Positions 1 through 64,000 of a stretch of 64,000 nt of DNA are shown here, one piece after another. Under the pieces are notes generated by a model. That model was given only the letters and a program-made list of their open reading frames with translations. It ran no database searches and was not told the origin of the DNA. The stretch spans positions 124,001-188,000 of the forward strand of contig JAUMYZ010000002.1 in the NCBI GenBank assembly GCA_030528385.1. The letters are read 5' to 3'. This DNA is from Moraxella sp. GTDB lineage: Bacteria > Pseudomonadota > Gammaproteobacteria > Pseudomonadales > Moraxellaceae. The translations under genes were made by a program, and so were the position numbers. The stretch's first letter is position 1; every line of letters starts with the position of its first letter.

Positions 1-377
1 CCCTAGCCAGCGAAAACAAATCGCACGCCCACCCAGCGAGTGTGGACAGCATTCCCACTTCTGCCAACCAAGAAGACCATGTGTCGATGGCAACCTTTGC
101 GGGGCGACGCCTGTTTGAGATGGCACACAACAGTGCCACCATTGTCGGCATTGAGTTGCTCGCTGCTGCTCAAGGCATTGATTTTCATGCTAAGGCAAAT
201 TTGGCAACGTCCGCTCTTATTGGGCAAGCTCATGGCAAACTGCGTAGCAAGGTCGCTTTTTATGACAAAGACCGCTATTTTGCCCCCGACATTGAAAACG
301 CCAAACAGCTGGTGCTCACTGGCGAGCTTAGCCAGCACTGGGCAGAGTTGCGTGCCGACTGGTATCACAATGCCTAA
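1..377 (+). CDS. hutH: histidine ammonia-lyase (C-terminal part)
   Basis: This is the last ~125 residues of histidine ammonia-lyase, which removes ammonia from L-histidine to give urocanate, the first step of histidine breakdown. The reading frame is open from the first bases of the window, so the gene starts upstream. The stretch [18 protein letters not shown] followed by an [12 protein letters not shown]-like segment is the conserved late region of the HAL/PAL family. The Ala-Ser-Gly cofactor site lies outside the window. hutG follows 118 bp downstream and hutI after that, so this is the end of a hut cluster. A terminator-like hairpin lies directly after the stop. Confidence 0.95.
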
Positions 378-390
378 GCGGTGAGCGTGC

Positions 391-429
391 CACCAAAAAG
401 CCTGAATGTTCTTTTGGGCTTTTTTGGTG
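391..429 (+). terminator. rho-independent terminator after hutH
   Basis: CACCAAAAAGCC (391-402) pairs with GGCTTTTTTGGTG (417-429) around a short loop, and the descending arm contains a run of T. It sits just after the hutH stop. Its presence implies that hutG is at least partly transcribed from its own promoter. Confidence 0.7.
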
Positions 430-494
430 CACAGATATTAAATTGGCATTTTTTGTTTTACAATGCCACACAAACCACAACTTTTGGATAAAAA

Positions 495-1499
495 ATGCAC
501 ACCCCCTTTAACCCTTCCATTTATCAAGGTCGCAGCGAGCCTTTTGAAGACCACTGGGCACAATATTGGTATCAGCACATTGGGGCGTACCAAGACCAAC
601 TGGTCGCCTTAATTGGCTTTGCCTGTGACCAAGGCGTAAATCGCAACCAAGGACGCATTGGGGCAAAACACGCCCCCAACGTCATCAAATCCGCCTTGGG
701 TAAATTGCCCATCGGCATAAACTTACAAAAACATCACGATGATTTGTCCTGCTTGGTCGGCGATGTGGGCAACATCGCTTGCGTGGACGGCGATGTCATC
801 GCTGATGATTTACTAGAAACTGCCCAAAATGACTATGCCCAAACGGTCGGCAAACTTATCCAAAACGGCAAAACGGTCATCGGCATTGGTGGCGGGCATG
901 AGATTGCTTTTGCGTCTTTTAGGGGGCTGTATCAGGGTTTGGCAGATAATAAAAAACGCATTGGTATCATCAATTTAGACGCTCATTTTGATTTGCGTTC
1001 GGACAAGTACGCCAGCAGTGGCACGCCTTTTTTACAAATCGCCAACAGCCTAAAAGCAGAGAGCAAACCCTTTGACTATCTGGCAATCGGCATTAGCGAC
1101 TTTGCCAACACCGCCAGTTTATTTGCCAAGGCGGACGCACTTGGTGTTGGTGTTATTGGCGAAGACGACTGTCTGCGATTGCCCTTTGGCGATGTTCAAA
1201 AACGCATGGACGACTTTATCGCCCAAGTTGATGTGCTTTATGTTACGCTGGATTTGGACGTGTTGATGGCGGCCGTCATGCCTGCGGTCAGTGCCGTCAA
1301 TGCCAAGGGCTTGCCCCTTGATTTTGTGGAACGCTGTCTTGACCATATCATACAAACTGGCAAAGTAGGCATGATGGACATTGCCGAATTTAACCCCAAT
1401 TATGACATTGATGGACATGGGGCAAAGGTCGCTGGGCGAATTTTGGCAAAGATGATTGAGCAAATCTTGCTGCATTGCCCCCACCAAAAACAGCCATGA
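495..1499 (+). CDS. hutG: formimidoylglutamase
   Basis: Arginase/ureohydrolase-family enzyme of 334 residues that hydrolyses N-formimino-L-glutamate to glutamate and formamide in the histidine utilisation pathway. Binuclear Mn ligands are recognisable: GGGHE (His135), NLDAHFD (Asp162, His164, Asp166) and a late TLDLDVL motif around residue 253. Length and the MPAVSA segment after the last Asp pair are typical of HutG rather than arginase. It lies between hutH and hutI on the same strand. Presence of HutG implies the route that releases formamide rather than the HutF/formylglutamate route. Confidence 0.93.
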   Translation: MHTPFNPSIYQGRSEPFEDHWAQYWYQHIGAYQDQLVALIGFACDQGVNRNQGRIGAKHAPNVIKSALGKLPIGINLQKHHDDLSCLVGDVGNIACVDGDVIADDLLETAQNDYAQTVGKLIQNGKTVIGIGGGHEIAFASFRGLYQGLADNKKRIGIINLDAHFDLRSDKYASSGTPFLQIANSLKAESKPFDYLAIGISDFANTASLFAKADALGVGVIGEDDCLRLPFGDVQKRMDDFIAQVDVLYVTLDLDVLMAAVMPAVSAVNAKGLPLDFVERCLDHIIQTGKVGMMDIAEFNPNYDIDGHGAKVAGRILAKMIEQILLHCPHQKQP

Positions 1500-1521
1500 G
1501 AATTGATTGTGGCTTAAAAAA

Positions 1522-1578
1522 TATCACAAAAACCAATCTGCGTTTTTAAAAGGTGATTTTGCTTGTTTTTTTGTGATA
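1522..1578. repeat. 11-bp inverted repeat between hutG and hutI
   Basis: TATCACAAAAA (1522-1532) and its exact reverse complement TTTTTGTGATA (1568-1578) are separated by 35 nt in the spacer between hutG and hutI. The right arm ends in a T-rich run, so it may be a long-loop terminator or an attenuating stem. Alternatively it is a pair of operator half-sites. No function is proven by sequence alone. Confidence 0.45.
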
Positions 1579-1641
1579 AAAATAAAGACAAACTCACCCA
1601 AAATAAGCGTTTGATTGTTGATTACTTTTATGGAAAATATT

Positions 1642-2883
1642 ATGTATAACCCAATACATTGCGACACCCTAATTACCCACGCCAATATCGCCACTTTTAA
1701 TGATAAGTTTGGTTTTGGGGCAGACGTGCCTTATGGACAAATTTTGGACGGGGCAGTTGCCATCAAAAACGGCAAAATCGCTTGGCTGGGCAAGATGACA
1801 GATTTGCCCAAAGACCTACAAGCAAACACCACCTTAGATGCACAGGGCAAGTGGCTCACCCCTGCCTTAATTGACTGCCATACCCATCTGGTCTACGCAG
1901 GCAGTCGCAGTGATGAATTTGAAATGCGTCTGCAAGGCGTGGATTATGCCACCATCGCCAAAAACGGCGGTGGGATTTTATCAACCGTGCGTGCCACTCG
2001 CCAAGTAAGTCCCGATGAACTCTACGCCCAAAGCCTGCCCCGCCTGCAAGCGCTCATCAAAGAAGGCGTGGCGACCATTGAGATTAAATCAGGCTATGGG
2101 CTGGATTTGGACAATGAACGCAAAATGCTGCAAGTTGCCAAACGGCTCGGCGATGACCACGCCATCACCATCAAAAAAACCTACCTTGCTGCCCACGCTT
2201 TGCCCCCTGAATACCGCAATGACGCTGATGGGTATATTGATAAGGTGTGCGAGTGGCTACCCATTTTGCACAGCGAAGGTTTGGTGGACGCGGTGGACGC
2301 ATTTTGTGAGCACATCGCCTTTAATACCGAGCAAGTCGCACGGGTATTTAACGTTGCCAAATCGCTCGGTTTGCCCGTCAAACTGCACGCCGAACAGCTC
2401 TCCGACATGGGCAGCTCAGGTCTTGTAGCTTCGTTTAATGGCTTATCGGCTGACCACATTGAATATTTATCAGGCAAAGACATCATCAGTATGGCAAAAG
2501 CAGGCACGGTAGGCGTGCTGCTGCCCACCGCCTTTTATGTGCTGCGCGAAACACGTGTGCCACCCATTCAACTGATGCAAAAATACGGCGTGGACATGGC
2601 AGTTTCCACCGACTGCAACCCTGGCACATCGCCGTCCACCAGCCTGCTGTTGGCGATGAATATGGCGTGCACGCTGTTTCGTCTTACGCCCGAGATGGCA
2701 CTGGCAGGTACGACACGCCACGCCGCCAAGGCATTGGGACTGCAAGCAAGCAAAGGGCAAATCGCCACAGGTTTTGATGCCGACCTTGCCCTATGGGACA
2801 TCGCCCGCCCTGCCGATTTAAGCTATTTGATTGGACAAAATCGGCTTGATGGCTTGATGGTCGGTGGGGTGTTTTTAAGATAG
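1642..2883 (+). CDS. hutI: imidazolonepropionase
   Basis: Amidohydrolase of 413 residues that opens the imidazolone ring to form N-formimino-glutamate, the substrate of HutG. Metal-binding and active-site signatures are visible: DCHTHLVYAG near residue 75, a central KLHAEQLSDMG segment, ADHIEYL, and the late STDCNPGTSPS with the conserved Asp. Start chosen at the ATG preceding TyrAsnProIle because GGAA lies 6-7 nt upstream; earlier in-frame starts at 1615 (TTG) and 1630 (ATG) have no such site. It completes a hutH-hutG-hutI order. hutU and a hut regulator are not in the window. Confidence 0.95.
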   Translation: MYNPIHCDTLITHANIATFNDKFGFGADVPYGQILDGAVAIKNGKIAWLGKMTDLPKDLQANTTLDAQGKWLTPALIDCHTHLVYAGSRSDEFEMRLQGVDYATIAKNGGGILSTVRATRQVSPDELYAQSLPRLQALIKEGVATIEIKSGYGLDLDNERKMLQVAKRLGDDHAITIKKTYLAAHALPPEYRNDADGYIDKVCEWLPILHSEGLVDAVDAFCEHIAFNTEQVARVFNVAKSLGLPVKLHAEQLSDMGSSGLVASFNGLSADHIEYLSGKDIISMAKAGTVGVLLPTAFYVLRETRVPPIQLMQKYGVDMAVSTDCNPGTSPSTSLLLAMNMACTLFRLTPEMALAGTTRHAAKALGLQASKGQIATGFDADLALWDIARPADLSYLIGQNRLDGLMVGGVFLR

Positions 2884-2944
2884 GGGCAGTATGAACATCA
2901 AGCCGATTGGATGGTATGCCATTTTAAATGCAAATTTGGTCAAT

Positions 2945-2969
2945 AAAAAAGCACCCTAAAGGCGCTTTT
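2945..2969 (-). terminator. rho-independent terminator after ftsH
   Basis: Read on the minus strand, AAAAGCGCC-TTTA-GGGTGCTTTT forms a stem with one G-T pair followed by a T run. It lies 5 nt beyond the ftsH stop. It also separates ftsH from the convergent hut genes. Confidence 0.75.
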
Positions 2970-2973
2970 GGTT

Positions 2974-4875
2974 TTAGGCAGTTGGTAACGGTGGTGGCAA
3001 CTCATCGGCTTTGATGATGTTTATCTGATTGACCGTTGGCACTTCGTGTTGGTACTCTTTTGGCTCTCGCGGGGTCTCGCCATTCATGATTTGCAAAAAC
3101 TGCTCACGGTCAATGGTTTCCCATTTCATCAAAGCGTCCACCATGGCGTGCATTTTGTCGTGATTGTTGTCAATGAGCTGATACGCCACGTCATACTGCT
3201 CATCTAAAATGGCTCGCACTTCGGCATCAACTTTTTGTTGGGTGGCTTCTGAAATGGTGCGTGTCGCCCCACCAAAATATCCGCCATGCTCTTCGTCTTC
3301 ATAGACCATCACCCCAAGTTTATCACTCATGCCATATTTGGTAACCATAGCTCGTGCCAGTTTGGTGGCTCGCTCAAAGTCGTTAGACGCCCCTGTGGAT
3401 TTGCGGTTGATAAAAATCTCTTCGGCAATGCGCCCACCAAACAAAATAGAGATGTCGTTGAGCATTTTATCGCTATAACTGCTGACTGCGTCTTGCTCGG
3501 GCAACTGCCAAGTAACGCCCAATGCCCAACCACGCGGCATGATGGTTACTTTATGTACAGGGTCGGTATTGGGCAGCAAATGTGCCACCAAAGCATGACC
3601 TGCTTCGTGATAAGCGGTTGCTTTGCGTTCTTCTTCACGCAGCACCATAGATTTGCGCTCAGGACCCATGTACAGCTTATCTTTAGCGTCTTCAAAATCG
3701 TTCATGTCCACGCTGTGCTTGTTACGCCGAGCAGCAAAAAGAGCAGCTTCATTGACAAGGTTAGCCAGCTGAGCGCCACTAAATCCTGGTGTGCCACGAG
3801 CCAAAGCGTTTACGTCCACACCGATGGTTTGTGGCAGTTTTTTAAGATGGACATTTAAAATTTGCTCACGTCCCTTAATATCAGGCAGACCGACCGACAC
3901 TTGTCGGTCAAAACGCCCTGGTCTAAGCAAAGCCTTGTCCAATACGTCCACACGGTTGGTGGCAGCAATGACAATCACGCCGTCATTGCCTTCAAAGCCG
4001 TCCATCTCTACAAGCAGTTGGTTTAAGGTCTGTTCACGCTCATCATGACCACCACCCATGCCTGAGCCACGATGGCGACCCACCGCATCAATCTCATCAA
4101 TAAAGATGATACAAGGGGCGTTCTTTTTGGCTTGGTCAAACATATCACGCACACGGCTGGCACCCACACCGACAAACATCTCCACAAAGTCCGAGCCAGA
4201 GATGGAGAAAAAAGGCACTTTGGCTTCGCCAGCGATGGCTTTGGCAAGCAAGGTTTTGCCTGTACCGGGGGGGCCCACCATCAACACACCACGGGGAATG
4301 GTCGCCCCAAGTTTGGTAAATTTGCTGGGGTCTTTTAAAAAGTCCACAATCTCAACAACTTCTTGCTTGGACTCTTCACAGCCTGCCACATCAGCAAAGG
4401 TAACTTTGATTTGGTCTTCGGAGAGCATTTTGGCTTTGGATTTGCCAAAACTCATGGGATTGCGACCACCAATACCACCGCCTGTGCCACCACTCATGCC
4501 ACGACTAAAGAACCAGATTAACCCAATAATAAGCAAAATCGGAAACGCTGCGATAAACAGCTGGGTAAAAATGCCTTGCCGCTCAGGCGCCGCGCCTTGC
4601 ACTTCAACATTGTGCTTACGCAACAAGGGCATGAGCTCATTGTCATTGATGGCAGGACGTATGGTCTCAAAATGTGAGCCATTGACCTTGGTGCCAGTGA
4701 TTTCTTCGCCATCAATTTCAATTTTTTTGACCTGCCCTTCGGCAACCGCTGTAACAAATGCCGAATAATTCAACACATCTGCTTTATTGGGTCCACGGTC
4801 AAGATTACTAAACACCATGACTACCACAGTGATAATCACGAGCCACAATAAGATACTTTTTGCCATATTATTCAC
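2974..4875 (-). CDS. ftsH: ATP-dependent zinc metalloprotease FtsH
   Basis: Inner-membrane AAA+ protease of 633 residues that degrades misfolded membrane proteins and regulatory proteins such as LpxC, whose gene is also in this window. Membrane segments lie at about residues 7-22 and 104-124. Walker A GPPGTGKT is at 201-208, followed by the Walker [10 protein letters not shown] and the second-region-of-homology [20 protein letters not shown]. The zinc site HEAGH is near residue 425. The GTG start at 4875 is preferred because AGGA lies 7 nt upstream; the ATG at 4866 is too far from it. The C-terminus ends in a proline-rich ELPPPLP tail. rlmE lies upstream in the same direction, the usual rlmE-ftsH order. 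Confidence 0.97.
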
Positions 4876-5013
4876 AAGTTATTCCTGTTTTGGCACTCAT
4901 TTTGCAATAAAACCTTTTGTATGTTTATTGATGACAAATTGCCAATATCAAACCAATCTTAGTTCCTAATATAAGGGTTTTGGGCATAAAATCAAGCAAA
5001 ATTTACACAGCCA

Positions 5014-5646
5014 CTACTTGATTGCCACCCAAAACATCTCTTTGGAACGTGGGCGAGAAGCGGCGGGTTTGATGCTTTTGATTTTGCTAAACTGTTTTTG
5101 CATTTGCGCCCTTAGCTCTGGCGAACCTTCACCTTGAAACACTTTCATAATCAAAGCTCCGCCTTCGGGCAACACCTTCAAGGCAAAGTCCACCGCCAAT
5201 TCACACAAATACATCATGCGTGGCATGTCCACCGCCGCCATGCCCGATGTGTTTGGTGCCATGTCCGAGAGTACCACGTCCACACGCCGCCCGCCAATTT
5301 CCGCCATGATTTTGTCAAAAATCTCTTGCTCACGAAAGTCGCCTTGGATAAAGGTAACATTTTCTAAGGTGTCCATCGGCAAGATGTCAGAAGCAATGAG
5401 CGTGCCTGTGTCTCCCACCAAGCGTCCTGCCACCTGCGACCAACTGCCAGGGGCAGAGCCCAAATCCACCACCGTCATGCCTTTTTTAATCAGCCTTGTT
5501 TTTTCGTTGATTTCTAACAGCTTATAAGCCGCTCTGGCGCGATAACCGTCTTTTTGGGCTTTTTGTACATAAAAGTCGTCAATATGCTCTTTCATCCAAG
5601 CACGGCTGGATTTGGAAAATTTTTTGTTGGTGATGCGCGTCGCCAT
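5014..5646 (-). CDS. rlmE: 23S rRNA (uridine-2552-2'-O)-methyltransferase
   Basis: RlmE/FtsJ/RrmJ family methyltransferase of 210 residues that methylates U2552 in the A-loop of 23S rRNA, a late step of 50S subunit assembly. The SAM-binding motif VDLGSAPGSWSQ and the catalytic motif VLSDMAPNTSG are present, with a late IMKVFQGEG segment. The N-terminal basic stretch RITNKKFSKSSRAW is typical of the family. It precedes ftsH in the same orientation with a 138-bp gap that could hold a separate ftsH promoter. It is divergent from yhbY. Confidence 0.96.
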   Translation of the reverse strand: MATRITNKKFSKSSRAWMKEHIDDFYVQKAQKDGYRARAAYKLLEINEKTRLIKKGMTVVDLGSAPGSWSQVAGRLVGDTGTLIASDILPMDTLENVTFIQGDFREQEIFDKIMAEIGGRRVDVVLSDMAPNTSGMAAVDMPRMMYLCELAVDFALKVLPEGGALIMKVFQGEGSPELRAQMQKQFSKIKSIKPAASRPRSKEMFWVAIK

Positions 5647-5712
5647 AATTCTGTCAAAAATAAAATCAACTGCTTAGTTTACCATTATTGACACAAAAAT
5701 TGGCAAATTTTC

Positions 5713-5721
5713 TGCTATAAT
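5713..5721 (+). promoter_or_regulatory. extended -10 promoter for yhbY
   Basis: TG-C-TATAAT matches an extended -10 element, about 29 nt upstream of the yhbY ATG. No well-spaced -35 is seen; a TTGACA further upstream is 22 nt away, which is too far for standard spacing. Confidence 0.55.
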
Positions 5722-5749
5722 GAGATAAATTTTATTTTTGGAAAAATTT

Positions 5750-6070
5750 ATGTCCAATAAACCCATTAACAAAGAAGACATCAAAGCCCTGCGTGGCATT
5801 GGTCATCGCCTAAATCCGGTGGTCATCATCGGTGCCAATGGTCTGACGCCAACGGTGATTGAAGAAGTGGCTCGCGCACTTAGCGACCATGAACTTATCA
5901 AAATCAAAATTCCTGCAGGCTCTGCTGACGAACGCAAAGCGTGCGCCAGCGCATTGGCAGAAGCCACCGAAAGTATCGTCGTTCACCATATTGGGCGCAT
6001 GGTGCTACTGCTGCGCAGCAACCCCCAACCCAACGACAAACTTTCCAATTTGGTACGTTTTGGCTTTTAA
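5750..6070 (+). CDS. yhbY: YhbY-family CRM-domain RNA-binding protein
   Basis: Small CRM-domain protein of 106 residues that binds pre-50S ribosomal particles. The motif LRGIGHRLNPVVIIGANGLT near residues 12-31 is the family signature, with a later GRMVLLLR strand. The ATG at 5750 is chosen: GGAA lies 6 nt upstream, whereas the in-frame TTG at 5738 lacks a ribosome-binding site. In many proteobacteria yhbY is divergent from rlmE-ftsH, as here, which supports both calls. Confidence 0.93.
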   Translation: MSNKPINKEDIKALRGIGHRLNPVVIIGANGLTPTVIEEVARALSDHELIKIKIPAGSADERKACASALAEATESIVVHHIGRMVLLLRSNPQPNDKLSNLVRFGF

Positions 6071-6094
6071 TTTATCCAATCCAATTGGTGAACA

Positions 6095-6775
6095 ATGATA
6101 AATTTACGCAGCACCGACACTGTTTTGACAAAGTTTTTAAGCAAAGTTCACCAACAGGTATTTTTTGGCACCCAAAAACACCCCATCAGCATCCATCAAA
6201 TGGGCAATTATCGCTGGTACCATGTCTTTGAACTTACGCCCGTCAGTGATGATTTGCTTGTCTTGTTGCACGCGCCCAGCATTGTTGTCTGCATAGGATT
6301 ATTGCTTGACCACGCTTTAAAAAACCCTTTACAAATCAGTTATTTTATCAAAAAAACGCCTTTAATTGATTTAACGATAAACAATGACAACTTCAAGCAA
6401 GACGATTTTTTGTGGCAAGAAAACTGCCTAGAATGTTTTGTAGAATACAACAGGGCAAATGACTATTTTGAAATCAATGTCGCTTTAGATGGTCGCCATA
6501 ACGTTTATCATTTTGACAATTATCGCACGCCAAACGTCATGCCACCCAGACAAGCCAAACTTGGTGATGTGTTGGTGGACAATCTTGCTCATGCTTCTGA
6601 TGTTGTGGACGGCTTTTATTCTCGCCACATCAATCTGCTGGGCAATAAAGCCGCTTTGCCCACCCGCCTAAATCCCACAGCGATTTTATATGTTGACGGA
6701 CAAGGTATTTTTTATGCCAACACCCACGCCAATCCGCCCGACTTTCATGACAAACGACACTGGGTGCTTTGTTAA
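6095..6775 (+). CDS. DOMON-like (CBM9-type) domain protein
   Basis: Protein of 226 residues with no signal peptide. The central stretch LWQENCLECFVEYNRAN, then FEINVALDG and YHFDNYRTP, and the C-terminal NPPDFHDKRHW resemble the bacterial DOMON-like / carbohydrate-binding-module-9 family of small cytoplasmic proteins with an immunoglobulin-like fold. The family has no firmly assigned function. It starts 24 nt after yhbY and could be cotranscribed. It is convergent with the next gene, with a gap of one base. Confidence 0.6.
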   Translation: MINLRSTDTVLTKFLSKVHQQVFFGTQKHPISIHQMGNYRWYHVFELTPVSDDLLVLLHAPSIVVCIGLLLDHALKNPLQISYFIKKTPLIDLTINNDNFKQDDFLWQENCLECFVEYNRANDYFEINVALDGRHNVYHFDNYRTPNVMPPRQAKLGDVLVDNLAHASDVVDGFYSRHINLLGNKAALPTRLNPTAILYVDGQGIFYANTHANPPDFHDKRHWVLC

Positions 6776-6776
6776 A

Positions 6777-7247
6777 TCACTGCGGACATTGACGACGATT
6801 GATGATGTACTCGGCATATTTTTTATAAGTCAAAGGGTCAGCCTTGCCTTCGTAATAACTGATGACGTCGTTAATTTGACACGTCTTGCCCTGACAGCTG
6901 ATGTTAAAATCCACCGTCTCTTTGGAGCCATAATTCAAAAAAGTCGCTCTGGTTAGGCCGTTACTAAGCACCGTTACTTTCATGTTGGTGATGTTGGCGT
7001 CGTCTTGCCCAAGTCCCAAAAAGTAGTTATCAAAATAATCACAACCCAAATCAGAATCGCCTATCTGAAATTGCAATTTGTACGCTTTGTTAGACAGTTG
7101 TTTTAGGCTAGGGCTGGCATAAGTGCCAATATCTCCTGAAGCAATCGTCTTTTTGACAAGGGCAATTTTGGCAGCGTCGTTTGCCAGTGCGTGGACTGAA
7201 CATAATAACAAACTTGCCACAAGGGTGGTTTTAAACTGTATTTTCAC
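6777..7247 (-). CDS. secreted protein of unknown function
   Basis: Protein of 156 residues not assigned to a family here. A clear Sec signal peptide (about residues 1-22, ending SVHALA before NDAAK) predicts a periplasmic location. The mature part has four cysteines (one in LGCDYFD, two in ISCQGKTCQ, one in RRQCPQ), which could form two disulfides. It may be a small immune or lysozyme-inhibitor-like fold, but this is a guess. It stands alone between a DOMON-like gene and a CHAP-domain gene. Confidence 0.6.
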   Translation of the reverse strand: MKIQFKTTLVASLLLCSVHALANDAAKIALVKKTIASGDIGTYASPSLKQLSNKAYKLQFQIGDSDLGCDYFDNYFLGLGQDDANITNMKVTVLSNGLTRATFLNYGSKETVDFNISCQGKTCQINDVISYYEGKADPLTYKKYAEYIINRRQCPQ

Positions 7248-7542
7248 ACCATTCTCCTACGGCATTTTCTTAACCTGCATTCAATGATTGTTTATGCTTA
7301 TTTTAACAGCGCCCATCTGATTTTAGCAAGTTTTACCAAAAACATCTTTGGCTTTTGCAACAGTCATTATTTTTCAACTTGGGTGCGTGTACGCTTCTGT
7401 CTGCCCTGATGTCATTAACATCTTCGCTCAAACAGTGATTGCCTAACAATCCATCAAAAATAACGTTTTTGTCGCCTTAGCAATCAATACAGCCTTCTTA
7501 AGTGGCTCGCACGACGCCATTTTTAACGCCGCAATCTTTCAA
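7248..7542. other. intergenic stretch without a recognisable gene
   Basis: About 295 bp between two minus-strand secreted-protein genes. I see no open frame with a plausible start and no tRNA-like or strong hairpin structure. The last bases before 7543 lead into a terminator serving the CHAP-domain gene. Confidence 0.5.
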
Positions 7543-7564
7543 CAAAAAAGCACCCGTAGGTGCT
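7543..7564 (-). terminator. rho-independent terminator after the CHAP gene
   Basis: On the minus strand AGCACC-TACG-GGTGCT is followed directly by TTTTTTG. The stem is short but perfect, with a tetraloop and a T run, and lies just after the stop of the 7569-8345 gene. Confidence 0.8.
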
Positions 7565-7568
7565 GTGA

Positions 7569-8345
7569 TTATTGTTCGTTCATGGCCAAATAAGTTCCAG
7601 TATTGGCACTGGCATCCAAATAACGCGTATCGCGCCAAACTGTGTAGCCATTGTGCTGGCGATATGGGCTAAAACCATTTTGACGAAAATCGGAAATCCA
7701 TTGACTGCCATCATAAATTTGAATGTGTCCATGGGGGTTTTTGCTGGTGCGGTTAAAGACCACCACATCGCCCACTTGTGGCACATAGTTGTTGTTGCTG
7801 ATTTTGGTAAAGCCAGCACCTGCCAACGTTCCATGCGCGTACTGATAGGCCGATGGCTGTGGCGTAAACTTATAACCTGCCGACTGTAGCGCCTTGCGCA
7901 CATACAAAGCACAACGCTTAACGCTCTTACTGTTTGCAGCACGGGCGGCAGCACGGGCGGCGATGGCTGGCGCAGAATTGCTGCTCAATGTGGTGTTAGA
8001 TGTGCCATAACTGCCTTCAGAATAAATGCCAAAACTTGATGGCGTGGCATAATTGCTGCTGCTGATGGCAAAATTTTGGCTAAATTGGGGGGTGTTTTGT
8101 GAACCAATAATCAAACTATCAATAGCACTGTCAAGCTCTGTGGCAGTATTGTTAGTTTGAGAACTGACAATCAAGCCATTAATCGCTCTGTCTAGCTCTT
8201 CATTACTCATCGCCTGCTGGGGACGCTGTTGCGCAACGACGCTGACGCCTTTGTTTGCAGAAACGATAGTAATTGTACCACTTTGCGCGTGTGCGCCCGT
8301 TACACTCAGACCAACGGCCGATACCAGCCATAATACTTTTTTCAT
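7569..8345 (-). CDS. secreted CHAP-like amidase/peptidase
   Basis: Exported protein of 258 residues. The signal peptide covers residues 1-20 (ending GAHA). The C-terminal domain (about 135-245) carries a candidate Cys145 in SVKRCALYVRKAL, a PQVGDVVVFN strand and His207 in NPHGHIQIYDG, the pattern of CHAP/NlpC-P60 cysteine amidases that cut peptidoglycan peptides. The middle holds a tandem motif ELDRAINGLIV / ELDSAIDSLII (residues 50-60 and 70-80), each followed by a Ser/Asn-rich linker. Likely role is cell-wall remodelling in the periplasm; the substrate is not known. It has its own terminator and no partner gene. Confidence 0.75.
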   Translation of the reverse strand: MKKVLWLVSAVGLSVTGAHAQSGTITIVSANKGVSVVAQQRPQQAMSNEELDRAINGLIVSSQTNNTATELDSAIDSLIIGSQNTPQFSQNFAISSSNYATPSSFGIYSEGSYGTSNTTLSSNSAPAIAARAAARAANSKSVKRCALYVRKALQSAGYKFTPQPSAYQYAHGTLAGAGFTKISNNNYVPQVGDVVVFNRTSKNPHGHIQIYDGSQWISDFRQNGFSPYRQHNGYTVWRDTRYLDASANTGTYLAMNEQ

Positions 8346-8547
8346 GTAGCTACCTCACACCACCAAAGCAACAACCAATATCGGCTTGTGATGGTTGATT
8401 GACTCAAGTTGAAAAGTAAAATCCATACAAACGCAACAATGCAGATATATTTCATAACCAAATCATCTACACTTTGTTCATCGTGCGTGTTAGACTTACC
8501 TTGGACACCATGTCCGGCAGTTTTTTGGTCTTATTTTAAGATAGATT

Positions 8548-9093
8548 ATGTCAAAACATTCTCAAATCATCGACGATTTACAAGTCAAGCAAACAACCCC
8601 AAACCACCTAGCAACGCCGCTAGAAAAACTTGCGCTTGCTGGAGCAAAACTGCCAAAATCATTGTCTCAACACGTTGCTTATTTACGGCAACTGACTGGT
8701 CTTGCTCATCAGCTATTGCCTGCAGTTTTGGGTGATGAACTGGCTCTTTCTTGTCAAGTCATCAATGCCAAAAACAATAAACTCACTCTTGGCTTTCCCT
8801 CAATGACCGCAACCAACCATGCCAGTTACCTGCAAGTGGCGTGCCTAACAGCGCTCAGGCAGCATGAGAGTTTTGCTGGTTTTGACACCCTTAAAATCAT
8901 CTTGAGTGTGCCACCCAAAACGATGAGCGTGCCAAATAATCTTTCTCAAAATAATTCAAAAAAACTATTAAGTGAAAATACAAAACGTAATATAACACAG
9001 CATGCCAGCGTTGTCATCACCAACAAAAATTTGCGCGACGCTCTCTTACAACTGGCAAGTTGTATAAAACCTGTCCACTCTGAAGAGCCCTAA
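8548..9093 (+). CDS. DciA/DUF721-family protein
   Basis: Protein of 181 residues. Residues 45-120 resemble the DUF721 (DciA) domain: LRQLTGLAHQLLPAVLGDEL followed by beta strands and an SYLQVACLTALRQ helix. DciA proteins load the replicative helicase DnaB in bacteria without DnaC. The C-terminal 60 residues are Asn/Ser/Lys-rich and look disordered. It is convergent with lpxC, an arrangement I recall from related Acinetobacter genomes. The match is by pattern, so it is offered with moderate confidence. Confidence 0.6.
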   Translation: MSKHSQIIDDLQVKQTTPNHLATPLEKLALAGAKLPKSLSQHVAYLRQLTGLAHQLLPAVLGDELALSCQVINAKNNKLTLGFPSMTATNHASYLQVACLTALRQHESFAGFDTLKIILSVPPKTMSVPNNLSQNNSKKLLSENTKRNITQHASVVITNKNLRDALLQLASCIKPVHSEEP

Positions 9094-9217
9094 AACGGTA
9101 AAATTTTAGCATTTTTTTGTAAAGTTTTGTAAACGAATAAACAGAACTTTTCCCATTTTTTTGTCTTTTTGCCAAGTCTATTTTTGATATATAAGTGTGC
9201 ACACCACAAAAATCAAA

Positions 9218-9242
9218 AGCCAGTCGCTTTTGCAAACTGGCT
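9218..9242. terminator. possible hairpin between dciA-like gene and lpxC
   Basis: AGCCAGT (9218-9224) and ACTGGCT (9236-9242) form a 7-bp stem with an 11-nt loop between two convergent genes. The flanks are not T-rich on either side, so termination is only suggested. Confidence 0.3.
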
Positions 9243-9333
9243 ATGGATAAAATTTCAGACAAACGGTAAAAAGCGGCTTTCTTGCTTGAACCTTACAATC
9301 ACCTTACGCTTATTTAAAAGTCATCAAAGAAAA

Positions 9334-10308
9334 CTAACTGGCTTTTAGACAGATTTTGGGGGTGTGATAGGTGATTGGACAGCGATTCTTGTCATAAAAT
9401 GTTACAATTTCAAAGGAATTTTTGTTGGACAACACCGCCCTGACAAGGGCATTATTTAGAGCATGACCTGATTTATAGGCAGAAAACCTGCCCAGTAGCG
9501 CATGACCAATCACATACAAATCCCCCACCGCGTCCAGCATTTTGTGGCGCACAAATTCATTGGGATAACGCAGCCCGTCTTTATTAATGACCGAATCGTC
9601 ATCAAGCACCACCGCATTATCCAAACTACCACCTAATGCTAAGTTATTGGCGTGCAGTGCCTGCAAATCACCCAAAAAACCAAAGGTACGCGCCCTGCCC
9701 ACTTCTTTGGCAAAATTGGCGGTATTAAAATCCAATGTGGTCTTTTGGTCGGTGGCTTTGATGGCAACGTGATTAAAATCAATCTCAAAATCCATCAAAA
9801 ACCCATCGTCATAAGGGTCTAACCTTGCCCATTTGTCGCCATCAGCCACCTTGATGGGCTGTTTGATTTTGATGAACTGCTTAGGAGCTGCCTGCTCGGC
9901 AATGCCCGCTTCATCAAGCAAAAACAAAAAAGGCGCTGCCGAGCCGTCCATAATGGGAATCTCAGGAGCGTCAACACCAATGCTTAAATTGTCAATGCCA
10001 AAAGCAGCCAATGCCGACAACAAATGCTCAACCGTGCCCACACGAGCATTGCCCGCCACCAAATTTGATGACATCAGAGTGTCTTGTACCAAATTTGCCG
10101 TCATGGGAATTTGGGCATTATCCAAGTCTGTACGCACAAAAACAATCCCCGTGCCAAGTGGCGCTGGCGACAGTGTCAAGGTTACTTTTTTGCCACTGTG
10201 CAACCCAATGCCCGTTGCGGTGATGGGTCTGACAAGCGTACGCTGATAACAAGGGTAATGATTCAAAGGTTTGCCCCAATTTGTTACAAAACATGTGCAT
10301 TTTATCAT
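9334..10308 (-). CDS. lpxC: UDP-3-O-acyl-N-acetylglucosamine deacetylase
   Basis: Zinc deacetylase that performs the committed step of lipid A synthesis. Family motifs are present: RPITATGIGLHSG near the N-terminus, the zinc-ligand region GTVEHLLSAL, and RHKMLDAVGDLYVIGHALLG plus SGHALNNALV at the C-terminus with the remaining zinc and catalytic residues. The product is 324 residues from the first ATG, about 20 more than usual. An in-frame TTG 14 codons in, with a GGGG run about 5 nt upstream, would give a product nearer the common length, so the true start is uncertain. FtsH, which degrades LpxC in enterics, is encoded 5 kb away. Confidence 0.96.
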   Translation of the reverse strand: MIKCTCFVTNWGKPLNHYPCYQRTLVRPITATGIGLHSGKKVTLTLSPAPLGTGIVFVRTDLDNAQIPMTANLVQDTLMSSNLVAGNARVGTVEHLLSALAAFGIDNLSIGVDAPEIPIMDGSAAPFLFLLDEAGIAEQAAPKQFIKIKQPIKVADGDKWARLDPYDDGFLMDFEIDFNHVAIKATDQKTTLDFNTANFAKEVGRARTFGFLGDLQALHANNLALGGSLDNAVVLDDDSVINKDGLRYPNEFVRHKMLDAVGDLYVIGHALLGRFSAYKSGHALNNALVRAVLSNKNSFEIVTFYDKNRCPITYHTPKICLKAS

Positions 10309-10356
10309 CGTCAGGCAAATTTGTCATCTGCAAGAAAATAGGTTTATTTTGATATC

Positions 10357-11046
10357 TTAATTAAAAAAATCAATCATGGTACGAAAGATATGTTGCCAAG
10401 CATCGTGATGGTCGGGCGCAAACACCCAAAGCACACCAATCAGCGCATAAAGCACTGCATAGCTGATGGGTTTTTTGCTTTCAAAAAACTTAAACGCCGT
10501 GCCTGACGATTTTTTGAGCTTTAAATTTAACAAATTGACGCTGTACATTTCGTCCAACAACAGATGCACCAAACTGCCCAAAAACAAAAACAGCGCCAGC
10601 AACCAGCTTGTCAAAGCACTCATGCCCAGTCCATAAAACGCCCCATACACCACCAACAAAGACAGCAGCGCCATATACGGCACCGAATGCACCATGCCCC
10701 GATGAATGGTCAGGCGGTTAAAAACTTCAAAAATCACGAATTTAAGCAACACAAAAACCACCAGACCCAACGCCAACGATACAACGAGTAGACTGGAATT
10801 TTGATGATGAATGACGTGCAATAAGGTGATGAACACCGCCAAAAAAACAGACGCAAACAAAAATCCTTTTTTGGCGGGTTTGGAGCTTTCAAGGTCAATG
10901 TCTGGCAACAAACCACCAATCGTGCCAAAGAGCACACACAAAATGGCGGTGCCAAAACCATATAACTTAACACCAAAACCAAACGCCGCCAACGCCACAC
11001 TGACCGTTACGGCAACGCTTAAATGGGTGTTAAAATTTGCCATCAT
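10357..11046 (-). CDS. YdjM-family metal-dependent membrane hydrolase
   Basis: Membrane protein of 229 residues with five to six hydrophobic segments. It belongs by pattern to the YdjM/DUF457 family (predicted metal-dependent hydrolases of the inner membrane): the N-terminal NFNTHLS, the conserved GGLLPDIDLESS in the first loop, IHRGMVHSV in the middle and LLLDEMYS near the end give the family's His and Asp residues. Function in the cell is not established; enteric members are LexA-controlled. No LexA box was looked for systematically here. Confidence 0.8.
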   Translation of the reverse strand: MMANFNTHLSVAVTVSVALAAFGFGVKLYGFGTAILCVLFGTIGGLLPDIDLESSKPAKKGFLFASVFLAVFITLLHVIHHQNSSLLVVSLALGLVVFVLLKFVIFEVFNRLTIHRGMVHSVPYMALLSLLVVYGAFYGLGMSALTSWLLALFLFLGSLVHLLLDEMYSVNLLNLKLKKSSGTAFKFFESKKPISYAVLYALIGVLWVFAPDHHDAWQHIFRTMIDFFN

Positions 11047-11125
11047 AAACCTTTTTGGATAAATAAGCGCTTATCATAGCAAAGCCATCATGCTCAGGCA
11101 ATCGGTTATGATGAATTTTTGAACA

Positions 11126-11155
11126 AAAACCCCAAACAGCAAGGTTTGGGGTTTT
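11126..11155 (-). terminator. terminator after the tRNA genes
   Basis: AAAACCCCAAAC (11126-11137) and GTTTGGGGTTTT (11144-11155) form a perfect 12-bp stem. On the minus strand it ends the transcript that contains the two tRNA genes. Confidence 0.8.
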
Positions 11156-11161
11156 AAAATT

Positions 11162-11237
11162 TGGCACTCCATAGGGGATTCGAACCCCTGTTACCGCCGT
11201 GAAAGGGCGATGTCCTAGGCCTCTAGACGAATGGAGC
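11162..11237 (-). tRNA. tRNA-Glu (anticodon TTC)
   Basis: The 76-nt minus-strand sequence folds as a cloverleaf: acceptor stem GCTCCAT/ATGGAGT, anticodon loop CTTTCAC giving anticodon TTC, T-loop GGTTCGAATCC, discriminator G and an encoded CCA end. It is downstream of gltX, the synthetase that charges it, and of tRNA-Ala, all on the same strand. Confidence 0.97.
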
Positions 11238-11326
11238 GTAACAACCTAACGAACCAACACAAGAAATTTGCCTAGGTGCTTGTGTTTTTGCACTTTTTAA
11301 CTCTAAATCAAATTTAGCTTAAAAAG

Positions 11327-11402
11327 TGGTGGAGCTAAGCGGAGTCGAACCGCTGACCCCTACAATGCCATTGTAGTGCTCTACCAACTGAGCTATAGCC
11401 CC
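11327..11402 (-). tRNA. tRNA-Ala (anticodon GGC)
   Basis: The 76-nt minus-strand sequence begins GGGGCTATAGCTCAG and ends with an encoded CCA. The anticodon stem CTACA/TGTAG encloses ATGGCAT, giving GGC. T-arm GGTTCGACTCC is canonical. It lies 90 nt upstream of tRNA-Glu on the same strand, so the two are probably cotranscribed. Confidence 0.97.
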
Positions 11403-11483
11403 TTTTGTTTAGGTGTGCGTATTATAGCAAAAAATCTTAGCTCGTCAAGAAAATTTCTATTCATCAAACAAAATAATTTATAA

Positions 11484-11801
11484 CTATTTGATTGTTATTA
11501 ATATTTTACATGGCAACCAACCTACTTTATCTTGATACGCAGCCAACACCCACTCATAATGTAATTCCAATAAGGTAACAATTTGCCCTTTATCAATGGC
11601 AAGCTCACTGGGATTATAGTCCACCGCCAAACGATTTTCACGCACAAAATGGGCTGGCATATAAGTGTCATGCCCTGCGATTTGACAAGCGTACCAATGC
11701 GTGTAGCTTGAGCAGGGCTTGATATTTTTAATAGGCGTGCCCCTGCAAAAAGTTGGTAATGGTGGCGGTGGTTGGTGTTTGGCGACCGTCATCAGTTGCA
11801 T
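11484..11801 (-). CDS. small SH3-like protein of unknown function
   Basis: Protein of 105 residues. The second half (about 58-100: LAVDYNPSELAIDKGQIV, then WVLAAYQDKVGWLPC) has the spacing of an SH3 domain: an ALYDY-like start, a DKG turn and a final GWLP strand. The N-terminus has a proline run (QPPPPLP). No signal peptide. It lies between gltX and the tRNA genes on the same strand. The assignment is by shape only. Confidence 0.55.
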   Translation of the reverse strand: MQLMTVAKHQPPPPLPTFCRGTPIKNIKPCSSYTHWYACQIAGHDTYMPAHFVRENRLAVDYNPSELAIDKGQIVTLLELHYEWVLAAYQDKVGWLPCKILITIK

Positions 11802-11847
11802 ATTTTATCTCTTTTGTCAATCAGACCAATAACCACCGCTCAAAACT

Positions 11848-13359
11848 TTATGCCAAAAACGTTGGCAAAGATTTATTGACTTCTTCTAGCTTTTTTAATT
11901 TCTTTTTGCCCAGCCCACCGAGCACATCACAAGCGTGCCTTAGACGTGCCAAGGTCATGTCCGCCCCAATGACATACATGGAATTCATCACAGGCGTGGA
12001 GCTGGTAGAGCCAGCAATCGCCACAAAAAACGGTTGCATAAAGTCTTTGAGCTTAATCTCAAAATGAGCCGATAAGCCTTTGAGTGTGGCATAAATGTTC
12101 TCTTCACGCCATTCGGGCAGACTTTCTAATTGCCAAGTGGCAAGATAAAGAATTTCTAAGAGTTTGTCGGTGTCCAGCGATTTGTGGGTAAAATCGTCCG
12201 CAGTGATGTTTGGCAGATTTTGAAAATAAAAGCCCGCCCAGTTGACCGCATCTGACAAAACATTAATGCGTGGCTGAATGGCTTTGGCAATCGCCGTCAA
12301 TTTGTCATCATCGCTTGCCCATGCCAAAATTTTGCTCTTTAATTCGTCTGCCGTCATGGCACGTAAATACTCGCCGTTGAGCCAGTAGAGTTTTTCAATG
12401 TCAAACACCGGCCCACCCAGCGACACCCGTGTGATGTCAAAGCTCTCAATCATCTCGCCCAAGCTAAATTTCTCAGCTTCGTTTGGCAGGCTGTATCCCA
12501 TACGCCCCAAGTAGTTGAGCAAGGCTTCGGGCAACACGCCAGCATCACGATAATAAGTGATGGACGTGGGGTTTTTACGCTTGGAGAGCTTGGATTTGTC
12601 AGGGTTTCTAAGTAGTGGCATATGGCACAGCACAGGCATTTGCCAACCAAAATATTCATAGAGCAGTTTGTGTTTGGGGGCAGAGTTAATCCACTCTTCG
12701 CCACGAATCACATGGCTGATTTGCATGAGATGGTCGTCCACCACATTTGCCAAATGATAAGTGGGCAAGCCGTCCGTCTTTAACAAAACTTGCATATCCA
12801 CCTGTGCCCAAGGGATAGTAATCTGCCCACGCAGCATGTCATCAAACACGCAGTCGCCTTCTGTCGGCACACGCATACGAATGACAAAGGGTTTGCCACT
12901 GTCTGCCAAACGGTCGCTCTCTTCACGAGATAAATTGGCATAACGCCCATCATAGCGGACTGGCAAGCCTTGGGCTTCTTGCTGTCGTCTCATTTCGTCA
13001 AGCTCATCAGGCGTACAAAAACAGCGAAAAGCGTGTCCTTTGTCAAGCAGCTCTTGGGCGTACTTTTTGTAAATCTCACCACGCTCGCTTTGGCGATAAG
13101 GGGCAAAAGCTCCGCCCACGTCAGGGCCTTCGCTCCATGACAGCCCTGTCCATTTTAGGGCGTCCAAAATCATCTGCTCGGACTGGGCAGTGGAGCGGGC
13201 TTGGTCGGTGTCTTCAATGCGTAGGATAAACTCACCGCCATGAGCCTTGGCAAATGCCATGTTAAACAGGGCAATGTAAGCGGTGCCAACGTGGGGAAAG
13301 CCTGTGGGGGACGGGGCAATACGGGTGCGAACGGGTTTGGTTGTTTGGTTTTGGGTCAT
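11848..13359 (-). CDS. gltX: glutamyl-tRNA synthetase
   Basis: Class I aminoacyl-tRNA synthetase of 503 residues that charges tRNA-Glu. The HIGH-type motif [13 protein letters not shown] is at the N-terminus, and the KMSKS-type motif is KLSKRKN. The start at the ATG of MTQNQTTK is chosen because GAGA lies about 7 nt upstream; a further in-frame ATG at 13386 lacks a ribosome-binding site. tRNA-Glu(TTC) is encoded 0.6 kb downstream on the same strand. Confidence 0.97.
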
Positions 13360-13570
13360 AGGATTTCTCAGATAAAAGTTTGGCATATCATAGCAAATTT
13401 GCCGTTATTTTTCAGTAGTTTTGGGTGCTTTACTTTGTCTGCGATAGGGGATATACTCTTGATGTACACTTACAAAAGCTAAGATATTTGACGACAGACC
13501 ATCTTAGTATTGTGTCCTGCTTTATATTAGCCATAAGCCATCGGTATTGACATAAACAAGGAGTGCCATT

Positions 13571-14194
13571 ATGAAATATGAATGGAAAAAAAGCGAAAAA
13601 GCCTTATATGGTGTCAAATCCACAGCGGTACTGGTTGATGTGCCCCAGCAAGCATTTATCACCATCACAGGCAGGGGCAACCCCAATGACACCGACTTTT
13701 CAGCTCGGGTGTCCGCTTTGTATTCACTTGCCTACGCCATTAAAATGCTTTTTAAGGCGATGATGAAAAATGAACCTGACGATAAGATAAGCGACTTTGT
13801 GGTGTATCCTTTAGAAGCGATTTGGCAAAAGGCGGACATGGCAGACGACGTGCTAGATAAAGGCAACTTGCAATACACGCTGATGATACGCCAGCCAGAG
13901 AGCATTACACAGGTGATGTTTGCCAAAGCGATGGACAATGTCAAAAAGAAAAAACCCAGCACCTTGTACGATGAGATACGCTTTGAGCAGATGAGCGATG
14001 GCAAATGCGTGCAGGTTTTGCACATTGGCAGTTATGATGATGAGCCCGCTTCTTTTGCCAAAATGCAGCAACTGATTGACCAAATGGGGCTGACACGGCG
14101 TGATAAGACGCACAAAGAGATATATCTAAACAACCCAGACAGAACGACAGCGGATAAATTAAAAACCATTTTAAGATATACGCTAAGACGCTAG
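13571..14194 (+). CDS. GyrI-like small-molecule-binding protein
   Basis: Protein of 207 residues resembling the GyrI-like/SbmC-like family: the N-terminus (VDVPQQAFITITGRGNPND) and the conserved helix SALYSLAYAIKML are typical of the stand-alone members. These bind or hydrolyse small hydrophobic or electrophilic molecules, but the exact ligand is usually unknown. Preceded by an AAGGAG ribosome-binding site about 7 nt from the ATG. It stands alone. Confidence 0.8.
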   Translation: MKYEWKKSEKALYGVKSTAVLVDVPQQAFITITGRGNPNDTDFSARVSALYSLAYAIKMLFKAMMKNEPDDKISDFVVYPLEAIWQKADMADDVLDKGNLQYTLMIRQPESITQVMFAKAMDNVKKKKPSTLYDEIRFEQMSDGKCVQVLHIGSYDDEPASFAKMQQLIDQMGLTRRDKTHKEIYLNNPDRTTADKLKTILRYTLRR

Positions 14195-14240
14195 TGGCAC
14201 AATTTGGTGGGTGTTATCATGACAACCACCCAAACAAACA

Positions 14241-14987
14241 TTAAACCAACCCCACCCTTGCCCCGATTGGCAAATGGTCGGACAAATCAGACCACGGCAC
14301 GCCACCATAGACTTGGGCGGATAAGACCCTTAGATGACGCACATAAATGCGGTCTAAGCTAAGCATGGGTAGCCTAGCAGGAAAGGTGGCAGGGTGCTTG
14401 CCATATTTGCTATAAAACACTTCATGCAAACCCAAATCTGCCAAAAAACGCCCTGACTTTTTTGCCCAATCATTAAAATCCCCCGCCAAAATTAGCGGTT
14501 TGTCTTTATCAATCTCGCTGGCGATGTACTCGTTGATGGCTTGGTATTGTTTGGTGCGGTCGCTCTCTAACAGATTTAAATGAGCGTTTAGCACCACCAC
14601 AGGCACGCCCCAATCACTGGGCACAATCTCGCTGTGCAACACGCCACGCTGTTCTAGACGATTGACACTGATGTCCACGTTGTGCTTGGGGTCAAGGCGG
14701 TGGCGTGATAGCGTGGCATTGCCATGATGACCTTGTTTATAGCTGGCGTTTTTGCCATAGTTGTTGTCCAGCGATAAAAATTCGCCAAACCACTCGTGTT
14801 GGGACTGCTCTGGATATTCGTTGTATTGCAGTGTGCGTGCCAAATGTTGTCCTTGCACTTCTTGCAAACACAACACATCAATGGACAAATCCGCCAATGC
14901 TTGCCCCATGCTTTGCAATTTAACCAAACGATTTAAAGGAGACATGCCTTTGTGGATATTATAAGAGATGACGTTAATGGGGGTCAT
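14241..14987 (-). CDS. endonuclease/exonuclease/phosphatase-family protein
   Basis: Protein of 248 residues in the EEP (DNase I-like) superfamily. The family sites are visible: SYNIHKG near the start, CLQEVQG with the metal-binding Glu, LAGDFNDW with the catalytic Asp-x-Asn, SLDRIYV and a final SDHLPIGA with the catalytic His. The substrate may be DNA, a phosphoinositide or another phosphodiester and cannot be told from sequence. Start at the ATG of MTPINVIS, where homology begins; an upstream TTG at 15062 is not favoured. Confidence 0.85.
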   Translation of the reverse strand: MTPINVISYNIHKGMSPLNRLVKLQSMGQALADLSIDVLCLQEVQGQHLARTLQYNEYPEQSQHEWFGEFLSLDNNYGKNASYKQGHHGNATLSRHRLDPKHNVDISVNRLEQRGVLHSEIVPSDWGVPVVVLNAHLNLLESDRTKQYQAINEYIASEIDKDKPLILAGDFNDWAKKSGRFLADLGLHEVFYSKYGKHPATFPARLPMLSLDRIYVRHLRVLSAQVYGGVPWSDLSDHLPIGARVGLV

Positions 14988-15071
14988 GATACGACTTAAA
15001 ACATAAGATGACACATAAAGTATCATCTTATGGACATGATGGCAAGACAGTTTAGCTGCCAATCATCATAA

Positions 15072-16199
15072 TCAATAGCGAGTTACCAAAGCAATGTCAT
15101 CTTGTGCCAAATCTTGGGGCAAAAACACCACATCACCACCATGACTTGCCACCAGCTCAATGATGTCGCTCACCACATCATCGGTAACGCCATCGCCTGC
15201 GGGGTCGTCTGCCAAAGTTAGACTTTGGGTGCTTTTATCAACCACAGCAGGCTGAATGTAGCCAATACGCACATACAAACGCTCGCCCAATCCTTGATAA
15301 GCTGCCTGATAAATGCTTTGTAAATCGGTACGCAATAGCCCACGAGATTTGGCAAGCCCAATGCCTTCTAGCGATTGTTTTTGACGCTCATCATGATAGG
15401 CTTTGAGTGCGTCTTGCACGCCTGCGATGATGTGTGCTGATGAGCCGTTTTCTAGGTCGGTGATGTTGTCGGCTGAGCCTGCAATGACATCAGGTCGGTC
15501 GCACACGTCTTTATAAAATGAGATATTGCGAGCATCGCCCACCACAAACAGGGGAATTTTTTCGCCCGATTTGCCAATCAGCTCTTGAACGCTCTTATCC
15601 ACACGATTTAAAAACTCTTTGAGATAATTGTCTTCGTTGGAAGCGGCTGAGCGGTCTGCCCCGCTGGTGGTGTATAATGTGGTGTTTTCAATCGGAAATG
15701 GGGTGTTGTCAAACACGCCACGTTCTTGCTCGGGGCTGTTTTGGTCAAACTCACGCACCACACGATCATTGACCGCTTCTATCAGGCGAGCGTGCGTACG
15801 CGTTACCACCACCACATAATAATGCACCGCATGACCAAGCTCGCGCACCAACTCTCGGGTGGCAAATTTTTTGTCCACCACCACACGCGGCGTAACGTCC
15901 AAGGGCAAACGTAGCACTTGCACGTCATCTTTGGTGGCAAAAATCGCCAAAGTGTCCAAATTATAATTATGGTCAAAATCTATCAAGGCATCTTGGATTT
16001 TTGAGACAATCTCATCGCTGGTGCGTTTGTCGTATTCGTTTGTCAAACGAGCAGACGCATCGGATAAGGCGTTTTTTAAGGCGATGGGGTCTTGCTCGTT
16101 TTGTGGGTGGGTACGATGGGTTTTAAGCAGCACCGATAAAGCGGGGTCAGCCGTTATGGCACGCAAATTTTTTAGGGTGTGTTTTAGGTTGACAGTCAT
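15072..16199 (-). CDS. baeRF3-type (archaeo-eukaryotic release-factor-like) protein
   Basis: Protein of 375 residues. The middle stretch HYYVVVVTRTHARLIEAVND and the late region resemble the bacterial archaeo-eukaryotic release-factor-1-like families (baeRF family 3), which have the fold of eRF1 domain 2 and are thought to act in ribosome rescue or in biological conflict. No GGQ motif was seen. The start is set at MTVNLKHT because AGGAG lies 5 nt upstream. Confidence 0.65.
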   Translation of the reverse strand: MTVNLKHTLKNLRAITADPALSVLLKTHRTHPQNEQDPIALKNALSDASARLTNEYDKRTSDEIVSKIQDALIDFDHNYNLDTLAIFATKDDVQVLRLPLDVTPRVVVDKKFATRELVRELGHAVHYYVVVVTRTHARLIEAVNDRVVREFDQNSPEQERGVFDNTPFPIENTTLYTTSGADRSAASNEDNYLKEFLNRVDKSVQELIGKSGEKIPLFVVGDARNISFYKDVCDRPDVIAGSADNITDLENGSSAHIIAGVQDALKAYHDERQKQSLEGIGLAKSRGLLRTDLQSIYQAAYQGLGERLYVRIGYIQPAVVDKSTQSLTLADDPAGDGVTDDVVSDIIELVASHGGDVVFLPQDLAQDDIALVTRY

Positions 16200-16431
16200 C
16201 ATAACTCCTAGTATGTCAATGTCCAAAAGAAAGCACCTAATCACAGCTTTAAACTGCTAAAACCACTATAACACAAAATCCCCACTGTTATAACGGTATT
16301 GTATGACTTTTTTATCACAGACTTTAAAAAACTGTTGATAATAAGTAATATACGCTTACATTGACTTGTAAAATCGCCCATCGCCCCCATTTACCGCCCA
16401 AAACAAATCAGACCCAAACGGACAAACCAAC

Positions 16432-18516
16432 ATGATAACCTTTACCAGTTCCACTTTTGACCCACGCCTGCAGTTGGTGGATTTTGACAAAACAGATGCG
16501 GGCACACTAAGCACACTCGTACACCAAGATTTGCAAACAGCTGATGAGTTTTTGGACAATTTACCCACCACCGATGACCCACAAGTTGCCCTTGATGTGA
16601 TTGAGCAATTTCATCGCCTAATGCTTGCCCTAAGTCGCAGTTTTGGCGTTTTGTCGCACCTAAACAGCGTGGTCAGCACCGCCGACATTCGCACGGCTCA
16701 CCATGAAGTGCTGCCAAAGCTGTCCGCCTTGCACACCAAAACAGGGCAATCGGTGGCACTTTATCAGCTATACAAATTGGTTGATGGCGACAAAAGTTTG
16801 CTCCAAGACACCGCTTTGGCACGGGCCATCGCCCTATCTTTACAAAGTTTTGAGTTATCTGGCGTGGGCTTGGACGACGACAAAAAAGCCCAATTTGCCA
16901 CCATCGCCAGCAAACTGTCCACGCTGTCTGCCAAATTTGCTGACAATGCCTTGGACGCCAGCCAAGCCTTTGCCCTACCCTTGACCAAAGAGCAGCTGTC
17001 AGGCATTACCCCAACTGGGCTGGCACTGCTAAAATCGGCAGGCGACACCTACAAGACCAAACACCCAAACACCGTGCTTGCCAGCGACTATGTCGCCACG
17101 CTAGATGTGCCAATGTATTTGGCGGTTATGCAGTACGCCGATGACAGAGCCCTGCGTGAAACGCTTTATCACGCCTATAACACCAAAGCAAGCGATCAAA
17201 GCACCTTTGGTTATACACAGTTTGATAACAGCCAAATCATGAGCGAGATTTTGTCGCTGCGCCAACAAAAAGCACGTCTTTTGGGTTTTGATGACTACAC
17301 CCAAGTGTCCTTGGCGACCAAAATGGCAGACAGCAAAGAAGAAATTGAAGCGTTTTTGCTGGATTTGGCTCGCCACGCCACGCCCTTTGCCAAAGCCGAG
17401 CTTGCCGAAGTGAGTATTTTGGCAAAAACGCTTGGTATAGACAGCGTTGAGCCTTGGGACGTGCCATATTTGAGCGAAAAAATCCGCAACGAAAAATACA
17501 ACCTAAACAGTGATGAACTACGCCCTTATTTTCCTTTGCCTGTGGTGCTGTCAGGGCTGTTTGCCATCATTGACAAACTTTTTGGCGTGCAGTTTGTGGA
17601 ACGCACCAGCGAAGTGCCACGCTGGCATACAGACGTACAGTTTTTTGAATTGATGGAAAATGGCAAAGTCATCGGCGGTATTTATTTGGACTTGTTTGCT
17701 CGCACGGGCAAACGCGGCGGGGCGTGGCTGTCAGGCTTTCAAGACAAACACAAAGACCAATACAGCGAAAGTTTGCCCGTTGGCTTTATCGTCGGTAATT
17801 TTTCGCCTGCGGTGGGGGACTTGCCAAGTTTGCTCAGTTTTGATGAAGTAACCACCTTGTTTCATGAGTTTGGGCATGGGCTACATCACCTTTTGACCAC
17901 CGTCAGTCTAAGCGATGTGGCAGGTATTAACGGCGTAGAATGGGACGCGGTGGAGCTGCCCAGTCAGTTTATGGAAAACTTTGCCACCACCAAAGACGGC
18001 ATTGCCCTGATTAGTCGCCATGTCCAAACGGGCGAGCCACTGCCTTCTGACAAACTAGACGCTCTTATCAATGCCAAAAATTTCCAATCAGGACTACAAA
18101 CCCTAAGGCAAATAGAGTTTGGGCTGTTTGATTTACGCATTCATGGGGCAAATCTGCACAGCTATGACGACATTTTGGCAACCCAAAACGCCGTCCGCTC
18201 TGATGTTGCAGTCATCGTGCCACCTGCCAACAACCGCTTTGCCAACACATTTGGACACATTTTTGCGGGCGGTTATGCGTCTGGTTATTATTCTTATAAA
18301 TGGGCAGAGCTGTTGTCAGCGGACGCCTTTAGTCAGTTTGAAAACAACCCAAACCTTAGCACACAAGGGGTGTTTGACCCTGCCACAGGGCTTGCCTTTA
18401 AAAGCGAAATTTTGCAAAAAGGTGGTTCTCGCCCCGCCAAAGACAGCTTTGAAGCCTTTATGGGTCGCCCCAAAGACGTCAATGCCCTACTCAAACAAAG
18501 CGGTTTTATTCACTAA
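16432..18516 (+). CDS. prlC: oligopeptidase A (M3 metallopeptidase)
   Basis: Cytosolic zinc peptidase of 694 residues that degrades short peptides, including cleaved signal peptides. The zinc motif HEFGHGLHH is near residue 480, within the FHEFGH consensus of family M3, and the later region GHIFAGGYASGYYSYKWAE is the conserved substrate-binding segment. Length matches the family (about 680). yheV follows 51 bp downstream, the pairing seen in several gammaproteobacteria. Confidence 0.95.
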   Translation: MITFTSSTFDPRLQLVDFDKTDAGTLSTLVHQDLQTADEFLDNLPTTDDPQVALDVIEQFHRLMLALSRSFGVLSHLNSVVSTADIRTAHHEVLPKLSALHTKTGQSVALYQLYKLVDGDKSLLQDTALARAIALSLQSFELSGVGLDDDKKAQFATIASKLSTLSAKFADNALDASQAFALPLTKEQLSGITPTGLALLKSAGDTYKTKHPNTVLASDYVATLDVPMYLAVMQYADDRALRETLYHAYNTKASDQSTFGYTQFDNSQIMSEILSLRQQKARLLGFDDYTQVSLATKMADSKEEIEAFLLDLARHATPFAKAELAEVSILAKTLGIDSVEPWDVPYLSEKIRNEKYNLNSDELRPYFPLPVVLSGLFAIIDKLFGVQFVERTSEVPRWHTDVQFFELMENGKVIGGIYLDLFARTGKRGGAWLSGFQDKHKDQYSESLPVGFIVGNFSPAVGDLPSLLSFDEVTTLFHEFGHGLHHLLTTVSLSDVAGINGVEWDAVELPSQFMENFATTKDGIALISRHVQTGEPLPSDKLDALINAKNFQSGLQTLRQIEFGLFDLRIHGANLHSYDDILATQNAVRSDVAVIVPPANNRFANTFGHIFAGGYASGYYSYKWAELLSADAFSQFENNPNLSTQGVFDPATGLAFKSEILQKGGSRPAKDSFEAFMGRPKDVNALLKQSGFIH

Positions 18517-18567
18517 TACCACACTTAGGCTGACCTGTCATCAAGTCAGCCAACTTTTAGGAAAGTT

Positions 18568-18804
18568 ATGCGTTATCAATCCAACCGCCCAAAACGCCAA
18601 TTTTTGGCAGGGGTAATATGCTCATCGTGTGGCACGCTTGATAGCACGGTGCAAATACAACTCTTTGAGCCTGTGCCTGATGAATACATTGAATGCGTGC
18701 AATGTGGGCACAGTGAGCGTCGTCCCACACCCCAAGAAGCCCAAGCCATGCAACAAAGCGCAGCAGACGGGGTGGGTGTGGTACGCTTTATTCAAAAACC
18801 ATAG
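18568..18804 (+). CDS. yheV: YheV-family zinc-ribbon protein
   Basis: Small protein of 78 residues with two Cys pairs, CSSCG and CVQCG, spaced as in a zinc ribbon. The N-terminus RFLAG-like segment (KRQFLAGVICSSCG) is typical of YheV. Function unknown. It lies just after prlC and is probably cotranscribed. Confidence 0.85.
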   Translation: MRYQSNRPKRQFLAGVICSSCGTLDSTVQIQLFEPVPDEYIECVQCGHSERRPTPQEAQAMQQSAADGVGVVRFIQKP

Positions 18805-18956
18805 ACCAAGCGCAACGGCGACACTTATCCAAATACAGACAGACAACATTTTTCCTACAAAAAACCCATAAAACTCACAGTAAATCAATATTATTGGTAG
18901 GATTTTTGCATGATTTTAATTCACACATTGTTGCCCATACGCTGACAGGTTTTATT

Positions 18957-20012
18957 ATGTCCGACCAAAAAAAAGACACATCGCACAATAATCCAAATCC
19001 AGACCCCATTTTACTGACGCCAGATGAGCATACCAACACCGACACCATCGCTGGCTTAGAAGATTTTTTTGATAAAACGCCCAGCCAAAACCAGCAAGTG
19101 CCAGATGAGCAAGTACCCAATCAACACAGCAGCAACGACGCCACCACCGATACTGACGCGCTTGACATAGAATTTTTAAACCAATTAGGACAACAAAAAG
19201 ACGTCGATGCACCGCCCAGTTTTGAGATTGATTTTGAAGAGCTCACACCACTGAGCAAGACAGCAATCAGTACAGAGACTACCAGCACCAAGCCTGACGC
19301 TGCCCATCATGACGTCAAAAATGACGACACAGAGCAAGCGCCAAAGCCTGCCAGCACTTTAACTGACGATGACAACGACATCTTGGCAGCCATTCAACCA
19401 GCAAACAACAAAAACAAACAAAACATGGTCGTTGGTGGTCTATTCAAAAAAGAACAAAAAGCCACCAACTTTAGTCCAAAAAGCCACCAAAAACCCAGCA
19501 GTCCGTTGCTTGCCAACCCCAAAAAGCTCAACATATTGGTTCTTGCCAGCATGATTGTTGTGATACTGATTGCTGGCATACTTTATATGACCATGTTTGC
19601 TGATGAACCTGCCCCAACAGCCAGCACGCAACCAACCAATATCGCGCCCACACAAGAACAAACAGCCGCGCCAGCGTCAGTAGCAGACAGCACTCCAAGT
19701 TCAGCACCAGCCGATATTTTACCCAGCGTCGGTCAGCCCAACGTCAATCCTGATGAGATTTTAAACGCCCAAGTTCCCAGCGACCCCGCGCTGGTCAAAG
19801 AAGAAATTGACCATCTATCAGACACCAACAAACAACTGAGCGAACAAGGCAAACTTGTCAAAGAGCAACTGGCGATGATGGAAGAGCTGACCGCCGCCAA
19901 AGCCGAACAAATCGCCCTGCTTGAAGCACAAATCGCCGAGCTAGAAAAACAAAAAGCGAGCAACGCCATCGCCCCAACCAGCGCCAACCAAAGCAGCGGT
20001 CAATCAAAATGA
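18957..20012 (+). CDS. single-pass membrane protein with periplasmic coiled coil
   Basis: Protein of 351 residues, not assigned to a family. Residues 1-180 are acidic and Asp/Thr/Ser/Gln-rich and look disordered and cytoplasmic. One membrane segment follows (LNILVLASMIVVILIAGILY, about residue 182-205). The outer part begins with an Ala/Pro/Thr-rich linker, then a heptad-like coiled coil (about 280-335, e.g. ELTAAKAEQIALLEAQIAEL). The layout recalls FimV/TonB-like or pilus-associated scaffold proteins, but this is only an analogy. Start set at MSDQKK, which has an ACAGG site. Its end overlaps the convergent nitronate monooxygenase gene by 9 bp. Confidence 0.7.
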   Translation: MSDQKKDTSHNNPNPDPILLTPDEHTNTDTIAGLEDFFDKTPSQNQQVPDEQVPNQHSSNDATTDTDALDIEFLNQLGQQKDVDAPPSFEIDFEELTPLSKTAISTETTSTKPDAAHHDVKNDDTEQAPKPASTLTDDDNDILAAIQPANNKNKQNMVVGGLFKKEQKATNFSPKSHQKPSSPLLANPKKLNILVLASMIVVILIAGILYMTMFADEPAPTASTQPTNIAPTQEQTAAPASVADSTPSSAPADILPSVGQPNVNPDEILNAQVPSDPALVKEEIDHLSDTNKQLSEQGKLVKEQLAMMEELTAAKAEQIALLEAQIAELEKQKASNAIAPTSANQSSGQSK

Positions 20013-21038
20013 CGATGGCATAAGCTGACACACAAGCTGCGCCATACTTTGACGGCGACAGTGCCCAACCGCCGTGCCCGCCCACAACGACATCAAGTCT
20101 GCATTGGCAGTTTGATTGCCGTAGGCACGCAGTGCTTTGGTCATGGCATTCATGGTGGGATAGGTCAGAACATCGGCAGACGCTTCGCCATCAAGATGGG
20201 CAAAACGTTGCATGTAGTCATTGATAATGCCGCGCGCCATTTTGCCAGAGAACAATCTGGTCAAACGTGTGTCATCGCCTGTTGCAGCCAATAATCGCTG
20301 CTGCCAAACAGGGCTGATGGGCGCTTCATCGGTGGTCAAAAACAGCGTCCCAACCGCCACCAAATCTGCGCCTTGTTGTAACATCTGCCCAACCTGCGCT
20401 TTTGTGCCGATACCGCCAGCCACAATCAACGGCACATCAGCTGCCGCTTTGGCTTGCACCAACAACTCAAGCGCAGACAACTTGGCAGACTTTAGCCAGC
20501 CCCCTTGATGTCCACCCGCTTCTGTGCCTTGCACCACCACCGCATCTGCACCCAACGCCTGCCAAGCAAGCACTTCGTCAACACCATTGGCGGTACCAAT
20601 CACCAAAGAACCCACCGCTTGCAACGCCGCCATTTGTGCTTTGTTTAATATGCCAAAGGTAAAACTCGCCACAGGCACAGGATTGTCCAGCAGCACCGCC
20701 AACTGCTCATCAAAGCGCTGAGCAGGGGTTTTGCCAAGGGTGGCAACAATGCCCAATTCTTGATAAAAATTCTCTAGCCAGCTGGGCATTGGCGCACTAA
20801 AATGTTGGCTCAATGTGTCGTCCAAAATCATCAAATTGACATTAAACGGCTTGTCTGTCTGCTGTTTGATACCGTTAATCGCCTGATTGATGGCGCTGGG
20901 CGACATCATGCCTGCTCCCAGCGAACCCAAAATACCCGCCCGATTGGCTGCCAACACAAAATCCACATCGCTTGCGCCTGCCATAGGCGCTTGCATGATG
21001 GGCGCAGTCAACCCCAAAATTTGTTGTAACTTGGTCAT
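20004..21038 (-). CDS. nitronate monooxygenase-family flavoprotein
   Basis: TIM-barrel flavoenzyme of 344 residues related to nitronate monooxygenase / 2-nitropropane dioxygenase. Motifs: LTAPIMQAPMAGASD at the start, a central DAVVVQGTEAGGHQG (the FMN phosphate and catalytic-His loop) and VPLIVAGGIG. It probably detoxifies nitronates such as propionate-3-nitronate, using FMN and oxygen. Start is at MTKLQQ with GAGAAAAAG upstream. It stands alone. Confidence 0.88.
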   Translation of the reverse strand: MTKLQQILGLTAPIMQAPMAGASDVDFVLAANRAGILGSLGAGMMSPSAINQAINGIKQQTDKPFNVNLMILDDTLSQHFSAPMPSWLENFYQELGIVATLGKTPAQRFDEQLAVLLDNPVPVASFTFGILNKAQMAALQAVGSLVIGTANGVDEVLAWQALGADAVVVQGTEAGGHQGGWLKSAKLSALELLVQAKAAADVPLIVAGGIGTKAQVGQMLQQGADLVAVGTLFLTTDEAPISPVWQQRLLAATGDDTRLTRLFSGKMARGIINDYMQRFAHLDGEASADVLTYPTMNAMTKALRAYGNQTANADLMSLWAGTAVGHCRRQSMAQLVCQLMPSSF

Positions 21039-21236
21039 CGCTTTTTCTCTTTGACACGCCAAAAGCACAAGCGCTCACGTCTTTTACATGTAAATGCGCC
21101 TGCCACTGCTAAAGTCGTGATGTTTTGCCCTAAAGGCAGGTTTTGATAAAATTGACGCCATGATAAGTCAATCATCTCTTGTTAAATGCCTTAAAACCCA
21201 AGACAATCTAAACCACCACAACAAAAGAAATTTTAG

Positions 21237-21845
21237 CATGAATATCTGGCACATTTCAAACAGCAAACATTATTTGGCGCTTTTTGCCATCTTTGCCAGC
21301 AATGCCTTTGTTTTTGAGACGCTGCCAAGCTCAAGGCATCAGCGCTGGGTTAAACGATGGCTTGGCAATCTTTTGGCAAGACAACAGACATGGGTTTGCC
21401 AACACACAAGGCACGATTTACTCCCTTGGAGTATCAATTTGCCAAAGAGTTTTATCAAGAGCGTACCACTGTCAAAAAGCATGACAAATGGGGCATGATT
21501 GACCAAACCAGCAAAGCGGTGATACCCATCATCTACGACCATGTTGATGTTCGGTTTTGATGGGCTTGTCAGAGTGATACAAGATAAACAATGGGGCTTT
21601 GTGGACAACACAGGCAAGATGGTTGTTGATACCAAATACCAAAACACCAGCATTTTTTTGAGAAGGTCTGGCAACAGTATGTCTCGGCAAAAAATGAGAT
21701 TATATTGATAAAACAGGCATGGTAATGATACCTTTTCTATCTGTCCAAGCCCAGCAATTTATCAAGGGACAAGCTCAAGTCAGTCTGGACGGACAGCTTT
21801 TACATCCATCAACAAGGACAAATCATCAGCCCCAAACGCCCTAGA
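21237..21845 (+). pseudogene. WG-repeat protein, broken by frameshifts and a nonsense codon
   Basis: Pieces of a WG-repeat protein lie in shifting frames. KKHDKWGMIDQTSKAVIP (about 21473-21526) and QDKQWGFVDNTGKMVVD (about 21580-21630) are clear WG repeats. A third repeat reads GKK-stop-DYIDKTGMVMIP (about 21685-21735), where the repeat's Trp codon TGG has become TGA. At least two frame changes are needed to join the parts, one near 21556 and one near 21660. An N-terminal signal-like segment starts near 21237. WG-repeat proteins often act in surface or contact-dependent functions; this copy cannot give a full product. Confidence 0.8.
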
Positions 21846-21900
21846 AATGGCACCAACCGTTTGGGTTGATTGGTGTATAATAACCATTTTTAACGATGAT

Positions 21901-23181
21901 ATGGAGCACCAATCTTTGAGTCCCAAAATCTTACTTGCCATCACAGGGGGCATTGCCGCTTATAAGTCCGCCATGCTTGCGCGCCTGCTCATCAAAGCAA
22001 ATTGTCAAGTGCGCGTTGTCATGACACCATCAGCCTGTGCGTTTATCACCCCTTTAACCTTACAAGCCTTGACTGGCAATGAAGTGCACACCCAATTATT
22101 GGACGAGCATGCCGAGCGTGGCATGGGACATATTGAGCTTGCCAAATGGGCAGATGTGCTGGTGATTGCCCCTGCGTCCGCCAACACCATTGGCAAATTG
22201 GCGCACGGTTTGGCGGATAATTTGCTCACCGCCGTTTGTCTTGCCACGCCTGCACCGATTTTGTGTGCACCCGCCATGAACCAACAAATGTGGACAAACC
22301 CCATCGTCCAAGACAATCTTGCCAAATTACAACGCTTCGGCTATCAGCTTATTTACCCCGACAGCGGCGAGCAAGCCTGTGGTGATGTGGGAGCAGGACG
22401 CTTGCCTGAGCCTGAAAGTCTGTGCGAACAGATTCTGGGCTTTATTGCCAGAGCACGCACCCCCCAAATTTTGGCGAACAAAACGGTGGTCATCACCGCT
22501 GGCGCCACCCTTGAACCCATTGACCCTGTGCGTTTTTTATCCAACCATTCCACCGGCAAAATGGGCTTTGCGCTGGCAAGTGCTTGCTGGCAAGCAGGGG
22601 CAACTGTGATACTTATCGCTGGCAAATCGGTGCACTTATCCACCCCCAACGGAATAACGCGCCACAATGTCGCCAGCGCCAATGACATGCTAAACGTCTG
22701 CCAAAGCGTGATGACAAATGACCCCAACACCATTTTTATTGCCACCGCTGCTGTGGCCGACTACAGAGCCGCCACCATTGCCACCCAAAAAATCAAAAAA
22801 ACAGCAAACAGCGATGGTTTGACACTGCAGCTGCTCAAAAATCCCGACATCTTGGCGACCATCTCCAAACAATTTCCCAAAGCGTTGATGGTGGGCTTTG
22901 CTGCCGAAACCCAAGACAGCGACAACTACGCCAAAAACAAACTCATCAGCAAAAATTTAGACATGATAGCTTGTAATGACGTCTCAGACAGCAGCATTGG
23001 TTTTGGCAGCGACGACAATGCCATGACGGTGTTTTTTGCCGACAGTTACCAACAAGCGCCCATCGCCCTTGCCAAAGACAGCAAAACCAACATCGCCAAA
23101 CACTTGGTGGCGTGTATTGGTCATTTATTGAGCTACCAGCCAACACAGGACGATGACAATCAAGCAGCATTTGACGCGTGA
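21901..23181 (+). CDS. coaBC: bifunctional phosphopantothenoylcysteine decarboxylase / phosphopantothenate-cysteine ligase
   Basis: Two-domain coenzyme A enzyme of about 426 residues. The N-terminal flavin-dependent decarboxylase domain (CoaC) is marked by ILLAITGGIAAYKSA and by PASANTIGKLAHGLADNLLT; CAPAMNQQMW carries the family's PXMNXXMW motif. The C-terminal ligase domain (CoaB) starts near residue 190 with VITAGATLEPIDPVRFLSN, then STGKMG. Start at MEHQSLS, where the homology begins. coaX, another CoA gene, is also in the window. Confidence 0.95.
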   Translation: MEHQSLSPKILLAITGGIAAYKSAMLARLLIKANCQVRVVMTPSACAFITPLTLQALTGNEVHTQLLDEHAERGMGHIELAKWADVLVIAPASANTIGKLAHGLADNLLTAVCLATPAPILCAPAMNQQMWTNPIVQDNLAKLQRFGYQLIYPDSGEQACGDVGAGRLPEPESLCEQILGFIARARTPQILANKTVVITAGATLEPIDPVRFLSNHSTGKMGFALASACWQAGATVILIAGKSVHLSTPNGITRHNVASANDMLNVCQSVMTNDPNTIFIATAAVADYRAATIATQKIKKTANSDGLTLQLLKNPDILATISKQFPKALMVGFAAETQDSDNYAKNKLISKNLDMIACNDVSDSSIGFGSDDNAMTVFFADSYQQAPIALAKDSKTNIAKHLVACIGHLLSYQPTQDDDNQAAFDA

Positions 23182-23444
23182 TTGGCGCTGCTGCTTCGCA
23201 GGTGCGATGACTGACCGCTTTGGCGCATCAATGTTTTGGCTTGAGCCAGTGTTTGCTGCTTAAGTTTGGCACAGGCAAAACAAACCAGCACGGCAGTCTT
23301 GAACGGTTTTAAATCGCTGCGCATTTGCTGGCTGCGCTGGTGTTTGCACGTCAAGTTTTTTTTAAAAGTGCACGCTGCCTTAACCATCATAGCCAGCCTT
23401 ATCGCCCAAGCCACATCAAAGCAATGTTTTAACCAATCCATCAA
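23160..23444 (-). CDS. doubtful small ORF with two Cys pairs
   Basis: Open frame of 94 residues in the spacer between coaBC and fadD, overlapping the coaBC end by 22 bp. It contains CTFKKNLTC and CFAC, which could bind a metal, and a Lys/Gln/Ser-rich tail. No clear ribosome-binding site and no recognised family. It could equally be an accidental open frame. The rest of the spacer (23445-23669) shows nothing I can name. Confidence 0.3.
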   Translation of the reverse strand: MMDWLKHCFDVAWAIRLAMMVKAACTFKKNLTCKHQRSQQMRSDLKPFKTAVLVCFACAKLKQQTLAQAKTLMRQSGQSSHLRSSSANHASNAA

Positions 23445-23669
23445 ACATCGCCCATTCTAATAACAACAGCGACCAAGCCGAGCACTTAGCAAGTTTTTAG
23501 GCATTGATTTGCCGTTTTTGACCGATGGGCTGTATGTGTTTGAATGGATTTGTAATTGGCTGTAATTTTGTTTGGCAATTTGCCCAAAATAGTGTATGTT
23601 ATAAGCCAAATCGCTTTGTCATGATTTGAAACAATTTAATTTTAATACAATTTGATTAAGGAAAGCCTT

Positions 23670-25370
23670 ATGCACAATTTTATGGTACCTGCCAACCGCC
23701 CTTGGCTGGAGACTTACCAAGAACATGGACTAAACGCCACCGTCGCCATACCCGATGGCATTCATTCGTTATTAGACAGTTTTGAACAAAATTTTACCAA
23801 TCACAAAAACAAAACTGCCCTAACCTGCATGGGAGCTTCTTTGAGTTATGGCGAGCTTGACACTTACAGCCGTCAAGTGGCTGCCTACCTACAATCCATC
23901 GGTCTACAAAAAGGTGACAAAGTCGCTTTGATGATGCCCAACATTTTGCAATACCCCATTGTCATGTTTGGCATCATCAGAGCTGGCATGGTACTGGTTA
24001 ATGTCAACCCACTGTATACCGCTCACGAACTGGAACATCAGCTTAATGACAGTAATGCCAAGGCACTGTTTATCGTGGAGAACTTTGCCCACACTTTTGA
24101 AAAAGTACAAAACAAAGGACAAGTCAAACACATCGTTGTTGCCAGCATTGGCGATATGATGGGCTTTAAGGGCTTTATTGTCAATTTGGTGGTACGCTAC
24201 GTCAAAAAGATGGTGCCCACTTGGAACATTCCCAACCACATCAGCTTCAAAGACGTGCTCAACCAAGCATCCGCCAGCAACTATGTGCGCCCAGAATTGG
24301 GCTTGAATGACGTCGCTGTGCTGCAGTACACAGGTGGCACAACGGGCGTTGCCAAAGGCGCCATGCTCACCCACAAAAACTTGATTGCCAACGTTGAGCA
24401 GTGCATGACTTTTGTGCACAAAGTGTTCCCTGCCAACGAAGATTTGACAGGCAAATACATCGCTGTTGCGCTGCCGCTGTATCATATTTTTTCGTTTACG
24501 GCGTGTGCCTTGCTTGGCATGAAAATGGGTTTTAGCCTGCTGCTGATTACCAACGCCCGTGATTTTGACGCACTCACCAAAGATTTTGCCAAATACAAAC
24601 CTGTCTTTTTCCCAGCGGTCAATACCCTGTTTAATGCCCTAGCCCATCACGATGGCTTTAGAGCCCTTGACCACAGCAATTTGCGTCTGTCTTTGGGCGG
24701 TGGCATGTCGGTGCTGTCCAAAACAGCCGAAGAATGGAAAAAGCTCACAGGCAGCGACATCATTGAAGGCTATGGACTGTCTGAAACATCGCCTGTACTG
24801 ACGCTCAACCCACCTGGCAGTTACACAGGCAAAATCGGCATTCCTTTTGCCAATACCGACATTGTCTTGCTAGACGACGATGGCAACGAAGTGGCGTTGG
24901 GTGAAGCGGGCGAGATTTGTGCCAAAGGACCACAAGTAATGGCAGGCTACTACAACCGCCCTGACGAAACCGCCAAAGTAACCACCAAAGATGGCTATTT
25001 TCGTACAGGCGATATTGGCGTGATGGACAACAAAGGCTTCTTTAAAATCGTAGACCGCAAAAAAGACATGATTTTGGTGTCGGGCTTTAACGTCTATCCC
25101 AACGAAGTAGAAGAAGTCATCACCGCCCACCCCAAAGTGCTAGAATGCGGCGTGATTGGCGTGCCCGACGAGCACAGTGGCGAGCTGGTCAAGGTCTTTA
25201 TCGTTAAAAAAGACGACAGCCTAACCGAAGCTGAAGTCAAAGCGTGGGCAAAAGAAAATCTCACAGGTTATAAGCGTCCCAAATATATTGAGTTTTTGAG
25301 TGAACTGCCCAAATCCAACGTGGGTAAAATCCTGCGCAAAGATTTGCGTACCTTACAAAACAGCAAATAA
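23670..25370 (+). CDS. fadD: long-chain fatty-acid-CoA ligase
   Basis: ANL-superfamily adenylate-forming enzyme of 566 residues that activates long-chain fatty acids to acyl-CoA for beta-oxidation or lipid synthesis. AMP-binding motif YTGGTTGVAKGAML is near residue 215, YGLSETSPVL near 370, the hinge GYFRTGDIGVMD near 440, and the catalytic Lys in SNVGKILRK near the end. Start at MHNFMVP, with AAGGAA 7-8 nt upstream. The FadD-type YHIF substrate motif is present (PLYHIFSF). Confidence 0.93.
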   Translation: MHNFMVPANRPWLETYQEHGLNATVAIPDGIHSLLDSFEQNFTNHKNKTALTCMGASLSYGELDTYSRQVAAYLQSIGLQKGDKVALMMPNILQYPIVMFGIIRAGMVLVNVNPLYTAHELEHQLNDSNAKALFIVENFAHTFEKVQNKGQVKHIVVASIGDMMGFKGFIVNLVVRYVKKMVPTWNIPNHISFKDVLNQASASNYVRPELGLNDVAVLQYTGGTTGVAKGAMLTHKNLIANVEQCMTFVHKVFPANEDLTGKYIAVALPLYHIFSFTACALLGMKMGFSLLLITNARDFDALTKDFAKYKPVFFPAVNTLFNALAHHDGFRALDHSNLRLSLGGGMSVLSKTAEEWKKLTGSDIIEGYGLSETSPVLTLNPPGSYTGKIGIPFANTDIVLLDDDGNEVALGEAGEICAKGPQVMAGYYNRPDETAKVTTKDGYFRTGDIGVMDNKGFFKIVDRKKDMILVSGFNVYPNEVEEVITAHPKVLECGVIGVPDEHSGELVKVFIVKKDDSLTEAEVKAWAKENLTGYKRPKYIEFLSELPKSNVGKILRKDLRTLQNSK

Positions 25371-25452
25371 ACCCAGTAAATCGCCAAACTTGCCACTCAA
25401 GTTTGGCACAAAAACCCACCAACACAACAAAGCAATATGCAAAAGTAACACC

Positions 25453-25914
25453 ATGAAACTAGCTGAAGCCCTAATGGTGCGTAGCGATTTACAAAAGAGA
25501 CTCTACTCGCTACAAAGTCGCCTAAATAAAAATGTCCTTGTCCAAGAAGGTGATGAGCCCAACGAAAATCCCGCCCAACTGTTGGCAGAGATTTTCGCCA
25601 CTCAAGAGAGTTTGCACGAGCTTATCATCAAAATCCACAAAACCAATGCCAGCGTGGTTTTTGATGATGGTCGGGATTTATTGTCGGTGTTAAGCCAGCG
25701 TGATACCTTGATGGCAAAACACAAAACCATCAGCACCATGCTAGAGCATACCAGCAAAGAACCCGACCGCTACAGCTACCGTGAAATTAAATGGCAAACC
25801 ACCATTGATGTGGAAGGTTATCAGCGCCAAGCTGATGACATCGCCCTTGAGCTAAGACAGCTCAACATTGACATTCAAGCCAAAAACTGGGCGGTTGAAT
25901 TACTTGAGCAATAA
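25453..25914 (+). CDS. DIP1984-family protein
   Basis: Helical protein of 153 residues. The start KLAEALMVRSDLQKRLYSLQ and the later TISTMLEHT, YREIKW and AVELLEQ segments match the DIP1984 family (some members are called septicolysin-like). Function unknown; the predicted fold is mainly helices with coiled-coil character. The ATG at 25453 begins the conserved sequence; longer in-frame readings run back into fadD and are not credible. Confidence 0.75.
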   Translation: MKLAEALMVRSDLQKRLYSLQSRLNKNVLVQEGDEPNENPAQLLAEIFATQESLHELIIKIHKTNASVVFDDGRDLLSVLSQRDTLMAKHKTISTMLEHTSKEPDRYSYREIKWQTTIDVEGYQRQADDIALELRQLNIDIQAKNWAVELLEQ

Positions 25915-26260
25915 ATGCTTTGGCACTGATTTTAAACATTGATTTTTTAGACAACGATGTTACATTGGTATTTGGGTATTGGTTTTAAAGACCAATTTTA
26001 ACACCAGTTGTCATACCAATTCTGACACCAATTTTGAACATGGTGGGCGAGTGTTATCCCAACAGGCAAAGCCGTAAAGCAGGATATAAAACAATGCTTT
26101 ACAACCTCAGTGGCACTAGGAGCGGTGCACTTTTTACTTGGTCGCTCTGCACACCTTAGCACTTATAGGTCGCCACCATCATGGCTGTTATTTGTCATCA
26201 CTTACTACCGCACACTGACACTATGTTCACCCTTTATTTGTTTTTATCAAAGGCATGACA
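25915..26260. other. structured spacer before rph
   Basis: About 346 bp without a gene. It contains three imperfect copies of ACCAATTYTRACACC (near 25991, 26015 and 26027) and a perfect inverted repeat GTAAAGCA (26074-26081) / TGCTTTAC (26095-26102). A small RNA or a decayed repeat element is possible, but no promoter or terminator was clear. Confidence 0.4.
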
Positions 26261-26977
26261 ATGCGACACAACAACCGAGCATTTAATGAACTACGCCCCG
26301 TCTCTTTTACTCGCCACTACACCAAACACGCCGAAGGCTCGGTATTGGTCTGTTATGGCGACACTAAGGTATTATGCACCGCCAGCATTGAAGCGGGCGT
26401 GCCACGCTGGCTAAAAGGACAAAATCAAGGCTGGCTCACCGCCGAATATGGCATGCTCCCACGAGCCACTGGCACACGCACCCAACGCGAAGCCGCCAAA
26501 GGCAAACAATCAGGACGCACCCAAGAGATTCAACGTTTGATTGGGCGCTCGCTACGAGCCATGCTTGACCTAAAAAAACTGGGCGAAAACACCATCTATA
26601 TTGATTGCGACGTCATACAAGCCGATGGCGGCACACGCACCGCCAGTATCACAGGGGCGGCGGTTGCTTTGATTGACGCTTTAGAGCATTTACAACGCAA
26701 CAAGCAACTTAGCCAAGACCCATTATTAGGTTTGGTGGCGGCGGTGTCGGTGGGCATCAAAGACGGGCAGACGTTGTTGGATTTGGATTATGATGAAGAT
26801 TCCACCTGCGACACCGATTTAAATGTGGTGATGACCCAAGTTGGCGGTTTTATTGAAATTCAAGGCACTGCCGAAGACAAACATTTCACCAGAGCGCAAG
26901 CCGACGCCATGCTTGATGTTGCCCAAGCGGGTATCATGAAGTTGTTTGAAGCACAAAAAGCAGCGTTGGACTGGTGA
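26261..26977 (+). CDS. rph: ribonuclease PH
   Basis: Phosphorolytic 3'-5' exoribonuclease of 238 residues that trims the 3' ends of tRNA precursors. N-terminal [14 protein letters not shown], the phosphate-binding [20 protein letters not shown] and the late [10 protein letters not shown] are characteristic. The second of two ATGs is used since AAAGG is then 7 nt upstream and the length equals that of the E. coli protein family. A 2-TM gene follows one base after the stop. Confidence 0.96.
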
Positions 26978-26978
26978 T

Positions 26979-27431
26979 ATGCTCAAAGTCATTGATGATG
27001 GTGTCGTCATCACCCTAACTGGCAACAACAAAAATCCCTTGCTTCTTTGGTCGTCTGCCTTGCTTGTTTTGGCGGTTGGGCTTGCTGTTGTTGCCATGAC
27101 AATGCCAATACGTATCACCATCGGTGCGATGTTTGTTTTTGCTGTGTTGATATTTATCTTTAACATGTACAAAAACAAACTGAACAATCATGGCTTTATT
27201 GGCGCAGGTCAGCTTACCATCAAAAACCGCCACTTCATCGGAGACGGACATTCTGTCAAACTCTCCAATCACGCCAAAATTGAGATGACCAATCACACAC
27301 TTATCATCAATGATTTGGGCAGGGTGTGGCACATTGCAGGTTTTGAACAAGACAAAGAATTACACATCGCCAAAGCAATCTTAGAAGGCAAGACGCCAGA
27401 AAAACGCGAGCGTGCCATTCGTTTGTTATGA
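26979..27431 (+). CDS. small two-TM membrane protein
   Basis: Protein of 150 residues, not recognised. Two adjacent membrane segments (about residues 23-42 and 47-66) are followed by a soluble C-terminal domain of about 80 residues with alternating beta strands, which could be PH-like. Its ATG is one base after the rph stop, so it is translationally coupled to rph and probably in its operon. Confidence 0.65.
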   Translation: MLKVIDDGVVITLTGNNKNPLLLWSSALLVLAVGLAVVAMTMPIRITIGAMFVFAVLIFIFNMYKNKLNNHGFIGAGQLTIKNRHFIGDGHSVKLSNHAKIEMTNHTLIINDLGRVWHIAGFEQDKELHIAKAILEGKTPEKRERAIRLL

Positions 27432-27458
27432 CCATTGTAAAATTTATACAACCAGTTG

Positions 27459-27728
27459 TTACCAATAGACAAAAGCGCCACCACCAATCGTATGACCGAT
27501 TTGATTTTGGGTGCAAGAAATACTTGCCATGAGCTGGCAAACACCAAAGCAAAAGACTGCACAAACAAGGTATTTTGCAGGCAACACCATGTCTGTAGGG
27601 TCGTCAGGCAAATTATCACGCGTCAGCTTTACCCCTTTAATCCAACTCATCACCCAATACATCACACAAACCACAGGCACACTAAAAAGCCATTTCAATC
27701 TATCATGGCAGGGATAACAAAATGCCAT
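27459..27728 (-). CDS. possible small membrane protein
   Basis: Open frame of 89 residues within the spacer between the rph operon and the pirin gene. It has two hydrophobic segments (LKWLFSVPVVCVMYWVMSW and LVCAVFCFGVCQLMASI) joined by a polar loop KLTRDNLPDDPTD. That layout looks protein-like rather than random, but there is no strong ribosome-binding site and no family match. It may be a remnant of a longer gene. The rest of this 421-bp spacer shows nothing else. Confidence 0.4.
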   Translation of the reverse strand: MAFCYPCHDRLKWLFSVPVVCVMYWVMSWIKGVKLTRDNLPDDPTDMVLPAKYLVCAVFCFGVCQLMASISCTQNQIGHTIGGGAFVYW

Positions 27729-27852
27729 CACTGTATATCAAAACCGCTTTTTCTTGTGGGTTAATATTGATTTTGCTAAATGAAAATGGATTTGTACTTG
27801 ATAAAATTAATTAAAACACCATTATAAGACCATGATTAATTTGGAGTTTTTT

Positions 27853-28728
27853 ATGAATCACAAAACTGTCAAACGTATCTACACCGCCCCTGCCAAACAT
27901 TGGGTGGGTGATGGCTTTCATGTGGCAGGTATGTTTCATTATGGTGAAACCTTTAAAAACATTGACCCATTTTTACTCATGGACTATGCCAGCCCAGAGC
28001 ATTTTAAGCCCAATCCAAATACAAATGCACCACATGGCGTGGGCGAACACCCGCACCGTGGCTTTGAGACGGTTACCATCGCTTATCAAGGGCAAGTCGC
28101 TCACAAAGACGCGTCAGGTGGTGAAGGCGTGATTGCCACAGGCGATGTGCAATGGATGACGGCAGGCTCAGGGGTCATGCACGAAGAGTTTCACGCACCA
28201 GAATTTTCAAAAACAGGTGGCATATTTGAAATGGTGCAGTTGTGGATAAACTTGCCCGCCAAAGACAAAATGACCGCCCCACGTTACCAAGCCATTGCAA
28301 ACAAAGACATTCCTATTGCAGAGCTTGATGGTGGACAGGTGCGTATAATCGCTGGTGAGTTTGATAAAACCACAGGAGCAGCCAGCACATTTAGCCCCAT
28401 CAATCTTTGGGATGTGGCACTCAATGCGGGCAGCGAGCATGAATTTAGCACACCTGACACGCACAATCTGCTTATCCTTGTGCGAAACGGTCAAATCACC
28501 ATCAACGGCAACACCGCCAAAGATGGCGAGCTGATTACTTTTGAAAAAGGTGGCAGTCAGTTTGTCGTTCATGCCAAGACCAACAGTGAGCTTTTGGTGT
28601 TATCTGGTGAGCCACTTAACGAACCCATTGCAGGACATGGTCCTTTTGTGATGAATACTCGTGAAGAAATTACGCAAGCCTTTATGGATTTAAAAAATGG
28701 TAATTTTGTGCGTATCGCTCGTGATTAA
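27853..28728 (+). CDS. pirin-family protein
   Basis: Bicupin protein of 291 residues. The metal-binding cupin motif GEHPHRGFETVTIAYQG near residue 65 and the MTAGSGVMHEEFH motif near residue 105 give the usual His/His/His/Glu ligand set of pirins. Bacterial pirins act as quercetinase-like dioxygenases or as modulators of metabolic enzymes; which applies is unknown. Start at MNHKTVKR: GGAG lies 6 nt upstream. Confidence 0.9.
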   Translation: MNHKTVKRIYTAPAKHWVGDGFHVAGMFHYGETFKNIDPFLLMDYASPEHFKPNPNTNAPHGVGEHPHRGFETVTIAYQGQVAHKDASGGEGVIATGDVQWMTAGSGVMHEEFHAPEFSKTGGIFEMVQLWINLPAKDKMTAPRYQAIANKDIPIAELDGGQVRIIAGEFDKTTGAASTFSPINLWDVALNAGSEHEFSTPDTHNLLILVRNGQITINGNTAKDGELITFEKGGSQFVVHAKTNSELLVLSGEPLNEPIAGHGPFVMNTREEITQAFMDLKNGNFVRIARD

Positions 28729-28757
28729 GCCACAACTTGATGATTTCCATCTTAAAA

Positions 28758-28787
28758 TAAATAACCGCCCAAACGAGCGGTTATTTT
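28758..28787. terminator. bidirectional terminator between pirin gene and ilvC
   Basis: AAATAACCGC and GCGGTTATTTTT form a perfect stem with a loop CCAAACGA. A and T runs on the two flanks make it suitable for both converging genes. Confidence 0.8.
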
Positions 28788-28802
28788 TAAATGATGGATA
28801 AA

Positions 28803-29849
<1,047 letters not shown>

Positions 29850-29987
29850 CTAAGAAATTTAGGGCGTTGGGTTAAATTGATTGAAGCGTGCACCGCAACA
29901 CTCATCGCACGTGCAACGCGTTGCTTTTTGGCACAGACAGTTTGCTACCATCGTTTGAGTTTAATTGCCAAGACAAGGCTACCGATG

Positions 29988-30338
29988 TCATTTTAGTGCG
30001 TCCAACAGTGCATAACCATCCCCGCCTTGAATGAGCGTCTGTTTGTTGTTACGCCACACCCTGATAAGGGGCACACCACCGCCACCATGACGGTCGTATT
30101 CTTGTCTGCATTCTTTACTCAACTCTATATCACACTCGTTAAAGACAAAAGCATGGCTATTGAGCCAATTTCTCATCTGCCGACAATAAGGACAGCTTTG
30201 GGTGCTGTACATGGTAATCTCGCCTACCTTGACGCTTTGGGCAATGGCTTGAATTTCTTGACTGGAGTAATTGGGCGTGCACGCCAGCAGCCCCAACACC
30301 AAACCATAAATCACGCTTCTGATAAAAGTCAAGTGCAT
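29988..30338 (-). CDS. glutaredoxin-like lipoprotein
   Basis: Protein of about 116 residues. A hydrophobic N-terminus ends in the lipobox LLAC, predicting a lipid-anchored periplasmic protein. The rest is a glutaredoxin fold with the redox motif CPYC, then a GGGGVPLIRV strand containing the cis-proline. Start set at MHLTFIRS so that the lipoprotein signal is at the N-terminus. Probably a thiol-disulfide reductant or sensor outside the cytoplasm. It lies between ilvH and ilvC without an obvious link to that pathway. Confidence 0.75.
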   Translation of the reverse strand: MHLTFIRSVIYGLVLGLLACTPNYSSQEIQAIAQSVKVGEITMYSTQSCPYCRQMRNWLNSHAFVFNECDIELSKECRQEYDRHGGGGVPLIRVWRNNKQTLIQGGDGYALLDALK

Positions 30339-30460
30339 GCCATCATCTTCCTTTGTTCCCAGCGGACTTGTCAATCAACGTCCAAAATCGCCCTTGGCTC
30401 ATGGTAAGTTGCCCAGACACCCATTAAAAGCGTGTGTTCTTTCTATACAGCACAACACAA

Positions 30461-30736
30461 TTATACCAGCTCAAGCAGTGCTTCATAATGCCGCTCAACA
30501 TCGGCAGATACCCTACCCCAATGTGATGAGCGAACTCGTGCTTGGTGGTATTCAAAAGCGGCTTTATTGACAAATTCTTCATACACCCAGTATTTGTCTT
30601 GACAATGGTCATCAGGGGTGATGTCAAATTTTAGACAGCCCGCTTCTGCTTTGGTCAGCTCAATATGCTCAGCAAGTGCTGATAAAATCTGCTGTCGGTC
30701 TTTGACAGAGATAAGAATAAAGCCTTTTAAAACCAC
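30461..30736 (-). CDS. ABM-type (YgiN-like) putative monooxygenase
   Basis: Protein of 91 residues with the antibiotic-biosynthesis-monooxygenase fold: EHIELTKAEAGCLKFDI, a YWVYEEFVNKAAFEYHQ segment and a closing helix. Family members are dimeric, cofactor-free quinol monooxygenases or small-molecule binders. A GTG start at 30736 is used; the ribosome-binding site is weak. It sits 18 bp downstream of ilvH on the same strand. Confidence 0.75.
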   Translation of the reverse strand: MVLKGFILISVKDRQQILSALAEHIELTKAEAGCLKFDITPDDHCQDKYWVYEEFVNKAAFEYHQARVRSSHWGRVSADVERHYEALLELV

Positions 30737-30754
30737 CTTTGCTATCTTTTGAAC

Positions 30755-31261
30755 TCACACCGACAACGTCCGTTCACCGCGAGCAATGCCAATCACCCCC
30801 GAGCGTACCACTTCTAGGATTTTATCTGAGCCAATGGCTTCAATAAAGCCGTCCAATTTGCCTGTATCACCCGTGATTAAAATGGTGTACAAACTGGGGC
30901 TGACATCAACCACCTGTGCCCGAAAAATATCCACCATGCGATACACTTCTTCACGGTGTGCACCTGTGGCACGCACTTTGATGAGCATGAGCTCACGCTC
31001 CACATGACCATTTTGTGCCAAATCGCTCAAGTTTTGTACTTTGACCACTTCAATGAGTTTGTGTAGCTGTTTGGTGATTTGCTCAATTTTGTCATCGCTG
31101 GTGATGGTGGTCAGTGTCAGCCGTGAAATGGTGGGGTCTTCGGTGGCGGCGACATTGAGCGTGTCAATATTATAACCACGCTGGCTAAACAAACCCACCA
31201 CACGCGACAACGACCCTGCTTCGTTTTCCATCAACACTGAAATTAGATGTTTTTTCTTCAT
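30755..31261 (-). CDS. ilvH: acetolactate synthase small (regulatory) subunit
   Basis: Regulatory subunit of 168 residues that gives valine feedback control to acetolactate synthase. The N-terminal ACT domain contains LMENEAGSLSRVVGLFSQRGYNIDTL-type sequence (first part visible as ISVLMENEAGSLSRV), and a second ACT-like domain follows. The ATG at 31261 is preferred, with AGG 5 nt upstream; length matches E. coli IlvH. It lies 202 bp downstream of the large-subunit gene. Confidence 0.95.
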   Translation of the reverse strand: MKKKHLISVLMENEAGSLSRVVGLFSQRGYNIDTLNVAATEDPTISRLTLTTITSDDKIEQITKQLHKLIEVVKVQNLSDLAQNGHVERELMLIKVRATGAHREEVYRMVDIFRAQVVDVSPSLYTILITGDTGKLDGFIEAIGSDKILEVVRSGVIGIARGERTLSV

Positions 31262-31463
31262 AGAACCTGTGTCCATAGTATCTTTGTGATGAAAAATTAG
31301 GCAAATCGCTAAATTTTTTAGGCGACAATCATAGGTAATATAATCATATTACCAAGATTGGCAACGACAAAAATTAAGATTTGGCAATTTTTCATACAAA
31401 AGCGGTTAATCATTAAAACTCATCAATAAATTTGCTTAAGCGTGGTACTGTGGATACAGGTTC

Positions 31464-33290
31464 TTAGGTACGCTCCCCTTTTGATAACCACATATCACGC
31501 ATGGATTGCCCCGCCACCTGCATGGGGTAAACGTGCTCTGATTTGTTCACATAAACATCAATAAACACCAGCCCGTCCATCTCCAGTGCCGCTTTTAGCT
31601 CCGCTTCCATCGTGGCAGGATTGGTGATTTTGACGCCTTTATGCCCATAACTTTCGGCAAGTTTGACAAAATCAGGCAACGACTGCATATAGCTTTGGGC
31701 GTGGCGACCTTCATAAAGCATATCCTGCCACTGTTTAACCATGCCAAGTTGGGCGTTGTTTAGGTTTAAAATTTTCACAGGTAAATTGTACTGCAAACAA
31801 GTGGACAGCTCTTGGATATTCATCTGGATTGAGCCTTCGCCCGTAATACACACCACCTGTCTGTCAGGGCGCGCCAATTTGGCTGCCATCGCATAAGGCA
31901 AACCCACGCCCATCGTGCCAAGTCCGCCAGAGTTGAGCCACTGTCTGGGCTCATCGTATTTGTAATACAACGCCGCAAACATCTGGTGCTGACCGACATC
32001 ACTGGTGATAATTGCCTTGCCATCGGTAAGTTTATAAAGTGTCTCAACAACACGCTGTGGCATGATGGCGTGCACATTGGCATCGGTGTCAGCCCGATAA
32101 CGCAAACCATGACGTTTACGCCATTCGTTGATTTGTGCCCACCAATCGCCCAGTGCCACAGGGTCTAGTGTCGCCCCACTTTCTTGGAGCAAAGCAAGCA
32201 TCTCGCTTAGGGTATTTTTGACATCGCCAACAATGGGAATGTGGGCGTTGATGGTCTTGGAGATGGACGCAGGGTCAATGTCAATGTGGATAATCTTGGC
32301 GTTGGGGCAGAATTTTTTGACGTTGTTGGTAACGCGGTCGTCAAAGCGTGCCCCCACCGCAAAAATCACATCGCTGTGGTGCATGGTCATGTTGGCTTCA
32401 TAAGTGCCATGCATACCGAGCATACCAACAAACTGTGGGTCAGAGCCTGCAAACGCTCCTAGCCCCATCAAGGTATTGGTTACTGGCAAATTTAATTGTT
32501 TGGCGATGGCGGTCAGCTCATCAGAAGCATTGCCCAAAATCACCCCGCCACCAGCGTATAATACAGGACGTTTGGCGGATAACAGTGCTTCTAGGGCTTT
32601 TTTAATTTGACCGCTGTGTCCTTTTTGGGTGGGCTGATAAGAGCGAATGTTGACCGTCTTAGGCAAAACATAGGCGTATTTTTCATTGGGGGCGGTCATG
32701 TCTTTGGGAATGTCCACCACCACAGGACCTGGTCTGCCAGAGCTGGCGACAAAAAAGGCTTTTTTGATAATCGTGGGAATGTCGGCAGGATTTCGGATTT
32801 GGAAACTGTGTTTGACAATCGGGCGTGAAACACCGACCATGTCGCATTCTTGAAAAGCGTCATCGCCAATCAAGCTAGACGGCACTTGCCCTGCCAACAC
32901 CACCATCGGAATAGAGTCCATAAACGCCGTGGCAATCGCCGTTACGGTGTTGGTCGCCCCTGGCCCTGACGTTGCCAGCACCACGCCTGTTTTGCCCGTA
33001 ACACGGCTATAAGCGTCCGCCATGTGCCCTGCCGCCTGCTCATGACGCACTAAGATATGCTCAATTTTATCCTGCTTAAACAAAGCGTCATAGATGTGCA
33101 GCACCGCCCCACCAGGGTAGCCAAAGATGTATTCTACGCCTTCGTCTATCAAGGCTTGCACAAGCAGTTCACCGCCTGACATTTCAAGGGTCTCGCCACG
33201 AGCAAGTTTTTCTTGATTGTGATGAAAATTGGCAAAGATGTCTTTGGAAGAGTGCCCAGCTGTCTTTGGGACTTGGGATGTTTGCGTCAT
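31464..33290 (-). CDS. ilvB: acetolactate synthase large subunit
   Basis: Thiamine-diphosphate and FAD-dependent enzyme of 608 residues that makes acetolactate or acetohydroxybutyrate, the first common step of branched-chain amino acid synthesis. Visible are [14 protein letters not shown] with the region of the catalytic Glu, the [14 protein letters not shown] motif, and the ThDP motif ending in [12 protein letters not shown]. About 30 extra N-terminal residues precede the conserved [15 protein letters not shown]. The gene could equally be named ilvI. No leader peptide with runs of Leu/Val/Ile codons was found upstream. Confidence 0.95.
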
Positions 33291-33366
33291 GATGTTATCC
33301 TAATCTACCCACTCTGAAGGTAAAAATCATTTATTGGTATATAAAGACGCAGATATTTAATAAAAT

Positions 33367-33528
33367 TCAGACAAAGAGCAAGCTCAATATAAACAAGGCT
33401 AACAAAACAAAAATAGGCTTGTTTTTTGTGTCTTGCAGACTGATAAGTCCAAATGCAATGCCATAACAAACACTTATAAAGGGTAATTTATAAGCTCTGA
33501 TAGGGCAAACGCAGTATTTGATAAATAA
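33367..33528 (-). pseudogene. membrane-protein remnant upstream of ilvB
   Basis: An open stretch of 53 codons on the minus strand, bounded upstream by a stop, has no ATG or GTG start but encodes two hydrophobic segments: PFISVCYGIAFGLISL and PIFVLLALFILSLLFV. It is probably the 3' end of a lost membrane-protein gene. Family unknown. Confidence 0.35.
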
Positions 33529-33665
33529 CTACGCCGACTTTATAATTATCATTACTGATGGTTGTGTTTTTATAACCATATGTCATGATTGACACACTGA
33601 CCACCAAAATGGTTGCCATCATATGTTCCAAAAACCACAAATCCGCCCAAAGGCAAATCTGGCGT

Positions 33666-33925
33666 TTACTTCTTCCCCACTGTGCTGGCGCCCTTGTTGT
33701 TTGACTTAGGTCTTATGTCAGCGCTACGGGCGCGGTGGAACTTGCCGCCATCATTTGTTCAACTGGTTTAACAAACAGACCTAAAAACCCATCAGCAAAA
33801 CCATCTTTGGCATTATAATTTGAACTTGTATGTTTGTCAAATTTGATGTTTTGCCAAGCGTTTTTGGCAGATTGCCCGACCAATAAACCCCCATTTGACC
33901 AACACCAAAGGCAAATTTTTGTCAA
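33666..33925 (-). pseudogene. decayed ORF, unknown family
   Basis: A frame starting near 33925 reads through AKNAWQNIKFDKH and DGFADGFLGLFVKPVEQ and then ends early. A shift of frame near 33750 would extend it through TNDGGKFHRARSADIRP and a lysine-rich end GASTVGKK before a stop at 33666. The joined sequence looks protein-like, but I do not recognise it. Between 33529 and 33665, and from 33926 to 34040, I see only AT-rich spacer. Confidence 0.35.
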
Positions 33926-34040
33926 AAAGCGATAGACACCAATTTACTTTCCTTAATCGGTCTTGCTTTTGTGGCGATTTTATCACAATATTAACCTTAA
34001 TTTTTAATTGCTTTTTGCGTGGCAATGACAAGGATAAATG

Positions 34041-34499
34041 ATGAAACTTCGTAGCTTAACCGCCCTAATTGTAACCGCTTTGTTAATGGCACACTCACAT
34101 GCGGCAACAACGATTATCTACAAAAGCACTGGCAAAAACGGTGAAGTTCGCTACACCCAGCTAAGACCCAATGACGCCAGCAAATATGAAGTGATTGAAA
34201 TGCGCAGCGATGGACGCCAAGCCAGTGCAGGTCAGATGGCGCAGCTTCCCACCGAACAAACGCCCGCCCCCATCTCTGAAGCTCAGCGCATTGCCGAGTT
34301 AGAAAAGCAAGTCAAAGAACAGCAAGCCCAAGAGATGACGCGTCATTGTCAAAACTTACGCGCCAACCTTGCCAATCTTAGTACTGGTGGACGTATCTTT
34401 GAAACCAACGCCAATGGCGAGCGCGTGTATCTTAATGACCAAGAAATCAGCTCCAAAAAACAGCGCACACTAGACGCCATTAACAAACATTGCAAGTAA
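34041..34499 (+). CDS. exported DUF4124-like protein
   Basis: Periplasmic protein of 152 residues. Signal peptide residues 1-21 (ending HSHA before ATTIIYK). The mature start TIIYKSTGKNGEVRYTQLRPND is the DUF4124 pattern (a small beta domain that begins with a K-x-x-D/N-G-x-V-x-Y/F-T motif). A coiled-coil EAQRIAELEKQVKEQQAQEM follows, with two late cysteines. Start at the second ATG, 6 nt after AGGA. Function unknown. Confidence 0.75.
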   Translation: MKLRSLTALIVTALLMAHSHAATTIIYKSTGKNGEVRYTQLRPNDASKYEVIEMRSDGRQASAGQMAQLPTEQTPAPISEAQRIAELEKQVKEQQAQEMTRHCQNLRANLANLSTGGRIFETNANGERVYLNDQEISSKKQRTLDAINKHCK

Positions 34500-34574
34500 A
34501 CACTGCAAGTAAAAACGCTTGGCTTTATCGCCCAATCGTGTTATACATGATTGGGTATTTTGTCTGCAAATGTA

Positions 34575-35726
34575 ATGAACTTGCCTACTCTTGACACAAC
34601 ACCCGCCAACAAACAACACATCAAAACATGGATAAAGTCCCAAGCCTTAGAGCTTGGCTTTAGCGATTGTGGCTTTTTGTCGGTGCATCACCCTTTATTT
34701 GCCGAGCAAACCGCCCGATTGCAAACTTGGCTGGACAGCAACCTGCACGGCTCGCTAGAGTTTTTAAAAGAAAATCATCATCTAAGAGCTGACCCCAGTC
34801 TGCTTGTCACAGGCACAAAAACCATCATCAGCGTACGCATGGACTATCTGCACGCCAAACCCAAACCCCGCAGCATACAAGACAACGACCGCCCCAACTG
34901 CGCCATCATCGCCCGTTATGCTCGGGGGCGAGACTACCACAAAACCATGCGTCAAAAGCTCAAAGCGCTTGCCAAGCTGATTGAAAAAGAATTACCAAAC
35001 TGGCATGGCTTGGGTGTGGGTGCAGAAAACGCCTTTGTGTTTCGCCCCTTTAGCGACTCTGCCCCCATTTTTGAGCGGGCGATTGCCGAAGCGGCTGGTC
35101 TTGGTTGGACGGGCAAACACACCCTGCTTATCAACCGCCAAGGCGGGTCGTTTTTTAATTTGGGGGAGTTGTTTGTCAGTTTGGATTTGGCAGAAAAAAA
35201 CACCAGCATTCCTGTCAAAAATCTGTGTGGTTCATGTTCAGCTTGTATGGACATCTGCCCCACAAATGCCATCATCGCCCCGCACACCTTGGACGCAGGC
35301 GCCTGCATTTCTTATTTGACCATTGAGCACAAAGGCAGTATTGATATTAAATACCGCAACGCCATTGGCAATCGCATTTTTGGCTGTGATGATTGCCAGC
35401 TGATTTGCCCTTGGAATAAATTTGCCAAACTTAGCAGTGTTTCTGACTACCAAGCAAGGCATGGTCTAGACGACATTAGCCTGCTGGACATTTGGGCATG
35501 GAGTGAAGAAGAGTTTTTAGCCAAAACCGAAGGCTCACCACTGCGGCGAACGGGCTATGTGCATTTTTTACGCAATCTTGCCATCGCACTGGGCAACAGT
35601 CGCCCTGCCGACCTGCCCGCCACCATCAACGCCCTACAAAGTAGGCTAGGCAGCAGCGATATGCTTGATGAACATATCCACTGGGCGATAAGCAACTTAA
35701 CACAGGCAATCAACACCCAAGAATGA
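34575..35726 (+). CDS. queG: epoxyqueuosine reductase
   Basis: Cobalamin and iron-sulfur enzyme of 383 residues that makes the last step of queuosine formation in tRNA. Two [4Fe-4S] binding motifs are clear: CGSCSACMDICP and CDDCQLICPW. Also present are YARGRDYH (cobalamin-side conserved region) and GWTGKHTLLI. Start at MNLPTLDT; an upstream TTG at 34551 is not supported. Overlaps nothing and is followed 15 nt later by a phosphatase gene on the same strand. Confidence 0.95.
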   Translation: MNLPTLDTTPANKQHIKTWIKSQALELGFSDCGFLSVHHPLFAEQTARLQTWLDSNLHGSLEFLKENHHLRADPSLLVTGTKTIISVRMDYLHAKPKPRSIQDNDRPNCAIIARYARGRDYHKTMRQKLKALAKLIEKELPNWHGLGVGAENAFVFRPFSDSAPIFERAIAEAAGLGWTGKHTLLINRQGGSFFNLGELFVSLDLAEKNTSIPVKNLCGSCSACMDICPTNAIIAPHTLDAGACISYLTIEHKGSIDIKYRNAIGNRIFGCDDCQLICPWNKFAKLSSVSDYQARHGLDDISLLDIWAWSEEEFLAKTEGSPLRRTGYVHFLRNLAIALGNSRPADLPATINALQSRLGSSDMLDEHIHWAISNLTQAINTQE

Positions 35727-35741
35727 CCACAAGGAGCAAAC

Positions 35742-36428
35742 ATGAGCATTTTTGTTTTTGGCGACGTTCATGGCTGTAACGATGAGCTGGTGGCACTTTT
35801 GGCACATATCCAGCCCAGCCATGATGACACACTGATATTTTTGGGCGATATGATTGACAGGGGTATGAACAGCAAAGGCGTGATTAACACCATTTGGGCA
35901 TACCAACAGCACTGTCAGGTCATCGCCATCATGGGCAACCACGAGCAAATGCTCCTAGACGCTTATCATGACCGTTATTATCTTAAATACTGGTTAAAAT
36001 TTGGTGGTGATAGCACATTACGGTCGTTTGGCTTGACAGCGGATTTGCATGGCTTATTGGCACTGCCAAAACCCTATGTCAGTTGGCTAAAAAACTTACA
36101 ACCTTATTATGAAAACGACCATTTTATCTTTAGCCACGCCACACCCGACCCTTATCTGAATATGAACAAACAAGGCGAAAACGAATTGCGTTGGCGGCTC
36201 ATTAACCCCAGCGACCCACCACACCTATCGGGCAAAACCATCATCTGCGGACACACCAGCCAAAAAAGCGGACAAGTCTACCAGCAACACGGATTGATTG
36301 GCATTGATACCTATGCTTATGGCGGGGGTTATTTGAGCGCCCTAGAGATAAGCACAAACGAGCAGTCGCTCAGTGTGTGGCAAATGTCCACAACGCTTGT
36401 GCTGCAACGACAAAAACTCACACTCTAA
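35742..36428 (+). CDS. metallophosphoesterase (PPP-type)
   Basis: Calcineurin-like phosphoesterase of 228 residues. The metal-binding motifs GDVHGC, GDMIDRG and GNHEQ come in the standard order, and a late CGHTSQ supplies the last His. This layout is like bacterial PrpA/PrpB or ApaH-related phosphatases that act on phosphoproteins or dinucleotides. An AAGGAG site lies 7 nt before the ATG. Its end overlaps the convergent rpoN end by 4 bp. Confidence 0.9.
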   Translation: MSIFVFGDVHGCNDELVALLAHIQPSHDDTLIFLGDMIDRGMNSKGVINTIWAYQQHCQVIAIMGNHEQMLLDAYHDRYYLKYWLKFGGDSTLRSFGLTADLHGLLALPKPYVSWLKNLQPYYENDHFIFSHATPDPYLNMNKQGENELRWRLINPSDPPHLSGKTIICGHTSQKSGQVYQQHGLIGIDTYAYGGGYLSALEISTNEQSLSVWQMSTTLVLQRQKLTL

Positions 36429-38035
36429 ATTTTGCGTTTGCGTAAAGTGGACGGCAAAATCCCCATCGCTTCACGATATTTGGTTACTGTGCGTCTTGAG
36501 ATGTTGATGCCTTGCGCTGCAAGCATTTTGGTGATACGCTCATCAGACAAAGATTTTTTGGGATTTTCTGCTTGTATCATCTCGCGGATTTTGGCACTGA
36601 CGGCAGTGGCTGACACACCGCCATCATCGCTGTCCACACTTGATGAAAAAAAGTATTTTAAATCAAACAACCCTTGTGGGGTGAGCATGGTTTTGTTGGT
36701 GGTCAGACGCGACACGGTGGATTCATGCACGCCAATTTCGTTGGCAACGTCCTTTAGGGTCATCGGCACCATCGCTTGTACGCCTTCTTCAAAAAAAGCT
36801 TGTTGACGGCGCACAATACTGCTGGCAACTTTGAGCAGGTTTTGATTGCGCTCTTCAATACTGCGAATAAACAGGCGCGCATCAGCCAAATGCTCCTTAA
36901 GATAGACGTTGTCAGGACTGTCATCGCCTTTTTTAATCAGGCTGGCATACTCTTGGTTAATCTTTAGGCTGGGTATGACGTCGGTATTTAATACCACACG
37001 CCATGCACTGGTATTGGTGGTGTTCGCCAAAGATTTTTTGGTGTATTTATCGCCTTTTTTATCAAGTGCTATCACCAAAATATCAGGCACATCAATGTTT
37101 TCTTGATGGTCAGTTTGCTCACGATAAAAGGCGTTGGCAGGCTCTGGGTTAAGTTGGCGAATCAATGCCAATGCGCCTTTGATTTCATTCATGGTCAATT
37201 CCGTTGCCTGCATCAACGCCTTGATGTTATTACTTTCTAAATACTTAAGAGAGCCCAACACCATATAGGCTTCATCGGCATAAGGCAAATCCACGTGCTG
37301 CTCCACCAATTCGTTAAGTTGCAGCCGCAAACATTCTGCCAAATCACGCGCCCCAATGCCCGTCGGTGAGCAATCTTGAATGCTGCGCAACACCGCCATA
37401 ATCTTGGCAGGCGTAATGCCTTCTTGCCATTGATAAAATGACGCTTGCAAAGCCAAACTTTGGTACAACTCGTCAATGCTTAGGCGAATATAGCCCATAC
37501 CGTCCATCGCATCAATCAAATAATCGGCAATCACCGACTCAATGTGCGACAGGTGTTTAAAATTCATCTGCCAGCGCACGTGGTCTTGTACACTTGATTG
37601 GGTCGCCCCATAAAACTCAGGAGCATCATCATCAAAATGATGAACGCCGTCATAACCAACATCAGAACCGTACACATTGTCCCATTGACTGTCTATGGCG
37701 TCGCCGTCCAACTGTGCTTGGGACAATTTTTCAAAACTGTCTGGGGTCTGTGCTTCATCAGCCGCGTCATCATTTAAGTTGGTGCTTTTGCTTTGCCAAT
37801 CGTCCGTCTGCCAACTGTCCAAAGTCAGCATTTCGTCGTCCAAGTCTTGCAAATCCAACCCTTCAAACTCGTCATTATCAGCCCGCTCCAACAATGGGTT
37901 GCTGTCTAGCTTAAGCTGCACTTCTTGCTCAAGCTCAAGATGCGACAGAGCCAACAAACGAACCGCTTGTTGCATCTGGGGAGTGAGTTTTTGTGATGTG
38001 TTAAGACTAACACCCAAACCAAATGACATGCTCAT
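36425..38035 (-). CDS. rpoN: RNA polymerase sigma-54 factor
   Basis: Sigma-54 of about 536 residues. The N-terminal activator-interacting region I is SLNTSQKLTPQMQQAVRLLAL, preceded by MSFGLGV. An acidic region II (residues 50-130) follows. Near the C-terminus are the helix-turn-helix segment and the RpoN box SRRTVTKYREAMGI (the ARRTVAKYRE type). Start is at the ATG of MSMSFG or two codons later; longer readings to 38230 lack family sequence. Nothing else of the usual rpoN operon (hpf, ptsN) follows; the next gene is convergent. Confidence 0.95.
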   Translation of the reverse strand: MSMSFGLGVSLNTSQKLTPQMQQAVRLLALSHLELEQEVQLKLDSNPLLERADNDEFEGLDLQDLDDEMLTLDSWQTDDWQSKSTNLNDDAADEAQTPDSFEKLSQAQLDGDAIDSQWDNVYGSDVGYDGVHHFDDDAPEFYGATQSSVQDHVRWQMNFKHLSHIESVIADYLIDAMDGMGYIRLSIDELYQSLALQASFYQWQEGITPAKIMAVLRSIQDCSPTGIGARDLAECLRLQLNELVEQHVDLPYADEAYMVLGSLKYLESNNIKALMQATELTMNEIKGALALIRQLNPEPANAFYREQTDHQENIDVPDILVIALDKKGDKYTKKSLANTTNTSAWRVVLNTDVIPSLKINQEYASLIKKGDDSPDNVYLKEHLADARLFIRSIEERNQNLLKVASSIVRRQQAFFEEGVQAMVPMTLKDVANEIGVHESTVSRLTTNKTMLTPQGLFDLKYFFSSSVDSDDGGVSATAVSAKIREMIQAENPKKSLSDERITKMLAAQGINISRRTVTKYREAMGILPSTLRKRKI

Positions 38036-38869
38036 GATATTGCTAATCGCCCATTTAACTTCACTTAAATCATTAACCGCTTCTATTATCTGCGCCCAAC
38101 CTTGCTCAAGACTGAGCCAAATTGTGCATTTTGTAAAATAATCTAAACTCTTACTATTTTGGCATAATATTTGCAATATTGCACGCCCAAAATTCATCAA
38201 TGGCAATTTTAGACTACCCAATACCAGCAAATGTATAAATACTTTACTTAATCGCCCTAATTTTGGCTAATTTTCCACCAATTGTCCCAATCATTGTTTA
38301 AACTATGTAAACAAACACCGTTGGTCATTCGTCTTTTTGCTCATCATTGATTATTTTTTCATCAAAAATGATTTGATGGTCATTGGCATTTTTTATTTAC
38401 AAAAAATATACCAAAACCATGAAGACAATAAACACTTTTTAGCAATTTTCGGACAACCATCACAAAAAATAAAAATTTTTAATAACAAAATCAACTGATT
38501 AATTTTTATTTCTGGTGGTGTTCTGCATTGACAATATTGTCATTTTATCGCTTGGTATTTTGCGCCATTGATTGCTAAATTGCTCAAAATATTTACAAAA
38601 ATCAATTTGGGCATTTATCATCGCTTAATCATTACCATCAGTAAACAATATGTCTTTATGATTAACCAAAAGATATTAGTTGCTTATCTTTTTGGTGCTT
38701 ATTTTTATGGCATTGGATAAGCATCATGATAAAATCAGTATTACAAGCATTCATAAAAAAATAACATATGCCAAGTGTAACCAAACAATATTTAACGTTG
38801 GATAATTGTTGAAATTGTATCAATCATGTTACAATAAGCAACCAAATCAATACAAAAAGGCGAGAGAGC
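38036..38869. other. long AT-rich spacer with inverted repeats
   Basis: About 830 bp upstream of rpoN and of the nitrilase-type gene, which are divergent. No credible gene is seen. Two inverted repeats stand out: ACCAAAAGATA (38665-38675) with TATCTTTTTGGT (38685-38696), and TGCTTAT (38697-38703) with ATAAGCA. Both lie about 170 bp before the plus-strand gene and may be control sites or a terminator. Confidence 0.5.
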
Positions 38870-39760
38870 ATGAAAAATTTTTTTAAAATTGCGACGATTG
38901 GACTAAACAGTCAAGACAAGCCAGCAGACAATTTGGCAACCATTGATGCCGCTGTTGCCAGTGCCAGCAAGCAAGGGGCAAGGCTGATTGTGCTGCCCGA
39001 AAACGCCTGCTTGATGGGCAATCAGCGCGCACTTGTTGCACAGTTTGACGCCCTTAGTCAGCACTATCAGCGGCTTGCCAAAACTTATGATGTGCACATA
39101 TTGGCAGGCACCTTGCCTTGTCCAACAGACAAAGACGGTCGTTCACCAGACAACGGCAAGTATTATCAAAGCAGTTTATTGTTTGACAATCAAGGCAACT
39201 GTCTGGCACGCTACGACAAAATCCATCTGTTTCGCGCTCAAGTCGCCGACGGCGTGGGCAGTTATGACGAAGGACGCACCTTTGTGGCGGGCAATCGGCT
39301 GGTGGTCGCCAACTGCAACATTGATGGCGTGGCGGTTGGAATTGGGCTGATGATATGCTTTGACGTGCGCTTTGCTGTGATGGCACACAGACTAAGACAA
39401 CTTGGCGCAGATATTTTGACTGTGCCTGCGGCTTTTACTTACGCCACAGGGCAAGCACATTGGCAAACGCTGCTACAAGCGCGCGCTTTGGACAGTCAAT
39501 GCTTGGTCATTGGAGCAACCCAAGGCGGCACACATCGGTTTAGCCACAAAGACAAAGTGCATACGCGCCAAACTTGGGGACACGCCATGGTGGTAGACGC
39601 CAACGGACAAGTTGCCGCTGACGCTGGACAAACCAAAGTTGGTGCAGCAGGTTTTGACATCGCTTATGCCATCTTTGACAAAAACAAACAACAACAAATC
39701 CGCGAACACATGCCCTTGTTTGCCTGTCATCGTGGCAATGACGTGTATCAGTTTGGTTGA
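38870..39760 (+). CDS. nitrilase-family carbon-nitrogen hydrolase
   Basis: Protein of 296 residues with the Glu-Lys-Cys triad of the nitrilase superfamily: RLIVLPENA (Glu), ARYDKIHLF (Lys) and GLMICFDVRF (Cys). The closest recognisable branch is the Nit1/Nit2-like group that acts on deaminated glutathione or omega-amides; the exact substrate is not certain. An AAGGCGAGAG stretch lies shortly before the ATG. It is convergent with xerC, 4 bp away. Confidence 0.85.
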   Translation: MKNFFKIATIGLNSQDKPADNLATIDAAVASASKQGARLIVLPENACLMGNQRALVAQFDALSQHYQRLAKTYDVHILAGTLPCPTDKDGRSPDNGKYYQSSLLFDNQGNCLARYDKIHLFRAQVADGVGSYDEGRTFVAGNRLVVANCNIDGVAVGIGLMICFDVRFAVMAHRLRQLGADILTVPAAFTYATGQAHWQTLLQARALDSQCLVIGATQGGTHRFSHKDKVHTRQTWGHAMVVDANGQVAADAGQTKVGAAGFDIAYAIFDKNKQQQIREHMPLFACHRGNDVYQFG

Positions 39761-39764
39761 TGAT

Positions 39765-40766
39765 TTATTCTTCTTTGTTGTCTTGTGGACGCGCCAAAAC
39801 GGCTCTGGGGTGCGCTTTGTCATAAGTGCGACTAAGCGATGTAAAATCCACTTGGGTATAAATCTGTGTGGTGCTGATACTGCTGTGTCCGAGCATTTCT
39901 TGAACGGCGCGCAAATCGCCACTGGCAGACAGTAGGTGCGAAGCAAAACAATGACGCAATAAATGCGGATAAAGGTTTTGGTTAATCCCTGCCGACATGG
40001 CGCACGCCTTAAGACGCAGTTGCACCGCCCTTTGGCTTAGGCGCTTGCCATGGCGCTCACTGACAAACAGCGCTGGGGTGTGTTTTTGCCACGCTTGACG
40101 ATAAGGCAAATATGCCTGCAGCGCTTCTTGTGCTTTTTTACCCACTGGTACCAGACGCATTTTGCCCCCTTTGCCCAGCACACAGACGTTTTTGTTGGAC
40201 ATATCCACATCTGCCACATCAAGACCCACCAGCTCCGACAGACGCAAACCGCTGCTATACATCAGCTCAAACATCGCCTTGTCGCGCACCCACAAGCGAG
40301 CTTGTTTGGGGTCATCAGGTGGCGCTTGGTCAAGCAGACGCGCCATCAGTGCTTCGGTGGTAATCTCCGGCAAAGGACGTGGCTGAGTTTTAAGACGATA
40401 ACCCATCGCTGGGTTTTGGCAAAGCGCGCCTTGTTGTATGGCAAAGGCATAAAACTGACGAATGGCAGACAAAGTTTGTTTAATGCTGGCAACTTTGAGC
40501 GCGTCTCGTTCTATTTTTTGGGCAAAAAACACTTCAAGGTGCTTTTTTTGGCACGCCTGATAATCGCCCTGCAACTGCGCGTCTTTGGCAACAAAGCTGG
40601 CAAACTGATAAATGTTGGCTTGATAGGCGCTGATGGTGTGAGCGGAGTAATTTTGGCGATGTAAAGCAGACAGCCACCCATCAATGACGGCAAGAAACTC
40701 AGGTGAGATGTCTGCTGGTTCGTTCTGATTGGGGTTTTTGCTGGGGGTTAGGTGGGACAGTCTCAT
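39765..40766 (-). CDS. xerC: tyrosine recombinase XerC
   Basis: Site-specific recombinase of 333 residues that, with XerD, resolves chromosome dimers at dif. N-terminal SAM-like core-binding domain (about residues 25-115). Catalytic residues: Arg in SSGLRLSELVG, His-x-x-Arg in HLLRHCFASH, His in LGHSSIS, and Tyr in TQIYTQVD. It is a housekeeping gene and forms the left border of the AT-rich peptide cassette region; there is no sign that it acts as an integrase for it. Confidence 0.92.
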   Translation of the reverse strand: MRLSHLTPSKNPNQNEPADISPEFLAVIDGWLSALHRQNYSAHTISAYQANIYQFASFVAKDAQLQGDYQACQKKHLEVFFAQKIERDALKVASIKQTLSAIRQFYAFAIQQGALCQNPAMGYRLKTQPRPLPEITTEALMARLLDQAPPDDPKQARLWVRDKAMFELMYSSGLRLSELVGLDVADVDMSNKNVCVLGKGGKMRLVPVGKKAQEALQAYLPYRQAWQKHTPALFVSERHGKRLSQRAVQLRLKACAMSAGINQNLYPHLLRHCFASHLLSASGDLRAVQEMLGHSSISTTQIYTQVDFTSLSRTYDKAHPRAVLARPQDNKEE

Positions 40767-40849
40767 AAGGGTTTATTTTAAAACCATCATTGTAACTTTA
40801 AACAACCGCAAAAACCACTAAAATTTATCATCTTTTACATCAACACTTC

Positions 40850-41482
40850 CTACAAAAACTGCCGAAATAATATCGGACTTTGTTTTAGTAAAGTTTGGGT
40901 TTGATGAATGGCAACAAAACTTTTATCACTAAGTTGTTTTTGGTGGTCTGTGGTAGGCAATATCAACAACACTTTGCCTGCGGTGTTTTTATCTGCCGTT
41001 AGCCAAAGTTTTTCAAATTGTTTGCGTGTCAAAGTACGATTGCCCCAACCAGAATCCGCCAAATAAATATTGTTGCCATCTATTGCTCGCACCACGCTAA
41101 AATGATCGCTGCGTTTGTGATTGACATAAACAATCACCGGAATTTTAATCTTGGCAAGCGTGTCATAATCCATCATCATGCCACGAGCGACAAAACCATA
41201 TTTTTGACTAACCATCGCCAAATCAGCAAATGATGCCATCACACCATCTAATGCCATGTCATCCAAAACTTGCTGTTCGGTTTTTGGTGTTTGATAAAAG
41301 TAAGTTAAAATGGTGGATAGTGATGATGCACCGCACGAATAATCCACATCTTGCTTGGTGATGTTGGCATCTCTGTTATCTTTCCAAGTGGTTTTGGTGC
41401 TAAGCGGTGTGTTTAGCAGATATTGCCAATCAGCGTAAGCGGTACCAACCAGAACGGTTAATAAAACAAGCACAAATTTCAT
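40850..41482 (-). CDS. secreted C39-family cysteine peptidase
   Basis: Protein of 210 residues with a Sec signal peptide (residues 1-17, ending TAYA before DWQ). The peptidase C39 residues are present: Gln44 and Cys50 in KQDVDYSCGASSL, His127 in RSDHFSVVRAI and Asp143 in IYLADSGWG. C39 enzymes normally form the N-terminal domain of ABC exporters and cut double-glycine leaders in the cytoplasm. Here the domain stands alone and is exported, so it should act in the periplasm. It starts one base after the beta-barrel gene stop (coupled translation). The nearby precursor has a matching Gly-Ala leader, making this the likely processing enzyme. Confidence 0.88.
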   Translation of the reverse strand: MKFVLVLLTVLVGTAYADWQYLLNTPLSTKTTWKDNRDANITKQDVDYSCGASSLSTILTYFYQTPKTEQQVLDDMALDGVMASFADLAMVSQKYGFVARGMMMDYDTLAKIKIPVIVYVNHKRSDHFSVVRAIDGNNIYLADSGWGNRTLTRKQFEKLWLTADKNTAGKVLLILPTTDHQKQLSDKSFVAIHQTQTLLKQSPILFRQFL

Positions 41483-41483
41483 A

Positions 41484-42428
41484 TCAAGGTGCGGCAGGCT
41501 CTGGCGTTTTGTTTTGGCGGTATTTTTGCGATAACGGTGGGGGCAACTCGCCCAGTTTGGTGGTCAAACCCACAGACAAGGTGCTGCCACCATCGCCTGA
41601 GATGGGCATACGAACATTGGTCGTTAGGTTGGTTCTGGCACTCATGGCGTAGGCAAATCCTAGATTAAGCGTGGTTTGAGTGTTGTTATTTTCTAGCTTG
41701 GTGCTACTTTTGTCCGCCCATTTGTGGCGTACGCCCACACCACCCGTTAGGGTAATATCAGGATTGACCGCAAAACCCACCGAACCATTTAACATGGCGG
41801 TATCGCCAATAGCCACTTGACCGCCGTTTTTTAAATCACGCTTGGCTTGGTATTGGTAACTGCCTGTCAAACTTAGTACAATGGGATCATTGACCACATA
41901 GACCGTGCCACCAATCACGGCAGACGCACCGCTTTTTGAACGCAGTCCTTGGGTGTTGTCATAAACTGATACTTCGCCAAATATGAGACTGTCTGGCAGG
42001 GATTGATGATTTTGGGTGGCTTGGTATTGGCTGGTGATACTGACATCTTGTAGATAGGTGTCGCTGGTATTGGTAAAATGATTGGCATTTTGATGACGAG
42101 CAGCGTTATATATACCACTGGTTTTAATACCCAGCTCAAATTTATCACTTACCCCATAACGCAAACCCAGCCCTGCGATGAGACTATCAGTATTGCTATG
42201 ACTATTACCCACCGATGGGATATAAATGATGCGTCCATTACCCACGTCTATGCTATCAAAGTCCTGTGCGGTGGCTGCTACCTTATGATGGTTATAATAG
42301 CTAAGATTGGTATCTAGCTTAAAGCGGTTTTTATCCGCTAATAAATCCTCTACCGTTAGGGGTAGGTCGGCGTGGGCTACTACCGAAAATGTAAAAATCA
42401 ACACAAGAGATGACTTTAAATATTCCAT
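41484..42428 (-). CDS. outer-membrane beta-barrel-like protein
   Basis: Protein of 314 residues with a Sec signal peptide (about residues 1-20, ending AHA before DLPLTVEDLL). The mature part is made of alternating amphipathic strands with Gly/aromatic turns (GLGLRYGVSDKFELGIKTSG, LNGSVGFAVNPDITLTGGVG, LNLGFAYAMSARTNL), typical of a 12-strand-like outer-membrane channel. A short proline-rich tail follows the last strand (ELPPPLSQ). It is cotranscribed with the C39 peptidase. Together with the upstream peptide genes it is a plausible exit channel for the processed peptide; this is inferred, not shown. Confidence 0.75.
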   Translation of the reverse strand: MEYLKSSLVLIFTFSVVAHADLPLTVEDLLADKNRFKLDTNLSYYNHHKVAATAQDFDSIDVGNGRIIYIPSVGNSHSNTDSLIAGLGLRYGVSDKFELGIKTSGIYNAARHQNANHFTNTSDTYLQDVSITSQYQATQNHQSLPDSLIFGEVSVYDNTQGLRSKSGASAVIGGTVYVVNDPIVLSLTGSYQYQAKRDLKNGGQVAIGDTAMLNGSVGFAVNPDITLTGGVGVRHKWADKSSTKLENNNTQTTLNLGFAYAMSARTNLTTNVRMPISGDGGSTLSVGLTTKLGELPPPLSQKYRQNKTPEPAAP

Positions 42429-42546
42429 AAATTATTTCTTAAAGGTGTTAGAGATTAAAAAACATATGAACAGAAATAATGAAGCTAACAGTGATAAAAA
42501 AATTGAAAAAAAATATCATACCATTATTAGATTTTACAAAAAATCT

Positions 42547-42672
42547 TTAACACATATCGCAATCAAAATAAAAACACCAAAAAATAACGAAAATAAAAAT
42601 TGTAATTTTTTGGATTTTTTTTTCTATATCATAGCCAACATATGATAAAATTCCAGATATGAAATCAAACAT
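42547..42672 (-). CDS. short membrane ORF (immunity-like, possibly frameshifted)
   Basis: A 41-residue frame starting ATG two bases after the stop of the core-D remnant. Its first half (MFDFISGILSYVGYDIEKK) is polar, then hydrophobic. A run of nine A (read on the minus strand) lies after residue 16. One A fewer would shift the frame into SKKLQFLFSLFFGVFILIAI, a cleaner membrane segment, giving about 45 residues. By position it matches the other small membrane proteins that follow each core piece. Very AT-rich. No family recognised. Confidence 0.4.
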   Translation of the reverse strand: MFDFISGILSYVGYDIEKKIQKITIFIFVIFWCFYFDCDMC

Positions 42673-42674
42673 AA

Positions 42675-42906
42675 TTAAAATCCAATAATTGCATTATAAA
42701 TATAAGTGATTTGTAATGCACATTACAAAAGATAAAATTCTTTACTATCTGCCTGCACAAAGCTTTATTAGTACCATAGTTTGCCGCTATACCATTTACT
42801 CGCCAAGCATTCGTACCTATATTTGTTAGACTTGGGGTAAACTTAGTCCCACCGCTTGCGATATAACCAGCACCCCCGTTAATATACCAATCACCGCACC
42901 ACTGTC
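42675..42906 (-). pseudogene. core-peptide remnant D
   Basis: No start codon or leader. The frame opens with DSGAVIGILTG and then, after adding one G to a run of five, continues as GAGYIASGGTKFTPSLTNIG and on to a stop at 42675. The opening resembles core B (NSGAVGVAITATP) and the GGAVAGAIGGP part of core A. This suggests a decayed or silent core peptide of the same family. The next small membrane ORF begins two bases after its stop. Confidence 0.5.
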
Positions 42907-43009
42907 AACATAACAAAAAATAGATCATAAAATTCTTTATCACCGTCAATCCTTATTTTGTTATAATAAAAACCAAAAATATTTTACCATAACAAAATAA
43001 TAAAACATA

Positions 43010-43561
43010 TCATGATATAATTTTTTTAACATCTATGCTAATATAGCAAGATAAAAAACCTTTTAATTTAACACTAATAAAAAATTTATTACCATTATCA
43101 TCTATCACTCTTTGTAAGAATATTGTACCAAAATTAAAAATAGGGGATATTTTAATACTATTAAATTTCTCATCATTTATCATTAAATAATTGCAACCAG
43201 ATTTTGCCGATAATACAAAAGTAAACTCATTATCTTTTACAATAATTTTATGAATACTTCCCATTATTTTATCATACGTAATGGGTATTTTTTTGCTAAA
43301 TGCGGACAAATTATTCTTTATAGGAATAAAACCAATATTATCTATTTTTTCTGTATTTAGGATAAAATGACAAATAGAATAACAAACAAATAACCCCATT
43401 ATAATAAATAACGAATAAGGCAAATAAATATTGTGATATAAAACAATACAAACAAAAAATAACATCACAATTACAGATATAGCTAAATAATTTTTTCTAA
43501 TTTTTAACTCTCTAAAAATAGAAAAAATCTCAGGTATAAGTTCGGTTATCAAGAGCCACAT
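43010..43561 (-). CDS. two-TM membrane protein (candidate immunity protein C)
   Basis: Protein of 183 residues, not recognised. Two membrane segments (about residues 26-45 and 49-67) are followed by a soluble domain rich in Ile, Asn and Lys with mixed strands. Codon use is extremely AT-rich compared with flanking core genes, a sign of recent transfer. It follows the headless core C by 78 bp and is the third membrane ORF in the cassette series, so protection against core C is a reasonable guess. Confidence 0.6.
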   Translation of the reverse strand: MWLLITELIPEIFSIFRELKIRKNYLAISVIVMLFFVCIVLYHNIYLPYSLFIIMGLFVCYSICHFILNTEKIDNIGFIPIKNNLSAFSKKIPITYDKIMGSIHKIIVKDNEFTFVLSAKSGCNYLMINDEKFNSIKISPIFNFGTIFLQRVIDDNGNKFFISVKLKGFLSCYISIDVKKIIS

Positions 43562-43587
43562 GAATAAATTCCATTTTAACCATACAA

Positions 43588-43624
43588 TTTATAAGACCAA
43601 GTTGGGTAAACTCAGTCTTATAAA
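43588..43624. repeat. inverted repeat between core C and its membrane ORF
   Basis: TTTATAAGAC (43588-43597) and GTCTTATAAA (43615-43624) are exact inverted repeats with a 17-nt loop. They may form an RNA stem that limits or stabilises the transcript between the two ORFs. Confidence 0.45.
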
Positions 43625-43639
43625 TACCATCAAAATCTG

Positions 43640-43804
43640 TTATCTTCTATTCATGTAACCACGAATACGATTATGGAGAAGTTGTGGTCCTGGTCCAGCT
43701 GCCCATCTTGCCCCCGCATACATTGCAGGAACACCATATACAACACCATAGTAAGCAAGTGGTGCCCAAGCCCCCTGTGTCTCTTCCATCTGCTTATCCG
43801 TCAT
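43640..43804 (-). CDS. core peptide C with double-glycine-type leader end, no signal peptide
   Basis: A 54-residue frame that begins with MTDKQMEETQGAWAP, i.e. the same leader end as the full precursor, followed by a different core rich in Ala, Gly, Tyr and Arg (YYGVVYGVPAMYAGARWA, ending NRIRGYMNRR). The first 40 bp are identical to the expressed gene at 45095-45134. There is an in-frame stop shortly upstream, no signal peptide and no ribosome-binding site, so it is probably silent by itself. It could replace the expressed core by recombination in the shared 40 bp. Confidence 0.6.
   Translation of the reverse strand: MTDKQMEETQGAWAPLAYYGVVYGVPAMYAGARWAAGPGPQLLHNRIRGYMNRR
43765..43804 (-). 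repeat. 40-bp leader repeat, copy 2
   Basis: Identical to copy 1 at 45095-45134. It encodes MTDKQMEETQGAWG/A up to and just past the predicted Gly-Ala cut site. Similarity starts exactly at the Met codon and stops one or two codons after the cut site. Confidence 0.9.
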
Positions 43805-43819
43805 CAAAGATGCAACAAC

Positions 43820-44089
43820 CTATCCATTTTTAATTTTAAAAAATATTGAACAAACTCCCATTAAAGGATAGCACATCATCATTAACAAATAGTATGGACT
43901 TTTCACATCAATACCCAAATTATTACAAGCCAAACAACCAATTAAAATCAAAAATATCAGTAAAAATAAAATATTAGGAAGTGTCAAATCTTCTTTTTTG
44001 ACAAAAGTATTCAAAAAAGGGATTATGGAACAAAATACAAATACAGGCAGAATATAAGCTGATGACATCATTTCATTAATAGCAATCAA
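43820..44089 (-). CDS. three-TM small membrane protein (candidate immunity protein B)
   Basis: Protein of up to 89 residues with three hydrophobic segments (AYILPVFVFCSIIPFLNTF, ILFLLIFLILIGCLACN, YYLLMMMCYPLMGVCSIFF). Start is TTG at 44089 or ATG at 44071. No family recognised, but size and topology resemble immunity proteins of membrane-acting bacteriocins. It follows core remnant B by about 70 bp. AT-rich. Confidence 0.5.
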   Translation of the reverse strand: MIAINEMMSSAYILPVFVFCSIIPFLNTFVKKEDLTLPNILFLLIFLILIGCLACNNLGIDVKSPYYLLMMMCYPLMGVCSIFFKIKNG

Positions 44090-44157
44090 TTAAAGACAAA
44101 GTGGTGATATTAAGCAAAAATACCTAACACCACCATGTATTGAATTATAATGATGAT

Positions 44158-44280
44158 TTATCTTCTAAATTTATTGGCATAATGACCACCGCCCAAGACA
44201 ACACCACCACCTATAACAGCCGACCTAATTGCACCAATTGGCGTAGCAGTAATAGCAACGCCTACTGCACCACTATTTTT
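44158..44280 (-). pseudogene. core-peptide remnant B
   Basis: A 40-codon open stretch, closed upstream by a stop, with no start codon. It reads KNSGAVGVAITATPIGAIRS followed by a Gly/Val-rich end and YANKFRR. It shares the GAV-x-AI-x-P-x-G-IR pattern with core A (GGAVAGAIGGPVGIRN), so it is the C-terminal part of a homologous peptide whose leader has been lost. Confidence 0.5.
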
Positions 44281-44600
44281 TTATTAATAAATAAAAAATA
44301 TGCTATTTAATAAAAATACAATCAAAGAAATAATTAGGTTAAATGATTTTGTTAAATATTATAACTCATGAATAAAAAACAAACCAACTACCACAATAAA
44401 AGTTAAAGCACCAACTCTAATTATATCAGAATAGTGATATTTTTATTCTCACAACAACAGAAAAAAACTTGTTGTTGCCAAAAAATACACCAAATCAATA
44501 TTGCTAGCATATTTAGTTTATTTATTTACTCTTGAAGTTAAAAATTCTGATATAAAAATACTACCATCAAAAAAATTAATAACATAAACGATAATAATAT
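44281..44600. other. decayed membrane-ORF sequence
   Basis: On the minus strand, hydrophobic coding-like pieces (ALTFIVVVGLFFIHEL and NLIISLIVFLLNSIFF) are interrupted by a stop and by a hairpin (ACAACAACAG / CTTGTTGTTG, about 44451-44477). This looks like a broken membrane or immunity gene. No intact gene is seen. Confidence 0.4.
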
Positions 44601-44610
44601 AAAAATTATG

Positions 44611-44868
44611 TTACGAATTTATTTTATTAATCATGTATTTACGATAAAAGAAAATACAAATAATTGGTGCCAGTAATAAAATCCAACCAAATATAAATTG
44701 AGCATTTAAATTGGATTCAATATTTTCCAAAACAAACTGTCTAGCCAGTGTCATTGATGTAGGTAAAATTAACAAAGTCAATGAACCCACCCAATTGGGT
44801 AACTTTGACTTATTTAGGTATATCAATCCAGAAGTCAAAGACCCAATGATAATTATCAACCAAAACAT
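44611..44868 (-). CDS. three-TM small membrane protein (candidate immunity protein A)
   Basis: Protein of 85 residues with three hydrophobic segments (FWLIIIIGSLTSGLIYL, WVGSLTLLILPTSMTLA, FIFGWILLLAPIICIFF) and a basic tail (YRKYMINKINS). It starts seven bases after the stop of the restored core-A frame, so it is almost certainly in the same transcript. Position, size and topology fit an immunity protein for core A. No sequence family is recognised. Confidence 0.6.
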   Translation of the reverse strand: MFWLIIIIGSLTSGLIYLNKSKLPNWVGSLTLLILPTSMTLARQFVLENIESNLNAQFIFGWILLLAPIICIFFYRKYMINKINS

Positions 44869-44875
44869 TGTTAAA

Positions 44876-45332
44876 TTACTTATTGACTACAGTGCCTATA
44901 AAGTTAGTTGCAGCACCTGTACGTGATAGATAATAGTAATTTCTAATTCCAACAGGTCCACCTATTGCTCCAGCAACAGCACCACCAGCAGTATAAACAC
45001 CTAAGCCTTTCCAAGTAAATTTATTGCCACCAGCAACACCCCCCCATATAACTCCAAGCCCCAATACCTGCACCAGCCCAAGCTCCTAGTGCACCCCAAG
45101 CCCCCTGTGTCTCTTCCATCTGCTTATCCGTCATGGCAACGGCTTGCAGGTTTTGCGTGTCATTAAAGGCAAAAGATAGGTCAGCTTGTGAGATGGTGTC
45201 TGGGGTGGATAGCACGGACAGCTCTGGTTGAACGGCTGGGGCTGCTTTGCTATAATAACTGGTCTCTGCAAAAGCAGGGGCAGACGCTACGGCAGCACTC
45301 ATGGTTAGTGCTAGGATTGAGAACTTTTTCAT
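44876..45332 (-). CDS. bacteriocin-like precursor A with Sec signal and Gly-Ala leader (frameshifted)
   Basis: Starts at ATG 45332 with AGGA 8 nt upstream. Residues 1-22 are a Sec signal peptide (MKKFSILALT to AFA before ETSYY). A 56-residue leader follows, ending MTDKQMEETQGA with Met at -12 and -7, Thr at -4 and Gly-Ala at -2/-1, the pattern of double-glycine leaders. The core begins WGALGAWAGAGIGAW. A run of seven G (45039-45045) throws the frame into a stop at 45021. With six G it would continue as GGVAGGNKFTWKGLG to the stop at 44876: 151 residues, core 73, Gly/Ala-rich like class II bacteriocins. As sequenced it is broken or phase-off. Confidence 0.7.
45095..45134 (-). repeat. 40-bp leader repeat, copy 1 (expressed gene)
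   Basis: Exact match to 43765-43804. It spans the end of the leader and the cut site of precursor A. Confidence 0.9.
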
Positions 45333-45446
45333 AAATTTTCCTGTTTTTAGTTTATGGAAAGCCATCAGCCCAAAGACCGATAGCAATAACCACCGCTAGG
45401 GCATTCGTAGGTGAGATGATGATTGCCTTACTGGTGGTTGTCTGTG

Positions 45447-45475
45447 ATTATAGTCAAAACAGTTGTACCCGTCAA
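45447..45475 (-). promoter_or_regulatory. sigma-70 promoter of the peptide cassette operon
   Basis: On the minus strand TTGACG (45475-45470) and a perfect TATAAT (45452-45447) are separated by exactly 17 nt. The start of transcription would be near 45440, giving a leader of about 108 nt before the precursor ATG. Confidence 0.75.
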
Positions 45476-45496
45476 ATAAAATACAACAAAATACCC

Positions 45497-45533
45497 ATGA
45501 ATAAAAATTGTATTTTGTATGATTTTTATTCAT
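45497..45533. repeat. 12-bp perfect inverted repeat upstream of the cassette promoter
   Basis: ATGAATAAAAAT (45497-45508) and ATTTTTATTCAT (45522-45533) are exact inverted repeats with a 13-nt spacer, beginning 22 bp upstream of the -35 box of the peptide operon and 82 bp before the divergent MATE gene. It may be an operator for a dimeric regulator controlling one or both genes. Confidence 0.6.
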
Positions 45534-45614
45534 ATTCCAGCCTGTGGCACAAGCAGTTTAGACCAATCATCAAAATTTTGTTAAAATACACCATTTTAAC
45601 TTTATGCCAACACC

Positions 45615-47018
45615 ATGCTCCTTGACATCAACCGCTATTCCTTTGCCACTTACAAAAAAGAACTGTCCGCCCTAGTGGTGCTTGCTTTGCCCATGTTGTT
45701 GTCCCAAGTGGCACAGGTGGGCACAGGCTTTGTGGATACGGTGATGGCGGGCGGTGCCAGCAAAGAAGATTTGGCGGCGGTGGCGTTGGGCAGCAGTGTG
45801 TTCATCACCATCTATGTAACCTTGATGGGAGTGATGACCGCGCTTAACCCCATGCTTGCCCAAGCCTATGGTGCCAGCAAAAACAGCACCAACGCTCATC
45901 AAATCGGCGAAATGGGGCGTCAGGGTTTGTGGTATGGGCTGTTGATTGGCGTCGTTGGTATGTTCATCATGTGGGCAACCATCGCCCCTTTTCAAGCCAC
46001 GCTCAATCTTAGCACCTACACGCTAAACACCACAGGGCAGTACCTATGGTTTGTGGGACTTGCCATGCCCGCTGCGATGATACATCGTGCTCTGCACGCT
46101 TATGCGTCCAGCCTTAATCGCCCCAAAACCATCATGATAGTCAGTTGGATATGTTTTTTTATCAACATTCCGCTCAACTGGGTATTTGTCTATGGCAAAT
46201 TTGGCATGCCTGCTTTGGGCGGGGCAGGTTGCGGACTGGCAACGGCGGTGGTATTCTGGATAAATGTGCTGCTGCTTGGTTTTTATATTGCCAAAGACCA
46301 ACATTTTGAGCCCTTTGGCTTGACCGACAAACTCAGTTTTCCCAATATTAAACTGCTTGGCGACATCACCAAGCTGGGCATGCCTATTGGTTTGTCCTTT
46401 TTTATTGAAGTGAGTTTATTTACCTGTATCATGTTTTTGGTGGCAAAACTGGATGGCGATACCGAAAACTACGTTGCCGCCCAACAAGTGGTGATTAGCC
46501 TGACGAGTTTGATTTTTATGATACCCCAAAGCATGGGCATTGCCAGCACCGTACGCGTCGGATTTAGCATTGGCAAAAAGCAGCTCGCCAAAGCCCGCTA
46601 CATCTCAGGGGTGGCGGTTCTTAGCAGCGTCATCATCTCTTTTGCCACAGCGGCATTTTTAATCGTCTTTCGCCATCAACTGGCAGACATGTACACCGAC
46701 GATTTGGCAGTCATCACCATCGCTGGCAGCTTGATTTTGTTTGCGGCGGCTTTTCAGTTGGTGGACGCCATACAATGCGTGGCAAGCTATGCCTTGCGCG
46801 GCTATAAAGTTACCACCATACCGATGGTCATTCATACCATTGCCTTTTGGGGGTGCGGGCTGCTACCTGGATATGTGCTGGCATTTTATGGCAAGATGGG
46901 CATTTATGGCTTTTGGACGGCGCTGGTCGTCTCGCTGGGCGTGGCGGCGGTGGCGCTGCTGTGGTATCTGGAAAGACACAGCAAAAATATCTCCCTAAAA
47001 AGCACAATCCCAACCTAA
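45615..47018 (+). CDS. MATE-family multidrug efflux pump
   Basis: NorM-like membrane transporter of 467 residues with 12 hydrophobic segments in two homologous halves. N-terminal signature LVVLALPMLLSQVAQVGTGF and VDTVMAG, and the second-half ITKLGMPIGLSFFIEVSLF, are typical of the NorM branch, which exports cationic drugs in exchange for Na+ or H+. It is divergent from the peptide operon and shares the spacer with its palindrome. A self-protection role is possible but not indicated by sequence. Confidence 0.92.
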   Translation: MLLDINRYSFATYKKELSALVVLALPMLLSQVAQVGTGFVDTVMAGGASKEDLAAVALGSSVFITIYVTLMGVMTALNPMLAQAYGASKNSTNAHQIGEMGRQGLWYGLLIGVVGMFIMWATIAPFQATLNLSTYTLNTTGQYLWFVGLAMPAAMIHRALHAYASSLNRPKTIMIVSWICFFINIPLNWVFVYGKFGMPALGGAGCGLATAVVFWINVLLLGFYIAKDQHFEPFGLTDKLSFPNIKLLGDITKLGMPIGLSFFIEVSLFTCIMFLVAKLDGDTENYVAAQQVVISLTSLIFMIPQSMGIASTVRVGFSIGKKQLAKARYISGVAVLSSVIISFATAAFLIVFRHQLADMYTDDLAVITIAGSLILFAAAFQLVDAIQCVASYALRGYKVTTIPMVIHTIAFWGCGLLPGYVLAFYGKMGIYGFWTALVVSLGVAAVALLWYLERHSKNISLKSTIPT

Positions 47019-47177
47019 AACAACAAACACACAACCATCAACCAAACCACTTTTGTTATTATATAAGCGCAAGTCTGACCCAGCCCAACAACAAGATTGG
47101 CGTCCGACACAATGCGTCAGATTTAAGCCCATCATCAATACAGTTGCCAGTTTAATGCCAGCATCGCCATTTAAATC

Positions 47178-47206
47178 TTGACTTTTATATTAGAATAATC
47201 TAAATT
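47178..47206 (+). promoter_or_regulatory. arsR-type promoter with overlapping operator
   Basis: TTGACT (47178-47183) and TAAATT (47201-47206) are 17 nt apart. The palindrome TTAGA-ATAA-TCTAA (47190-47203) covers the end of the spacer and the start of the -10 box. This is how an ArsR-family repressor would block its own promoter. The next gene encodes such a repressor, 16 nt after the -10 box. Confidence 0.65.
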
Positions 47207-47221
47207 AGAGACACCTAAAAT

Positions 47222-47569
47222 ATGAAGCAACCTGACTTTTCTTTTGAGTTGTTTGAAGCCCAAGCCCAAAAAGCTGCCGATTTTTTGCGCACGTTGGGCA
47301 ACGCCCACCGCCTACAAGTACTTTGTTTGTTGATAGAACATGGCGAAATGAGTGTCAGTCAAATCAATCAATACACCACTTTAAGCCAGTCTGCTCTGTC
47401 GCAGCACCTTGCCAAAATGCGCGAAGAAGGGTTGGTCAGTTATCGCCGCAATGCACAAACTTTGTACTATTCGTTGCGCGATAAGACAGTCATTGACATC
47501 GTTGTCATACTCAAAGAAAATTTTTGTTCACCCAACAACACCGAGCAGATACATCATGAGTCTACCTAG
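47222..47569 (+). CDS. ArsR-family regulator, BigR/YgaV-like
   Basis: Winged-helix repressor of 115 residues. The HTH runs from SVSQINQYTTLSQSALSQHL to KMREEGLVSYRR. Cys35 (VLCLL) and Cys102 (NFCSP) are 67 residues apart, close to the spacing of the two redox cysteines in BigR/SqrR-type sensors of sulfide and persulfide. The metal-binding ELCVCDL motif of arsenic sensors is absent. It overlaps the rhodanese gene by 14 bp. The palindrome in its promoter suggests autoregulation. Confidence 0.85.
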   Translation: MKQPDFSFELFEAQAQKAADFLRTLGNAHRLQVLCLLIEHGEMSVSQINQYTTLSQSALSQHLAKMREEGLVSYRRNAQTLYYSLRDKTVIDIVVILKENFCSPNNTEQIHHEST

Positions 47570-48071
47570 CCTAACACCACAACAAGCCGCCGAAAAACTC
47601 AAACAAGGCGCACTGCTGGTTGATATTCGCAGCAATGACGAGCACGCACGCAAACACATCAACGGCGCACTTTGTATGCCTGTTGGTCAACTTGACAACC
47701 AACAACTGCCCAACAACGGTGTGGTGATTTTTCATTGTTTGTCTGGCATGCGCACACGCCAAAACGCCAATGCCCTACAAACGTGCAGCAACCACTGCAC
47801 CGAAGCCTATTTGCTAGAAGGTGGACTCAACGCTTGGCAAAAGGCAGGATTACCCGTTGAAATCAAAGCAGGCACCAGCCTAGACATCATGCGCCAAGTA
47901 CAAATAACGGCGGGGTTTTTGGTGCTGCTAGGTGTGGTGCTGGGCGCCAGCGTATCGCCTTGGTTTTATGGCATTTCAGGCTTTGTGGGAGCAGGGCTGA
48001 TGTTCGCTGGACTGACAGGTTTTTGTGGCATGGCGCGACTGCTGGCGGTCATGCCTTGGAATCGTTTTTAA
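47556..48071 (+). CDS. rhodanese with C-terminal membrane domain, YgaP-like
   Basis: Protein of 171 residues. Residues 1-105 are a rhodanese domain: LVDIRSNDEHARKHINGA and the active-site loop FHCLSGMRT with the catalytic Cys. Residues 115-165 form two membrane segments of the DUF2892 type (ITAGFLVLLGVVLGA and GFVGAGLMFAGLTGFCGMA). This is the layout of YgaP, a membrane sulfurtransferase. The start is set at MSLPSL, inside the end of the regulator gene, so translation is coupled. Confidence 0.9.
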   Translation: MSLPSLTPQQAAEKLKQGALLVDIRSNDEHARKHINGALCMPVGQLDNQQLPNNGVVIFHCLSGMRTRQNANALQTCSNHCTEAYLLEGGLNAWQKAGLPVEIKAGTSLDIMRQVQITAGFLVLLGVVLGASVSPWFYGISGFVGAGLMFAGLTGFCGMARLLAVMPWNRF

Positions 48072-48109
48072 CTTTTGGCTGATACAAGCATAGGTAAATA
48101 GGAGTAATT

Positions 48110-48292
48110 ATGAAAGCCAATCTTGGACAAATTGACCGCGTGTTACGCTTTATTGTTGGTGCTTTGTTGGTGGTGCTGGCAGTTACAGGCGTGATTGGCG
48201 TGTGGGGCTATCTTGGGGTGATTTTTTTGGCGACCGCCTTTATGAACTTTTGTCCCATTTATCGCTTGCTTGGCATCTCCACCAAAAAATAA
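48110..48292 (+). CDS. DUF2892 small membrane protein
   Basis: Protein of 60 residues that is almost entirely a DUF2892 unit: N-terminal NLGQIDRVLRFIVG, two membrane segments, and a FMNFCPIYRLLGI end with the conserved Cys-Pro. Preceded by AGGAG about 6 nt before the ATG. It is the third gene of the arsR-rhodanese operon and probably helps move or handle reduced sulfur; its exact job is unknown. Confidence 0.85.
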   Translation: MKANLGQIDRVLRFIVGALLVVLAVTGVIGVWGYLGVIFLATAFMNFCPIYRLLGISTKK

Positions 48293-48303
48293 CCCACAGT
48301 CAA

Positions 48304-51300
48304 TCAAACGTTTGGCTCAAGGTATTGCTCTGCTTGTGCCAGATTGACCGTAACCAAACTTGAAATACCAGCGGTCGGCATGGTGATACCCTTGAGCTCA
48401 TGAGCAATTTTCATGGCAAGTTTGTTATGACTGATAAAAATAAACTGCACGCTGCTTGAAAGCTCCCCAATCAAATTGGTAAAACGCGCCACATTGGCAT
48501 CGTCAAGTGGCGCGTCCACTTCGTCAAGCACACAAAATGGTGCGGGGTGCTGCTTAAAAATCGCAAAAATCAGGCTTAATGCCGTCAAGGTTTTTTCGCC
48601 GCCCGACAGTACCGCAAGACGGCTGTTTTTCTTACCCTTGGGCTGCGCCATCAACACCAAGCCCGCTCGCCATTTGTCCGCCTTTGGCAAACTGTCATCA
48701 TTTATCAGGCTCAAACTTGCTTGCCCGCCAGCAAACACCTTAGTGAACAAAGCGTTAAGCTCTGCATTGACTGCGTTTAACATCGTCAAAAACAGTGTTT
48801 TGGTTTTATTGTCAATGGTTTTGATGGCGTCTTGGAGTTTTTCTATGCTCTGGATGATGTCGCTGATTTGTTGCTGCATGGACGACAGTCGCTCTTCTAA
48901 CTCACCGAGTTCTGCCGCCGCCACCATATTGACAGCGCCCAGTTTGTCCAACTCTTCTTTGACGGTTTGGTAGCGCGCCTGATTGTCCACAAAAACAGGC
49001 GGGCTTTGGCGAAACTGCGCCAATACAGATGACAACACAAACTGCTTATCCATAGCCAACATCTTTGCGTCCAAATCCTGCAAACGGCTTTGGGCAACGC
49101 TGATGTCAGCGCCAAGCTGAGCACTTTGAGCTTGCTGCGCCAAAAGCAAGGTTTGGTTGCTGTCAAGCTCATGTTGTTGTTCTTGCTGGGTTTGTTGCAG
49201 CAGTTTTATGCTTGCTTCGTGCGCTTCGTGCTGAAGTTTTAGGTGGGCAACCCTTTGTTTGGCTTGTGCCAACGCTTCTTCGGTCTTGGGCAATTTGTCG
49301 CTCAGCTGTGCTTGTTGTGAGTGCAGCTCCTTGCCAGCTGCCACCGCTTGCGCCATGTTGTTTTGAGCCATTGCCAACATTTGTTGGGCATGGATTTTGT
49401 TCTGATTGAGCGTATTTTGTCTCAAACACCAATGCTGATGGTCGTCATTTAACGCTTGCAATTTGGCGCTGCTTTGTTGGATAAGACTGGCAATGGTTGT
49501 GGCAGCAAGCTCACTTTTGGTCAGCCTAGGCAAACAGCGCTCAAGCGCTTGCTGGGCGTCGGTCAACTCTTGGCGCTGCTGCTGCAATTCGTGATGGATT
49601 TCTGCTTGCGCTTCTTCTAGCGCCAAGGCGTTTTTGATGTGGTTGGCTTGGCGTATGGCATGCTGACCGAGCTGAGCTTGTAATCTGGCGTACTTTTGTT
49701 CACTTTGGCGCAAGTCGGTGCTGATGGCGCTGCTTTGGGCTTGTCTTTCTTGAAAAGCAATCTTGAGCGTTTCAAGCTGCCGATTGGCGACTTTTAGGGC
49801 TTGGTTTTTGTCGTCAAGCTGCTGCTCAAGCTCGTTTAACAACACTTCCAGTTCGTCAAGGCGCTGCCGATGTTCTATTTTTTGGGACAAAAAATCGCTC
49901 TTTTCGCCAAATTTGCTGACATGCACCATACCAAATTGGCCAAGCAACCAACCTGTGGTTGTCAAAATCACCGCGCCTTTGTCTATGACGGGTTGGACGC
50001 ACTGACAGTCCTGTGTGCTTGGCTTGTCCATCTGCCACAAATACACCCGCTCAAAAGCCACCAAAGCTGGTGATAGCAAGGTATTTAGTGGCAACAGTTG
50101 TTGGCTGTGTTTGTCCATCACAGACAAATCGCTGGTCAGCAAAATGGCTTTGGTGCTTTTGGCGCCATGACCAAGCTGCTGATATGGCAAAACATCAACC
50201 AACCTAGCATCCAACCAAAAACCCAAAAACTCGTCCAAAACGCCAGCAAACTGTTGCCCTATGCTGCTTAGACCAATTTGCTCTTTGAGCATTATTATTG
50301 CGTCATCTTGGGGCGACACATCTGGCGTGGGCGCAGGCGGCTTGTGAAGCAATTTATGTATCGTCTCATACTCGCCCATCAGCACCGCGTGGCGCTTTTC
50401 TAGGTTGGTGATGTGCTCTTTTAGAGCGTGCGCTTGGGCTTGTGTCTTGGCAAACTGTGTCTGCTGGTCTTGGCACTGTTCCAAATCCGCCAAACGCTCT
50501 TGCAGCTCTTGGATACGCACTTGGAGTTTTTGGCAGGCGATTTTGTCTTCTTCTATGTGCTCAAAATTGCCCTGCTCTGCCATCAAAGCGGCGTGTTTTT
50601 TTGTCCATTTTTCTTGGGCAAGGCACAAGCGCTCAATCTGACGTTCGGCAGATTTTTGTTGGTGCGTCAGCGTTTGTTTTTGGGCAATCAGCATCTCTAG
50701 CTCTTGACTGATTTGTTGGTATTTGCTTTTGGTGGCACTTAAATCGTCTTGATGGCGCTGTTTGTCGTCTTGCAACTGCTGAAGTTTTGGCGCCATTGTT
50801 GTCAGCTCACCATCAATGTCGCCAAGCTCAGCGCGCACCTGAACCATCTTGGCTTTTGCTTGCTGTTCGGTGGCAGACAAAGTGGCAAGTTTTTGGGCGC
50901 ATTGCTCAAGCTGTTGCTTGACTTGCAAAACGCTGTGCTGAGCGGCTTGCTCATTCAAACACGCCTGATGGTATTTGTCTTGTGCGTCGTCTTTTAGCCA
51001 CTGGGTTTGGGCAAGTTTATCGGCCAATGTTGCCAGCGCTTTTTGGCTGAGTTGCACGCTCTTTTGTAGTACAAGCAGCCGCTGCGATGTTTGTTGTTGC
51101 TCAGAGTTTTTTTGTGCCAGCAGCTGCCACACAGCAAATATTTGCTCAAGCAGCCTGTCTTTGTCAAGCGCCAGCAGCTCATCGCGCAAGGCTTGATATT
51201 TTTGGGCGGCGTGCGCTTGACGCGATAAAATTTTGTGTTGTTTTTTTAGTTCGCTTTGCACGTCATAAAGGCGCTCAAGATTGTCTTTGGCACACGTGAG

Positions 51301-51858
51301 CTGTTTTTGCGTTTCGCTGCGTCTTGCCTGATAACGTGATACCCCAGCCGCTTCTTCAATAAACGCCCGCAGCTCCAACGGAGAGCTCTCCACAATCCGC
51401 CCAATCATGCCCTGCTCAATCACCGCATAGCTTCTTGCCCCCAATCCCGTCCCCAAAAACACGTCCACCACATCACGACGACGCACTTTTTGTCCGTTGA
51501 TAAAATAGTCCGATTTACCTTCTTTGCTTACTTGTCTGCGTAGGGTCAGTTCATGATAGAGATTTAGGGCATGGCGAATGCCTGTGCTTTCATCTTGGGT
51601 ATGCTCAAAGGTCAGCTCCACACTTGCCAAACTTTTGCCCGCTCGCCCTTCCACCCCCGCAAAAATCACATCGCTCATCGCCCCACCACGCAGCTGTTTG
51701 GCAGAAGTTTCGCCCAGCACCCAGCGTATCGCGTCAATGACGTTGGATTTGCCACAGCCATTTGGCCCAACAATGGCGGTAATGTCATGTTTAAAGCTAA
51801 AGGTGGTGGGATTGGCAAAGGATTTAAAGCCAGCAAGTTTTAAGGATTTTAGACGCAT
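48304..51858 (-). CDS. smc: chromosome segregation protein SMC
   Basis: ABC-type ATPase of 1184 residues that shapes and separates chromosomes. Walker A GPNGCGKSNVIDAIRWVLGE is at the N-terminus. Two long coiled coils (about 170-490 and 640-1010) flank a hinge near 500-640. The C-terminal head has the signature LSGGEKTLTALSLIFAIF and Walker B CVLDEVDAPLDD. The Gln/Leu/Ala-rich coiled coils are long and uninterrupted. scpA/scpB are not adjacent. Confidence 0.96.
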   Translation of the reverse strand: MRLKSLKLAGFKSFANPTTFSFKHDITAIVGPNGCGKSNVIDAIRWVLGETSAKQLRGGAMSDVIFAGVEGRAGKSLASVELTFEHTQDESTGIRHALNLYHELTLRRQVSKEGKSDYFINGQKVRRRDVVDVFLGTGLGARSYAVIEQGMIGRIVESSPLELRAFIEEAAGVSRYQARRSETQKQLTCAKDNLERLYDVQSELKKQHKILSRQAHAAQKYQALRDELLALDKDRLLEQIFAVWQLLAQKNSEQQQTSQRLLVLQKSVQLSQKALATLADKLAQTQWLKDDAQDKYHQACLNEQAAQHSVLQVKQQLEQCAQKLATLSATEQQAKAKMVQVRAELGDIDGELTTMAPKLQQLQDDKQRHQDDLSATKSKYQQISQELEMLIAQKQTLTHQQKSAERQIERLCLAQEKWTKKHAALMAEQGNFEHIEEDKIACQKLQVRIQELQERLADLEQCQDQQTQFAKTQAQAHALKEHITNLEKRHAVLMGEYETIHKLLHKPPAPTPDVSPQDDAIIMLKEQIGLSSIGQQFAGVLDEFLGFWLDARLVDVLPYQQLGHGAKSTKAILLTSDLSVMDKHSQQLLPLNTLLSPALVAFERVYLWQMDKPSTQDCQCVQPVIDKGAVILTTTGWLLGQFGMVHVSKFGEKSDFLSQKIEHRQRLDELEVLLNELEQQLDDKNQALKVANRQLETLKIAFQERQAQSSAISTDLRQSEQKYARLQAQLGQHAIRQANHIKNALALEEAQAEIHHELQQQRQELTDAQQALERCLPRLTKSELAATTIASLIQQSSAKLQALNDDHQHWCLRQNTLNQNKIHAQQMLAMAQNNMAQAVAAGKELHSQQAQLSDKLPKTEEALAQAKQRVAHLKLQHEAHEASIKLLQQTQQEQQHELDSNQTLLLAQQAQSAQLGADISVAQSRLQDLDAKMLAMDKQFVLSSVLAQFRQSPPVFVDNQARYQTVKEELDKLGAVNMVAAAELGELEERLSSMQQQISDIIQSIEKLQDAIKTIDNKTKTLFLTMLNAVNAELNALFTKVFAGGQASLSLINDDSLPKADKWRAGLVLMAQPKGKKNSRLAVLSGGEKTLTALSLIFAIFKQHPAPFCVLDEVDAPLDDANVARFTNLIGELSSSVQFIFISHNKLAMKIAHELKGITMPTAGISSLVTVNLAQAEQYLEPNV

Positions 51859-51956
51859 GGTGTGTTTTGGTGGGGCAAATGGGATATTTTAGCAAAAATT
51901 TATGCCTTATGCGATGACTGCTTATGCTCAGTAATTAACCACTTATCTTATAAGTT

Positions 51957-51987
51957 TTGACAAAAACTAAGGGGGGGGGGGTAAGAT
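51957..51987 (+). promoter_or_regulatory. promoter with an 11-G run in its spacer (probable phase-variable promoter)
   Basis: A perfect TTGACA (51957-51962) and TAAGAT (51982-51987) are 19 nt apart. The last 11 bases of the spacer (51971-51981) are all G. Loss of one or two G would give 18 or the optimal 17 nt. The gene starts 57 nt downstream. Runs of G between -35 and -10 boxes are a known phase-variation device in Neisseria and Moraxella relatives. Confidence 0.7.
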
Positions 51988-52044
51988 TTGGGTGTTTTTA
52001 TGATGGACTTAATTCCAGACTATCAATACTTTTGAGATAATGCC

Positions 52045-53943
52045 ATGACACTCACTCACCAACCAAATTTTTTAAAAAAATTTTGGTACTTTTTAACCTT
52101 TAAAACTCACCACAACAATTTACTAACCACAGGTGGTGCAAGTTATTTGACCGTCATTTCTGTGATTGTGTCTTTGGCGGCGTTTTCTGAAGCCTTTGCA
52201 TGGGGTCATTTTAGCAGTACTTTTACCCCAGAAACTCCATTATTGGGTGGTATTGGTTTGGGTGTTTTTATTTTTTTATTGTTTTGGTTTTTTGACAGAA
52301 CAATGGCAACACAAGATATGCTCTCCAATGAACACGCCTACACCTTAGAAGGCGAAGAAAAACCCAAAAATATTTGGTTTAAATTTAAAATTGGCACATG
52401 GATTATCTTTGTTGCAAGACTTTGCATTGTAATAGGTTCTTTATATATTACCGCACCTTTTTTAACACAATTAGTTTTTAGTAGTGATATTAAAAAAGAA
52501 ATGGAACAGCAATACAAAAACAATATTGAAATCGCCAAAGAAAATACCATTGGCGTGCTTGATAACAAAATTAACGAACAGCAGAACCACATCAAAAATC
52601 TACACGATAAACTACAACAAGAAATCGGCGGTAAACGTGGCACAGGTTATGGCAAAGGCGAAGTTGCCAAGAGCATAGAAGCAGAAATTGCGTCTATTGA
52701 CCAAGAATTATCTTCTTTAAAATCACAACGCCAAAATACAGAAATAACCATCAATCAAGCCATCATTGATAACGACTTTCAAACTCTAAAATCATTTGGC
52801 ATATTTGTTGTGCAAGACAGCCCAATATTTAGAGAGCAAGCGGTTGAAAAACTCAAATCCCAACCTGCTTTTATTAGCACCAAACAAGCCGTAGAAGGAT
52901 TTTTAATCATTGTGGGTTTGATTTTAATTTTGGCAAAACTGTTACAACCAAAATCTTTGCAAATGTATTATTCATCACGTCTTCAAGAAGCATGGATAAA
53001 CTATCAAAAAGGCAACTATGATGACTATTTACCCAATAGCGAAAAAAGCATCAATATGCCAGACAATCCAATGCCACAAACTTTTGAGAAAATTGCCATT
53101 CGTTATGCCAAAACCAAAGACGAACGGGAAAAAGACGCATTAAAAGAAAAAGAAAGGGCAAAATCTTTAAAACAACGACAAGAAGAAAGACGCTTACAAT
53201 TAGAGCAAGAGCAAGAAGAAAAACGCATCAGACTAGAAAACAGTCGCCAAGAATATGCCGAACACCATGCCAGAGAATTGCAAAGTTTAAGTTATGAAGA
53301 CAAAACAACCAATTATCACAAACGCCAAATCAAAGAAGCAAAACAGGCAATTGTCCAGCAAATGACATTATTTAGACAAGAAAATGAAACCAGAAAAAAC
53401 GAATTGTTTGCCAAAAGACAAGCCATATTAGAAGAAATCGCCGAAGCCACTCGCATTTATCAAAGAAAACAAGAAGATGCCAAAGCTCGCCAAGAAAGAC
53501 TGACCAATGCCAAGCATAAACTTGAAGAATTAAACACAATCGCCCAAGTATTGGAAAGCAAGGGCAGAGACAGCCTAGAAAATGTCAAAAGCTATGCTTA
53601 TACCCAAGACAGCATAGACCATCAAAAACAACATATTAAAAATTTGCAGGACAATTATTTAACCTTTGAAAGAGACATCAATTTTTATGAGCAAAAATTA
53701 CAAAATTTATATGAACAAAAAACCGATATTGATAAAGAACTTTTGTTTTTAAAACAAAAATGGGACGCACTCAAACAAGCCCACCACAACCAAGAATTAA
53801 AAGAAATTGAATTGCTTGGTAAAACTGATTTTAATACGCCCTATATTCACGGCACAGAAGAAGAAATTCCCCATATGGCAGAAAAGGTAAAAAATGAAGA
53901 ACCGCACTATTATTACTACACAGACAATAAAAACGTGGCTTGA
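52045..53943 (+). CDS. DUF4407 membrane protein with long coiled coils
   Basis: Protein of 632 residues. Three membrane segments lie near 35-52, 66-84 and 115-140, with the DUF4407 motif WFFDRTMA after the second. A helical region (about 150-245) comes next, then a fourth membrane segment (VEGFLIIVGLILILAKLL, about 288-305), then a very long charged coiled coil (about 350-615, KERAKSLKQRQEERRLQLEQ-like). Function of the family is unknown. It is more AT-rich than smc. Its promoter has a G run, so the protein may be surface- or phage-related and switched on and off. Confidence 0.75.
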   Translation: MTLTHQPNFLKKFWYFLTFKTHHNNLLTTGGASYLTVISVIVSLAAFSEAFAWGHFSSTFTPETPLLGGIGLGVFIFLLFWFFDRTMATQDMLSNEHAYTLEGEEKPKNIWFKFKIGTWIIFVARLCIVIGSLYITAPFLTQLVFSSDIKKEMEQQYKNNIEIAKENTIGVLDNKINEQQNHIKNLHDKLQQEIGGKRGTGYGKGEVAKSIEAEIASIDQELSSLKSQRQNTEITINQAIIDNDFQTLKSFGIFVVQDSPIFREQAVEKLKSQPAFISTKQAVEGFLIIVGLILILAKLLQPKSLQMYYSSRLQEAWINYQKGNYDDYLPNSEKSINMPDNPMPQTFEKIAIRYAKTKDEREKDALKEKERAKSLKQRQEERRLQLEQEQEEKRIRLENSRQEYAEHHARELQSLSYEDKTTNYHKRQIKEAKQAIVQQMTLFRQENETRKNELFAKRQAILEEIAEATRIYQRKQEDAKARQERLTNAKHKLEELNTIAQVLESKGRDSLENVKSYAYTQDSIDHQKQHIKNLQDNYLTFERDINFYEQKLQNLYEQKTDIDKELLFLKQKWDALKQAHHNQELKEIELLGKTDFNTPYIHGTEEEIPHMAEKVKNEEPHYYYYTDNKNVA

Positions 53944-53959
53944 AAATAGTTCAATCCAA

Positions 53960-54763
53960 TTATGTCAGCCCACCCCACACCAGCTGACAGCCCACCACCA
54001 GTAGCAAACAGCCAAACGCTCGCTTTAAGGTTTGAGCGGGCAGAACGTGAGCGAGTTTTGCCCCCACTTTTGCCATCACAAAACTTGCCAGACTAATCGC
54101 CACAAACGCCCCAATATGCACAAAACCCACCGTACCAGCGACATCAAACGCACCGACTGTTTGCCTTCCAAACCACATAAAACCCACCGCCCCAGCGATG
54201 GCAATGGGCAGTCCGCACGCCGAACTTGTCCCCACCGCTTGTTTCATCGGCACGCCATTATGCGACAGATAGGGCACGGTCAAACTGCCCCCGCCAATGC
54301 CAAAAATCGCCGATAATACCCCAATCACCACCCCCACCGCACTTTGGGCGTAGTCTTTAGGCAGGGGTTTGTCCAGATTTTCTTGGTTGGGAAAAAACAG
54401 CATTTTGATTGCCATCAGCACCGCCCCACTCCCAATAATCGCTTGTAGTGCCTTGCCATCTATCATCGTGGCTATCCAAGCCCCCACCAATGAACCCAGC
54501 ACCAGCCCCTTTGCCATGTTTTTAAAAATATCCCACCGCACGCCCCCGCGTTTATGATGAGCCGACATGGAGCTGATGGACGTCAGTACGATGGTCGCCA
54601 AAGCCGTCGCCACCGCCATATGTGGCACAACATCACTTGGCACGCCATATGCCGTCAAAATCCACACCAGTGCAGGCACGATAATCAGCCCACCCCCCAC
54701 ACCAAACAGTCCCGCACACACCCCTGCTATCGTCCCTGCCAGCACAAACCACAGATACATCAT
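53960..54763 (-). CDS. TauE/SafE-family sulfite/organosulfur exporter
   Basis: Inner-membrane protein of 267 residues with about eight hydrophobic segments. The two family repeats are visible: AGLFGVGGGLIIVPAL near the start and SAIFGIGGGSLTVPYL in the middle. Likely exports sulfite or sulfonates; substrate uncertain. It is convergent with the DUF4407 gene and divergent from birA. Confidence 0.92.
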   Translation of the reverse strand: MMYLWFVLAGTIAGVCAGLFGVGGGLIIVPALVWILTAYGVPSDVVPHMAVATALATIVLTSISSMSAHHKRGGVRWDIFKNMAKGLVLGSLVGAWIATMIDGKALQAIIGSGAVLMAIKMLFFPNQENLDKPLPKDYAQSAVGVVIGVLSAIFGIGGGSLTVPYLSHNGVPMKQAVGTSSACGLPIAIAGAVGFMWFGRQTVGAFDVAGTVGFVHIGAFVAISLASFVMAKVGAKLAHVLPAQTLKRAFGCLLLVVGCQLVWGGLT

Positions 54764-54827
54764 TTACTTATCCAATTTTGTTGGTCAAATGTGGTATTAT
54801 AACGCAAATTTTTGCATTCACCAGCCC

Positions 54828-55718
54828 ATGACCCACCATGACATCAGCAAACAAGGTGCTCAAATCTTCAAGCAACATCATCGGCACTTTGGTTGTACCG
54901 ACAGCACCAACAGTCAGTTGATTGCCGACATTGCCAGCGGTCAACAATCTTGTGATGAACCCCATTTGTACACCGCCAGCACCCAAACCGCAGGGCGTGG
55001 ACAGCACGGACGCACATGGCTCAGCGCCGATGGCAATGTTTTTTTGTCGCTTTATACGCCCATTGGCACACCTGAACACACCATCAAACTCAAACAACTC
55101 TCAGGCATGCTTGCTTTGGCGGTGGGATTTTTTCTTTATCGGTTGCCCATCATTCAAGAGATTAATGCCCATCGCAGCGCCGAACAACTGCCGCTCATTG
55201 GTCTAAAGTGGGCAAACGATGTGGGACTTTATGAAAAAACACTGAATAAATTTTTAAAACTGGCAGGCATTTTGATTGAGCCTGTGTTTAAAAAAACCAA
55301 ACAAGGCTCCACATTGGTTGGCGCAGTTACTGGCGTGGGGCTCAACGTCCAAAATACCCCCATCATCACCGATGGTCTGTACCAAGCCGTCAGTCTCAAG
55401 GATTTGTTGCCCGATACGCACAATCTGCCCCACGCCCATGCGTTATACCCGCCAATTGTCCATGCCATTTTACAAGCTGTGATGACCTGCAATCGTTTGG
55501 ACAACAGCAACCATCTTGTGCAATTTGTCAGCAATTTTAACCAAGCTCATGTCCTGACCAATCACTGGGTGCACATCTTTGTGCACAACGACACAAAAAA
55601 CATTGCCACACAAGGCAAATGTTTGGGCATTGACACACAAGGCGGGCTGATTTTGCAAACCGAGCAAGGCACCTGCAGTATTTTTGCTGGCATGGCACAG
55701 CTTCAACAGGACAAATAA
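54828..55718 (+). CDS. birA: biotin-protein ligase (without HTH domain)
   Basis: Protein of 296 residues that attaches biotin to acetyl-CoA carboxylase. The catalytic motif AGRGQHGRTWLS binds biotinyl-AMP, then FFLYRLPII, IGLKWANDVGLY (the KWPNDV motif) and GVGLNVQNT. There is no N-terminal helix-turn-helix, so it should not act as a repressor. The ATG at 54828 is where homology begins. Its stop overlaps the coaX start (TAATG). Confidence 0.93.
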   Translation: MTHHDISKQGAQIFKQHHRHFGCTDSTNSQLIADIASGQQSCDEPHLYTASTQTAGRGQHGRTWLSADGNVFLSLYTPIGTPEHTIKLKQLSGMLALAVGFFLYRLPIIQEINAHRSAEQLPLIGLKWANDVGLYEKTLNKFLKLAGILIEPVFKKTKQGSTLVGAVTGVGLNVQNTPIITDGLYQAVSLKDLLPDTHNLPHAHALYPPIVHAILQAVMTCNRLDNSNHLVQFVSNFNQAHVLTNHWVHIFVHNDTKNIATQGKCLGIDTQGGLILQTEQGTCSIFAGMAQLQQDK

Positions 55719-56440
55719 TGACCACACTTTGGCTAGACCTTGGCAACACGCGCTTAAAATATTGGTTGATGGACAACAATCACATCATCGCGCACGACGC
55801 TCGCGAGCACCTAAAAGCCCCCAACGAACTGCTGTTGGGACTGATGGGCACATTTGCGCAATATCACCCAACGTTTATTGGTATCTCAAGCGTGCTTGGC
55901 ACAAAAATCAACCACGCCATACACAACACATTGACCAACTTGGGCATTGATTTTGAATTTGCAAAAGTGAACAGCCACCACCCTTTATTAAGCAGCCAAT
56001 ACGACCCTTTGCAACTTGGTGTTGACAGATGGCTACAAATGCTTGGCGCTGCAGAAAGCCACAGTCGTCAATGCGTGGTGGGCTGTGGCACAGCACTGAC
56101 CATAGATTTTATTGACCAAGGCAACCATCTTGGTGGCTATATTTTGCCCAATGTCTATATGCAGCGCCACGCTCTGTATGCTGGCACACAGCAAATTGAT
56201 GTGAAAGCGGGCAAATTTGACAGTATCGCACTTGGCACAACCACGTCTGACGCGGTCAATCACGGCGTGCTGTTTGGGATATTGGGCGCGGTCAATCACG
56301 CCATGCAACGTTATCCAACCTATCGGCTGATTTTAACAGGCGGCGGTGCTGATATGCTTGCCAAACACCTGACACACCCCCTACAAATCAATAAAGACTT
56401 GCTGCTACTGGGGTTGTGGCGTTACTTTAACGCCGCCTAA
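55718..56440 (+). CDS. coaX: type III pantothenate kinase
   Basis: Protein of 240 residues that phosphorylates pantothenate, the first step of CoA synthesis. Motifs: LDLGNTRLKYW at the start (ASKHA phosphate-1 loop), GVDRWLQMLGA in the middle, GCGTALTIDFID (second phosphate loop) and TGGGAD near the end. The start overlaps birA by one base. A birA-coaX pair is common in gammaproteobacteria such as Pseudomonas and Acinetobacter. It is convergent with argH. Confidence 0.95.
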   Translation: MTTLWLDLGNTRLKYWLMDNNHIIAHDAREHLKAPNELLLGLMGTFAQYHPTFIGISSVLGTKINHAIHNTLTNLGIDFEFAKVNSHHPLLSSQYDPLQLGVDRWLQMLGAAESHSRQCVVGCGTALTIDFIDQGNHLGGYILPNVYMQRHALYAGTQQIDVKAGKFDSIALGTTTSDAVNHGVLFGILGAVNHAMQRYPTYRLILTGGGADMLAKHLTHPLQINKDLLLLGLWRYFNAA

Positions 56441-56457
56441 CAACCCCAACAAACCAT

Positions 56458-56473
56458 CAAAGCCAAGGCTTTG
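56458..56473. terminator. short palindrome between coaX and argH
   Basis: CAAAGCC-AA-GGCTTTG is a perfect 7-bp inverted repeat in the 42-bp space between convergent genes. There is no clear T run and the loop is too short for an ideal stem, so its role as a terminator is uncertain. Confidence 0.35.
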
Positions 56474-56482
56474 AAACATCAA

Positions 56483-57868
56483 TCAAACAAGTTTTTTGCG
56501 AGCGCGCAAAATGGCGAGCTTGACTTGTTCAGGGGCAGTGCCACCGATGTGGTTGCGGGCGTTTAGCGAACCTTCTAAGGTCAAGCAGTCAAAGACGTCA
56601 TCGCCAATCAGCGGGCTAAAACTTTGCAATTCATCAAGGCTGAGCTCAGATAAATCCACGCCCTTTGCTACGCCCAGTGCCACTGCCTTGCCCACCACTT
56701 CATGAGCGTCCCGAAACGGCAAGCCTTTTTTGACCAGATAATCGGCTAGGTCAGTGGCGGTGGCATAGCCTTTTAGTGTGGCGGTACGCATATTGTCCAC
56801 ATTGGGGCTAATGTTCGGCAGCATATCGGCAAAGGCAATCAGCGAGCCTGTGAGCGTGTCCACACAGTCAAACAGGGGCTCTTTGTCTTCTTGGTTGTCT
56901 TTATTATAGGCAAGGGGCTGATTTTTCATGAGTGTTAAAAGCGTGGTAAGCTGTCCAAACACCCGAGCCGCCTTGCCACGCACCAACTCTGGCACGTCAG
57001 GGTTTTTCTTTTGCGGCATGATAGATGAGCCCGTACAAAAGCGGTCAGGAATATGAATAAAAGCAAACTGCGCCGACATCCATAGTATGAGCTCTTCGCT
57101 CATGCGTGATAAGTGCATCATAAGAATTGACGCATTGGCGGTAAATTCAATGGCAAAATCACGGTCACTCACTGCGTCCAGCGAATTTTGGCAAATGCCT
57201 TCAAAGCCCAAGAGTTTGGCGGTCATCGCGCGGTCAATCGGATAGGTTGTGCCTGCCAGAGCCGCCGAGCCTAGGGGCATTTGGTTAATGCGTTTTCTGG
57301 TTTGGCTAAAACGCTCGCCATCGCGAGCAAGCATTTCAAACCACGCCATCACATGATGAGCAAAGGATACAGGCTGAGCGGTTTGCAAGTGGGTAAAACC
57401 CGGCATGATGGTGTGGGTGTGCTGTTCGGCCAGATCAAGTAGCCCACTTTGCAAACGCCCTAGCAATGCCAAAATGTTATCGGTTTCATCTCGTAGCCAC
57501 AGGCGAATGTCGGTCGCCACTTGGTCATTGCGGCTTCTGCCTGTGTGCAACTTTTTACCGACATCGCCAATCAACGCCGTCAAGCGACTTTCAATATTCA
57601 TATGCACGTCTTCTAGTGCCACACGCCACACAAACTCACCACGCTCAATCTCGCCTTGGATTTGGGTGAGACCTTCAATGATTTGCAAACTTTCGTCCAT
57701 CGTGATAATACCGCACTGCCCGAGCATGGTGGCATGAGCGATAGAGCCTTGTATGTCTTGCTTTGCCATGCGTTTATCAAAGTTCACCGAAGCGGTAAAT
57801 TCAGCGACAAAGCGGTCAGTCGCTTCACTAAAACGTCCACCCCACATTTGCCCAACTTGAGTGTTCAT
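56483..57868 (-). CDS. argH: argininosuccinate lyase
   Basis: Enzyme of 461 residues that splits argininosuccinate into arginine and fumarate. N-terminal [17 protein letters not shown], the central [16 protein letters not shown], and the fumarase-superfamily signature [11 protein letters not shown] are present. Start at MNTQVGQM with GGAGAG 3-5 nt before the ATG; longer readings lack a ribosome-binding site. In Pseudomonas and Acinetobacter argH is next to algZ-algR, and here too an algR-like gene is divergent from it. Confidence 0.96.
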
Positions 57869-58407
57869 AAGCTCTCCATCAATAGTCAATCGTTTACAAT
57901 TATAATACAAAGCATACATTATGTGCCAGTTTAAGCGCAGATTGTACCCCATTTTCCCACAAACCACCATCAAATACCAAAAAACACATTTCTGTACTGT
58001 ATTTATATTTTTTTGCATAATATCTTGATTTATAATAGCTTTGTCCTATTTTTTAATTTTTTTTGCATAAATTTAAAGCAACCAAAAATTTTTGGCAAGA
58101 TAATTGCATTAACAATATTAAGCACACAATGCTCATAATTTTTGTAATAATTTCAACGAGTTATTTAACAGAAATTATAAAAAAATTAACCAAAATAAAA
58201 CAAAAAACCATTGATTTATCCGATTTTGCTTATGGCAGATGGTATATGATGGTTTGACTTTTTGGAGCACAAGCGTCATCAAAGGAATGATTTTTATTGC
58301 ACAAAGCAAGCAAGATGGGTTGTGCTTTGATGACAAAATTTAGGTTGGTCAAACCAGCCAATCTTTCACAAACAATAAAATCTTGAGTAAATCTTAAGGA
58401 GCCTATT
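57869..58407. other. AT-rich spacer in place of a sensor-kinase gene
   Basis: 539 bp between argH and the AlgR-like gene with no credible gene. In related bacteria I would expect the algZ/fimS histidine kinase in this area. Short runs such as TTTTTTGCATAA occur twice (about 58008 and 58057). No remnants of a kinase were recognisable. Confidence 0.5.
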
Positions 58408-59142
58408 ATGCAGGTTGTCATCTGCGATATAGAATTAGCAGTACGCAAACATCTGGCAAGTTTGGTTGAGAGCCTTGGACATCAAGTTGTTGCTCAGGTT
58501 GAAAAACTAGAAGACATCATCAATGAAGTCAAAACCCATCAGCCCGATGTCGTCTTACTAAGCGCCCATGCGCCCAACGTACCAGAGTTCTACCACGCAC
58601 TCAGCCATGAGTTTGAATACCCGCCTGCATTGGTATTTTCAGGACTTGATGACATTGTGCCGATTTTGACCGCACTCAAAGCGGGCGCAACCGACTATTT
58701 GCTCATTCCTGTCAAACAAAATGACCTAAGATTTGCCTTTGAAAAAGCAGGCCGTCTCAACGCCGCCCAACAAACCGCGCTCAGCAGCGAACAAGGCAAA
58801 CCCAACCGACCACGCCAATACATCGCTGCGCGCACCCATCGCGGGGTGGAACTGATTGCGCTGGCAGACGTGTATTATTTTACCGCCGACCAAAAGTATG
58901 TCAAAGTGCGCCACAAAAATGGCGTGGTACTCATTGACGAAACCTTAAAAGACCTAGAGCAAGAGTTTGGTGGCATGATGTTCCGCATTCATCGTAACGC
59001 ACTGATTAATCTGGATTATTTGGACTTATTAGAAACCGTAGATAGCGGTCAGTACCAAGTGCGTTTTCGCGACATGAACGAAACGCTGGCGGTGTCGCGT
59101 CGTCATCTGCCCATGCTGCGCGAAAAAATCCAAAACATCTGA
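58408..59142 (+). CDS. AlgR/LytTR-type response regulator lacking the phosphorylation Asp
   Basis: Protein of 244 residues. An N-terminal receiver-like domain (1-120) is followed by a LytTR DNA-binding domain (about 135-242: QYIAARTHRGVELIALADV, VKVRHKNGVVLIDETLKDL and FRIHRNALINLDYLDLLE). In the receiver the place of the phospho-accepting Asp is Ser52 (PDVVLLSAHAP), and the acidic pair near the start is only Asp7 plus Ile8. The conserved Lys is kept (IPVKQND). So it probably works without phosphorylation. A good AAGGAG lies 7-8 nt before the ATG. In Pseudomonas the AlgR relative controls twitching and alginate. Confidence 0.85.
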   Translation: MQVVICDIELAVRKHLASLVESLGHQVVAQVEKLEDIINEVKTHQPDVVLLSAHAPNVPEFYHALSHEFEYPPALVFSGLDDIVPILTALKAGATDYLLIPVKQNDLRFAFEKAGRLNAAQQTALSSEQGKPNRPRQYIAARTHRGVELIALADVYYFTADQKYVKVRHKNGVVLIDETLKDLEQEFGGMMFRIHRNALINLDYLDLLETVDSGQYQVRFRDMNETLAVSRRHLPMLREKIQNI

Positions 59143-59153
59143 ACCCCAAAACC

Positions 59154-60092
59154 TTACCCTTGTTTGACAAACGCAGCAACCTGCTGGCAAACGATTTGCC
59201 ACAGCCGTTGTTGGGCGTGCAAACTGCCCCAAGCATTATGTGGCGTAAACAGCACCCTTGGGTGGTCTTTTAGGGCAAACAGCGGCTCATCGCTTGGTGG
59301 TTCTTTGTCAAACACGTCTGTGGCATAACCCAAAATCTGCCCATCTTGTATGGCGCGAACGATGGATTGACTGTCCACAACCGCCCCACGCGCCACATTG
59401 ACAATCAACGGACAACGCGCCATCTTGGCAAGCGTGTGTTCATTGATTAAATGATGAGTGTCATCAACCAAAGGGCAATGCAAACTTAGCACATCGCTTT
59501 GTTTTAGCACTTGCTCAAATGGCACATAAGTCTCATCTCTGGGCGCCTTGCCTTGACGCTCGGCATACAACACCGTCATACCAAAAGCGCGAGCGATTTG
59601 TCCGACCTTGCTGCCGATTGTGCCTTTGCCGACAATGCCTAAAGTGCGCCCCGCCAAATCCAAAATTGGCACATCAAGCAAACAAAACTTGCCTGCATCC
59701 TGCCAAGCACCACCAACGACCTGCTGATGATAATGGCGACTTGCGCGCATGACACTAAGCATCAACATAAAAGCATGCTCTGGCACACTTGTTGTTGCGT
59801 AAGCTGCCACATTGTACAGTTGGACGCCATGGTCTTGGCAGGCGACTTTGTCTACATTGTCCATGCCAGTGGCGGTCAATTGAATCAACTTAAGTTTGGG
59901 CAAGCGCTCAATCACCGCCCTATCTAGCACCACTTTATTGGTAATGACAATGTCAGCGTCAAGACAGCGCTGCACAATCACAGACACATCATTTGGCGTA
60001 TGCTCAAATACCGTATACGCATGCACTTCATCGGGTTTTTGTAAATTCAATGTATCTACAAAAGTCGCCCTGTCCAAAAACACCGCTTTCAT
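59154..60092 (-). CDS. D-2-hydroxyacid dehydrogenase
   Basis: NAD(P)-dependent enzyme of 312 residues of the D-isomer-specific family. Rossmann motif GRTLGIVGKGTIGSKVGQIA in the middle, the substrate Arg/Glu region VNVARGAVVD, and HNAWGSLHA near the end with the catalytic His. The closest match in feeling is glycerate/hydroxypyruvate reductase; substrate uncertain. Start at MKAVFLD, 6 nt after AAGGAA. It is convergent with the AlgR-like gene. Confidence 0.9.
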   Translation of the reverse strand: MKAVFLDRATFVDTLNLQKPDEVHAYTVFEHTPNDVSVIVQRCLDADIVITNKVVLDRAVIERLPKLKLIQLTATGMDNVDKVACQDHGVQLYNVAAYATTSVPEHAFMLMLSVMRASRHYHQQVVGGAWQDAGKFCLLDVPILDLAGRTLGIVGKGTIGSKVGQIARAFGMTVLYAERQGKAPRDETYVPFEQVLKQSDVLSLHCPLVDDTHHLINEHTLAKMARCPLIVNVARGAVVDSQSIVRAIQDGQILGYATDVFDKEPPSDEPLFALKDHPRVLFTPHNAWGSLHAQQRLWQIVCQQVAAFVKQG

Positions 60093-60345
60093 GAGTTTCC
60101 TTAAAATAACCGTTTGGCAGATGCCAAACATTTTGTTAATGATTTTTGCTTGCTATCTTGGTACACAATCGTTACCATACAACATAAAACTTTTAGTGTA
60201 ACACGTTATTGTCTTTTTGGCATTGAATCATCATAACCATTCAAAATAACAACCACCAAAACCCAACAAAAAGATGTTAAATTTGCCAATTTTTAGTAGA
60301 ATAACGGCTTTTTGCCACAGTCATTTATCAGTCAAAGAGTAGCTT

Positions 60346-63219
60346 ATGAGTCAATTTGCCATTGGTCAACGTTATTTGTCCGACACCGAAAGCAATCTTG
60401 GTTTGGGCGTGGTGATAGATATGGACGAACGTTGCGTGCACATCTTATTTCCACAAAGCGAAGAGACGCGCGTTTATGCCAAAGCATCTGCCTTGTTATC
60501 ACGTGTGGTATTTGGTGTGGGCGACACCATCAGCGACCAAGACAACAACGAATTTGTGGTAACGCGTTGCGAAGATGTGGGCGGTGTCATGCGCTATCAT
60601 CTATCATGTGGCAAAACACTGATGGAAACGCGACTTGGGGCAAACATCACCCTTGCCAAACCCTTAGAGCGACTTTTGGCAGGACGCATTGAAAACGCCC
60701 AATGGTACGAGCTGCGCCAAGACGCCCTAAAACTTAGCACCATGCTCAGTCGCCACCCGCTGCGTGGGCTCATCGGCGCCAGAGTGGACATCATCAAACA
60801 CCAACTGTACATCGCCCACGAAGTTGGCAAACGCATCGCACCGCGCGTTTTGCTCGCCGATGAAGTGGGTTTGGGCAAAACCATTGAAGCGGGTTTGATT
60901 GTCCACCAACAACTCATCACAGGCAAAGCCGAGCGCGTGCTGATACTTGTGCCCGACAGTCTACAATACCAATGGCTCATAGAGTTAAAGCGCCGTTTTA
61001 ATTTGGATTTTGCCATTTTTGATTTGGTGCGCACCGCCGCCATCAAAGAACACAACCCAGAACAAAACGTCTTTGCCACAGAACAACTCATCATCGCCAG
61101 CATTGAACTTTTGCTTGACCATCACGACCTATATGCACAAGCCTACGCCGCTGGTTTTGATTTGTTGGTGGTGGACGAAGCGCACCATCTGGCTTGGGAC
61201 AGCGAACAAGGCGGCAACGACAAATACGAGCTGGTGGCTGATTTTGCTGCCCATATTGCAGGGGTGCTGCTGCTCACTGCCACGCCTGAGCAACTGGGGG
61301 TTGCCAGCCATTTTGCGCGCTTGCGTCTGCTTGACCGGCACCGCTTTGATGACCTAGAAGACTTTATCGCCGCCCAAGATGCGTTTGTTGATGTGGCAAT
61401 GGTGGCAACGCTGCTGATTGACAACCACCAATTGTCCGCCAAACAAATCAGCGCCGTGGCAGGCCTGCTCGGTTATAGCGACCAAGACATCCACGACATC
61501 AACCAAAATGAGCAACTGCGCGCGCACATCATTGGCGAACTGCTTGACCGACATGGCACAGGACGCGTGCTCTTTCGCAACACCCGCGACAGTGTGCAAG
61601 GTTTTTATGGGCGCTGCAGCATTGCTTATCCACTGCCCCTGCCCAATGCGTGGCAAAACACGACATACACCCATGGCAAACTGCGTGAGCAACTGTGGGG
61701 CGAAGAAAGCAGCACCGATGGCACGTGGTTAAAGAGCGACCCCAGAGTGCCTTGGTTGGTTGGGCTGCTCAAAGACCATCTTAAACACAAAAAAGCCTTA
61801 CTGATTGCCAGAAGTGGCGCCACCATTGAGCACCTTGAATTGGTATTGCGGCTGCATGCGGGCATAAAAACAGCCATCTTTACCGAACAGATGAATTTAT
61901 TAGAGCGCGACCAAGCAGCGGCTTATTTTGCTGACAGTGGCGGAGCACAAATTTTGTTGTGCTCAGAAATTGGCTCAGAAGGGCGCAACTTTCAATTTGT
62001 CCAAGATTTGATATTGTTTGATTTGCCTGCCAATCCTGACACCTTAGAGCAGCGCATTGGGCGACTTGACCGCATTGGACAAACAGGACACATTCAACTG
62101 CACGTGCCATTTGTGGCAGGCACCGCCCAAGAGCGCTTGTACCACTGGTACGACAGCGCCCTAAACATTTTTAACCAAATCAGCCCCACCGCCCAAACGG
62201 TACAAGAAAGTTTTATTGAAGCACTCAAACCACTTTTAGAAGGCAAGTTGCTTGATGGTGAAACACCCGCACAATTTCACGAGCGCTTTGTCAAACTCAT
62301 CGCCAACGCCACTTTGCTGCGCCAAGAACTAGAAGCCGAGCTGCAAGCTGGGCGCGACCGTCTATTGGAGTACAACTCTTGTCGCCCAATGGTGGCTACG
62401 CGTATCAGCGACGCCATGCATGAGCTGGACAAGGCTCACATACTGCCAATGTTCCTTGACCGTTATTTGTCAGCAATCGGCTTGGATTATAGCCAACAGC
62501 GCGATGGCTCTTGGGTCATTCACCCCATTGACGGCGGCCAAATGCACGACGCTGGTATTGAACATTTGCCCATAGACGAAGATGGCATGACACTCACCTT
62601 TGACCGTCAGCAGGCATTGGCGCGTGAAGACATGGCATACATGACCCTAGAACACCCACTCATCAGCGCCATCTTGGAGATGATAAAGACTGGCACCTTT
62701 GGCAATACCCAAGTTGCCCTGCTCAAGTCCAGCGCCTTACCCCAAGGCATTTTGTTAGTGGAGCAGCAATTTCGTGTTGAAAGCATCGCCCCCAAGGCAC
62801 TCAATCTCAATGCCTACCTGCCCCAGCAGCTCATACGAATCGTGCTTGCCGAAGGCGGCAAAAATCTCAGCCAATTTGCCACCCCCGATAAGCTGCTGCC
62901 ATTGATTGAACGCCTAGACAAAGCCAAAGCGCGCCAAGTCGTCAAAGCGCGCAGTCGGGTCATTGAAACGCTCAGCAACCAAGCCAAAACGCTTGCCAGT
63001 CAGCAACTGACGACGATTGGTCAACAAGCCAGTGAACAATTTGGGGCTTATTTTAACAAAGAAATCGGACGCATGCAGCGCCTACAAAACATCAACCCTA
63101 ACGTGCGCGACGACGAAATCCTTGCCCTACAAAAAATGCAGCAGCAAGGCTTGTCGGCGCTGGCAAATTTGTCGCTTGTGCCTGACAGCATTCGTGTGCT
63201 GGTGTGCGTCAAGCCCTAG
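60346..63219 (+). CDS. rapA: RNA polymerase-associated ATPase RapA
   Basis: Swi2/Snf2-type ATPase of 957 residues that recycles stalled RNA polymerase. Two N-terminal Tudor-like beta domains (about 1-105) begin FAIGQRYLSDTESNLGLG. Helicase motif I is DEVGLGKTIEAGL, motif II DEAHH, and the C-terminal lobe has SEIGSEGRNFQF and QRIGRLDRIGQTGHI (motifs V and VI). Length is typical. A spacer with repeats follows before comM. Confidence 0.95.
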   Translation: MSQFAIGQRYLSDTESNLGLGVVIDMDERCVHILFPQSEETRVYAKASALLSRVVFGVGDTISDQDNNEFVVTRCEDVGGVMRYHLSCGKTLMETRLGANITLAKPLERLLAGRIENAQWYELRQDALKLSTMLSRHPLRGLIGARVDIIKHQLYIAHEVGKRIAPRVLLADEVGLGKTIEAGLIVHQQLITGKAERVLILVPDSLQYQWLIELKRRFNLDFAIFDLVRTAAIKEHNPEQNVFATEQLIIASIELLLDHHDLYAQAYAAGFDLLVVDEAHHLAWDSEQGGNDKYELVADFAAHIAGVLLLTATPEQLGVASHFARLRLLDRHRFDDLEDFIAAQDAFVDVAMVATLLIDNHQLSAKQISAVAGLLGYSDQDIHDINQNEQLRAHIIGELLDRHGTGRVLFRNTRDSVQGFYGRCSIAYPLPLPNAWQNTTYTHGKLREQLWGEESSTDGTWLKSDPRVPWLVGLLKDHLKHKKALLIARSGATIEHLELVLRLHAGIKTAIFTEQMNLLERDQAAAYFADSGGAQILLCSEIGSEGRNFQFVQDLILFDLPANPDTLEQRIGRLDRIGQTGHIQLHVPFVAGTAQERLYHWYDSALNIFNQISPTAQTVQESFIEALKPLLEGKLLDGETPAQFHERFVKLIANATLLRQELEAELQAGRDRLLEYNSCRPMVATRISDAMHELDKAHILPMFLDRYLSAIGLDYSQQRDGSWVIHPIDGGQMHDAGIEHLPIDEDGMTLTFDRQQALAREDMAYMTLEHPLISAILEMIKTGTFGNTQVALLKSSALPQGILLVEQQFRVESIAPKALNLNAYLPQQLIRIVLAEGGKNLSQFATPDKLLPLIERLDKAKARQVVKARSRVIETLSNQAKTLASQQLTTIGQQASEQFGAYFNKEIGRMQRLQNINPNVRDDEILALQKMQQQGLSALANLSLVPDSIRVLVCVKP

Positions 63220-63240
63220 CACAAAGCCCCAACTCATGCC

Positions 63241-63316
63241 CATGCCATTTGTCTTAAATTGGATAAATGGCATGATTTTTGCTACAAAAAATCTTAAAAA
63301 TGGCATGATTTTTGCT
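63241..63316. repeat. 19-bp direct repeats with an inverted copy
   Basis: AAATGGCATGATTTTTGCT occurs at 63265-63283 and again at 63298-63316. Its first ten bases also occur inverted as CATGCCATTT at 63241-63250, so a hairpin can form with the first copy. The group lies between rapA and comM. It may be a terminator, a control site or a small duplication. Confidence 0.65.
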
Positions 63317-63370
63317 TAATAAACTGTTTGGACTTTTTATGTCTCCTAAAAATGGGGCGGGAGTTGTTGT

Positions 63371-64000
63371 ATGTCGTTTGCACAGGTGTTGACGCGCTCG
63401 GTGGTTGGGCTGCACGCACCACAAGTCTTGGTAGAAGTACATTTATCACAAGGGTTGCCAGCACTGACCATCGTGGGTCTGCCCGAAGCGTCCGTGCGCG
63501 AAAGCAAAGACAGAGTGCGCTCAGCGATTTTAAACAGCGGCTTTGATTTTCCCAATCGCCGTCTCACCATCAACCTTGCGCCCGCCGACCTACCCAAGGA
63601 CGGCGCTCGGCTGGATTTACCCATTGCTCTGGGAATCTTGGCAGCCAGCGGGCAAATTGACGCCAAAACGCTTGATGATTTTGAGTTTGTGGGCGAATTG
63701 GCACTAAATGGCGAGCTGCGAGCAATCAGTGGAGCGCTGGCGGTGGTCTGCGCCATCAAACATGACAACAAGCGGCGCAAACTCATCATACCAAGCGCCA
63801 ATGCTCCAGAAGCCAGCAAAGTCAAAGACTTGACCATTCACCAAGCCAACTCTTTGGCGCAAGTGTGTCAACACCTTGATGTGCTCAGTGGCATCAGCAC
63901 CAATCCAGAACATCGCTTGCCCATCATCGCCCACACCCCCAACAACAGCATACACACGCACGCTTTGGATTTGGCAGACGTCAAAGGACAGCACCACGCC
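63371..64000 (+). CDS. comM: YifB/ComM-type AAA+ ATPase (start only)
   Basis: The first 210 residues of a ComM/YifB Mg-chelatase-like protein: MSFAQVLTRSVVGL, then VEVHLSQGLPALTIVGLPE, SVRESKDRVRSAILNSGFDF and NLAPADLPKDGARLDLPIAL, the conserved N-terminal Lon-like domain. ComM is a helicase that extends branch migration during natural transformation, which fits a naturally competent Moraxellaceae. The AAA+ domain lies outside the window. The ATG at 63371 begins the conserved sequence. Confidence 0.93.
   Translation, partial: MSFAQVLTRSVVGLHAPQVLVEVHLSQGLPALTIVGLPEASVRESKDRVRSAILNSGFDFPNRRLTINLAPADLPKDGARLDLPIALGILAASGQIDAKTLDDFEFVGELALNGELRAISGALAVVCAIKHDNKRRKLIIPSANAPEASKVKDLTIHQANSLAQVCQHLDVLSGISTNPEHRLPIIAHTPNNSIHTHALDLADVKGQHHA

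What the first reader, a model, noticed from the sequence alone, without database searches (positions are those of the whole stretch)
40850..45475. A Sec-exported, C39-processed peptide system without an ABC transporter
Seen: a peptide precursor with a Sec signal peptide (residues 1-22) and, 56 residues later, a double-glycine-type leader end (MTDKQMEETQGA; Met-12, Met-7, Thr-4, Gly-2, Ala-1). On the same strand there is a beta-barrel-like protein with a signal peptide, then, one base later, a C39 peptidase with a signal peptide and Gln44/Cys50/His127/Asp143. Known: class II microcins and other double-glycine peptides are cut in the cytoplasm by a C39 domain fused to an ABC exporter. None is seen here. 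Inferred: two-step maturation, with Sec transport first, periplasmic cutting after Gly-Ala second, and outer-membrane exit through the barrel. This would be a different export logic for bacteriocin-like peptides. The small membrane ORFs nearby could give immunity.
Basis: partly seen in the sequence, partly recalled or inferred. Interest (0 to 1): 0.92.

Follow-up and report, generated by a model that had tools for sequence, protein, structure and literature searches.

The report
Moraxella two-step peptide-effector export locus
A Moraxella genome carries a locus that appears to send bacteriocin-like peptides through the general Sec route, trim them in the periplasm with a stand-alone C39 protease and release them through an outer-membrane barrel; relatives turn it into swappable arrays of effectors with paired immunity-like genes, and the same basic machinery is already known from the Pseudomonas amyloid (Fap) and gonococcal autolysis (Nap) systems.

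Summary
On the minus strand lie a precursor with a Sec signal peptide and a GA-type leader end, a beta-barrel gene and, one base later, a secreted C39 peptidase with an intact catalytic set. The trio is real: 9 of 22 genomes of the genus have the C39; 8 of those 9 also have the leader family (0 of 13 without the C39), and 8 of 9 have the barrel. This genome has no other C39 domain, so no ABC-fused C39 exporter. The barrel is FapF-like and the peptidase FapD/NapP-like. The closest published system is the gonococcal nap island (PMC11798529, 2025), whose model is also periplasmic cutting by NapP and exit through NapF; that text never mentions a signal peptide. So the export logic is not unprecedented. 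New here: an explicit Sec signal, arrays of up to seven precursors with a near-constant leader and variable cores, paired small ORFs that travel with particular cores (immunity candidates), orphan cassettes and orphan immunity genes, and complete sets on small Acinetobacter, E. coli and Campylobacter plasmids. In this strain the only full-length precursor is frame-broken at a G7 tract and two other cassettes are leaderless or degenerate. Effector function is inferred; the tested Naps did not kill competitors.

The parts
45447..45475 (-). promoter-like site TTGACG-17-TATAAT (11/12) upstream of the precursor
   Evidence: consensus scan; not evidence of function
45021..45332 (-). effector precursor as assembled (103 aa; frame ends early inside the core)
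   Evidence: leader HMM E 4e-28
45267..45332 (-). Sec signal peptide of the precursor (residues 1-22, AFA/E)
   Evidence: sequence and conservation across 18 precursors; no SignalP available
45099..45134 (-). GA-type leader end MTDKQMEETQGA
45039..45045 (-). G7 tract (coding strand) at which the core frame is broken
44876..45038 (-). rest of the glycine-rich core in another frame
   Evidence: similar to cores in L061, L041 and L032
44611..44868 (-). candidate immunity gene 1 (85 aa, membrane protein-like)
   Evidence: position only; no homologue found in the loci compared
44161..44274 (-). degenerate core of cassette 2, no leader
   Evidence: 63-66% identical to the core C termini of L031/L034, E 2e-13
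43820..44071 (-). candidate immunity gene 2 (83 aa membrane protein)
   Evidence: 44-49% identical to the ORF after the matching core in L031/L034, E 8e-21
43640..43807 (-). cassette 3: leader end without signal peptide plus core
   Evidence: 47-nt repeat with 45088-45134; core 53% identical to L032 core, E 6e-10
43010..43561 (-). candidate immunity gene 3 (183 aa membrane protein)
   Evidence: 32% identical over full length to the ORF after the matching core in L032, E 2e-31
41484..42428 (-). FapF/NapF-like outer-membrane barrel (314 aa)
40850..41482 (-). secreted C39 peptidase, FapD/NapP-like (210 aa)

Best explanation
The locus is a Moraxella member of the Fap/Nap type of export (Sec, then periplasmic C39, then FapF-like barrel), used for interchangeable bacteriocin-like effectors. 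Proposed steps: (1) the precursor crosses the inner membrane by Sec and loses its signal peptide (inferred from sequence); (2) the linker and leader end ADLSFAF..MTDKEMxETEGA is recognised in the periplasm by the stand-alone C39, which cuts after GA (inferred; catalytic residues and leader invariant); (3) the freed core leaves through the FapF-like barrel (inferred by homology to FapF); (4) the core acts on competing relatives or, as in gonococcus, on the producer's own population; the small ORF after each core gives immunity (inferred from core-ORF co-inheritance and from orphan retention). Core-plus-immunity cassettes are gained and swapped by recombination, probably at the conserved leader, leaving silent cassettes. 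In this strain export and processing genes are intact but the single full-length precursor is frame-broken, so output is probably reduced or switched off.
For: Trio conserved with synteny in other Moraxella, Psychrobacter phenylpyruvicus, Shewanella; leaders in 8 of 9 C39-positive and 0 of 13 C39-negative genomes of the genus, Fisher 2.8e-5 without correction for relatedness. Leader near-constant, cores variable. Sole C39 domain in the genome. Barrel profile hits only FapF in the PDB, E 2.6e-6; Foldseek top hit FapF, E 6e-12. C39 model matches leader-cutting C39 domains PCAT1/ComA. Core and downstream ORF similarity correlate, Mantel r 0.65, p 2e-4, and both remnant pairs in the window match intact pairs elsewhere. 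A decayed copy at the same xerC site in G025 keeps an intact 88-aa ORF of the immunity-candidate type while barrel, C39 and precursor are lost or broken. M. cuniculi keeps barrel, C39 and such ORFs without precursors. Small plasmids carry complete sets: Acinetobacter, E. coli pSCU-111-4, Campylobacter concisus. For FapD, the active-site Cys and periplasmic location are needed for secretion (PMC5557850).
Against: No experiment on any Moraxella component. Signal peptides judged by eye and conservation only. Barrel model has low confidence (mean pLDDT 56). G094 has C39 and precursors but no intact barrel; M. cuniculi and G056 have barrel and C39 but no precursor was recognised. Synthetic mature Naps did not inhibit competitors (PMC11798529). 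No core matched a known toxin family. The Mantel test includes closely related loci (L035, L036, L041), and many similar cores have dissimilar downstream ORFs.
Confidence: 0.74

Rival explanations
1. Nap-like autolysis system: the peptides act on the producer population in stationary phase, and the small membrane ORFs are holin-like or regulatory rather than immunity genes.
For: Closest published relative is the nap island (PMC11798529); two small membrane proteins of the nap locus belong to families found in Moraxella cassettes; synthetic Naps not antibacterial.
Against: Moraxella cores are highly diverse, paired with particular ORFs, and some arrays hold up to seven different precursors; orphan ORFs persist without precursors. 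That looks like competition, not one self-lysis programme.
Confidence: 0.2
2. Fap-like functional amyloid or surface-fibre system: glycine-rich cores are exported to build surface aggregates, C39 and barrel acting as FapD and FapF.
For: FapD is the best NCBIfam match of the C39; the barrel is FapF-like.
Against: No FapB, FapC or FapE match among the window's proteins scanned nor among the 18 precursors; cores are short, variable, without N/Q-rich repeats, and paired with small membrane proteins; the barrel (314 aa) lacks the long N-terminal extension of the FapF-like proteins of 430-452 aa in L078/L079.
Confidence: 0.08
3. Unlinked parts: a periplasmic C39 and a porin-like barrel that do not process or export the peptide, which leaves by another route or is cell-bound.
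For: No biochemical link shown; G094 lacks an intact barrel.
Against: Persistent synteny across families and phyla, and leader presence tracking C39 presence.
Confidence: 0.05
4. The window copy is only a decaying relic with no present function.
For: Precursor frame broken at a G7 tract, two other cassettes leaderless or degenerate; a further decayed copy exists in G025.
Against: Barrel and C39 frames and catalytic residues intact; two immunity candidates open and conserved in sequence; homopolymer tracts can phase-vary, as reported for napR and napC.
Confidence: 0.3

Closest known systems
Neisseria nap island (NapP, NapF, NapABC; PMC11798529)
   Same: C39 peptidase 42% identical, NapF-type barrel, bacteriocin-like GG/GA precursors, related small membrane proteins, AT-rich middle with higher-GC C39 and barrel genes, frame-breaking homopolymers.
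   Different: The paper describes no signal peptide (0 hits) and suggests holin-like NapH for the inner-membrane step; Moraxella precursors carry explicit Sec signals, larger polymorphic cores, multi-cassette arrays and core-specific paired ORFs; reported Nap role is autolysis.
Pseudomonas Fap amyloid system (FapA-F; PMC5557850, PMC6173800)
   Same: Sec export of substrates, periplasmic C39 (FapD), FapF outer-membrane channel.
   Different: Fap substrates are N/Q-rich amyloid subunits; FapD substrate undetermined in the papers read; FapF is trimeric with a periplasmic coiled coil; Moraxella barrel is shorter and substrates are small polymorphic peptides with a clear leader end.
Class II microcins and double-glycine bacteriocins with peptidase-containing ABC exporters
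   Same: Leader ending in Gly-Ala/Gly-Gly cut by a C39 peptidase, small glycine-rich peptides, paired immunity genes.
   Different: No ABC-fused C39 in the genome; peptidase is Sec-secreted; precursor has a Sec signal in front of the leader; leader position -4 is Thr.
Polymorphic toxin systems (CDI, MafB; PMC3482391, PMC4287609)
   Same: Constant N terminus, variable C terminus, paired downstream ORF, orphan cassettes.
   Different: Delivery by C39 and FapF-like barrel; effectors mostly small; toxicity untested.
Acinetobacter Fil pilus C39 FilB (NF050078)
   Same: Periplasmic-type C39, E 3e-14.
   Different: Far below the curated cut-off (53 against 475 bits); no Fil pilus genes seen in the window's locus.

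Membership tests
Nap system | NapP-like secreted C39 | tested here: met
   42% identity over 77% of the query, E 9e-40, in the gonococcal locus beside histidyl-tRNA synthetase
Nap system | NapF/FapF-like channel in the same locus | tested here: met
   30% identity, E 6e-27; HMM 1e-26 and 2.5e-53
Nap system | bacteriocin-like precursors with a GG/GA site | tested here: met
Nap system | peptides promote autolysis | not testable with these tools
   needs experiments
Fap system | FapD equivalog | tested here: not met
   66 bits against a cut-off of 330; homologous but not the equivalog
Fap system | FapF-like OM channel | tested here: met
   low-confidence model
Fap system | amyloid subunits FapB/FapC/FapE | tested here: not met
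   no match among the six window proteins scanned or the 18 precursors of A3
Class II microcin with T1SS | C39 fused to an ABC exporter | tested here: not met
   only one PF03412 domain in the 2.05-Mb genome
Class II microcin with T1SS | double-glycine type leader | tested here: met
   GA end with M-12, M-7; -4 is Thr; only subthreshold match to a bacteriocin leader model
Polymorphic effector/immunity system | constant N terminus, variable C terminus | tested here: met
Polymorphic effector/immunity system | variable part co-inherited with a specific downstream ORF | tested here: met
   Mantel r 0.65, p 2e-4; window pairs match L032 and L031/L034; not corrected for relatedness
Polymorphic effector/immunity system | toxicity and neutralisation | not testable with these tools
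   needs experiments

The most novel reading that the evidence does not exclude
Fap, Nap and this locus are branches of one broad secretion pathway (Sec, periplasmic C39, FapF-family barrel) defined by a common substrate leader end (roughly LSxxEMxxxxG-A/G) that serves amyloid subunits, autolysis peptides and polymorphic antibacterial effectors, occurs on mobile plasmids across phyla, and whose Fap branch processes FapE at the equivalent site.
Probability: 0.5. Interest if true: 0.82.

Novelty: new variant of a known kind. Interest (0 to 1): 0.64.

Why it matters
It turns two isolated cases (Fap amyloid, gonococcal Nap) into one testable export pathway, supplies the inner-membrane step that the Nap model lacked (Sec signals), gives periplasmic C39 peptidases an obvious substrate motif (the FapD substrate was reported as undetermined), and points to a delivery route for diverse effector/immunity pairs in Moraxella, Acinetobacter and small E. 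coli and Campylobacter plasmids. A 5.9-kb E. coli plasmid with barrel, precursor, paired ORF and C39 makes it tractable in laboratory strains.

Tried and rejected
Phage origin: leader and C39 searches in viral contigs found no relative. ABC-C39 partner elsewhere in the genome: none. Toxin identity of the cores: no significant match in Pfam, NCBIfam or (one core) PDB. Defence-system reading: PADLOC gave nothing convincing. Conserved phase-variation tract: no comparable tract in the relatives' loci, so a switch role for the G7 tract is not supported by conservation; decay or assembly error remain possible. NCBIfam JUQZ/BLB8 and cerein leader hits were below cut-off; the literature on JUQZ concerns a Brevibacillus bacteriocin. 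The naive search for leaders by one fixed pattern failed at first and was replaced by an HMM.
Full report
What is there. On the minus strand of the window, in order of transcription: a promoter-like site (45475-45447), a precursor whose ATG is at 45332, small ORFs and cassette remnants, a barrel gene (42428-41484) and, one base on, a C39 peptidase (41482-40850). The precursor has a Sec-type signal peptide (residues 1-22) and a GA leader end MTDKQMEETQGA (67-78). The C39 domain is PF03412 (E 8e-22) with Q44, C50, H127 and D143 invariant in 12 homologues. Downstream of the leader the frame stops early at a G7 tract (45039-45045), the rest of the glycine-rich core lying in another frame.

Is it a system? 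The C39 is found in 9 of 22 genomes of the genus, the leader HMM in 8 of these 9 and in none of the 13 others except a signal-peptide fragment in G025 (one-sided Fisher 2.8e-5, not corrected for phylogeny), and the barrel in 8 of the 9 (two pieces in M. bovoculi; missing in G094) plus a fragment in G025. Named relatives are M. caprae, M. oculi, M. bovoculi, M. cuniculi, several Moraxella MAGs, Psychrobacter phenylpyruvicus and Shewanella electrodiphila. Barrel and C39 are adjacent or close in nearly all. Only one C39 domain exists in the whole genome of the window, so the refuting case of an ABC-fused C39 partner is excluded as far as the assembly goes.

What the parts are. The barrel profile finds only FapF among all PDB sequences (E 2.6e-6), and its low-confidence model (mean pLDDT 56) has FapF as best structural match, followed by the COG4313 channel. 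The C39 is closest to FapD and FilB in NCBIfam but far below their cut-offs; its model matches the leader-cutting domains of PCAT1 and ComA.

A polymorphic array. Other Moraxella loci hold one to seven precursors with a near-constant N-terminal part (MKKLSILALTATVAIAPAFAETT ... ADLSFAFDDVENLQAVAMTDKEMAETEGA) and variable cores, each usually followed by a small ORF. Similarity of cores and of their downstream ORFs is correlated over 26 cassettes (Mantel r 0.65, permutation p 2e-4; 7 pairs alike in both, 22 in core only, 0 in downstream ORF only; for this comparison only, the two frame pieces of the window core were placed side by side). Two remnant cassettes in the window match intact pairs elsewhere: core 44274-44161 and ORF 43820-44071 match L031 and L034; core 43750-43643 and ORF 43010-43561 match L032. 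The 47-nt leader-end repeat lacks a signal peptide in front of it, so these are silent cassettes. In G025, at the same site beside xerC, precursor and barrel are fragments and the C39 is gone, yet an 88-aa ORF resembling (by eye) the one paired with a core in L041 is intact. M. cuniculi has barrel, C39 and paired-ORF homologues but no recognised precursor. This pattern fits immunity genes. The cassette DNA is AT-rich (GC 21-34%) against 38-49% for leader, barrel and C39.

Wider spread. Complete sets occur on small plasmids: Acinetobacter sp. TR11 (6.3 kb), Acinetobacter sp. SAAs474, E. coli SCU-111 (5.9 kb; barrel, SP-LSETELDETTGK precursor, 118-aa ORF, C39; one of 5,426 E. coli genomes) and Campylobacter concisus pCCON16 with several Sec-plus-GG precursors. 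Tistrella has barrel, precursor and C39 in a row. Further gammaproteobacteria at class level do too.

Prior art. Fap shows Sec-exported substrates, a periplasmic C39 whose Cys is needed for secretion, and FapF (PMC5557850). The nap island of Neisseria (PMC11798529) has NapP (C39), NapF (FapF-like), bacteriocin-like GG peptides and a model of periplasmic cutting and exit by NapF. The gonococcal locus L059 is that island, recognised by its C39 beside histidyl-tRNA synthetase and a pseudouridine synthase; two of its small membrane ORFs belong to families present in Moraxella cassettes. The paper never mentions a signal peptide and suggests a holin for the inner-membrane step. So the export logic is known; the Sec signals, the array structure, core-ORF pairing and wide spread are what this locus adds. 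No report of it in Moraxella was found in the held library, which is not all literature.

Function. Shown: the genes, their conservation and pairing. Inferred: Sec transport, cutting after GA, exit by the barrel, effector action, immunity. Cores match no known toxin family. Since synthetic Naps did not inhibit competitors, a self-directed role remains a serious rival.

Side lead. FapE homologues in L079 and L081 (NCBIfam E 1e-22 and 1e-27) and the equivalently placed proteins in L075, L077 and L078 carry a Sec-type N terminus (in L078 not checked in detail) followed by LSDEELGGLRGR, LSDDEMGDMRGR or L(D/S)DDTLDTLRGG-like ends. This suggests FapE as FapD substrate at a site comparable with the Moraxella leader; it is a lead, not a test.

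Noticed in passing
L079:6105-6968, L081:7480-8313, L075:5863-6336, L077:5672-6139, L078:6760-7446: FapE homologues and equivalently placed proteins have a Sec-type N terminus and a leader-like end (LSDEELGGLRGR, LDDDTLDTLRGG), suggesting the undetermined FapD substrate and site.
   Followed up: partly
L062:7986-11346: Second gonococcal locus (NGO_0166-like) with a barrel, a Sec-plus-TEGA precursor of 179 aa with a His-rich C terminus, and several small ORFs; no C39 nearby.
   Followed up: partly
L059:5827-6117 and 6359-6613: Small membrane proteins of the nap island belong to families of Moraxella cassette ORFs; one may be the protein called holin-like in the paper, so an immunity role should be considered.
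   Followed up: partly
L106 (E. coli pSCU-111-4): A 5.9-kb mobilizable plasmid carries barrel, precursor, small membrane ORF and secreted C39, a compact model system.
   Followed up: yes
L107 (Campylobacter concisus pCCON16): At least three Sec-plus-GG precursors with larger cores, with barrel and C39 side by side.
   Followed up: partly
L072, L073 (genome G193): Seven C39 copies in one genome, with long (315-353 aa) Sec-plus-leader substrates.
   Followed up: partly
L038:2589-3068, L039:5206-5694: A 159-162-aa secreted-looking protein (DUF2059-like by eye, not tested) sits beside the C39; possible accessory or chaperone.
   Followed up: no
window 51971-51981: G11 tract in the intergenic region upstream of a 632-aa membrane protein ORF (52045-53943); possible promoter phase variation.
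   Followed up: no
L036:7018-7963: The M. bovoculi 237 barrel gene is split into two frames.
   Followed up: no
G078:C16:52249-52452: A lone leader match (72-aa frame) away from the C39 locus in M. caprae.
   Followed up: no
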